A stretch of DNA of 33,474 nt from an uncultured Oscillospiraceae bacterium (lineage in GTDB: Bacteria; Bacillota; Clostridia; Oscillospirales; Oscillospiraceae), in NCBI GenBank assembly GCA_944386985.1, contig CALXDD010000031.1, positions 1 through 33,474 on the forward strand. Reading direction: 5' to 3'. The notes beneath the pieces were generated by a model. That model was not told where the DNA came from. It ran no database searches and worked only from the letters and a program-made list of their open reading frames with translations. Numbering within the stretch: position 1 is the first letter of the stretch; each line of letters opens with the position of its first letter. The translations under genes were made by a program, and so were the position numbers. Positions 1-33,474 of the stretch are shown in pieces.

Positions 1-480
1 GCCAAGGATCTGGGCACCGGCAAGGAGCAGCACATCACCATCACCTCCTCCACCAACATGTCCAAGGAGGACATTGACCGGGCCGTCAAGGAGGCGGAGC
101 AGTTTGCCGCCGAGGACGCCAAGATCAAGGAGGGCGTGGAGATCCGGAACACCGCCGACCAGATGGTCTATCAGGCCGAGAAGACCTTGGGCGAGGTGGG
201 CGACAAGATCTCCGCCGACGAGAAGGCCAAGGTCCAGAGCGCCATCGACAAGCTGAAGGAGACCCTGAAGGGTCAGGACACCGCCGCCATCAAGGCGGAC
301 ACCGAGGCGCTGCAGCAGGCGTTCTACGCCGTCAGCGAGAAGCTGTACCAGCAGGCCAATCCTCAGGGCGCTGCCGGTGCCGGCCCCGACATGGGCGGCC
401 AGCAGGGCGGCCCCAATGGCGGCCAGGGCGGCGACTACTACGACGCCGACTACAAGGTCGTGGACGACGACAACAAGTAA
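1..480 (+). CDS. dnaK: Chaperone DnaK (Hsp70), C-terminal part, 5' truncated by window edge
   Basis: The frame is open from base 1, so this is the last 159 residues of a gene starting outside the window. DnaK is the ATP-dependent cytosolic Hsp70 that binds exposed hydrophobic peptides and works with DnaJ and GrpE. The visible part begins in the end of the substrate-binding beta domain (HITITSS). The helical lid follows (about residues 20-110, starting [15 protein letters not shown]). The end is a Gly/Gln-rich linker and an acidic tail, VVDDDNK, close to the EVVDD-type end of bacterial DnaK. The ATPase domain is not in view. dnaJ lies 113 bp downstream on the same strand, the usual clostridial dnaK-dnaJ order. 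Identification is firm; only the upstream extent is unknown. Confidence 0.96.
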
Positions 481-489
481 CAGGAAAAC

Positions 490-523
490 GCACACAGGCG
501 GGGCGGTACGTCCCGCCTTGTGC
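490..523 (+). other. Hairpin between dnaK and dnaJ
   Basis: Two stem segments, GCACA/TGTGC and AGGCGGG/CCCGCCT, fold around a short loop with one bulged C. No T-run follows, so it does not look like an intrinsic terminator. A stem here could set the dnaK:dnaJ ratio by mRNA processing or 3'-end protection, but that is inference. Confidence 0.5.
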
Positions 524-593
524 GGCGTAACGGACCGATGGGAGCGGGCCATTTCGTCTCCCGGTCCCAGAAGGGAAAGTTGGTGAACCAAGT

Positions 594-1739
594 ATGGCAG
601 AGCAGAAACGAGACTACTATGAGGTGCTGGGGGTCGGCCGCAGCGCCTCAGACGATGAAATAAAGAAAGCCTACCGGAAGCTGGCCAAGCAGTATCATCC
701 CGATCTGAACCCGGGGAACAAGGAGGCCGAGCAGAAGTTCAAGGAGATCAACGAGGCCTACGAGGTCCTCAGCGACAAGGACAAGAAGGCCCGCTATGAC
801 CAGTTCGGCCACGCGGGGGTGGACCCCAACTTCGGCGCGGGAGGCGGCGGAGGCTTCGGCGGATTCGACGGCTCCTTCGACTTCGGCGATTTGGGGGACA
901 TCTTCGGCTCCTTCTTCGGCGGCGGATTTGGAGGCGGTTCCCGGGCCAGCCGCAACGGCCCCCAGCGGGGCGAGAGTTTGCGGGTGGGCCTCACCATCTC
1001 CTTTGAGGAGGCGGCCTTTGGCTGCGAGAAGGAGGTCAGCGTGGACCGGGTGGACCAGTGTCCCACCTGCAAGGGCAGCGGCTGTGAGGCGGGCACCACT
1101 CCGGAGGTGTGCTCCCAGTGCGGCGGCACCGGCCAGGTGCAGCAGCGGCGGCAGACCCCCATGGGCGTCTTCGCCACCACCACCACCTGCCCCCGCTGCG
1201 GCGGCAAGGGCAAGATCATCCACAGCCCCTGTAAGGACTGCAACGGCACCGGCCAGCAGCGCCGGCGCAAGACCATCAAGGTCAGCATCCCCGCCGGCAT
1301 CGACGACGGTCAGACCATCTCTCTGAGAGGCCAGGGCAACGCCGGACGCAATGGCGGACCTGCCGGCGATCTGCTGATTGTGATTTCCGTCCAGCCCCAT
1401 CCCCTTTTCCGCCGGGAGGGCACCAGCGTTTTGTGTCAGGCCCCCATTACCTTTACCCAGGCGGTGCTGGGCGGCGAGCTGGAGATCCCCACCATCGACG
1501 GCAAGGTGAAGTACGACATCCCCGAGGGCACCCAGACCGGCACCACCTTCCGCCTCAAGGGCAAGGGCATCCCCGTCCTCAACGGCCGGGGCCGGGGCGA
1601 TCAGTATGTCACCGTGTATATTGAGACTCCGAAAAACCTCAACCGGGAGCAGAAGGAGGCGCTGAAGAAGTTCAGCCAGACCCTGGGCGAGGGGAACTAT
1701 GAGCAGCGGCACAACTTCTTCAAGAAGTTTAAGAAATAA
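594..1739 (+). CDS. dnaJ: Chaperone protein DnaJ (Hsp40)
   Basis: A complete type I DnaJ of 381 residues, the usual length. It delivers unfolded clients to DnaK and stimulates its ATPase in the cytosol. Domain order is textbook. The J domain is residues 1-75, with the HPD loop in [11 protein letters not shown] Gly/Phe-rich linker follows (about 78-120). The zinc-finger domain has four CxxCxGxG repeats ([32 protein letters not shown]). The C-terminal client-binding beta domains run to KKFKK. It follows dnaK by 113 bp. No CIRCE operator (TTAGCACTC-N9-GAGTGCTAA) is present between dnaK and dnaJ, so heat-shock control must act further upstream. Confidence 0.97.
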
Positions 1740-1743
1740 GCGG

Positions 1744-1765
1744 TCCGCCGCCGGAAAGCGGCGGA
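1744..1765 (+). other. GC-rich hairpin after dnaJ
   Basis: An 8-bp stem TCCGCCGC/GCGGCGGA with loop CGGAAA lies 4 nt after the dnaJ stop. The following bases are AGCTTCCCCC, not a T-tract, so termination here would be weak at best. Confidence 0.4.
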
Positions 1766-1838
1766 GCTTCCCCCATGGATACTTTTGAGAAATAAGTACC
1801 TATTTTCCATACACGAAAACGAGAAAAGGAGAGCGAAC

Positions 1839-2276
1839 ATGAAGATTTCTGTTGGGTCCGACCACGGCGGGTATGCCTTGAAGCAGGAGATTGCCGAGTA
1901 TCTGCGCCAGCAGGGTCACGAGGTGGTGGACTGCGGCTGCCACAGCACGGAGAGCTGTGACTATCCCGATTTCGCCGCCGCCGCTGCCAAGGCGGTGGCC
2001 AGCGGCCAGTGCGACCGGGGTGTGGTGATCTGCTCCACCGGCATCGGCATTTCCATTGCCGCCAACAAGGTTCCCGGCATCCGCTGTGCCCTCTGCGGGG
2101 ACATCTACAGCGCCGAGATGACCCGCCGCCACAACAACGCCAACATGCTGGCCATGGGCGCCCATCTCACCGCCCCGGTGCTGGCGAAGAAGATTTTGGA
2201 TGTGTTCCTCTCCACGGAGTTTGAGGGGGGCCGCCACCAGCGCCGGATCGACAAGATCGATCACATCAACGACTGA
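1839..2276 (+). CDS. rpiB: Ribose-5-phosphate isomerase B
   Basis: A 145-residue RpiB/LacAB-family sugar-phosphate isomerase. It interconverts ribose 5-phosphate and ribulose 5-phosphate in the non-oxidative pentose phosphate pathway. The start at 1839 is chosen over the longer in-frame ATG at 1785. AAAGGAGAG lies just upstream of 1839, and the product then begins MKISVGSDHGG as the family does. Visible active-site features are D8-H9 in GSDHGG, C65 and T67-G68 in CSTGIGISI, and H98 in RRHNNANM. The RpiB-type C65 favours RpiB over an allose isomerase, but substrate range cannot be settled from sequence. A strong terminator follows, then repeat copy 1. Confidence 0.93.
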   Translation: MKISVGSDHGGYALKQEIAEYLRQQGHEVVDCGCHSTESCDYPDFAAAAAKAVASGQCDRGVVICSTGIGISIAANKVPGIRCALCGDIYSAEMTRRHNNANMLAMGAHLTAPVLAKKILDVFLSTEFEGGRHQRRIDKIDHIND

Positions 2277-2291
2277 GAACAGGCGAAGGGA

Positions 2292-2330
2292 CCGCCGGCA
2301 GGGAGTGCTCTGCCGGCGGCTCTTTCTTTT
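2292..2330 (+). terminator. Rho-independent terminator of rpiB
   Basis: A perfect 10-bp stem CCGCCGGCAG/CTGCCGGCGG with an 8-nt loop is followed by TCTTTCTTTT. It lies 15 nt after the rpiB stop and immediately precedes the left end of repeat copy 1. Confidence 0.85.
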
Positions 2331-2331
2331 T

Positions 2332-3156
2332 GTCCGCTCAGTCGCCGGGACGGGCTGGTTTTGTCCTGCTGACGGAGGTGATTCTTTTTTGTCGGTACCC
2401 GACGGTGTACTGATTGGTGTTTTGCCTCCGGCGGCCGACTTTTCTCGCGGAAGAAAAGTAGGCAAAAGTCCGCTTAGAACCTACGGTTCTAAGGACTCCC
2501 TTGTCCTGACGTGTACTGTCAGTCCCCCCTGACTGTTGTTGGTCCTGTTGCCTCCGACGCTCCGTCGACGTGTCATGGTCCCCCTAATACCGCGCTTCGG
2601 CGCGCTGCCCTGGTGGGTTGACGATGGCTGCTGCGTCTAAAAGCCTTCCCCTGGGGGAAGGTGGCGCGCAGCGCCGGATGAGGGGAAGGGTATCGAAATT
2701 CAGCAGATTAACTCGGAGGCAGTTTCCTGTCAAATAATTAGGATTCATTTTTGGTTTTCCCTCCGAGTTGGTCTGGAGCTTCTCGGTGGCGTTCCCCTCA
2801 TCCGCCTCCTTCGGAGGCACCTTCCCCCAGGGGAAGGCTTATGTTGGGTGTGGTGTAATTGCAGAGGCTTCTACAACCACCAGGGGAGCGCGCTGAAGCG
2901 CGGAAACAGGGGAACTGTCACCCCCTTGCAGGGTCAGCCGCACAAGGTAACGACAACACGGAACGAGACTTCCCATAATAGGAACAAAAGGAGTCCTTAG
3001 AACCATTGGTTCTAAGCTGATTTTTGCCTACTTTTGTTCAGCGACAAAAGTAGGCCGCCGGATGCAAAACACCATTCGAAACACCGTCGGGTACCGACAG
3101 AAAAAACCCGCCTGCGTCAGCGGGCAAAAATAGCCCGTCCCGGCGACTGAGGGGAC
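2332..3156. repeat. Large two-armed interspersed repeat element, copy 1
   Basis: About 825 bp without a credible gene. The ends are inverted: the left end GTCCGCTCAGTCGCCGGGAC matches the right end reversed with one difference. Each arm (~400 bp) carries the same ordered modules: an end block, a GTCGG-TAC-CCGAC hairpin, a CCTCCGGCGG block, a CTACTTTT-type hairpin, a TTAGAACC-GGTTCTAA palindrome, GCGCTTCGGCGCGC, and CCTTCCCCTGGGGGAAGG. The last is followed by a second hairpin and GGATGAGGGGAA. AACTCGGAGG/CCTCCGAGTT pairs across the centre (about 2713-2780). No transposase is encoded. Copies 2 and 3 are at 11986-12877 and 29323-30165. Confidence 0.9.
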
Positions 3157-3194
3157 AAAAAATCCCCCATCCCGGAGGGGCAATATCCTCCCGG

Positions 3195-3224
3195 TTGCAC
3201 CGGAAGGGAAATTTGTGGTATACT
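3195..3224 (+). promoter_or_regulatory. Sigma-A-type promoter for dusB-sigma-antisigma
   Basis: -35 TTGCAC and -10 TATACT are separated by 18 nt. The promoter begins 39 bp right of repeat copy 1 and about 60 bp before the dusB start. Confidence 0.7.
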
Positions 3225-3281
3225 AAGACACTACAACTCCGCCCGCCGCCGGCAGGCGTTTGAAGCATATGAGGTGATTGG

Positions 3282-4271
3282 TTGAAGATCGGAACGGTAA
3301 CGGTGGACTCCCAGCTGGCTCTGGCTCCTATGGCCGGGGTGACGGACAACGCCTTTCGTCAGATCTGCTCCGAGCTGGGGGCGGGTCTCACCTATACGGA
3401 GCTGGTAAGCTCCAAGGCCCTGTGCTATCAGGACAAAAAGAGCCGGGAGCTGCTGCGGCTGTTCCCGGGGGAAAATCCCTGCTGCGCCCAGATCTTCGGA
3501 AGCGATCCGGTGTGTATGGCCGAGGCTGCCCAGATCGCCCGGGAGGCCAGCGGCGCCTCCTTCATCGACATCAACATGGGCTGCCCCGTGGGGAAGGTGG
3601 TCAACAGCGGCGACGGCTCCGCCCTCATGAAGGACCCGGAGAAGGCCGTCCGCATCGCCGAGGCGGTGGTGAAAAGCGCCGGGGTGCCGGTGACGGTAAA
3701 GATGCGCCGTGGCTGGGACAAGGGCAGCATCAACGCCGTGGAGCTGAGCCGTATGCTGGAGCAGGTGGGGGTGGCGGCCATCGCCGTCCACGGCCGCACC
3801 CGCACCCAGATGTACGCCGGCCAGGCCGACTGGACCACCATCCGGGAGGTGAAGGAGGCGGTGAAGGTGCCGGTGATCGCCAACGGCGACGTATTTACCG
3901 CCGAGGACGCGGTGCGGATTTTGAAATTTACCGGCGCGGATATGGCCATGATCGGCCGGGGCGTCTTTGGAAACCCCTGGATCTTTCAGCAGGCCAAAGC
4001 CGCTTTGGCGGGGGAGCCTATCCCTCCCCGCCCGCCCCTCAGTGAGCGGTGCGACCTGGTGTGCCGCCAGATTCAGATGGCGGCGGAGCGCCGGGGAGAG
4101 CGGGTGGCCCTGCTGGAGGCCCGGCGGCACTACGCATGGTATCTCAAGGGCGTGCCCCACGCCTCTTATTACAAGGAACAGATCGTGCATATGGAGACGC
4201 TGGAGGACCTCTACCGGGTCACAGCGGGGATCAAGAGGGATCTGCGGGATGAAGGAACAAGAGTGGATTGA
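3282..4271 (+). CDS. dusB: tRNA-dihydrouridine synthase, DusB type
   Basis: A 329-residue flavoprotein that reduces specific uridines in the tRNA D-loop to dihydrouridine, using FMN and NADPH in the cytosol. The FMN-binding TIM barrel starts with APMAGVTD (15-22). The catalytic cysteine is C101 in [23 protein letters not shown] and NGDVF are conserved barrel motifs, and [11 protein letters not shown] marks the phosphate-binding end. The start is a TTG at 3282, preceded by GAGGTGATT; no better in-frame ATG exists. The sigma-factor gene begins inside its last codons (23-bp overlap), so the two are probably translated from one mRNA. The Dus family is certain; the DusB subclass rests on length and motif style. 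Confidence 0.93.
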
Positions 4272-4842
4272 GGCCGCCCGGAAAGGCGATGAGGCCGCCT
4301 TTGAGCAGCTGGTGCGGACCTATGAAAACAAAGTATATCATCTGGCTCTGCGGATGTGCAATAACCCCGACGACGCCATGGAGATCGCCCAGGAGGCATT
4401 TCTCAGCGCCTGGCGGGGCCTCCCCTTCTTCCGGGAGGAGAGCAGCTTTGCCACCTGGCTCTACCGCCTGACCAGCAACGCCGCCATCGACTTTCTCCGC
4501 CGGGACAAGCGGAACGTCACCGGCCCCTCCTTGGACGACGACGAGACCTTCACCCAGGCCCCGGACCCCGCCCCCTCCCCCCACAGCCGGGCGGAGCAGG
4601 GGGAGCTGCGGGAGGCCCTGGCCGCGGGGCTTGCCACCCTGACGCCGGAGCACCGGCAGGTACTGCTGCTGCGGGAGCTGCAGGGCATGAGCTATGAGGA
4701 GATCGCAAGGGCCCTGGACCTGGATCTCGGCACGGTGAAAAGCCGCATCGCCAGAGCCCGGGAAAAACTCCGAAAATATTTCGTCAAACAGGGGAACTTT
4801 TTGGAATACCTGCCGTCTAACCAAGCAGGAAGGGAGGGCTGA
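4249..4842 (+). CDS. ECF-type RNA polymerase sigma factor
   Basis: A 197-residue sigma-70 of the extracytoplasmic-function group. It has only region 2 (about 15-90, with [20 protein letters not shown] and the -10-binding [19 protein letters not shown]) and region 4. Region 4 (about 125-180) carries a helix-turn-helix, [10 protein letters not shown]...[10 protein letters not shown]. An acidic, proline-rich linker separates them. The frame is open well upstream, but homology begins at the ATG at 4249, inside the end of dusB. The next gene, 2 bp downstream, encodes a membrane anti-sigma factor. The pair therefore forms a stress-response switch in which the sigma factor is held at the membrane until a signal arrives. 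No auto-regulated promoter was recognised, and the regulon is unknown. Confidence 0.93.
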
Positions 4843-4844
4843 CC

Positions 4845-5705
4845 ATGGAACCATGTCAAGAATACGAAGCCCTCATCAGTGCCGCGGTGGACGGCGAGGT
4901 CACCGAGGAGGAACGCCGGGCGCTGATGGAGCATCTGTCCCGGTGCGAGAGCTGCCGGGAGGCCTACACCCAGTCGCTGCTGCTCCACGAGGCCTTTGAC
5001 CAGTGGGAGGAGGAAGCCCCCCAGGGTCTTACGGAGGCGGTGATGGAGCAGGTCCGCCGGGAGCCCCGGCAGAAAAAGACCGGCCGGTCCCGCCGCCGGT
5101 GGATCTCCCTGGCGGCAGCCGCCGCCTGTCTGGTCCTAATCGTGGTGGGCTTTCAGGTGGGCAATACCATGAAACCCGCCGCCGTCTTGCCGGAGGATGA
5201 GGATACGGCGTTGTCCGACGGCGGGGACGTTCCGTCCCCAGCGTCTGCCGGAAGCCAGAACCAGCCGGACGCCGCCGACAGCCTGCAGCCGGAGGAGGTT
5301 CAGGACCCGGAGCCCAAGGTGGGCGGCGCGGTGACCCAGTATGAGACCGGGAACGAGAAGGAAGTTCAGCCCGAGGGGCAGGAGGACCCGGTCGAAAACA
5401 AGCCGCCCCGGATGCAGGAGGACTCCCCTCAGATCACCGCCTTTGCTGCTGCGGGCGTGCCGGTCATGACGGTGACCTGCGCCGACGCGGGGCTTCTCAC
5501 CTGGATGGCGGAGAATATCCCCCAGGCGGGGCAGACCGCCGATGGGGAGACCAAATGGGTGATCTCCGCCGCAGACTGGATGAAGCTGGAGGCGTGGCTG
5601 GCGGAGAGCGGCTGCGGCTATGAGACCGCCGGGGAAAAAACCAGCGCCGAGATCGTCGAGGGCGATCTGGTGGAGATCATCTGCCAGGCAGAGCCGGACG
5701 CATGA
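4845..5705 (+). CDS. Anti-sigma factor with N-terminal zinc finger and one membrane helix
   Basis: A 286-residue partner of the preceding sigma factor. Residues 1-40 form an anti-sigma zinc-finger (zf-HC2/ZAS) with the H-x3-C-x2-C motif as H30-C34-C37 (EHLSRCESC). An Arg/Lys-rich stop (RSRRRW) precedes a single membrane span at about 86-105. The remaining ~180 residues would face outside. The first half of that part is low-complexity, rich in Pro, Glu and Gln. The last ~90 residues look folded (VPVMTVTCADAGLLTWMAEN and onward), but I do not recognise the fold. Release of the sigma factor by regulated proteolysis is the family rule and is inferred here. A strong terminator follows at once. Confidence 0.87.
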   Translation: MEPCQEYEALISAAVDGEVTEEERRALMEHLSRCESCREAYTQSLLLHEAFDQWEEEAPQGLTEAVMEQVRREPRQKKTGRSRRRWISLAAAAACLVLIVVGFQVGNTMKPAAVLPEDEDTALSDGGDVPSPASAGSQNQPDAADSLQPEEVQDPEPKVGGAVTQYETGNEKEVQPEGQEDPVENKPPRMQEDSPQITAFAAAGVPVMTVTCADAGLLTWMAENIPQAGQTADGETKWVISAADWMKLEAWLAESGCGYETAGEKTSAEIVEGDLVEIICQAEPDA

Positions 5706-5713
5706 AGAAAGAG

Positions 5714-5753
5714 AAAACCGCCTGAGAAGGAATGTTACTTCTCAGGCGGTTTT
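5714..5753. terminator. Bidirectional terminator shared by convergent genes
   Basis: A perfect 16-bp stem (AAAACCGCCTGAGAAG paired with CTTCTCAGGCGGTTTT) has an 8-nt loop and T-runs on both strands. On the minus strand the stem also encodes the last codons of the TauE/SafE-type gene, whose stop lies in the loop. Confidence 0.9.
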
Positions 5754-6133
5754 CCCCTGTCCGGAGGCGTTTTTTTCAAAAGCTTTCTCAGCATGGAGAG
5801 GCCCGCCAGCAAAAGGTAGACGCCGAAGGGGCGGCGGAGGAGGGACACATCAAGGAACTGGGCCGCCGCGGCGGCGGCCAGGGCGGCGGCGGTGCCTGCC
5901 AGGGCGGTCTGCCGCCAGAGGAGGCCGTCGATCTCCCCCTTCTTCCGGTGAAACAGCAGGCCCGCCCCCGCCGCGGGAAGAAAGAACAGCAGATTCACCG
6001 CCTGGGCCTGGCGCTGGTCCACCCCCAGCAGCAGCGTCATGCACAAAAGGAGGATGGTGCCGCCGCCCACCCCCCAGGCGGACAGCACCCCCGCCCCCAG
6101 GCCGGTGAGAAAGGGGATCAGCAGCTCCTTCAC
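5735..6133 (-). CDS. TauE/SafE-family membrane protein, C-terminal-half-like
   Basis: A 132-residue hydrophobic protein with about four membrane spans. TauE/SafE proteins are permeases proposed to export sulfite, sulfoacetate or related organosulfur anions, and are normally about 250 residues with two repeated halves. The signature Gly-rich loop is seen as LSAWGVGGGTILLL (about 17-30), followed by QAQAVNLLFFLPAAGAGLLFH. Its ATG overlaps the stop of the upstream gene by 4 bp (ATGA), so the two half-length proteins are translationally coupled and probably form one transporter. The last codons and the stop lie inside the shared terminator stem-loop. The substrate is unknown. Confidence 0.85.
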   Translation of the reverse strand: MKELLIPFLTGLGAGVLSAWGVGGGTILLLCMTLLLGVDQRQAQAVNLLFFLPAAGAGLLFHRKKGEIDGLLWRQTALAGTAAALAAAAAAQFLDVSLLRRPFGVYLLLAGLSMLRKLLKKTPPDRGKPPEK

Positions 6134-6483
6134 AGGAGGTACCGCACCCCGCCGTAGAGGAGGAACAGGGCGAACACCGCCTTCAGCCAGGTCACCGGCA
6201 CCCGGGAGAAGGTGAGGCCCCCGATGGCCCCGCCCGCAAGGCCGCCCAGGAGGTAGGGCATGGCGTCACGGAGGGACACGCCGCCCTGAAGGAGGTACAC
6301 CGCCCCGGACACCAGACACATGGGGAAGATGATGGCCAGGGAGGTGGCAAAGAGCCGCCGGTCCCCCAGGCCCCCGCCGCGCTGGAGGAGAGGCAGCAGC
6401 ACCATGCCTCCGCCGCCCCCGAAAAGGCCGTTTACCGCCCCCGCCAGCACCGCCGCCGCCGTGACGCCCCACCTTGTTTTCAT
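6130..6483 (-). CDS. TauE/SafE-family membrane protein, N-terminal-half-like
   Basis: A 117-residue membrane protein. The frame extends further upstream, but the start at 6483 is chosen because AAGGAGGCGG lies just before it and the product then begins MKTRWGVTAAAVLAGAV. The family Gly-rich motif follows at once as NGLFGGGGGMVLLPLL. Next come RRLFATSLAIIFPMCLVSG and two further hydrophobic stretches. With the downstream 132-residue partner, the total (about 250 residues) equals one normal TauE/SafE permease, so this looks like the first half of a split transporter. A frameshift is unlikely because each half has its own start and the second half its own Gly-rich loop. Confidence 0.85.
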   Translation of the reverse strand: MKTRWGVTAAAVLAGAVNGLFGGGGGMVLLPLLQRGGGLGDRRLFATSLAIIFPMCLVSGAVYLLQGGVSLRDAMPYLLGGLAGGAIGGLTFSRVPVTWLKAVFALFLLYGGVRYLL

Positions 6484-6545
6484 GCGCCGCCTCCTTCCTT
6501 CCTGGGAAGATTTCTTATGTATCCGGGGCTGCTGCCCCGGCGCCC

Positions 6546-6713
6546 TTACTTCAGGCGGAAGCTCATGCAGTCGGTGCACTTGTCCTGGGTGGGGTTGGTC
6601 TCGTGGGTGCCCACCTGGATGGTGCTCAGGCCGCAGTAGGCCTCATTCTGGCAGTGGTTGGCGCAGTTGGTCACGGTGCACTTGATGGCCTTGTTGGGGG
6701 TGCAGTTGCTCAT
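6546..6713 (-). CDS. DUF1540 domain-containing cysteine-rich small protein
   Basis: A 55-residue protein with the DUF1540 pattern. After MSNCTPNKAI it has a CTVTNC...C....C core, then STIQVGTHETNPTQ and CTDCMSF. There are seven cysteines in all (residues 4, 12, 17, 21, 27, 46, 49), probably metal-binding. The ATG at 6713 is preceded by AGGAGGAG. DUF1540 proteins are common in spore-forming Clostridia; their function is not established. A six-cysteine radical-SAM peptide precursor (SCIFF) was considered, but the cysteine spacing and conserved TIQVGTHE block fit DUF1540. It is too short for usual ORF cut-offs and easy to miss. Confidence 0.88.
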   Translation of the reverse strand: MSNCTPNKAIKCTVTNCANHCQNEAYCGLSTIQVGTHETNPTQDKCTDCMSFRLK

Positions 6714-6719
6714 GATGAT

Positions 6720-7017
6720 ACTCCTCCTGATTTGAAGTTTGTCCGGTGGGCAGAGGAAGCGTTCCGATCCGGAAAAAGCTCCGGCCGCCTCGGCTGATCT
6801 GCCGGCGGTTTTTCCGCCTTGAAACGGCCCGCTCCCTGCTTTTTTCGCAGGAAGACAGGCGGATCTCTGTCCACCGAGGGTATTGTGTCTCCTTTGGGGA
6901 AAACTATGCGCCGAAAATCAGCGGGCGGCGTTTTTGAAATTTTTTTATAAGGAGGAAATATCTCTCCCCCTCCGGTAAAGATTTTTTCCTCGGGCCGTCC
7001 CGACCCTCCTTTTTTCC
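6720..7017. other. Gene-free intergenic region between DUF1540 gene and rqcP
   Basis: About 300 bp between divergent genes with no ORF that has both a ribosome site and protein-like composition. A short GGCGG-TTTTT-CCGCC hairpin lies near 6801-6815. The stretch 6935-6960 is A/T-rich and includes AAGGAGG, but no plausible reading frame follows. hupA, often found before yabO in Clostridia, is not here. Confidence 0.6.
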
Positions 7018-7046
7018 TATACATTTTTCCCCGGATATGCTAAGAT
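7018..7046 (+). promoter_or_regulatory. Sigma-A-type promoter for rqcP-yabP-yabQ
   Basis: -35 TATACA, 17-nt spacer, -10 TAAGAT, ending 77 bp before rqcP. The match is moderate (4 of 6 in the -35, 5 of 6 in the -10). A sporulation-specific promoter for yabP/yabQ was not recognised. Confidence 0.5.
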
Positions 7047-7123
7047 GATGGCACAAATGACAGGCCCTCCGCTGTTTTCCAAAAAATACCGGGCGGTGAG
7101 GCTGACAGGAAAGGAAGAGTTCC

Positions 7124-7369
7124 ATGCGGTTAGACAAATATCTGAAGGTATCCCGGCTCATCAAGCGCCGGACTGTGGCCAACGAGGCCTGCGACAACGA
7201 GCGGGTCACCGTCAACGGCCGGGTGGCCCGGGCCTCCTACGAGGTGAAGGAGGGGGATATCATCGCCATCCGCTTCGGCGAGCGCACCCTCACCGTGGAG
7301 GTGCTGTCCGTCCAGGACAACGTGGGCAAGGACGCCGCCGCCCTCCTCTACCGGGAGGTCCAGGCATAA
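7124..7369 (+). CDS. rqcP: S4-domain ribosome quality-control protein RqcP (YabO)
   Basis: An 81-residue protein made of a single S4 RNA-binding domain: MRLDKYLKVSRLIKRR, then VTVNGRVARASYEVKEGDII. In Bacillus subtilis RqcP (YabO/Hsp15 family) binds stalled 50S subunits and helps RqcH add alanine tails to nascent chains. The length and the lack of any extra domain fit YabO. AAAGGAAGAG precedes the ATG. The next genes are yabP and yabQ, the same order as in Bacillus and Clostridia, which supports the assignment over other small S4 proteins. Confidence 0.93.
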   Translation: MRLDKYLKVSRLIKRRTVANEACDNERVTVNGRVARASYEVKEGDIIAIRFGERTLTVEVLSVQDNVGKDAAALLYREVQA

Positions 7370-7424
7370 CCGGGACAGACTCCCCATATACATGGTGTAT
7401 CCGCAATTGTTGGGAGGATGCGCT

Positions 7425-7700
7425 ATGGCTTACGATACCCCTGAGTACGCCCACCACCAGATCACCCTGGAGGGGCGGGAGCGGCTCACCGTCTCCGGCG
7501 TGGAGGACGTGGAGCGCTTTGACGAGAATATGATCGTGATGTCCACCGCCGCCGGTACCCTGGTGGTATCGGGGGAGGGACTCCACATCGGCAAGCTGAC
7601 CCTGGACGGCGGCGAGCTCCATGTGGACGGACGGATCGACGCCATGAGCTATGAAGAGGTAGGCAGGAGCGGCGGGCTTCTCAGCCGCCTGTTTGGCTGA
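7425..7700 (+). CDS. yabP: Sporulation protein YabP
   Basis: A 91-residue YabP/YqfC-family protein. The start at 7425 (GGGAGGATGCGCT just before) is preferred to an in-frame ATG at 7392. The sequence has the family features HHQITLEGRERLTVSGVEDVERFDE (in part), MSTAAGTLVVSGEGLHIGKL and an Asp/Gly-rich end, HVDGRIDAMSY. In B. subtilis yabP is expressed in the mother cell and is needed for normal spore formation; its biochemical role is not known. The stop codon overlaps the yabQ start by 1 bp, so the two are coupled. Confidence 0.93.
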   Translation: MAYDTPEYAHHQITLEGRERLTVSGVEDVERFDENMIVMSTAAGTLVVSGEGLHIGKLTLDGGELHVDGRIDAMSYEEVGRSGGLLSRLFG

Positions 7701-8494
7701 TGGGGGTGGATCTCTCCCAGCAGCTGACAGCCTTCCTCCTGTCCTGGGTGCTGGGCGCCCTGTTGGGCGTGGTGTTTGACCTTCTGCGCGTGCCGGGCCG
7801 CCGGGGCGGGTGGGTCCGCTCGGCGCTGGACGGTCTCTTCTGTCTTTTCTCCGGGGCCTGTATCATTGCCTTCATGCTGCAGCCCGGAGACGGGGAGCTG
7901 CGGGTCTATATGCTGGCGGGCATCGCGGGCGGCGCCCTTTTGTACCTCTCCCTCCTCAGCCCCCATCTGCGGCCGCTGTGGGACTTCTGGCGGGGCGTGA
8001 CGGTGGATTGCTTCCGCTTTTTTCTCTCCCCCCTGCTCCTCCTGATCGCCCTTCTGAAAAAAATTGCCAAATCGCAAAAAAAGCACTTTCTTTTTCTTCG
8101 GAAGTGGTTTACAATAATAAGACACCAGCGGTGGATGATTCTGATCCGCCGCAAGCGATTCGGAGAGGAGGGGGTTCCCATGGGCCGCAGCCGGCGGGAG
8201 AGGAAGCAGCGGAAAAGGAAAAAGAAGTCCGGCGGACTGCTGGGCGGGCTGATTTTGCTGGTACTGCTGTTTGGCCTTGGGTTCCAGCTCTATCGGATGC
8301 AGGATCAGCTGGCAGCTGCCCGGGCGGAGAGGTCCGCCCTTGCCGAGCAGATCAGCGCCCTCCAGGAGGAGAACAGCCAGCTGGAGGAGGACATTGCCCG
8401 CAGCAGTGATCCCGAGATGATTGAGAAGATCGCCCGGGAGGATCTGGGCATGGTGGTCCAGGACGAGAAGGTGTTCTACACCACCGGCGGATAA
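7700..8494 (+). CDS. yabQ: Spore cortex protein YabQ, reading in frame into a DivIC/FtsB-like domain
   Basis: The open frame is 264 residues. Residues 1-160 are YabQ, a polytopic membrane protein needed for cortex formation during sporulation. It has spans near 9-27, 43-60, 72-88 and 103-122, and the family phrase GVVFDLLRV. Residues 161-264 are a DivIC/FtsB-type division protein: a basic start (GRSRRERKQRKRKKK), one span (about 178-197), a coiled coil (about 200-240) and the family end MIEKIAREDLGMV. No stop separates the two parts. An internal ATG at 8180 with a strong ribosome site could also make the second part alone. YabQ is normally a separate gene beside divIC, so this is either a real fusion or a lost stop codon. 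The start overlaps the yabP stop. Confidence 0.85.
   Translation: MGVDLSQQLTAFLLSWVLGALLGVVFDLLRVPGRRGGWVRSALDGLFCLFSGACIIAFMLQPGDGELRVYMLAGIAGGALLYLSLLSPHLRPLWDFWRGVTVDCFRFFLSPLLLLIALLKKIAKSQKKHFLFLRKWFTIIRHQRWMILIRRKRFGEEGVPMGRSRRERKQRKRKKKSGGLLGGLILLVLLFGLGFQLYRMQDQLAAARAERSALAEQISALQEENSQLEEDIARSSDPEMIEKIAREDLGMVVQDEKVFYTTGG
8180..8494 (+). CDS. divIC: DivIC/FtsB-like septum protein (internal start within the yabQ frame)
   Basis: A 104-residue product starting at an internal ATG preceded by GGAGAGGAGGGGG about 6 nt upstream, a better ribosome site than many real starts here. DivIC/FtsB proteins are single-span members of the divisome that join FtsL and DivIB/FtsQ at the septum. The basic cytoplasmic tail, span, Leu/Glu-rich coiled coil (LAAARAERSALAEQISAL) and closing IAREDLGMV...EKVFY fit the family. 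The gene normally follows yabQ. I list it separately because the ribosome site suggests independent synthesis even though yabQ has no stop before it. Confidence 0.7.
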   Translation: MGRSRRERKQRKRKKKSGGLLGGLILLVLLFGLGFQLYRMQDQLAAARAERSALAEQISALQEENSQLEEDIARSSDPEMIEKIAREDLGMVVQDEKVFYTTGG

Positions 8495-8508
8495 CAAGAG
8501 AACGAAGA

Positions 8509-8545
8509 AGCCGCCGCGGACAGAGGCTGTCCGCGGCGGCTTTTG
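8509..8545 (+). terminator. Terminator after yabQ/divIC
   Basis: A perfect 15-bp stem AGCCGCCGCGGACAG/CTGTCCGCGGCGGCT with loop AGG, then TTTT. The stem core CCGCCGCGGACAG recurs in the rnf terminator at 23137. Confidence 0.85.
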
Positions 8546-8572
8546 CCGTCTTTGGCTTTGCTCGTTCCAGGA

Positions 8573-8602
8573 CAAAGGAGGCCCTTCACAGGGCCTCCTT
8601 TG
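8573..8602 (-). terminator. Hairpin at the end of mutY
   Basis: A 13-bp perfect stem CAAAGGAGGCCCT/AGGGCCTCCTTTG. The mutY stop codon is in the 4-nt loop. The T-run on the minus strand is short, so termination strength is uncertain. Confidence 0.55.
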
Positions 8603-9653
8603 CCATTTTCCAATATTTTCCAAAAGCGGAGGGAACCGCATACCGCTCCAGCTCCTCCGGTCCCGCCCAGGTGAGGCCGCTCCCCTCTCCCCGGACCTCC
8701 AGGACATAGCCGGTCATCCGCCACTCCACATGGGTGAAGATGTGCCGGGCGGCCGCCTTCTGCCGCCACTGGACGGGGGTCAGGCCCCAGGCGGCCAGAG
8801 GCGCGGCGGCCTCCTCCTCGGAGAGGGTTCCGGGACAGTGGGGAAACTCCCACAGCCCCGCCAAAAGCCCCCGGTCCTCCCGGCGGCGGAGGGCCACCTT
8901 CCCCTCCCGGAGGAGGACGTACACTGTCAGCTCCTCCTGCCGCCTCTCCGCTTTTTTCCGCTTCACAGGGAATTCCGTCTCCCGTCCGGCGGCGTGGGCG
9001 GCGCAGAGGGCGGCCAGGGGGCAGCTTTTGCAGTCCGGCTGGCCGTTGGGGAGACACACCGTGGCCCCCAGGTCCATAAGGGCCTGGTTGAAGTCCCCGG
9101 GCCGGTCCGGGGGCACCAGGTCCGCCACCATGGCGGTGAACATCCGCCGCCCGCCGGGGCTCAGAATGTCCTCCCCCGATGCGGACAGCCGGGCGGCGAT
9201 CCGCAGCACGTTGCCGTCCACCGCCGGTACCCGCCGGCCAAAGGCGATGGAGGCAACCGCTCCGGCGGTGTAGTCCCCGATCCCCGGCAGGGCCCGGAGG
9301 CCCTCAAAGGTGTCGGGAAACCGGCCGCCGCGGTCCTTCATGATGACCTTGGCCGCCCGCTGGAGGTTTCTGGCCCGGCTGTAGTAGCCAAGGCCCTCCC
9401 ACAGCTTCATGAGCCGGTCCTCCTCCACTGCCGCTAAGGCCGCCACGTCCGGCAGCTCCTCCATCCACTGCCGGTAGTAGGGCAGCACCGCCGCCACCCT
9501 GGTCTGCTGGAGCATGATCTCCGACACCCATACCCGGTAGGGATCGGCGCTCTCCCGCCAAGGGAGACTGCGGCGGTGGGCGTCATACCAGCGTAAAAGC
9601 CGCCCCGTCACTTTAGCGGGCAGGGGCGGATATTGCAGTTGTTCCTTCTTCAT
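8586..9653 (-). CDS. mutY: A/G-specific adenine DNA glycosylase
   Basis: A 355-residue MutY that removes adenine mispaired with 8-oxoguanine in DNA. The glycosylase domain has catalytic E45 in WVSEIMLQQT, a helix-hairpin-helix LPGIGDYTAG (about 122-131) and catalytic D146 in VPAVDGNVLR. A [4Fe-4S] cluster is carried by C200, C208, C211 and C217; the first spacing is seven residues, one more than the classical six. The C-terminal NUDIX-like domain (about 230-350) reads 8-oxoguanine. It is the last gene of a four-gene minus-strand operon, and its ATG overlaps the preceding stop by 4 bp (ATGA). Confidence 0.95.
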   Translation of the reverse strand: MKKEQLQYPPLPAKVTGRLLRWYDAHRRSLPWRESADPYRVWVSEIMLQQTRVAAVLPYYRQWMEELPDVAALAAVEEDRLMKLWEGLGYYSRARNLQRAAKVIMKDRGGRFPDTFEGLRALPGIGDYTAGAVASIAFGRRVPAVDGNVLRIAARLSASGEDILSPGGRRMFTAMVADLVPPDRPGDFNQALMDLGATVCLPNGQPDCKSCPLAALCAAHAAGRETEFPVKRKKAERRQEELTVYVLLREGKVALRRREDRGLLAGLWEFPHCPGTLSEEEAAAPLAAWGLTPVQWRQKAAARHIFTHVEWRMTGYVLEVRGEGSGLTWAGPEELERYAVPSAFGKYWKMAKEAL

Positions 9654-10492
9654 CGATTAAACCTCGTGGCGTAGCCGCACCGGCGGCACAGCTCCTCCGC
9701 GGGCTGCCGCCGGGAAAATCCCTCGTAGATCGCCTGGGCCCTGGGGCCCGCCAAAATCTCCCCCAGGGGCTGGGTGAAGAGATTTCCAAGGGGGATGTCC
9801 CCCTCGTGGTCCAGGCAGCAGGGCACCACCGTGCCGTCCCAGAGGACGGCCACCTGATTGCGGAGGCCCTGACAAAACTGGACCTCCGCCGTTTCGGCGC
9901 TGAGATCCGGCCAGTCAAACCGCTCCGCCTGCTCCAAAAAGAGCCGGTCCCCCAGCACCCAGACCCCCTTCCACACCCCGGGCGTACACAGGGGGTCCCG
10001 GCCCAGCTTCTCCTCCAAAAAGCGGAGGATCTCCCCATTCAGCCGGTCCCCGCCGCCGATGTTCCACAGCCGGAGGCACCGGACCATCTCCCCCCGGCGG
10101 CAAAAGTCCCACACGCCGTCCAAATAGTCCTGCAGGGCGGTGCGGCCGTTGCCCTCCATGCTGTGGAGGGACACGCTGACCTTGCGGACCGCCGGGTGGA
10201 AAAGGGCGTCCCCTGCCGTGGGCAGGAGGGTGCCGTTGGTGGTGACGGAGGCCCGGAGGTCATGGGCGGCGCAGAGGTCCAGAATGGTTCCCAGCTCCGG
10301 GTGGAGCAGGGGCTCCCCCATGACGTGGAGGTAGACGTCGTCTGTGAACTCCTTCAGCTGGGGGGCCAGCCGGGCGAAGTTTGCCGCGGGCAGAAAGCCG
10401 GGGACCCGGCGGGTGCCGGGGCAGAAGTCGCAGCGGAGGTTGCAGCGGTTGGTAATCTCCACATAGATCCGCTGAAAGCGGGGGCGGCTCAT
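9650..10492 (-). CDS. Radical SAM protein with SPASM-like C-terminal cysteines
   Basis: A 280-residue protein. The start at 10492 is chosen because it overlaps the upstream stop (ATGA) and the radical-SAM motif follows directly. CNLRCDFC (C17, C21, C24) binds the [4Fe-4S] cluster that cleaves S-adenosylmethionine. HVMGEPLLHPEL and VTTNGTLL are typical SAM-binding strands. The C-terminal part has CCLDHEGDIPLGNL and CRRCGYATRF, as in SPASM/Twitch enzymes that carry extra Fe-S clusters and often modify peptides or sugars. No precursor peptide is seen next to it, so the substrate is unknown. It sits between a GNAT gene and mutY. Confidence 0.87.
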   Translation of the reverse strand: MSRPRFQRIYVEITNRCNLRCDFCPGTRRVPGFLPAANFARLAPQLKEFTDDVYLHVMGEPLLHPELGTILDLCAAHDLRASVTTNGTLLPTAGDALFHPAVRKVSVSLHSMEGNGRTALQDYLDGVWDFCRRGEMVRCLRLWNIGGGDRLNGEILRFLEEKLGRDPLCTPGVWKGVWVLGDRLFLEQAERFDWPDLSAETAEVQFCQGLRNQVAVLWDGTVVPCCLDHEGDIPLGNLFTQPLGEILAGPRAQAIYEGFSRRQPAEELCRRCGYATRFNR

Positions 10493-11064
10493 TGGCTGTA
10501 CCTCTCCAGCAGGGCGGTCACCTGGTCCTTTGGCAGAGCGGGGGCCGGGACAAAGGGGGCCGGGGGCACCTGGGCGGGATAGAGCACCTTCTCGTACCAG
10601 CCGATGTCCCACCAGGCTCCCATTTTGTAGCCCATCTCCGGAAACCGCTCTAAAAGGCGGAAGCCCAGGGCCATGTGGAGGCCGTGGCTCTCCTCGTTGG
10701 GCAGGGCTACCACGCCGTAGGCCAGATGGACGTGCTGGAGGGTGAGAAGCTCCAAAAGGCATCCGTAGAGCCGTCGGCCCACTCCCCTGCCCCGGCAGTC
10801 CTGCCGGACGTATACCGACAGCTCCGCGGACCAGTCGTAGGCGGCGCGGCTGCGGACCCGGGAGGCGTAGGCGTAGCCCAAAATCTCCCCGTTCTCCTCC
10901 ATGGCGAGATAGGGGTACTGCTCCAGCACTGAGCGGACGCGCCGGGCAAATTCCTCCTCCGTGGGCACCGCCTCCTCAAAGGTGATGGCGGTGTTTAGAA
11001 TATAGGGGGTGTAGATGGCCAGAATGGCGGGGGCGTCCGCCGGTGTGACAAGACGAAGGGGCAT
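10489..11064 (-). CDS. GNAT-family N-acetyltransferase (phosphinothricin-acetyltransferase-like)
   Basis: A 191-residue acetyl-CoA-dependent acetyltransferase. It opens with PLRLVTPADAPAILAIY and IYTPYILNTAITFEEAVP, which resembles the Pat/YwnH group that acetylates amino-acid analogues such as phosphinothricin or methionine sulfone. The acetyl-CoA loop is CRGRGVGRRLY (R/Q-x-x-G-x-G/A). GFRLLERFPEMGYKMGAWWDIGWYEK is the family end, here split by a short variant. About 25 extra residues follow, rich in Pro and Ala. The gene starts 2 bp after the PflX-like gene and overlaps the next one by 4 bp. Resistance versus housekeeping detoxification cannot be decided from sequence. Confidence 0.85.
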   Translation of the reverse strand: MPLRLVTPADAPAILAIYTPYILNTAITFEEAVPTEEEFARRVRSVLEQYPYLAMEENGEILGYAYASRVRSRAAYDWSAELSVYVRQDCRGRGVGRRLYGCLLELLTLQHVHLAYGVVALPNEESHGLHMALGFRLLERFPEMGYKMGAWWDIGWYEKVLYPAQVPPAPFVPAPALPKDQVTALLERYSQ

Positions 11065-11066
11065 GG

Positions 11067-11963
11067 TTATTCCTCCTTTTGGGTGAGACCGGCAAGGCCG
11101 GTGAGGTCGAAGTCGGGGGTATAAGCGGCCCGGGCGGAGGCGGCGTCCTGGGTGTAGCCGCTTTGGATGCCCACATTTTCCATGTAGGCCGCGGCGGAGC
11201 GGTACTCCGCCCCGGTAACCCGGCGGGCAAGAAGGCCCTCCGCCCCGGGCTGGGGGGTATACTGGGCCATGAGGGACACCAGCACCTGGCCGGGGACGAA
11301 GGTTTCCGATATCCAGTCCAGCACAGCCTTGGTGTTGTTGAGGGCGCCGGGGAGCAGCAGGTGGCGGATGATCACGCCGGAGGTCATGAGGCCGTTGCTG
11401 TCGAAGCGGCAGGGGCCGGTTTGGCGGACCATCTCCCGGATGGCGGCGGCAGCGGTCTCGAAGTAGTCCGGGGCGGCGCTGTACCGCTCCGCCAGGGCGT
11501 TGTCGGCGTATTTGAGGTCCGGGAGATAGATCTGGATTTTACCCTGAAGGCTCTGGAGTGTCTCCAGGCGCTCATAGCCGCCGCAGTTGTACACCACCGG
11601 CACGGAGAGGGGCTCCTCCAGCACCGCCGCCACGGCGTGGGAGAAGTGGGTGGGGGTGACGAAGTTGATGTTGTGGGCTCCCTGGGCGATGAGGTCGAGG
11701 CACAGCTCCCGGAGCTGGGGGACGGTGATGGTTTTGCCGAAGCGGTCGTGGCTGATGGAGTGGTTCTGGCAGAAGACGCAGCGGAGGGAGCAGCCGGAGA
11801 AGAAGATGGCGCCGCTGCCCCGGGTACCGCTGATGCAGGGCTCCTCCCAGTGGTGGAGGGCGGCCCGGGCCACCACCGGCAGAGCGGGCATGGCGCAGAA
11901 GCCGCCGCCTTCTGTGTCGGTGCGCACCGCGCCGCAGCGGCGGGGACAGAGTGTACAAACCAT
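11067..11963 (-). CDS. PflX-like radical SAM protein (COG1313 type)
   Basis: A 298-residue radical SAM protein related to pyruvate-formate-lyase activating enzymes. The SAM cluster motif is GCSLRCVFCQN (C58, C62, C65). An N-terminal cysteine set, C3-C6-C10-C23 (CTLCPRRC), is typical of the PflX branch and may bind a second metal centre. Conserved stretches are NINFVTPTHF, VYNCGGYE, YLPDLKYAD and LMAQYTPQ. The natural substrate of this branch is not established, and no glycyl-radical enzyme is encoded nearby. It is the first gene of the operon, with AAAGGAG before the ATG. Its leader begins inside repeat copy 2. Confidence 0.87.
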   Translation of the reverse strand: MVCTLCPRRCGAVRTDTEGGGFCAMPALPVVARAALHHWEEPCISGTRGSGAIFFSGCSLRCVFCQNHSISHDRFGKTITVPQLRELCLDLIAQGAHNINFVTPTHFSHAVAAVLEEPLSVPVVYNCGGYERLETLQSLQGKIQIYLPDLKYADNALAERYSAAPDYFETAAAAIREMVRQTGPCRFDSNGLMTSGVIIRHLLLPGALNNTKAVLDWISETFVPGQVLVSLMAQYTPQPGAEGLLARRVTGAEYRSAAAYMENVGIQSGYTQDAASARAAYTPDFDLTGLAGLTQKEE

Positions 11964-11985
11964 AGAGGGGGCTCCTTTCTTTTTT

Positions 11986-12877
11986 GTCCGCTCAGTCGCC
12001 GGGACGGGCTGGTTTTTTGTCCTGCTGACGCAGGTGGTTCTTTTTTGTCGGTGGCCGACGGTGTACTGAATGGTGTTCTGCCTCCGGCGGCCTACTTTTG
12101 TCGCTGAACAAAAGTAGGCAAAAATCAGCTTAGAACCAAGGTTCTAAGGACTCCTTTGTTTCCTATTATGGGGAGTCTTGTACCGTTTATATTGTGAGAT
12201 TGTACGGCTGACACTGCAAGGGGGTGACAGTTCCCCTGTTTCCGCGCTTCGGCGCGCTCCCCTGGTGGTTGTAGAAGCCTCTGCAATTACACCATGCCCA
12301 AGCCTTCCCCGCGGGGGAAGGTGCCCCAGTGCGCACACTGGGGCGGATGAGGGGAACGCCACCGAAAAGCTCCAGACCAGCTCGGAGGGAAAATCAAAAA
12401 CCAATTTTTGACGGGAAGTTGCCTCTGAATCAATCTGCTGAATTTCGATACCCTTCCCCTCATCCGGCGCTGCGCGCCACCTTCCCCCAGGGGAAGGCTT
12501 TTAGACGAAACAGCCATCGTCAACCCACCAATGGAGCGCGCTGAAGCGCGGTGGTAGTCTGTACCGGACACGTCAACGGAGCGTCGGAGGCAACAGGAGT
12601 AACAATCGTCAGGGGGGACCATCGTTCCACGTCAGGACAAGGAATTCTTAGAACCATGGGTTCTAAGCGAGTTTTCGCCGAGCCGCAGCGAGGTGTTTCG
12701 GAGCGCAACCGAGCGCAGCGAGGCTCTTGGCGCGGAGATGGTGACTTTTTGCTCGCACAAAAAGTCACCCGCCGGAGGCAGAACAAGGGATCGAACCACC
12801 GTCGGGTACCGACAAAAAGACCCCGCCCTCGTCAGAGGGCAAAAGAAAACAGCGCCGGTCCCGGCAACCGAGGGGAC
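11986..12877. repeat. Large two-armed interspersed repeat element, copy 2 (inverted relative to copies 1 and 3)
   Basis: About 890 bp, non-coding. The left arm matches the right arm of copy 1 read in reverse: the same end block, GTCGG-TGG-CCGAC hairpin, CCTACTTTTGT/ACAAAAGTAGG stem, TTAGAACC palindrome and CCTATTATGGG-AGTCT segment. The right arm matches the left arm of copy 1, ending in GGGTACCGAC and GAGGGGAC. The right arm holds an extra ~50 bp of repeated GAGCGCAGCGAG-like sequence (about 12676-12732) absent from copy 1. The copy lies between the pflX-like start codon and the metK promoter. Confidence 0.9.
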
Positions 12878-12988
12878 AAAAGCCCCCCGGCGATTGAGGG
12901 CCATTATATCACACTTCCCGCCGGGAGGCAACGATGGCTCGCCGGGACAAAAAAGCCCCGATTTTGACAAAAAAAGAAGAAATTCCCC

Positions 12989-13017
12989 TTGACAGAACCA
13001 GAAAGAGACTCTATAAT
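12989..13017 (+). promoter_or_regulatory. Consensus sigma-A promoter for the metK leader
   Basis: Perfect -35 TTGACA, 17-nt spacer and perfect -10 TATAAT, about 30 nt upstream of the SAM riboswitch. This is the strongest promoter in the window. Confidence 0.93.
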
Positions 13018-13050
13018 AATTCCGGACATTCATCCAGGACAACTGCAGAC

Positions 13051-13143
13051 CTTATCAAGAGTGGCGGAGGGAACGGCCCGATGAAGCCACGGCAACCTGC
13101 TCATTCCGGCAAGGTGCCAATTCCGGCGGAAACGCAAGATGAG
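13051..13143 (+). ncRNA. SAM-I (S-box) riboswitch aptamer upstream of metK
   Basis: The leader has the S-box signature: CTTATCAAGAGTGGCGGAGG, GGCCCGATGAAGCC, CGGCAACC, and a closing GCAAGATGAG that pairs with CTTATC to form P1. SAM binding normally stabilises P1 and lets a downstream terminator form, turning off SAM synthesis when SAM is plentiful. The gene behind it is metK, which agrees. The expression platform is at 13144-13197. Confidence 0.95.
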
Positions 13144-13167
13144 GAAAACCCCCAAAGTTTTCACAAT

Positions 13168-13197
13168 GCCCCGTCGGATACCCGACGAGGCGTTTTT
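13168..13197 (+). terminator. Riboswitch-controlled terminator before metK
   Basis: Stem GCCCCGTCGG/CCGACGAGGC (one mismatch) with a short loop, followed by GTTTTTT. It lies about 45 nt before the metK start and completes the SAM-I off-switch. Confidence 0.9.
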
Positions 13198-13241
13198 TCT
13201 CGTTTTGCAAAGAAAAAACTTATAGAAAGGAAGCAAAACAA

Positions 13242-14396
13242 ATGGCACATCGTATTTTTACCTCTGAATCTGTAACCGAGGGACATCCCGACAAAGTCTG
13301 TGACCAGATCTCCGACGCCGTGCTGGACGCCATTCTGGCCCAGGACCCCTACGGCCGGGTGGCCTGCGAGACCGTCACCACCACCGGCATGGTGATGGTC
13401 ATGGGCGAGATCTCCACCAAGTGCTATGTGGACATCCCCCATGTGGTCCGCAAAACTGTGGAGGAGATCGGCTATAACGATCCCGCCTGCGGCTTCGACG
13501 CCCGCAGCTGCGCCGTTATGACCAGCATCGACGAGCAGAGCGGCGACATCGCCATGGGCGTGGACGGCGACAGCGACGAGGACATCGGCGCCGGCGACCA
13601 GGGCATGATGTTCGGCTACGCCTGCGACGAGACCGACACCCTCATGCCCGCCCCCATCGCCATGGCCCACGACCTTACCCGCCGCTTAGCCGCCGTCCGC
13701 AAGAGCGGCGAGCTCAGCTGGCTGCGGCCCGACGGTAAGAGCCAGGTCACCGTGGAGTACGACGAGGACGGCAAGGTTCTCCGCTGCCCCGCCATCGTGA
13801 TCTCCACCCAGCACAGCCCCGACATCGCCACCAAGGACCTGCGGGAGGCCATTATGGAGACCGTGATCCGGCCCACCATCCCCGCCAAGTACATCGACAA
13901 GGACACCCAGTTCTTCATCAACCCCACCGGCCGGTTTGTCATCGGCGGCCCCGTGGGCGACAGCGGCCTTACGGGCCGGAAGATCATCGTGGACACCTAC
14001 GGCGGCTCCGCCAGCCACGGCGGCGGCTGCTTCAGCGGCAAGGACCCCACCAAGGTGGACCGCTCCGCCGCCTATATGGCCCGGTACATGGCCAAGAACG
14101 TGGTGGCCGCCGGTCTCGCCCGCCGCTGCCACATTGAGCTGGCCTACGCCATCGGCGTCAGCGAGCCGGTGAGCGTGCTGGTGGACACCCAGGGCACCGG
14201 CGTTGTCAGCGACGAGAAGCTGTCCCAGGTGGTGCGGGAGCTGTTCGACCTGCGGCCCGGCAAGATCATCACCAAGCTGGATCTCCGCCGCCCCATCTAC
14301 CGCCAGACCGCCGCCTACGGCCACTTTGGCCGCACCGACGTGGATCTGCCCTGGGAGCACACCGATATGGTGGACGCCCTGAAGCAGGCCCTGTAA
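13242..14396 (+). CDS. metK: S-adenosylmethionine synthetase
   Basis: A 384-residue MetK, full length. It makes S-adenosylmethionine from methionine and ATP in the cytosol. Motifs: [20 protein letters not shown] at the start, [12 protein letters not shown] (ATP/methionine loop), [20 protein letters not shown] and [15 protein letters not shown]. The residue before FSGKD is Cys, where Ala is usual (GGGCFSGKD). GAAAGGAAGC precedes the ATG. Control is by the SAM-I riboswitch and terminator immediately upstream. SAM is also the cofactor of the two radical SAM enzymes just upstream on the other strand. Confidence 0.97.
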
Positions 14397-14405
14397 GAAA
14401 AACGA

Positions 14406-14450
14406 AAAATCCCTCATCTGCCGTTCCCAGGCGGATGAGGGATTTTGTTG
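14406..14450. terminator. Bidirectional terminator between metK and the histidine phosphatase gene
   Basis: A 17-bp stem AAAATCCCTCATCTGCC/GGCGGATGAGGGATTTT (one G-U pair) with a 7-nt loop and T-runs on both strands. It can end metK and the convergent minus-strand gene. Confidence 0.85.
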
Positions 14451-14497
14451 TCCTGTGCTTTTTTGCGGCAAAAGGGGCTTCTCCGGAAACCAGAGAA

Positions 14498-15511
14498 TCA
14501 GTCGGGGATCTCCCCCATGATGAGCCGGAGATCCAGTTCCATCACCCGGTCCTCCCCCTGCCGGCCCGTCTCAGCGAATCCGAACTGGAGGAAATACCCC
14601 GCAAGGTCCGCCCCGCAGGCGAGACGCACCCGGTCCTTCCCGTGGCGGCGGGCATATTTCACCGCCTGACCCATGAGCTGGGCCCCGTACCGCTGGCCCC
14701 GGCGCTCCGGGGTGAGGCGGTAGTCCTCCAGCACCAGGGCGTCATCGGAGAGGGAGAATTCGATCCGCCCCACCTGCTCCTCCTCCAGCATGGCGTTCAG
14801 GGCCATGCCCGTCTCATCGTCCCGAACCGTGACAAACCACAGCCCAGGCTCCGTGGCCAAATCGCTCTTGTGCCAGCTCTGGCGGCGGAAGGTGGACAGC
14901 TCCGGAGGCATGTGGGAGTTGTCCCCCTCGTAGACCACCCGGATCTGATCTCCCTCCACCTCCAGCTTGCTCACCGCCGTGTTGTCACAGTGGTGGGTCG
15001 CTCCGATCTCCCGGAGGCTGAGGCCGTTGAGGGTGCCCAGGAGAATCCGGGACGCCGCCCCGTGGCTGGTGGCGGCCACCGTGGCGCCGGGGCACTCCCG
15101 GGCGATCTGGCGGATGCCCTCTATCATCCGGTCCCGGACCACGTCGAAGGTCTCCGCCCCCTCTGCCCGCCAGAGGTCCGGCCTCTTGTTGAAATTCACC
15201 AGCATCTCCCGGTCCATCCGCTCGATCTCCGCCCAGGTCATCTCCTCCCAGATCCCTAAATTCACCTCCCGGAGAAGGGGCAGGGGGTGGAATGTGAGGC
15301 CCTTTGGCTTGTAGATGGCGGAGGCGGTGGTCTGGGTGCGGAAGAGGTCGCTTCCGTACACCGCGTCAATGGGGACGTCGGCGAAGCGGCGGCGCAGGGC
15401 CGTTAGCTGGCGGTAGCCCCGGGGAGTGATGGTGCTGTTGTACTGGCCGTGGGCCACCCGGTAGAGGTTGCCCTCCGCCTCGGCGTGCCGAATGAGGTAG
15501 ATGGTCGTCAT
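14498..15511 (-). CDS. Histidine phosphatase - GNAT acetyltransferase fusion protein
   Basis: A 337-residue two-domain protein. Residues 1-200 are a phosphoglycerate-mutase-like histidine phosphatase: LIRHAEAEGN with the nucleophile H9, YGSDLFRTQTTA, and the second His in ATSHGAASR (about 149-157). Residues about 205-337 are GNAT-like, with FRRQSWHKSDLA, a variant acetyl-CoA loop TPERRGQRYGAQLM and GYFLQFGFAETGR at the end. Each family is common, but the fusion is uncommon to my knowledge. Possible roles include cobalamin or sugar-phosphate dephosphorylation or small-molecule acetylation; no substrate can be named. A clear promoter lies upstream on the minus strand. Confidence 0.87.
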   Translation of the reverse strand: MTTIYLIRHAEAEGNLYRVAHGQYNSTITPRGYRQLTALRRRFADVPIDAVYGSDLFRTQTTASAIYKPKGLTFHPLPLLREVNLGIWEEMTWAEIERMDREMLVNFNKRPDLWRAEGAETFDVVRDRMIEGIRQIARECPGATVAATSHGAASRILLGTLNGLSLREIGATHHCDNTAVSKLEVEGDQIRVVYEGDNSHMPPELSTFRRQSWHKSDLATEPGLWFVTVRDDETGMALNAMLEEEQVGRIEFSLSDDALVLEDYRLTPERRGQRYGAQLMGQAVKYARRHGKDRVRLACGADLAGYFLQFGFAETGRQGEDRVMELDLRLIMGEIPD

Positions 15512-15556
15512 AAAAAAGCCCTCGATTGCTGAAATTTTTCAAATCTTATTGGTATG

Positions 15557-15585
15557 ATTATAGCGCAAAATTTGTCAGGGCGCAA
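15557..15585 (-). promoter_or_regulatory. Promoter for the histidine phosphatase-GNAT gene
   Basis: On the minus strand, -35 TTGCGC, 17-nt spacer, -10 TATAAT, about 45 bp before the ATG at 15511. A plus-strand TATGAT at 15553-15558 overlaps its -10, so this may also serve the small gene to the right. Confidence 0.7.
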
Positions 15586-15650
15586 GGCGGCTAAAGCCGC
15601 CTGTTTTGGGAGAAGATACGGGAGAACGCTGAGAGAAGGAGATGATGGAA

Positions 15651-15824
15651 ATGAAAATCGGCGCTTTTGCCGGAGGCATGCTGCTGGGCACCGCGGCGGG
15701 TATGGCGGCGGATATGCTGCTGCGCCCCAAGGCCCGGCCCACCACCGACGCGGGGAAGGCCGCTCAGGCTGTCAGCAACGCCATGGAGGACGTGGCGGAC
15801 GTGGTGAAAAAGCGGATGCAGTGA
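15651..15824 (+). CDS. Small YtxH-like membrane-associated protein
   Basis: A 57-residue protein with one Gly/Ala-rich hydrophobic segment (GAFAGGMLLGTAAGMAADML, about 4-23). Basic RPKARP and an amphipathic helix (AAQAVSNAMEDVADVVKKR) follow. This is the layout of YtxH/gas-vesicle-like stress proteins, but the match is by pattern only. Three in-frame ATGs (15642, 15645, 15651) follow AAGGAG; the third has the best spacing (9 nt) and is chosen. The function is unknown. A terminator follows. Confidence 0.7.
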   Translation: MKIGAFAGGMLLGTAAGMAADMLLRPKARPTTDAGKAAQAVSNAMEDVADVVKKRMQ

Positions 15825-15830
15825 CCTGCG

Positions 15831-15877
15831 GGCGGTCCCTGCCGGGAATTTTTTCCGGCGGGGACTGCCTCTTTTTC
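15831..15877 (+). terminator. Terminator after the YtxH-like gene
   Basis: Stem GGCGGTCCCTGCCGG/CCGGCGGGGACTGCC with two G-U pairs, a T-rich loop and tail TCTTTTT. Confidence 0.8.
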
Positions 15878-15920
15878 CACCAAAAGTGGGAAAACGGTGG
15901 AAAAACCGGCGGCCCATCCC

Positions 15921-15949
15921 TTGACAAGGCGGGAAAAAAATGATACAGT
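15921..15949 (+). promoter_or_regulatory. Promoter of the glyQS T-box leader
   Basis: -35 TTGACA (perfect), 17-nt spacer, -10 TACAGT. The T-box leader begins about 10 nt downstream. Confidence 0.8.
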
Positions 15950-15959
15950 ACCCACGTCT

Positions 15960-16199
15960 AAAGGCTGTGACAGGGAGGAGTATCCCCGTTTTGCCGGCGC
16001 AAGAGAGAGGGCGGTTGGTGCAAGCCCTTGCCGGGAGCGGAGAGAAGGCGCCCTGGAGCCGCGGCGCTGAATGGAGTAGGCGCTGCCGGTCCCCCGCCGT
16101 TATCGGGAACGAAGTGCGTACCAGCCAGGTACGAATTCAGGTGGAACCACGGACAGTATTTGTTCGCCCTGAGCCGAAAAACCGGCTCAGGGCGTTTTT
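15960..16199 (+). ncRNA. T-box leader upstream of glyQS
   Basis: About 240 nt of structured leader with T-box features: AGAGAGGGCGGTTGGTGCAA early, CTGAATGGAGTAGGCG in the middle, and an antiterminator bulge motif CAGGTGGAACCACGG (16138-16152). The leader ends in a strong terminator at 16165-16199. The bulge motif differs from the usual TGGNACCGCG by one base (A for G). Uncharged glycyl-tRNA would bind the leader and favour antitermination, raising glycyl-tRNA synthetase. Gly specificity is inferred from the downstream gene; I did not place the specifier codon with certainty. Confidence 0.9.
16165..16199 (+). terminator. T-box-controlled terminator before glyQS
   Basis: A perfect 12-bp stem CGCCCTGAGCCG/CGGCTCAGGGCG with A-rich loop, then TTTTT. 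It lies about 70 nt before the glyQS ATG. Confidence 0.92.
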
Positions 16200-16267
16200 G
16201 TTTTACTCGCCGAGGCGTGAGGGCGAGATGTCTTGGGCCAATCCTACAAAAAAAGGAGAATCCCAAC

Positions 16268-17698
16268 ATGAAAAACACGGAAAAGACCATGGACAAGATC
16301 GTGGCCCTGTGCAAGGGCCGGGGCTTCATCTTCGCCGGCAGCGAGATCTACGGCGGCCTCGCCAACACCTGGGACTACGGCCCCCTGGGCGTGGAGCTGA
16401 AGAACAACGTGAAGAAGGCCTGGTGGAAGAAGTTCGTCCAGGAGAACCCCTACAACGTTGGTCTGGACGCCGCCATCCTCATGAACCCCCAGACCTGGGT
16501 GGCCTCCGGCCATCTGGGCGGCTTCTCCGACCCCCTCATGGACTGCAAGGAGTGCAAGGAGCGCTTCCGGGCCGACAAGCTCATTGAAGACTTCTGCGCC
16601 GAGCAGAACATCACCCTTGACAAGCCCATCGACGCCTTCTCCCAGGAGGAGATGAAGAACTTCATCGAGGAGCACAACATCCCCTGCCCCACCTGCGGCA
16701 AGCACAACTTCACCGACATCCGGCAGTTCAACCTGATGTTCAAAACCTTCCAGGGCGTCACCGAGGACGCCAAGAACACGGTGTATCTCCGGCCTGAGAC
16801 TGCCCAGGGCATTTTTGTCAACTTCCAGAACGTCCAGCGCACCACCCGCAAGAAGCTGCCCTTCGGCGTGTGCCAGATCGGCAAGTCCTTCCGCAACGAG
16901 ATCACCCCGGGCAACTTCACCTTCCGTACCCGTGAGTTTGAGCAGATGGAGCTGGAGTTCTTCTGCAAGCCCGGCACCGATCTGGAGTGGTTCCAGTACT
17001 GGCGCAGCTTCTGCCGGGACTGGCTGCTGGGCCTCAACATGAGCGAGGAGAACCTGCGGCTGCGTGACCACAGCCCCGAGGAGCTGTGCTTCTACTCCAA
17101 GGGCACCACGGACTTTGAGTTCATGTTCCCCTTCGGCTGGGGCGAGCTGTGGGGCGTGGCGGACCGCACCGACTACGACCTGACCCAGCACCAGAACACC
17201 TCCGGCAAGGACATGAGCTACTTCGATCCCGAGACCAACGAGCGGTATATCCCCTATGTGGTGGAGCCCTCCCTGGGCGCCGACCGCGTGGTGCTGGCCT
17301 TCCTGGTGGAGGCCTATGACGAGGAGGTCGTGGGCCAGGACAAGAACGGCAAGGACGACATCCGGGTGGTCATGCACTTCCACTCCGCTCTGGCCCCCTT
17401 CAAGGCCGCTGTGCTGCCCCTCAGCAAGAAGCTGAGCCCCAAGGCTGAGGAGATCTACCACGAGCTCAGCAAGTATTTCATGGTGGACTTTGACGACGCC
17501 GGCAGCATCGGCAAGCGGTACCGCCGGGAGGACGAGATCGGCACCCCCTACTGCATCACCGTGGACTTCGCCACCGTGGGCGACGAGAACACCCCCGCCG
17601 ACAACGCCGTCACCATCCGTGACCGGGACACCATGGCCCAGGTCCGGGTGCCTATCAGCGAGCTGAAGGCTTGGCTGGAGGAGAAGCTGGCCTACTAA
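16268..17698 (+). CDS. glyQS: Glycine--tRNA ligase, single-chain type
   Basis: A 476-residue class II glycyl-tRNA synthetase that charges tRNA-Gly with glycine and ATP. The start at 16268 (AAAAGGAGAATCCC before it) is chosen over an upstream in-frame extension that runs into the T-box leader. Motifs: [15 protein letters not shown] and [14 protein letters not shown] at the start, a zinc-type CPTCGKHNF insertion, motif 2 [19 protein letters not shown], and motif 3 VEPSLGADR. The C-terminal anticodon-binding domain contains [13 protein letters not shown] and ends EEKLAY. It is the single-chain form, not the two-subunit GlyQ/GlyS form. Its last ~16 codons are repeated twice downstream. Confidence 0.96.
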
Positions 17699-18072
17699 GA
17701 AGGCGCATTCCGGCGGTTCACCGCAGCAAGTGCGGCGTACAAGCATTTGCGGAGCAAATCTTGCCGCAGGGCGGATTCACTCCGCCCGAGGATGTAAAAT
17801 CCCGGGGTCCCCAAAAAATCCTTGATTTTTTGGGGTGCCTATCAGCGAGCTGAAGGCTTGGCTGGAGGAGAAGCTGGCCTATTAAGAAGGCGCATTCCGG
17901 CGGTTCACCGCAGCAAGTGCGGCGTACAAGCATTTGCGGAGCAAATCTTGCCGCAGGGCGGATTCACTCCGCCCGAGGATGTAAAATCCCGGGGCCCCCA
18001 AAAAATCCTTGATTTTTTGGGGTGCCCATCAGCGAGCTGAAAGCTTGGCTGGAGGAGAAGCTGGCCTACTAA
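17648..18072 (+). repeat. 187-bp tandem repeat that duplicates the glyQS 3' end (2 full units plus partial third)
   Basis: Unit 1 begins inside glyQS at GTGCCTATCAGCGAGCTGAA (17648), unit 2 at 17835, and a partial third at 18022. Each unit holds the last 16 codons of glyQS with a stop (TAA ending at 17698, 17885 and 18072). In the full units, ~137 nt of spacer follows, with a hairpin CCCCAAAAAATC/GATTTTTTGGGG. Units 1 and 2 differ at only a few positions (for example TAC/TAT and GGT/GGC). Copies 2 and 3 of the tail have no start of their own. They look like products of slippage or unequal exchange at the GGG(G)TGCC sequence shared by the gene and the hairpin end. Confidence 0.92.
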
Positions 18073-18101
18073 TCCCAGTCTTGCGTCCCTGATATCAATA
18101 A

Positions 18102-18127
18102 GTGTCCCGGCTCAAGGGCCGGGACAC
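18102..18127 (+). terminator. Hairpin after the glyQS tail repeats
   Basis: A perfect 10-bp stem GTGTCCCGGC/GCCGGGACAC. The following CTGTGCTG is not T-rich, so it is only a possible terminator. It is about 30 nt past the last duplicated stop codon. Confidence 0.5.
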
Positions 18128-18217
18128 CTGTGCTGTCAGGCCGGGAATAGTGTTTTGCGGTTTGGGGAAAACTGCCGGCGGGAGCGCCGAAAAGAACAGT
18201 AAAACCCCGCCCCGGGC

Positions 18218-18246
18218 TTGACCGGGAAATACTTTTTCCTTATAAT
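18218..18246 (+). promoter_or_regulatory. Promoter for the hydrogenase-transporter operon
   Basis: -35 TTGACC, 17-nt spacer and a perfect -10 TATAAT, about 70 bp before the hydrogenase ATG. Confidence 0.88.
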
Positions 18247-18317
18247 CGGACCTGCAAAATTCCAATGTCAGAAAGATCCGCCGAAAAGCCGGGTCGATCC
18301 ATCAAGGAGGTACGCCC

Positions 18318-19829
18318 ATGCGAGGAATCCCCTCTTCCGTCACCACCATCCGCAAGAAGGTCTTCACCGAGGTGGCCCGTCTGGCCTACGACGGGGACTA
18401 CGACCGGATGGAGAAACTGCCCTATATCATTGTTCCCGGCGAGGAGGCAAAATACCGGGAGTCCATCTTCCTGGAGCGGGCCATCGCCGGGGAGCGGGTG
18501 CGTCTTGCCATGGGCCTGCCCCTCCGGCCTGTGGACCAGCACACCCTGCTCAGCGAGGGCATTAACGAGAGCGCCATCGCCGACAAATACTACGATCCCC
18601 CCCTCATCAACATCATTCAATACGCCTGCCACGCCTGCCCCACCCGGCAGTACCGGGTGACGGAGTACTGCCAGGGCTGTCTGGCCCGCTCCTGCCAGCA
18701 GGCCTGCCCCAAGGACGCCATCCGCTTTGCCAACGGCAAGTCCTACATCCGCCAGGACACCTGCATCAAGTGCGGCCGCTGTGCCGAGGCCTGCCAGTAC
18801 AACGCCATCATCAAGCTGGAGCGGCCCTGCGCCAAGGCCTGCGGCGTGGGAGCCATCAGCGCCGACGAGCGGGGACGGGCCAAAATCGACTACGACAAGT
18901 GCGTCTCCTGCGGCATGTGCCTGGTGAACTGCCCCTTCGGGGCCATTGTGGACAAGGGCCAGATCTTCCAGCTCATCCACTCCCTGAAGCGGGGAGACCG
19001 GGTGGTGGCCATTGTGGCCCCCGCCTTTTTGGGGCAGTTTGGCCCCGAGGCCACCCCGGAGCGCCTCACCCCCGCCATGAAGCGGCTGGGCTTTGCCGAC
19101 GTGGTGGAGGTGGCGGTGGGAGCGGACCTGTGCACCATTCAGGAGGCGGAGGACTTTTTGAAGGAGGTGCCGGAGAAGCTGCCCTTCATGGCCACCTCCT
19201 GCTGTCCCTCCTGGTCGGTGATGGCCAAAAAGCTGTTCCCCGAGTTCAAGGACACCATCTCCATGGCCCTCACCCCCATGGTCCTCACCGCCCGGCTTCA
19301 GAAGAAGAAGGACCCCAACTGCCGGGTGTGCTTCATCGGCCCCTGCGCCGCCAAGAAGCTGGAGGCCAGCCGCCGCACCATCCGCAGCGACGTGGACTTC
19401 GTCCTCACCTTTGAGGAGCTCCAGGGCATGTTTGAGGCCAGGGAGGTGGACTTCGCCGCCATCCCCAAGGAGGAGGAGGTCCCCCTCCACGAGGCCACCG
19501 GCGCGGGCCGGGGCTTTGCCGTCACCGGCGGCGTGGCCGGGGCGGTGGTGGACGCCATCCACCGCATGGACCCCACCCGGGAGGTGAAGGTGGTCTGCGC
19601 CGAGGGGCTGGACAACTGCCGGAAGATGCTGATGGTGGCCAAGACCGGCAAGTACAACGGCTATCTCTTGGAGGGCATGGCCTGTCCCGGCGGCTGTGTG
19701 GCCGGGGCCGGCACCATCCAGCCCATCGCCAAGACCGCCGCCGCCATCGGCAAATATAAGAAAGAAGCGGACAAGCAGAACGCCATGGACTCCCGGTACG
19801 AGGTGGATCTGCCGAAGCTGGAGGAGTGA
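18318..19829 (+). CDS. [FeFe] hydrogenase, group B type
   Basis: A 503-residue single-subunit [FeFe] hydrogenase, cytosolic. These enzymes reduce protons or oxidise or sense H2 with ferredoxin as partner. The N-terminal part is cysteine-rich (C104, C107, C118, C121, C126, C130, then C171 and C175). Two ferredoxin clusters follow the usual pattern (C149-C152-C155-C159 and C195-C198-C201-C205). The H-cluster motifs are TSCCPSW (293-299), GPCAAKK (341-347) and MACPGGC (454-460). GPCAAKK instead of MPCxxK, the extra cysteines and the lack of NADH-binding domains point to group B, whose physiological role is not settled. AAGGAGG precedes the ATG. Hydrogenase maturases (HydEFG) are not in the window. 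Confidence 0.93.
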   Translation: MRGIPSSVTTIRKKVFTEVARLAYDGDYDRMEKLPYIIVPGEEAKYRESIFLERAIAGERVRLAMGLPLRPVDQHTLLSEGINESAIADKYYDPPLINIIQYACHACPTRQYRVTEYCQGCLARSCQQACPKDAIRFANGKSYIRQDTCIKCGRCAEACQYNAIIKLERPCAKACGVGAISADERGRAKIDYDKCVSCGMCLVNCPFGAIVDKGQIFQLIHSLKRGDRVVAIVAPAFLGQFGPEATPERLTPAMKRLGFADVVEVAVGADLCTIQEAEDFLKEVPEKLPFMATSCCPSWSVMAKKLFPEFKDTISMALTPMVLTARLQKKKDPNCRVCFIGPCAAKKLEASRRTIRSDVDFVLTFEELQGMFEAREVDFAAIPKEEEVPLHEATGAGRGFAVTGGVAGAVVDAIHRMDPTREVKVVCAEGLDNCRKMLMVAKTGKYNGYLLEGMACPGGCVAGAGTIQPIAKTAAAIGKYKKEADKQNAMDSRYEVDLPKLEE

Positions 19830-19839
19830 GAACAAAACT

Positions 19840-21225
19840 GTGGAGCGAGAAACCTTTTCCTCCCGGCTGGGATTTATCCTGATTTCCGCCGGGTGCGCCA
19901 TCGGCCTTGGCAACGTGTGGCGCTTCCCCTACATCACCGGGGAATACGGCGGGGCCGCCTTTGTGCTGATCTACCTGGCCTTCCTTGTTTTCATGGGCCT
20001 TCCCCTGCTGGTGATGGAGCTGGCGGTGGGCCGGGGCAGCCGGAGGAGCATCGCCCGGTGCTTTGACGTGCTGGAGAAGCCGGGGCAGAAGTGGCACTGG
20101 ATCAAATATGTGGCCATCGCCGGCAACTATGTGCTGATGATGTTCTACGCCGCCGTGGCCGGGTGGATGCTGCTGTACTTCTGGTGGATGGCCACCGGCG
20201 TCTTCGACGGGCTGGACGCCGAGGAGGTGGCGGACCAGTTCGGCGCCCTCATGGCACAGCCGGGGCTTATGATCCTGGTGATGGCCGTCACCGTGGCGGG
20301 GTGCTTCCTCATCTGCGCCATGGGCCTTCGAAAGGGCGTGGAGAAGGTGACCAAGTGGATGATGGTGGCCCTCTTTGCCCTGATCGTGGTGCTGGCGGTG
20401 AACTCCCTGACCCTGGAGGGGGCCGGGGAGGGCCTCCGGTTCTATCTCATGCCGGACTTTGAGAACCTCACCTACGACGCCGAGGGCAACTTCATCCTCA
20501 GCGACGCCGTCTTTGCCGCCATGGGCCAGGCATTCTTCACCTTAGGACTGGGCGTGGGGTCCATCGGCATCTTCGGCTCCTACATCGACAAAAAGCGTTC
20601 CCTCACCGGGGAGGCGGTGACCATTCTGGTGCTGGACACCTTCATCGCCGTGGTGGCGGGGCTCATCATCTTCCCCGCCTGCTCCGCCTTCGGAGTGGCG
20701 GCGGACAACGGCCCGCCCCTCATTTTCATCACCCTGCCCAATGTGTTCAACCACATGGTCTGGGGGCGGCTGTGGGGAACCCTGTTTTTCCTCTTCATGT
20801 CCTTTGCCGCCCTCAGCACGGTGATCGCCGTGTTTGAGAACATCGTCTCCATCTGTTCGGAGCTCACCGGCGCCTCTCGGAAGAAGGTGGCCCTGGTGAA
20901 TATCCCGGTGATGATCCTGTTGTGCCTGCCCTGCATTTTGGGCTTCAACCTCTGGAGCGGCTTTGCGCCCTTCGGGCCGGGCAGCACCATCCAGGATCTG
21001 GAGGACTTTATCATCAGCAACACCATCCTCCCCATCGGCACCTGTGTGTATGTGCTGTTCTGCACCCACAAAAGCGGCTGGGGCTATGAGAATTTTCTCC
21101 GGGAGGCCAACGCCGGAGAGGGGCTGAAGCTGCCAAAGGGCGTGGGCTTCTACCTCAAGTGGATTTTGCCCCTCATCATCCTGGTGATCTTCCTCCAGGG
21201 CTACTGGGCCAAGTTCGTGGGCTGA
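19840..21225 (+). CDS. Neurotransmitter:sodium symporter (NSS/SNF) family transporter
   Basis: A 461-residue LeuT-fold permease with about 11-12 membrane spans. It would import an amino acid or related amine with Na+. The start is a GTG at 19840; no ATG lies in the right place, and GGAGGAG sits about 13 nt upstream at the hydrogenase end. The family signature is at the N-terminus: SRLGFILISAGCAIGLGNVW, then RFPYITGEYGGAAF. FFTLGLGVGSIGIFGSYI and SFAALSTVIAVFENIVS correspond to the substrate- and ion-binding spans 6 and 8. It is 10 bp after the hydrogenase gene and probably in the same transcript. The substrate cannot be told from sequence. Confidence 0.9.
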   Translation: MERETFSSRLGFILISAGCAIGLGNVWRFPYITGEYGGAAFVLIYLAFLVFMGLPLLVMELAVGRGSRRSIARCFDVLEKPGQKWHWIKYVAIAGNYVLMMFYAAVAGWMLLYFWWMATGVFDGLDAEEVADQFGALMAQPGLMILVMAVTVAGCFLICAMGLRKGVEKVTKWMMVALFALIVVLAVNSLTLEGAGEGLRFYLMPDFENLTYDAEGNFILSDAVFAAMGQAFFTLGLGVGSIGIFGSYIDKKRSLTGEAVTILVLDTFIAVVAGLIIFPACSAFGVAADNGPPLIFITLPNVFNHMVWGRLWGTLFFLFMSFAALSTVIAVFENIVSICSELTGASRKKVALVNIPVMILLCLPCILGFNLWSGFAPFGPGSTIQDLEDFIISNTILPIGTCVYVLFCTHKSGWGYENFLREANAGEGLKLPKGVGFYLKWILPLIILVIFLQGYWAKFVG

Positions 21226-21243
21226 TTTCTTTCTACATAGCAG

Positions 21244-21280
21244 AGGACCCGGCGGCATGTGCCGCCGGGTCCTTTCTTGT
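21244..21280 (+). terminator. Terminator after the transporter
   Basis: A 14-bp perfect stem AGGACCCGGCGGCA/TGCCGCCGGGTCCT with 2-nt loop, then TTCTTGTTT. It lies between convergent genes. Confidence 0.85.
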
Positions 21281-21289
21281 TTCCGTTCC

Positions 21290-22993
21290 TTATCTGCCGC
21301 CGGCCTGGCGGATCTTCTGCAGGGCCTCGCCGATGTTCAGCACATGGTCGCCGATGCGCTCAAAGTCGGTGAGGAGCTCCGAGTACAGCACGCAGGCCTC
21401 GTCGTTGCAGATGCCGTCCTGCATCCGCTGGATCTGGTTTTGCCGGAAGAGGCGGGTCTTGTCGTCGATGACCTGCTCCAGGTCCGAGATCTCCTCGATC
21501 CGGTCCGCCCCGGAGGTGTCCTCGCCCAGATTGTTGATCAGGTCCATGGCCTGCAGGCTCACCTTCTTCATATCCGCCACCTCGGCCATGGCCAGGTTGG
21601 AGAAGGTGACGCCCTTGCTCTCCAGCATCTTGGTGTACTCGCAGATATTCACCGCGTGGTCGCTGATGCGCTCCAGGTTGCCGCAGATCTTGAAGAAGGC
21701 GCTGATCTGGACGGAATCCCGCTGGTTGCCCTCGTGGCCCATGATCCGGGAGATGTATTTGGAGATCTCCTTGTTGAGGTAGTCCACATACTCCTCGGTC
21801 TGCTCCACGCCCTCCAGCCGCCGGGAGCTGTTCTCCAGCACCGCCTGGAAGCTCTCCTCCACGTTGTGCCGGGCCATCTGCCACATCCGGCCCAGCTCAC
21901 GCCACACGCCGTTGACCACAATGGCGGAGGTACCGATCTGGTGCTCTCTGGCTGGGTCGATGGGCTTGATATACTTGAGGCACTGGGTCTCGTCCGCCTC
22001 CGAGGGCTGCTCCGGCAGAATCCGGCAGGCCAGATGGGCCAGCTGGGTGCCGAAGGGCAGCAGCAGAAGGGTGGTGACCACGTTGAAGAGGGTATGCATG
22101 TTGGCGATCTGGGCCTCCGGGTTGGAGGGGGTAAGGCTGGACACCAGATCGGTCAGAGGCGTTACCATGCAGACCACCGTGAAAATGATGGTGCCCAGCA
22201 CGTTGAACATCAGGTGGATGAGGGTGGTGCGCTTGGCGTTGCGGCTGGTGCCGATGGAGGCCAGCACCGCCGTGATGCAGGTGCCGATGTTCTGGCCAAA
22301 GAGCACATACACCGCGCTGGGAAGGCCGATAAGGCCGCTGGCCGCCAGGGTCTGCAGAATACCCACCGAGGCGGAGGAGGACTGGATCACGGCGGTGAAG
22401 ATCATACCGGCCAGGATGCCGAGGAGGGGATTGGAGAACTGGGTCATGAGGCTGATGAAGGTCTCCGACTCCCGGAGGGGCATCATGGCGCTGCTCATCA
22501 TCTCCATGCCGATGAAGAGGATGCCGAGGCCTGCCACGATCTGCCCGGCGCAGTTCACCTTCACCTTCTTAACAAAGGTCACCAGCGCCACGCCGATGAA
22601 GGCGAAGAGGGGCGCCATGGCCCCCACGTCCAGGGCGATGAGCTGGCTGGTGACGGTGGTGCCGATATTGGCGCCCATGATGATCCACACCGCCTGCTGC
22701 AGGCTCATGAGGCCGGAGTTGACGAAGCCCACCACCATCACCGTGGTGGCGGAGGAGGACTGGATGGCGGCGGTGATGCCGGCGCCCACCGCCACGCCTA
22801 AGATGCGGTTGGCCGTCAGCCGCTCCAGGATCTGCTTCATCCGGTTGCCGGCGGCGGCCTCCAGGCCCGCGCCCATCATCTGCATGCCGTGCAGAAACAG
22901 GGCCAGGCCGCCCAAAAGGCCAAAAATCTCCGTGGCACCCAAAAGTTTTCCCCCTTTTTCCCGCCGCTTTACACACCCGCGGCGAAATCCCAT
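21290..22993 (-). CDS. Na+/phosphate cotransporter family protein with C-terminal PhoU-like domain
   Basis: Up to 567 residues. The first ~330 form the NptA/YjbB-type transporter with two repeats of the QSSSA motif (AAIQSSSATTVMV, AVIQSSSASVGIL) and about eight spans. The C-terminal ~200 residues are PhoU-like helical bundles (ISDHAVNICEYTKMLES, IGDHVLNIGEA). It probably moves phosphate with Na+ across the membrane; some relatives export it. The ATG at 22993 (GGGAG 5 nt before) gives a basic leader of about 17 residues. A TTG at 22942 would remove that leader, so the start is uncertain. A promoter lies just upstream. Confidence 0.9.
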   Translation of the reverse strand: MGFRRGCVKRREKGGKLLGATEIFGLLGGLALFLHGMQMMGAGLEAAAGNRMKQILERLTANRILGVAVGAGITAAIQSSSATTVMVVGFVNSGLMSLQQAVWIIMGANIGTTVTSQLIALDVGAMAPLFAFIGVALVTFVKKVKVNCAGQIVAGLGILFIGMEMMSSAMMPLRESETFISLMTQFSNPLLGILAGMIFTAVIQSSSASVGILQTLAASGLIGLPSAVYVLFGQNIGTCITAVLASIGTSRNAKRTTLIHLMFNVLGTIIFTVVCMVTPLTDLVSSLTPSNPEAQIANMHTLFNVVTTLLLLPFGTQLAHLACRILPEQPSEADETQCLKYIKPIDPAREHQIGTSAIVVNGVWRELGRMWQMARHNVEESFQAVLENSSRRLEGVEQTEEYVDYLNKEISKYISRIMGHEGNQRDSVQISAFFKICGNLERISDHAVNICEYTKMLESKGVTFSNLAMAEVADMKKVSLQAMDLINNLGEDTSGADRIEEISDLEQVIDDKTRLFRQNQIQRMQDGICNDEACVLYSELLTDFERIGDHVLNIGEALQKIRQAGGR

Positions 22994-23018
22994 ATACTCC
23001 CATTTTGCTTATACTGTT

Positions 23019-23047
23019 ATTCTACCCAATCCCCTATTTTTATACAA
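23019..23047 (-). promoter_or_regulatory. Promoter for the Na/Pi cotransporter gene
   Basis: On the minus strand, -35 TTGTAT, 17-nt spacer, -10 TAGAAT, in the A/T-rich 23000-23100 region, about 25 bp before the ATG. Confidence 0.65.
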
Positions 23048-23130
23048 GTTATCTTTCATACATTTCATTTTGATTTAACTTAGAATTTACATAGGTGGGA
23101 TATTTCCGGGGAAATGGCTGCCTTTTGAGC

Positions 23131-23172
23131 AAAAAACCGCCGCGGACAGCGCATACGCGCTGCCCGCGGCGG
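23131..23172 (-). terminator. Terminator of the rnf operon
   Basis: On the minus strand a 16-bp stem (one G-U pair) with 4-nt loop, then TTTTTT. It lies 26 nt after the rnfB stop. The stem core is the same as in the terminator at 8509. Confidence 0.88.
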
Positions 23173-23197
23173 CTGCCGCAGGAAAGAGATGTGGGGC

Positions 23198-24025
23198 TCA
23201 GGCATTGACCACCGGAGCCACTTTTCCGTCGTCGTGGATGTTCACCAGCACCTTCCGGGGACACTTGGTAACGCAGGTGCCGCAGGAGGTGCACTTGGTG
23301 TAGTCGATCACCGCCACGCTGTCCACCACATGGATGGCGTCGCTGGGGCAGTTCTTCTCGCACAGCTTGCAGCCGATGCAGCTCACCGCGCAGTTCTTCT
23401 TGCTCACCGCTCCCTTGTCCTTGGAGGAGCAGCGCATCATCACATCGGCGGCGTAGGGCACCTCGATAATCAGGTGCCGGGGGCAGGCCGCCATGCACTT
23501 GCGGCAGAGGGTACACTTCTCCCGGTCCACCTCCGCCACGCCGTACTGGTTGATGGAGAGTGCTCCGAAGGCGCAGGCCTTCACGCAGCTGCCAAAGCCC
23601 AGACAGCCGTAGGCGCACTCCAGGGGGCCGTTGCCGGCGATCTTCATGGCGCCCACGCAATCCTCAATGCCGATATACTCATACTTCTTGTTGGAGCGAT
23701 TGCCGCCGGCGCACTTGACAAAGGCTACCCGGCGCTCCGTGGCCTCCACCTCCACGCCCATGATGGCGGCGATGTGGGTGGTCTGCTCCCCGGAACACAC
23801 GGGGCAGGCGTTCACCGGCGCCTTGCCGGTGGCGATGGCCGTGGCGCAGGCGTCGCAGCCGGCGAAGCCGCAGCCGCCGCAGTTGGCCCCCGGCAGGGTG
23901 GCGCGGATCTCCTCCACCCGGGGGTCCTTCTTCACTTCAAAAACCTTGGACGCCACGGCAAGGCCGCCGCCGAAAACGAGACCCAGCACGCCCAGCACCA
24001 AAACCGCATACAATACAGTCGTCAT
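23198..24025 (-). CDS. rnfB: RNF electron transport complex subunit B (iron-sulfur)
   Basis: A 275-residue membrane-anchored Fe-S protein that is the ferredoxin-side electron entry of RNF. An N-terminal span (about 4-24) anchors it. The Fe-S domain motif is ANCGGCGFAGCDAC (C49, C52, C57, with C74). Further cysteine sets are C137-C141-C147-C151, C171-C174-C177-C181, C216-C219-C222-C226 and C245-C248-C251-C255. That is more clusters than in proteobacterial RnfB, as is common in Clostridia. It is the last gene of rnfCDGEAB, 11 bp after rnfA. Confidence 0.95.
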   Translation of the reverse strand: MTTVLYAVLVLGVLGLVFGGGLAVASKVFEVKKDPRVEEIRATLPGANCGGCGFAGCDACATAIATGKAPVNACPVCSGEQTTHIAAIMGVEVEATERRVAFVKCAGGNRSNKKYEYIGIEDCVGAMKIAGNGPLECAYGCLGFGSCVKACAFGALSINQYGVAEVDREKCTLCRKCMAACPRHLIIEVPYAADVMMRCSSKDKGAVSKKNCAVSCIGCKLCEKNCPSDAIHVVDSVAVIDYTKCTSCGTCVTKCPRKVLVNIHDDGKVAPVVNA

Positions 24026-24036
24026 CTCGCCCCTCC

Positions 24037-24624
24037 TTAAAAGACCTGCAGGCCGCTGAAGCCGGAGAAGGCCAGGGCCATGAGACCGGCGGTGATCAGG
24101 GCGATGGGAAAGCCCTCAAAGCACTTGGGGGTTTCGGCGTTGAAGGCCAGCCGCTCCCGGATGCTGGCGAACAGCACGATGGCCAGCAGGAAGCCCACGC
24201 CGCCGGTGAGGCCGTAGACCACCGACTCGATGAAGTTGTAGTCGTTCTGGACGTTCAGCAGCACCACGCCCAGCACCGCGCAGTTGGTGGTGATGAGGGG
24301 CAGGTACACGCCCAGAGCCTCGTACAGGGAGGGGATGGTCTTCTGGAGGAACATCTCCACAAACTGCACCAGAGCGGCGATGACCAGGATGAAGGTCACC
24401 GTCTGCATGAACTCCATGTCCAGCTTCACCAGCAGAAGGTTCACCGGATAGCACAGGGCGCTGGCCAGGCCCATAACGAAAATCACGGCGAAGCCCATGC
24501 CCACAGCGGTGTCCATCTTCTTGCTGACGCCCATGAAGGGGCAGATGCCGAGGAACTGCACCAGAATGAAGTTGTTGACCAAAATCGCGCCCAGCGCGAT
24601 GGAAAGAAGCGTCTGCCAATCCAT
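24037..24624 (-). CDS. rnfA: RNF complex subunit A (membrane)
   Basis: A 195-residue integral membrane subunit with six spans and no cofactor motif except conserved cysteines. In RNF, RnfA and RnfE form the membrane core around a [2Fe-2S] centre. Family features are [20 protein letters not shown] at the start and [13 protein letters not shown] in the middle. Its start overlaps the rnfE stop by one base (TAATG), so translation is coupled. RnfA is told from RnfE by the N-terminal VQFLGICPF and by gene order. Confidence 0.94.
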
Positions 24625-25250
24625 TACTTCTTGCCCTCCTTACTTCTGTTCTGGGCCCACTGCATCAAGGCGATGAGGCAGCCAAGGGTCAAAAAGCCGC
24701 CCACCGGCAGCACCATCATCAGCGCGCCGTAGCTCTCGGGGAAGATGCGGATGCCCTCGCCGCCGTTGAGAATGCCGCCGCCGAAGGTGCCGCTGCCGAG
24801 AAACTCACGGATCACGCTCATCACCAGCAGCACCAGAGTGTAGCCCAGGCCCTGGGTGATGCCGTCCACCGCCGAGGCCAGCACCCCGTTTTTGGAGGCG
24901 AAGGACTCCGCCCGGGCCAGGATGATGCAGTTAACCACGATCAGGGGAATGAACACGCCCAGGGAGTTGGCGATGTCCTGGAGGTAGGCCTGCAGCAGCA
25001 GGTCCACCATGGTGACGAAGCCGGCGATCACCACGATGTAGGCGGCGATGCGGATCTTGTCGGGGATGATCTTCCGCAGGGCGGAAATAATGATGTTGGA
25101 GAGGGTCAGAATGATCAGCACCGACACGCCCATGCCAAGGCCGTTGGACAGGGATGTGGTGATGGCCATGGTGGAGCACATGCCGAGAAGCTGTACCAGC
25201 ACCGGGTTCTGGGTCAAAACGCCCTCTTTCAGCTGTTTGCCAAAATTCAT
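24624..25250 (-). CDS. rnfE: RNF complex subunit E (membrane)
   Basis: A 208-residue membrane subunit, homologous to RnfA, with six spans. Motifs: [20 protein letters not shown] near the start and [20 protein letters not shown] in the middle, each with a conserved cysteine in a membrane span. The C-terminal end is charged (NRSKEGKK). It pairs with RnfA in the membrane core that carries electrons across and drives Na+ or H+ transport. AAGGGGGAGC precedes the ATG. It lies 18 bp after rnfG. Confidence 0.94.
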
Positions 25251-25268
25251 ACGTCTGCTCCCCCTTCC

Positions 25269-25838
25269 TTACTGCAGATAGGCCGCCGCCGCTTCCAGAG
25301 CGGCGTTGACCCCGGCGGTGACCGCCTTGGAGCTGACGGTGGCGCCGGTGACGGCGTCAAAGCGGTTGTCGCCCTCGTTGACGGTGATGGTGCCGCTGAG
25401 ACCGATAAACCGGTCCAGCACACTCTGGTCGCCCACCACCTTGCTGCCCACGCCCTGGGTCTCGCTGTTGTCGGTGACGGAGACGCCGCTGACGGTGCCG
25501 TCGGCGTTCACGCCCACAGTGATGCTCATGGCGCCGCCGAAGCCGGAGCTGGTGACCTCCGCCACATAGCCCACGGTCTCTCCGCCGCTGACGGCCTCAT
25601 AGAGACCGGAGACGCTGGCGGTGGGGGTGAAGCCCTCCACCGCGGTGTACTCGTCCGCGGGGAGCACGGCGGCCATGGCCGCCGCCTTGGTTTCCGCCTG
25701 GATCTGCTCGATGATGGGGGCGGTGACATAGTTGACAAGTCCCAGCAGCAGCGCGGTGACGGCGCTGATGGCCAGGAGGGTGCCCGCCAGGCGGGCGATG
25801 TACTTATAGTCCATCTGGACTTTGGCGCTCCCGCTCAT
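25269..25838 (-). CDS. rnfG: RNF complex subunit G (covalent FMN)
   Basis: A 189-residue subunit with one N-terminal span (about 13-34) and an extracytoplasmic FMN-binding domain. The flavin is bound covalently to a Thr in the motif TGATVSSKAV, which places the FMN on T167. GYVAEVTSSGFGG and NSETQGVGSKV are other family stretches. Its start overlaps the rnfD stop by 4 bp. Electrons pass between this FMN and the RnfD flavin and RnfC. Confidence 0.95.
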   Translation of the reverse strand: MSGSAKVQMDYKYIARLAGTLLAISAVTALLLGLVNYVTAPIIEQIQAETKAAAMAAVLPADEYTAVEGFTPTASVSGLYEAVSGGETVGYVAEVTSSGFGGAMSITVGVNADGTVSGVSVTDNSETQGVGSKVVGDQSVLDRFIGLSGTITVNEGDNRFDAVTGATVSSKAVTAGVNAALEAAAAYLQ

Positions 25839-26854
25839 TTCTCAGCCGCCTCCTTTCTCCCAAACAGGGGTTTCCGGGCCACACCGAAGCGGTGGGGCTT
25901 GACGTACTTATCAATGAGCCACACACACAGGTTCATGCACAAAATGGAGTAGCACACGCCTTCGGCGTAGGAGCCGAAGTAGCGGATGAACACGGTGATG
26001 AGGCCGCAGCCGATGCCGTAGATCACCCGGCCCTTCTTGCTGATGGGGGAGGTGACGTAGTCGGTGGCCATGAAGATGGCGCCCAGCATGAGGCCGCCGC
26101 CCAGGATGTTGTAGAGCATCCAGGTCAAAGCGTCGTTGCCCCGGGGGAAGAGGAAAGTGAGCACCGCCACCGTCCCCACATAGCTGACGGGGATGTGCCA
26201 GGAGATCACCTTGCGGCCAAGGAGCCACACAAGGCCCAGCAGCAGGCACAATGCGGAGGTCTCGCCCATGGAGCCGCCGATGGTGCCGATGAACATGCGG
26301 GAGATGTCGTAGATCCCCTCCAGACCGCCGAGGTCGTTGGTGTGGAGATAGGACATGGGGGTGGCGTAGGTGGCCACATCCACCGCCCCGAAGAGGGCCG
26401 CCCGGCTGCCGGGCACCGCCCAGGTGCTCATCTGGGAGGCCCAGGACAGAAGGAAGGCCCGGGCCGCGAGAGCGGGGTTCACAAAGTTCTTGCCAAGGCC
26501 GCCGTAGAGCTGCTTGACAATCACGATGGCGAAGAAGTCGCCGATCAGCAGCATCCAGTAGGGAAGGGTGACCGGGCAGACAAAGGCGATCAGAATGCCG
26601 GTGACCGCGGCGGAGAGATCCCCCACGGTCTGGGGCTTTTTCATTGCGATACGGTAGAGCGCCTCAAATACCACGGCGCCCGCCACGGACACCAGAGTCT
26701 GGACCAGGGCCCGCAGGCCGAAATTGTATACGGCGAAGGCCAGGGCCGGCAGCAGGGCGAGGATTACGTCCAGCATCACCGAACGGGTGTCCTCCTTGGC
26801 CCGGATGTGGGGGGAGGAGGAGGCCTTCAGCTTCAGATCTTTATAATCTACCAC
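25835..26854 (-). CDS. rnfD: RNF complex subunit D (membrane, covalent FMN)
   Basis: A 339-residue subunit with about nine to ten spans that carries a covalent FMN. GGLGKNFVNPALAAR (about 118-132) is a conserved signature. The flavin-attachment region reads TYATPMSYL, with T165 as the probable attachment residue; most RnfD/NqrB have SGATP, so two residues differ here. FFPRGNDALTWMLYNILGGG-like and MATDYVTSPISKKGR stretches follow. It lies 3 bp from rnfC and overlaps rnfG by 4 bp. Confidence 0.94.
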   Translation of the reverse strand: MVDYKDLKLKASSSPHIRAKEDTRSVMLDVILALLPALAFAVYNFGLRALVQTLVSVAGAVVFEALYRIAMKKPQTVGDLSAAVTGILIAFVCPVTLPYWMLLIGDFFAIVIVKQLYGGLGKNFVNPALAARAFLLSWASQMSTWAVPGSRAALFGAVDVATYATPMSYLHTNDLGGLEGIYDISRMFIGTIGGSMGETSALCLLLGLVWLLGRKVISWHIPVSYVGTVAVLTFLFPRGNDALTWMLYNILGGGLMLGAIFMATDYVTSPISKKGRVIYGIGCGLITVFIRYFGSYAEGVCYSILCMNLCVWLIDKYVKPHRFGVARKPLFGRKEAAEK

Positions 26855-26857
26855 GGC

Positions 26858-28231
26858 TCAGTCCTCCTTCTTTTTCTCTGCCTCCGCCTTGGCCTTGGCC
26901 TCGGCGGCCGCCTTGGCGGCGGCTTTGGCGTTGTTGATCTTCTGTTTGGCGGTGCGGAAGCTGTGGACCAGGTGGAGCCGGCCCGGGCAGATGTAGGTGC
27001 AGGCGCCGCACTCGATGCAGTCCATGACGTTGGCGGCCTGGAGCTCCTCCATCATCCCCTTGCGCTCATACTGGTACATGAAGAGGGGCTGCAGGTGCAT
27101 GGGGCACACGTCGGCGCAGCGGCCGCAGCGGATGCAGGTGGGGTGCTCCACGGTCCGCTCCTCGTCGGCGGCAAAGGCCAGGATGGCGTTGGTGCACTTG
27201 CCGATGGGGGCGTCGGTGTCATGCTGGGCGTTGCCCATCATGGGGCCGCCCATGAGGATCTTGTAGGTCTTCTCACTGACGCCGCCGCAGAAGTTGAGAA
27301 GCTCCGCGATGGGGGTGCCGATGCGGCACTCTAAGTTCTTCGGCTCCATAATACCGGAGCCGGAGACGGTGACGATCCGGCGGATGACGGGCATCCCCTG
27401 GTACACCGCCCGGTAGATGGCGGCGGTGGTGTCGGTATTGAAGACGGCGCAGCCGATGGCGGCGGGCAGACCGCCGGGGGGCACCTGCCGTCCGGTGATG
27501 GACTGGCACAGCTGCTTTTCAGCGCCCTGGGGGTAGCGGGTGTGGAGCACCTCCACCGCCACGGGGGCCTTCTCCTCCTCGATCTTCTGCCGGAGGAGCT
27601 GGGCGGCGTTCATCTTGTTGGACTCGATGCCCAGATGGACCTTATCCACCTGGAAGATCCGGGCCAGCAGCTTCGCTCCGCCGATGACCTCCTCGGGAGA
27701 CTCCAGAAGGATGCGGTGGTCGCTGGTGATGTAGGGCTCGCACTCGGAGGAGTTGATGATGACGGTGTCCACCTTTCCGATGCCGGAGCTGATCTTCACA
27801 TGGGTGGGGAAGGTGGCGCCGCCGAGACCTACGATGCCGGCGTTTTTGACGATCTCCGTCAGCTGTTCCGGGGTCAGGGACTCTGGATTCTCCACGGGCT
27901 TGACGGAGGGGTCCAGAGTATCCTGGTAGTCGTTTTCAATGACCACGCTGAGCATGTTGGTGCCATTGAAATGGGGACGGGGCTCCACCGCCACCACCGT
28001 GCCGGAGACGCTGGCGTGGATGGGAGCGGAGACAAAGGCCGTGGCCTCGCCGATCAGCTGCCCCATATTCACATGGTCCCCCACCGCTACCACCGGCTTG
28101 CAGGGCGCGCCGATGTGCAGGGACATGGGGATCACCACCTGAGCGGGAGGCGGCAGCTTTTCGATCGGTTTCTTATTGGTCGCGGCTTTCTTATCGTTGG
28201 GATGAACCCCGCCGAAGAAAGACTGTGCCAT
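26858..28231 (-). CDS. rnfC: RNF complex subunit C (NADH-side, iron-sulfur)
   Basis: A 457-residue peripheral subunit that reduces NAD+ (or oxidises NADH) for RNF. The start at 28231 is preferred to a longer open frame, as the product then begins MAQSFFGGVHPNDKK like other RnfC; GAGAGGTGAGAAC is just upstream. VGLGGATFPTHVK is the nucleotide/FMN loop and ECEPYITSDHR the conserved acidic motif. Two [4Fe-4S] sets are C366-C369-C372-C376 and C405-C408-C411-C415. The end is an Ala/Lys/Glu-rich helix of about 25 residues, shorter than in E. coli RsxC. It is the first gene of rnfCDGEAB. Confidence 0.95.
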   Translation of the reverse strand: MAQSFFGGVHPNDKKAATNKKPIEKLPPPAQVVIPMSLHIGAPCKPVVAVGDHVNMGQLIGEATAFVSAPIHASVSGTVVAVEPRPHFNGTNMLSVVIENDYQDTLDPSVKPVENPESLTPEQLTEIVKNAGIVGLGGATFPTHVKISSGIGKVDTVIINSSECEPYITSDHRILLESPEEVIGGAKLLARIFQVDKVHLGIESNKMNAAQLLRQKIEEEKAPVAVEVLHTRYPQGAEKQLCQSITGRQVPPGGLPAAIGCAVFNTDTTAAIYRAVYQGMPVIRRIVTVSGSGIMEPKNLECRIGTPIAELLNFCGGVSEKTYKILMGGPMMGNAQHDTDAPIGKCTNAILAFAADEERTVEHPTCIRCGRCADVCPMHLQPLFMYQYERKGMMEELQAANVMDCIECGACTYICPGRLHLVHSFRTAKQKINNAKAAAKAAAEAKAKAEAEKKKED

Positions 28232-28326
28232 GTTCTCACCTCTCTGATCTGATCTTGAAAAATGGACAGGCGGAGGCGCCCGGTGTTCCGCCTGCGCTGC
28301 TTTGCTGTGCAAAACTTATATCCTCT

Positions 28327-28356
28327 AATATAACACCCCTATCCCCATGATGTCCA
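28327..28356 (-). promoter_or_regulatory. Promoter of the rnf operon
   Basis: On the minus strand, -35 TGGACA, 18-nt spacer, -10 TATATT, about 95 bp before rnfC. A GCGGGGG/CCCCCGC hairpin at 28415-28436 lies further upstream, between the divergent promoters. Confidence 0.6.
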
Positions 28357-28450
28357 GCATTTTTATGCAAGAAGTACCCTTCAAAACTTTCATTTTGATA
28401 TATTATTAACAAGAGCGGGGGGGCTTCCGCCCCCGCCGTTTCCTGTTCCC

Positions 28451-28479
28451 TTGCAAAGGGGCATAGAATATGGTATACT
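28451..28479 (+). promoter_or_regulatory. Promoter of the DUF975 gene
   Basis: -35 TTGCAA, 17-nt spacer, -10 TATACT, about 80 bp before the ATG. Confidence 0.7.
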
Positions 28480-28560
28480 GATTTCCCGACAAAATCCGGC
28501 ATTTTTGCTGCTGTACGAAGGGATCCTGGTCCTTTCGGCGCAGAAATCCAGGAGGTGCGT

Positions 28561-29265
28561 ATGTATTACAAGCTGAACCGTCCCGCTCTGAAGGCAGAGG
28601 CCCGGCGGATCATCCGGGAGGGGCGGCCCTCGGTGCTGAAGGCGGGTGGAATTTTTTTCCTGATGCAGGCGGTGCTGTTTGGACTGCTGATGTGGAACAC
28701 CTGGCGGGGCGCCTATTGTGTGGACGGGGTTTTGTATTTTGCGGAGAGCACCCCGGTGCAGATGTTCTTAGATATTTTTCTCAACCTGCTGACCCTTCTG
28801 CTGGGAGCGGGGTTTACCCTTTTTCTTATGGAGCTTCGCCGGGGACTGGAGCCCCCCTACGCCGCCATGTTTGACAGCTTTTCCATCATGGGGCGGGTGA
28901 TCTGGCTGCAGATCAACGTCTCTGTCCGGGTGTTTTTGTGGAGCCTTCTCTTCACCATCCCCGGCATTGTGGCCACCTACCGCTACCGGTTCGCCCTGTA
29001 CAACCTGCTGGAGAATCCGGAGCTATCCGCCTCCCAGGCCATCGCGTTGAGCAAGGTGCAGACCTATGGTATGAAAATGGAGCTGTTTGTATGTGACCTC
29101 AGCTTTGTGGGGTGGAACATCGTGTCCCTGTTCACGCTGGCCCTTCTGAACATCTGGCTGACGCCCTACATGGTGCTGACGGACTTGGAGTATTATGAGG
29201 CGGGCAAGGCGCGGGTCAGTCCCCATCCCGGCGGACAGCCGCCCCGGCAGGATTTGCCCTGGTAA
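28561..29265 (+). CDS. DUF975 family integral membrane protein
   Basis: A 234-residue membrane protein with about five spans. The family signature is clear: YRYRFALYNLLENPELSASQ, then AIALSKVQTYGMKMELFVCD and LSFVGWNIVSLFT. The start is put at the ATG at 28561, because a GTG six bases earlier would overlap the GGAGG ribosome site. DUF975 proteins are widespread in Firmicutes and their function is unknown. A Pro/Gly-rich tail (QPPRQDLPW) ends it. A terminator follows directly, then repeat copy 3. Confidence 0.9.
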   Translation: MYYKLNRPALKAEARRIIREGRPSVLKAGGIFFLMQAVLFGLLMWNTWRGAYCVDGVLYFAESTPVQMFLDIFLNLLTLLLGAGFTLFLMELRRGLEPPYAAMFDSFSIMGRVIWLQINVSVRVFLWSLLFTIPGIVATYRYRFALYNLLENPELSASQAIALSKVQTYGMKMELFVCDLSFVGWNIVSLFTLALLNIWLTPYMVLTDLEYYEAGKARVSPHPGGQPPRQDLPW

Positions 29266-29269
29266 AGAA

Positions 29270-29299
29270 ACGGAGCCCCTACTGGGGGCTCCGTTTTTT
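29270..29299 (+). terminator. Terminator of the DUF975 gene
   Basis: A perfect 10-bp stem ACGGAGCCCC/GGGGCTCCGT with 5-nt loop, then TTTTTT. Confidence 0.92.
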
Positions 29300-29322
29300 G
29301 CCGTGCTGACGGGGCGGGAGCT

Positions 29323-30165
29323 TTTTGTCCCGCTGACGCAGGGGAATTCTTTTTTGTCGGTACCCGACGGTGTACTGAATGGTGTTCTGCCTCCGGCGGG
29401 TGACTTTTCTCTCGGACGGACTACCGAACTGCAGTCTCCTCGCGGCATAGCCGCTGTGGCCTACGCTAAAAACATGCCGCCGGCATGTTTTCTTGACGCT
29501 GCGGGGTTCTAAGAATTCCCTTGTCCTGACGTGGAACGATAGTCCCCCCTGACTATTGTTACTCCTGTTGCCTCCGACGCTCCGTTGACGTGTCATGGTT
29601 CCCCTAATACCGCGCTTCGGCGCGCTCCATTGGTGGGTAGACGATGGATGGTTCGTCTAAAAGCCGTATCCCTAAGCCTTCCCCTGGGGGAAGGTGTCCC
29701 AGTGCGCACACTGGGACGGATGAGGGGAAGGGTATCTGGAAATACCGACTTTCTATAGAAGGTCATTTCTCTTTTGTAGACGGCACACAATTTTTCCACT
29801 TTACGGAAGTCTGGAATTTTTTGATGGCGTTCCCCTCATCCGCCTCCTTCGGAGGCACCTTCCCCCCAGGGGAAGGCTTTGGCCTGGCGTAATTGCAGGA
29901 GCCCCTACGACCACCAGGGCAGCGCGCTTAAAGCGCGGAAACAGAGGAACCCGGACACCCCATCGCAGCGTCACCCGTACCAACTCCCAATACCAACGGA
30001 ACAGGACTTCCAGATTTAGGAAACAAAGGAGTCCTTAGAACCTTGGTTCTAAGCGGACTTTTGCCTACTTTTCTTCCGCGAGAAAAGTAGGCCGCCGGAG
30101 GCATGACAAGGTGTCGAAATACCGTCGGCCGCCGACAAAAAGGAAAACCTCCCGTCAGCAGAGCT
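29323..30165. repeat. Large two-armed interspersed repeat element, copy 3
   Basis: About 840 bp, non-coding, in the same orientation as copy 1. The left arm has the GTCGGTACCCGAC hairpin and the CCTCCGGCGG block. An unshared ~100-bp segment (about 29410-29505) then replaces most of one hairpin. The GTCCTGACGTGGAACGATAG stretch, GCGCTTCGGCGCGC and CCTTCCCCTGGGGGAAGG follow. The right arm repeats these in reverse, with CTACTTTTCT/AGAAAAGTAG and GTCGGCCGCCGAC. The outer end blocks are more divergent than in copies 1 and 2. The central ~110 bp (A/T-rich) differs from the other copies. It lies between two convergent terminators. Confidence 0.88.
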
Positions 30166-30177
30166 ACATCAACAGAT

Positions 30178-30207
30178 AGAAAGATCCCCGGCATCGCGCC
30201 GGGGACC
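30178..30207 (-). terminator. Terminator of the uvrC operon
   Basis: On the minus strand, stem GGTCCCCGGC/GCCGGGGATC (one G-U pair), 5-nt loop, then TTTCTAT. It starts 3 nt past the end of the cyclo-ligase gene. Confidence 0.75.
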
Positions 30208-30210
30208 TTT

Positions 30211-30753
30211 TTATTCACTCCAGAGCACCGCGTCCACAGGGATGTCGTGCTCCGCCATCTCCACATGGTCCAAAAGCTGAAAGCCGTAGCACAGCGCCAC
30301 CGTGGGGTGGCCGGGATGCTCCGAGAGATACCGGTCGTAAAACCCCCCGCCGTAGCCCATGCGGCCGCCGCCGCGGTCAAAGGCCAGCCCCGGCATGAGA
30401 ATCAGCGCCCCGGGATCGTCGGCCACCGGGCCGTCGGCAATGGGCTCGGGAATATGGCAGTACCCCTCCGCCACGGCGGCGAGATCGTCAAGCCAGATAA
30501 ATTCCATCCGCGTTCCCCCGTCCAGCACCTTGGGCACCGCCACCCGCTTTCCGTCCGCAAGACACCGGCGGAGAATAGGCTCCGTCCGCACCTCCTGATT
30601 ATAAGAGAGATAGCCGTAGAGACTGGGGGCCTGCCGGTACAGCGGATGGGCAAACAGCTTCTCCGCCAGCCGGGCGCTCTGCCGCCGGATCTCCTCCGCC
30701 GTCATGGCCCGCTTCTGCTCCGCGATGACCTTGCGCAATGCCTTCTTATCCAT
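30211..30753 (-). CDS. 5-formyltetrahydrofolate cyclo-ligase
   Basis: A 180-residue enzyme (MTHFS/YgfA family) that converts 5-formyl-THF to 5,10-methenyl-THF with ATP, returning folate to the one-carbon pool. The start at 30753 follows GGAGGAGACGCAGA; the frame is open further upstream but without family sequence. Motifs: the N-terminal basic KKALRKVIAEQKRAM, and the ATP/folate loop RMGYGGGFYDRYL (conserved GxGGGxYD). VALCYGFQLLD and IPVDAVLW end the family domain. It overlaps the uvrC stop by 8 bp, so it is the last gene of that operon. Confidence 0.93.
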   Translation of the reverse strand: MDKKALRKVIAEQKRAMTAEEIRRQSARLAEKLFAHPLYRQAPSLYGYLSYNQEVRTEPILRRCLADGKRVAVPKVLDGGTRMEFIWLDDLAAVAEGYCHIPEPIADGPVADDPGALILMPGLAFDRGGGRMGYGGGFYDRYLSEHPGHPTVALCYGFQLLDHVEMAEHDIPVDAVLWSE

Positions 30754-32581
30754 TCTGCGTCTCCTCCTTGTGAAAATGGTCATACACCGCCTGGGCGGCC
30801 TTCTGGGGCACCGCGGCGGACAGCGCCTCCACCGACGCCTCCCGGATGGCCTTCACCGTGCCAAAAGCCTTCAAAAGGGCCTTCTGCCGGGCCTCCCCTA
30901 CGCCGGGGATGCCCTCTAAGGCCGAGCGGCGAAGGCTTTTGGCGTGGCTTTGGCGGTGGAAGGTGATGGCAAAGCGGTGGGTCTCCTCCTGGATGCGGCC
31001 CACCATGGCGAACACCGCCTGATTTTGCTGAATGCCGATCTCCTTCCCCTCCGGGGTCACCAGGGCCCGGGTCCGGTGGCGGCCGTCCTTCACCATGCCG
31101 AAGATGGGGATGGCAAGGCCAAACTCCCCCCGGATCACCTCCCGGGCGGCCTGGGCGTGGGTGACGCCGCCGTCGATGAGAAAGGCGTCGGGGAGAGGCG
31201 AGAACTTCTCGTCCCCGTCCTGGTAGCGCTTCAGCCGCCGCCGCAGCACCTCCTGCATGGAGCGGTAGTCGTCGGGGTGGCCGTCAAGCTCCTTGATGTG
31301 GAACCGGCGGTACTGGCTCTTGGCCGGCTGGGCCCCGTGGAACACGGTCATGGAGGCCACGATGTCGCTGCTGCCGGTGTTGGAGATGTCATAAGCCTCC
31401 AGCCGCTGGGGGCTTTGGGGGAGCCCCACCATCTTGGCAAAGAGCTGGGCGGTGCGGTCCACCCGCTCCTCCCGGGTGGTCACCCGCTCCGCCTCTTCCC
31501 GGGCGTTGCGGAGCGCCATGTCCAAAAGCTCCGCCTTCTCCCCCCGCTGGGGACAGCGGACGTGGACCTTGTGGCCCGCCGCCTCGGTGAGCATCTGGGC
31601 AAAAACCTCGATGTCCTCAATCTCAAAGGGCAGCAGGATCTCCCGGGGCAGCACCGTGCGGCCGCCGTAATACTGCAGCAGCACCGCCGCCAGCATCTCT
31701 TCCGGCTCCTCCCCCGCCGGGGCCTTGAATACCTCCGCCTCCCGGTAGATGAGCTGGCCCTGCTCATAGTGGAGCACAGCGTAGCAGCACCGGGCCTCAT
31801 GATAGAGGCCCCACACGTCGGTGTCGGCGCAGCCGGCGGCCACCACCCGCTGGCGCTTGCCGAGGGTCTCAATGGCCCGGAGCCGGTCCCGGAGCTCCGC
31901 CGCCCGCTCAAACTGGAGGTCCTCGGCGGCCTTTGTCATCTCCTCCTCCAGGGCGGAGGTGACCTCGCTGAGCTTGCCCGTCAAAAGCAGTACCGCCTGC
32001 TCAATGCGCCGGTTGTACTCCGCCTGGTCCGGGGTGCCCCGGCAAAAGCCGTCGCACCGGCCCATGTGGTGGTTGAGACAGGGCCGCTCTTTGCCGATGT
32101 CCCGGGGGAACTTCCGGCTGCAGGTGGGCAGCTTCAAAGCGGCGGCGATGGCGTCTAAGGCGGACCGGGTCTCATACCGGCCGCCGAAGGGGCCGAAATA
32201 CCGCCCGTCGTCCTTCTCCTTCCGGCTGACCATGGTGAATTTGGGGTAGGGCTCCCGGGACAGGCGGACGAAGGGATAGCCCTTGCCGTCCTTCAGAAGG
32301 ATGTTGTACCGGGGCATATACTGCTTGATAAGGGCGTTTTCCAGCACCAGAGCCTCAAACTCGCTGCGGACCACGATGGTGTCGAAGGTGTCCACCTGGC
32401 CCACCATCACATGGGTTTTGAAGGTGTGGCTGCCGCCCCCCTGAAAATACTGGCTCACCCGGTTTTTCAGCCGCTTGGCCTTGCCCACATAGATGACCTC
32501 GTGGTCCGCGTTCTTCATGAGATACACCCCCGGGGCCAGGGGCAGGCTGTTGGCCTTGCTGAGAAGCTCCTCTCTGGTCAT
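30746..32581 (-). CDS. uvrC: Excinuclease ABC subunit C
   Basis: A 611-residue UvrC that makes both cuts around a DNA lesion in nucleotide-excision repair after UvrA/UvrB loading. The start at 32581 is chosen because the GIY-YIG domain begins at once (SLPLAPGVYLMKN, then VIYVGKAKRLKNRV). A cysteine set is seen in HHMGRCDGFC. A UVR (UvrB-binding) segment lies near 200-235. The C-terminal RNase-H-like nuclease has EAYDISNTGSSDIVASM and LIDGGVTHAQAA. A double helix-hairpin-helix ends the protein (LEGIPGVGEARQKALLKAFG). It is 4 bp after the PAP2 gene. Confidence 0.96.
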   Translation of the reverse strand: MTREELLSKANSLPLAPGVYLMKNADHEVIYVGKAKRLKNRVSQYFQGGGSHTFKTHVMVGQVDTFDTIVVRSEFEALVLENALIKQYMPRYNILLKDGKGYPFVRLSREPYPKFTMVSRKEKDDGRYFGPFGGRYETRSALDAIAAALKLPTCSRKFPRDIGKERPCLNHHMGRCDGFCRGTPDQAEYNRRIEQAVLLLTGKLSEVTSALEEEMTKAAEDLQFERAAELRDRLRAIETLGKRQRVVAAGCADTDVWGLYHEARCCYAVLHYEQGQLIYREAEVFKAPAGEEPEEMLAAVLLQYYGGRTVLPREILLPFEIEDIEVFAQMLTEAAGHKVHVRCPQRGEKAELLDMALRNAREEAERVTTREERVDRTAQLFAKMVGLPQSPQRLEAYDISNTGSSDIVASMTVFHGAQPAKSQYRRFHIKELDGHPDDYRSMQEVLRRRLKRYQDGDEKFSPLPDAFLIDGGVTHAQAAREVIRGEFGLAIPIFGMVKDGRHRTRALVTPEGKEIGIQQNQAVFAMVGRIQEETHRFAITFHRQSHAKSLRRSALEGIPGVGEARQKALLKAFGTVKAIREASVEALSAAVPQKAAQAVYDHFHKEETQNG

Positions 32582-32585
32582 GAGG

Positions 32586-33134
32586 TCAGCTCCTTTCGCA
32601 CCAGCGGTCCGGGAAGCGCCGGGCCAGACGGCTGGCAATAAAGCCCAGCAGAAGGCCGATCAGCACCCCCGCCGCCACATCGGTTGGGAAGTGGACGCCC
32701 ACATAGAGCCGGGACAGGGCGATGAGCCCCGCCAGCACCAGAAGGCATACCCCCCACCGCCGCCGGAGATAGGGAAACATGGCGGCGGCCGCGGCGAAGG
32801 AGGCCCCGGCGTGGCCGGAGGGGAAGGAGGCGTCCCCCGGCGGGGACACCAGACAGATCAGACCCTCCACCAGCTCATAGGGCCGGATGCGGTCAATAAG
32901 GGGCTTGAGGCAGATGTTGTTCACCAAGAGGCTCAGCAGCAGGGCGATGGCGGCGGCGACGCCCGCCCGGCGGGTGGGCCGGAAGCAGCACAGCGCCAGC
33001 GCCAGGACGATCCAGAACCAGCCGGAGTCACCCAAGAAGGTGACGGCCTTCATCACCGGCGTCAGCCAGTCGGTCCGCAGGGTCTCCTGAATCCACAGCA
33101 GAATGCCGCCGTCCCATTGCAGAATTGTCTCCAT
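32586..33134 (-). CDS. PAP2-family membrane phosphatase
   Basis: A 182-residue membrane enzyme with about five spans. The three phosphatase motifs are present: KPLIDRIRP (KxxxxxxRP), PSGH in ASFPSGHAGAS, and SRLYVGVHFPTD (SRxxxxxHxxxD). PAP2 enzymes remove phosphate from lipids such as undecaprenyl pyrophosphate or phosphatidic acid at the membrane surface. Undecaprenyl-PP recycling is a common role in Firmicutes but is not shown here. It is the first gene of the operon with uvrC and the cyclo-ligase; AAAGGAGTATCCC precedes the ATG. Confidence 0.92.
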   Translation of the reverse strand: METILQWDGGILLWIQETLRTDWLTPVMKAVTFLGDSGWFWIVLALALCCFRPTRRAGVAAAIALLLSLLVNNICLKPLIDRIRPYELVEGLICLVSPPGDASFPSGHAGASFAAAAAMFPYLRRRWGVCLLVLAGLIALSRLYVGVHFPTDVAAGVLIGLLLGFIASRLARRFPDRWCERS

Positions 33135-33167
33135 AGGGATACTCCTTTGTCATTTGAAATCGGCACT

Positions 33168-33196
33168 ATCATACCATAGCGGCGGCGGTTTCGCAA
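33168..33196 (-). promoter_or_regulatory. Promoter of the PAP2-uvrC-cyclo-ligase operon
   Basis: On the minus strand, -35 TTGCGA, 17-nt spacer, -10 TATGAT, about 35 bp before the PAP2 ATG. Confidence 0.65.
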
Positions 33197-33311
33197 TCGA
33201 AGGAAGGCCGCCGGAGAGGGACCGTCCCGCCGCCCCTCCCCCGGCGTGCCGGATTCCCTCTCCGGCAATCGTAAAAATTTTTGGAAAACGGCAAAAAAAC
33301 CGAAAGGAACA

Positions 33312-33340
33312 TTTACAATAGACGGCTTTCGTGATATAGT
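33312..33340 (+). promoter_or_regulatory. Promoter of the PFOR gene
   Basis: -35 TTTACA, 17-nt spacer, -10 TATAGT, about 85 bp before the start codon. AGGAGG sits at 33410-33415. Confidence 0.75.
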
Positions 33341-33425
33341 GTACCTGTATGAATACCGGCTTTGGACTTCCGCATCCTGGGGAACGTCTAAGCAGTATCA
33401 ATAGAAAACAGGAGGATGTATTTCT

Positions 33426-33474
33426 ATGGCAAGAAAGTTCAAGTCCATGGACGGCAACACCGCGGCAGCGCATG
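33426..33474 (+). CDS. nifJ: Pyruvate:ferredoxin oxidoreductase, N-terminal start only
   Basis: Only 16 codons are in view (MARKFKSMDGNTAAAH), cut by the window edge. They match the start of single-chain PFOR, which typically begins MARK-F-K-TMDGNTAAAH. PFOR oxidises pyruvate to acetyl-CoA and CO2 and reduces ferredoxin. A ribosome site and promoter are well placed. With RNF and a hydrogenase in the same window this fits a ferredoxin-based energy metabolism. The call rests on a short but very characteristic sequence. Confidence 0.85.
   Translation, partial: MARKFKSMDGNTAAAH

Follow-up and report, generated by a model that had tools for sequence, protein, structure and literature searches.

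Composite intergenic hairpin repeats with a putatively DUF559-linked, REPIN-like core in an uncultured Oscillospiraceae bacterium

In gut Clostridia, few intergenic sequences are as common as short GC-rich hairpin repeats, and we know of no motor that has been assigned to them. Small repeats with names such as RUP, BOX, CREE and ERIC-type are set beside MITEs, the BIME/REP clusters of enterobacteria are terminator-like mosaic arrays of palindromic units located downstream of genes, and Vsr-like homing endonucleases were reportedly described by Dassa et al. in 2009. For the REPIN/RAYT system, two papers (PMC8049555, PMC3733652) describe a one-copy, vertically inherited enzyme gene serving dispersed paired hairpins. 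The window analysed here (the whole 33,474-nt stretch, which is contig C31 of a 2.99-Mb, 83-contig assembly designated G000) carries three large hairpin-rich elements out of about 45 related intergenic elements in the genome. Our best reading, to which we give a probability of roughly 0.5, is that these are nested composite repeats of a non-autonomous kind that recombination homogenises, their REPIN-like core being linked to DUF559 through a putative role of that nuclease. A central small hairpin element, of the same kind as the one that brackets a one-copy Vsr-like nuclease gene, suggests a nuclease-linked cousin of REPIN repeats.

The initial annotation had placed three two-armed, non-coding copies in the window, and alignment confirmed them as real and homologous, at positions that were right or short by a few bases, with the same ordered modules in both arms of all three. 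The best limits are 2327–3161 for copy 1 (plus strand; alignment and genome search), 11980–12881 for copy 2 (minus strand as to its inner part, with the right outer end reversed) and 29310–30165 for copy 3 (plus strand, between two convergent genes). The inverted ends were confirmed as well, as a 40-nt pair in copy 1 (2327–2366 and 3122–3161, 90% complementary) and in weaker form in copy 2; as read from the sequence, the outermost module is missing in copy 3. Copy 1 is made up of a left, L-type arm (2327–2640, plus strand), a string of small hairpins with inward terminator-like hairpins at its outer end, a core (2641–2840, plus strand) and a right, R-type arm (2841–3161, plus strand). Its core is a DUF559-type cassette pair, with ends of the same kind as the DUF559 element at locus L083, and consists of a 5′ two-hairpin cassette ending CGGATGAGGGG (2641–2687, plus strand) and an inverted 3′ two-hairpin cassette (2792–2840, minus strand). 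The corresponding cores lie at 12300–12500 (minus strand) in copy 2 and 29674–29879 (plus strand) in copy 3. An intrinsic-terminator-like hairpin with a T-tract stands just before copy 1 (2292–2326, plus strand), downstream of a gene ending at 2276, and one end of copy 2 adjoins what is probably the ribosome-binding site of a gene on the minus strand (11067–11963). A home-made codon-usage gene caller placed no gene within any of the three copies, in agreement with the earlier view that they hold no protein-like frame. Other features of the window include a T-box leader (15958–16174, Rfam) upstream of a glycyl-tRNA synthetase gene with class II synthetase domains (profile match), a region at 17646–18072 where the 3′ end of this gene is followed by two more copies, in tandem and nearly identical, of a 187-bp unit (the final copy being incomplete), and a SAM riboswitch (13049–13145, Rfam) upstream of an apparent metK.

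Searching G000 with copy 1 gave at least 175 matches (40 of 88 first-look candidates were scored), several of which join separate loci at E below 1e-200. The core pattern CGGATGAGGGGAA occurs 49 times and its reversed control 0 times, and the outer-arm pattern, with up to 2 mismatches, 67 times against 0 for its reversed control, so that chance is far exceeded. By blastn over the fetched stretches, 48 clusters were obtained, 41 of them of at least 500 bp and scored for both arms; the 7 shorter clusters were left out of the arm-scoring, orientation, alignment and pairing analyses. Not all 48 are full elements, two being the ends of the DUF559 element in L083 and those in L087 and L088 being short or cut, and one further copy, in L134, lies beyond the 48. 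A discrete non-coding repeat family with many terminator-like hairpins is supported, presumably kin of the short repeats seen as spurious proteins in gut Clostridia. The density of one element per ~11 kb proposed earlier describes a dense spot, the genome-wide figure being about one per 60–70 kb; contig C35 (5 elements in 19 kb, one cut by the contig end) and contig C8 (7 in 94 kb) are dense likewise. Several contigs end inside an element, and because draft metagenome-type assemblies break at repeats, the numbers of copies are minimum values and their spread over the contigs is biased. Almost no full elements turned up on the largest contigs (C1–C5) in these searches and many on the short ones, an unevenness that is partly assembly bias and perhaps real clustering.

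The elements are composite, with two arms of ~300 bp built of small hairpins around a core of ~200 bp, and polar, with one L-type and one R-type arm in the 41 scored copies, one orientation outscoring the other in every case. An arm read from the outside inward starts with at least one terminator-like hairpin with its T-tract. Next come a hairpin with GTCGGTACCCGAC, one of the type CCTACTTTT..AAAAGTAGG or its alternative GTGACTTTT..AAAAGTCAC, and one of the type CTTAGAACC..GGTTCTAAG, then sequence specific to the arm, and innermost a hairpin with CGCGCTTCGGCGCG. The ends of the core are two-hairpin cassettes of the form CCTTCCCC..GGGGAAGG, second hairpin, CGGATGAGGGG, and a core with both ends is present in 31/41 copies, giving the REPIN arrangement of two dispersed inverted units with a short variable spacer; 9/41 are without a core (having a different loop, or only one hairpin of the CCTTCCCC..GGGGAAGG type) and 1/41 has a single end. 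The core ends stand in reverse order in a few copies (L055, L073), and the inner segment is inverted relative to the outer ends in several, including copy 2. Other congeners, among them G008 (L112:8390–9605 and 12170–13146), have intergenic arrays that are just as large and hairpin-rich but diverged in sequence, some at the same sites.

With gene starts and ends taken from the home-made caller, the elements sit between gene ends and starts, often within tens of bases of both, and none of the 48 clusters overlaps a predicted gene by more than 60 bp. In co-directional gaps of G000, the sense of the element matches that of the genes in 23/28 cases (one-sided p = 0.0005). The agreement in the relatives G004 and G006 together is 10/15, many of these being the same sites and so not independent. 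No correlation of orientation with GC skew or replication strand was found (20/41). Terminator-like hairpins number 10, 13 and 4 in window copies 1, 2 and 3 with their flanks, against 1.8, 2.2 and 1.4 expected, and in eight copies the element ends no more than 16 bp from the predicted downstream start codon. These observations, together with the intergenic position of 48/48 clusters, would suit regulatory parts, that is, bidirectional terminators or 5′-leader elements selected to insulate the neighbouring genes; against this reading stand the weaker orientation agreement in relatives, the strand tests below and two copies that are simply missing in the congeners G008 and G009, and we regard it as improbable.

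Pairing was analysed on an alignment of the 41 copies, using 171 pairs predicted on both strands. Over all 171 pairs, with no clear preference for either strand, G-U counted 211 versus 174 for A-C (p = 0.066), a figure that argues against the regulatory reading, as do the like folding energies of the two strands (p = 0.35); in local pairs the counts were 92 versus 66 (p = 0.046), a weak excess that would fit that reading, and in long-range pairs 119 versus 108. Structures predicted from a single strand necessarily favoured the G-U pairs of the strand used (588 and 244 for one strand, 328 and 705 for the other). Rfam gave no element match in scans of the whole window at gathering scores and of copy 1 at permissive E-values, the weak microRNA matches of copy 1 lying far under gathering scores. 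The pairing and strand tests speak against a strand-specific structured RNA, which the initial annotation had offered as one possibility; as the main reading it was rejected on the strand tests, the weak local G-U excess excepted, and on the Rfam scans. Local hairpins co-vary within copies (complementarity of pairs with both columns variable 0.852, versus 0.540 ± 0.025 when permuted between copies); they are far more complementary within copies, and therefore it is the local hairpins that are the units kept or exchanged whole. Arm-to-arm pairs gave 0.900 within copies and 0.900 permuted, so that the large palindrome represents an old inverted layout rather than maintained pairing, and long-range pairing by selection or arm correction was rejected on this equality; in the 6 long pairs whose two columns both vary, the values were 0.559 and, permuted, 0.584.

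Site sharing was assessed by searching own sites in the sister species G006 regardless of elements. All 7/7 such sites with adjacent flanks in G006 hold an element (window copy 2, four inner C35 sites and two C8 sites), and because they do, the elements are not freely hopping. For copies 1 and 3 and the first C41 site, the flanks are not adjacent in G006; copies 1 and 3 are located where G006 gene order differs, and in the G006 flanks that were fetched, to the right of copy 1 and to the left of copy 3, there is no element. Two sites filled in G000 and G006, C35 site 5 and the one directly upstream of dnaA on C41 (element L094:13295–14089; dnaA by PF00308), are empty by length and alignment in G008 and G009, an insertion polymorphism between relatives such as MITEs have, which may reflect either gain in this clade or loss in G008/G009. 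No target-site duplication was discernible, the empty sites coming from more distant species only. In the C35 region, what had looked like an insertion specific to G006 reads like a protein gene and not like an element. Derivation of the whole element from a plasmid or phage was rejected, with no plasmid match and one phage record matching a core over ~55 bp.

These sites bear on whether the elements are ordinary MITEs, in which the long arms would be terminal inverted repeats moved in trans by some transposase and the DUF559-type core would merely have inserted in some copies. The inverted arms, the gene-free and intergenic character, the dozens of copies and the two sites empty in G008 and G009 are all as expected for MITEs, and the elements are short and non-coding, with terminal inverted repeats; on the other side are the 7/7 filled sites in G006, the lack of a visible target-site duplication, and the outcome of a search for a partner transposase with such ends, which covered one family (PF01797, the Y1 (HUH) REP-associated transposase) and found it in 3/11 genomes of the genus and in neither of the copy-rich G004 and G006. 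Recent full-length twins were likewise not found, the 15 best own pairs being 80.7–90.0% identical over 618–934 bp (median identity 81.5% and maximum 97.4% among the 881 own pairs that match over at least 200 bp). We consider an ordinary MITE unlikely. The more general proposal of a non-autonomous mobile element, made in the initial annotation, stands in part: the two sites empty in distant congeners and the DUF559-type terminal cassettes of the core favour it, and the sites and mostly the orientation held in common with the sister species searched, with neither target-site duplication nor transposase partner found, do not. The outcome that it had set against a discrete family, namely that every relative has the elements at identical sites and nothing points to movement, was half observed: the sites are shared by sister species, but the sequences appear to have been swapped between sites.

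The apparent swapping emerged from a comparison of 15 site pairs (12 involving G006 and 3 involving G004) that represent 12 own sites and match in both flanks; they were used for sequence comparison and not for site sharing because the loci had been fetched for holding elements. The median own paralogue was closer than the orthologue in 13/15 site pairs and the orthologue closer in 2/15, and since the paralogue so often prevails, the family evolves in concert. Plain descent expects the orthologue to rank first among the relative's copies, and it did so in only 1/15 pairs (ranks with duplicates removed: 12, 14, 4, 14, 7, 1, 12, 14, 7, 16, 4 and 10 of 17 in G006; 8, 2 and 8 of 11 in G004). Orientation, determined by hand, was the same in 10 of the pairs, flipped in 4 and unclear in 1, and the L-type module of own copies scored low in most G006 and G004 copies. 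A right-arm tree was built from 71/78 rows, leaving out two duplicate G006 loci and five rows of less than 165 bases, and required 6 label changes for own copies versus 22.0 when shuffled, 10 versus 15.6 for G006 and 7 versus 9.6 for G004; one orthologous pair still groups (L075 with G006 L099), as does one G006–G004 pair. Together, these results amount to concerted evolution at old sites, which has not gone to completion and is most marked when this species is set against the pair of G004 and G006. That sites are shared while sequences evolve in concert suggests that homogenisation of dispersed repeats can reach across a whole bacterial genome, and the elements may also shape the genome, to judge from the altered order of genes around copies 1 and 3.

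A gene associated with the core cassettes was found on contig C83 (L083), where an open frame next to an RNase H gene (PF00075) is flanked on its two sides by core-type cassettes that point towards each other. The encoded protein is a DUF559 (PF04480), Vsr-like nuclease (95.2 bits, curated cut-off 20.6) and the sole match in G000, and the core cassette ends of the repeats resemble those of this element. The frame (L083:713–1822, 369 codons) runs on without a stop across both cassettes and into RNase H, so annotators may fuse DUF559 and RNase H proteins. Beyond the motif, the cores of the window copies share about 5–7 bases with L083 at each end (GGATGAGGGGAAGGGTA; GGCGYTCCCCTCATCC), a likeness that is suggestive only; nothing within the core could be recognised as a remnant of DUF559. 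Among 149 relatives, 42 have DUF559, and within the genus it is confined to G000, G004 and G006, with one copy each. Because the RNase H neighbour is common to these three and, by shared flanks, to G032 from another genus, the gene looks vertically kept, and a one-copy gene bracketed by repeat units, as in REPIN/RAYT, is present in G000, G004 and G006 with DUF559 in place of the RAYT. The residues D52, E63, D65 and H69, which we take from the nuclease superfamily to be of catalytic type, are invariant in 27/27 aligned domains (alignment without L158, L170, L172 and L177).

Cassette bracketing was examined at 29 of 30 DUF559 loci returned (L177 dropped, being too near a contig end) together with L083, and a flanking inverted repeat scored above the best of 60 shuffles at 28/30 (L161 and L174 fail). 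With a fixed threshold of 20, leaving out L159, L170 and L177 as too near contig ends, such repeats were present at 26/28 loci versus 0/109 shifted windows taken from these loci. Cassettes of this design but of other letters recur, e.g. CTCCCTTGTGTAAAGGGAG, second hairpin, TGAGGGATTGT, and the exact core motif (one mismatch allowed) is correctly placed on both sides in only 8/40 loci scanned. From 45 phage and plasmid records, nine DUF559 loci were chosen, of which L180, L183 and L184 pass the shuffle test, L179 narrowly, and L181, L182, L185, L186 and L187 fail, L187 having the motif on a single side. DUF559 genes across Clostridia, on one phage scaffold and on two plasmids of other phyla thus lie between two-hairpin inverted repeats whose sequences vary (L149–L178, L180, L183, L184). 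Genomes were called core-rich where the motif CGGATGAGGKG exceeded its control by at least 10, a threshold set after seeing the table and counted by hand, which gave 21/149. DUF559 is present in 16/21 core-rich versus 26/128 other genomes (Fisher p = 1e-6) and, within the genus, in 3/3 versus 0/8 (p = 0.006), related genomes being treated as independent in both tests. Five core-rich genomes have no DUF559 match (G038, G050, G071, G103, G139), and the 26 DUF559 genomes that are not rich in the core motif may be set beside the existence of other cassette sequences. Eight congeners are without both DUF559 and core enrichment; since G008 and G009 among them carry arm-type elements, the arms do not need DUF559. 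Arm cassettes were present in 11/22 loci of relatives scanned, with three facing pairs (L112 twice, L119), and no predicted gene, hence no gene-bearing version of the outer arms, lay between any of the three. Among the papers listed in the literature covered, with subscription papers mostly outside its scope, none was recognised as tying DUF559 to repeats or describing this family.

In the preferred reading, the core would be a miniature, REPIN-like form of the DUF559 element, and the one-copy, vertically kept nuclease would nick or cut the cassettes. Repair of such breaks from other copies would copy cassettes and neighbouring modules between sites, spreading cores into existing hairpin arrays, and gene conversion would homogenise arms and modules over dispersed sites, with inversions and rearrangements as possible by-products of the repair. 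As a side effect, the terminator-like hairpins of the outer ends, some of which abut the start of the next gene, may insulate neighbouring genes. Counting against the preferred reading are the five core-rich genomes with no DUF559 match and the 26 DUF559 genomes not rich in the motif, the loci failing the shuffle test, the short likeness of the core to L083 with no recognised remnant, the arm-type elements of G008 and G009, the 2/15 site pairs with the orthologue closer and the absence of a discernible target-site duplication. The same homogenisation could come about with no dedicated enzyme, if quasi-palindromes break at replication forks (e.g. by SbcCD), RecA-mediated ectopic repair homogenises them and DUF559 is a passenger that lands on the same hairpins. 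Concerted evolution, the inner segments flipped against the outer ends, the differing gene order at copies 1 and 3 with element-free G006 flanks, and the arm-type elements of DUF559-less G008 and G009 agree with this, but it leaves unexplained both the cassette bracketing of nearly every DUF559 locus tested in the order and the tendency of core-rich genomes to have DUF559, and we judge it a minor contender. A wider proposal, which we advance tentatively, is that DUF559 and double-hairpin cassettes constitute a replicator system widespread in Clostridia, and perhaps in other phyla and phages with other cassette sequences. A domesticated one-copy Vsr-type nuclease would there maintain and spread tens to hundreds of miniature elements by cut-and-repair copying, as a RAYT-independent counterpart of REPINs that nests in larger intergenic hairpin arrays and homogenises them. 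The DUF559 link offers a concrete candidate motor that is directly testable, and a nuclease family that is catalogued to this day as a domain of unknown function would acquire a role.

Compared with known systems, the family resembles MITEs in being non-coding, intergenic and of inverted structure, possibly as an internal-deletion derivative of a gene-bearing element; it differs in its size, which we take to exceed that usual for MITEs, in its nested, polar arms of L and R type, and in sharing sites while evolving in concert, with no transposase or target-site duplication shown. Mosaic arrays of palindromic units, terminator-like and downstream of genes, are common to it and the BIME/REP clusters, from which the fixed two-armed layout with a central element and the different linked enzyme set it apart. 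Vsr-like homing endonucleases belong to the same nuclease superfamily, and break-repair copying would be homing-like, but here there is no intron or intein and the unit has its own flanking hairpins and miniature forms. A single Y1 transposase match, with an in-frame stop, was seen in G000 (L137:1501–1857, contig C23), with no link to the elements seen, and a RAYT-driven REP was rejected on the absence of PF01797 from G004 and G006. The likeness to REPIN/RAYT, as described in two papers (PMC8049555, PMC3733652), lies in paired inverted short hairpin units dispersed between genes and in a one-copy, vertically kept nuclease-type gene bracketed by units of the same kind. The gene here, however, is a Vsr-like DUF559 and not a Y1 HUH transposase, the units are two-hairpin cassettes ending CGGATGAGGGG, the hairpin base bears no GTAG tag (by eye, in the copy 1 core cassettes at 2641–2687 and 2792–2840 only), and most cores are nested in arrays of 0.6–1.2 kb. 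The family is not a member of REPIN/RAYT, yet by analogy may work alike.
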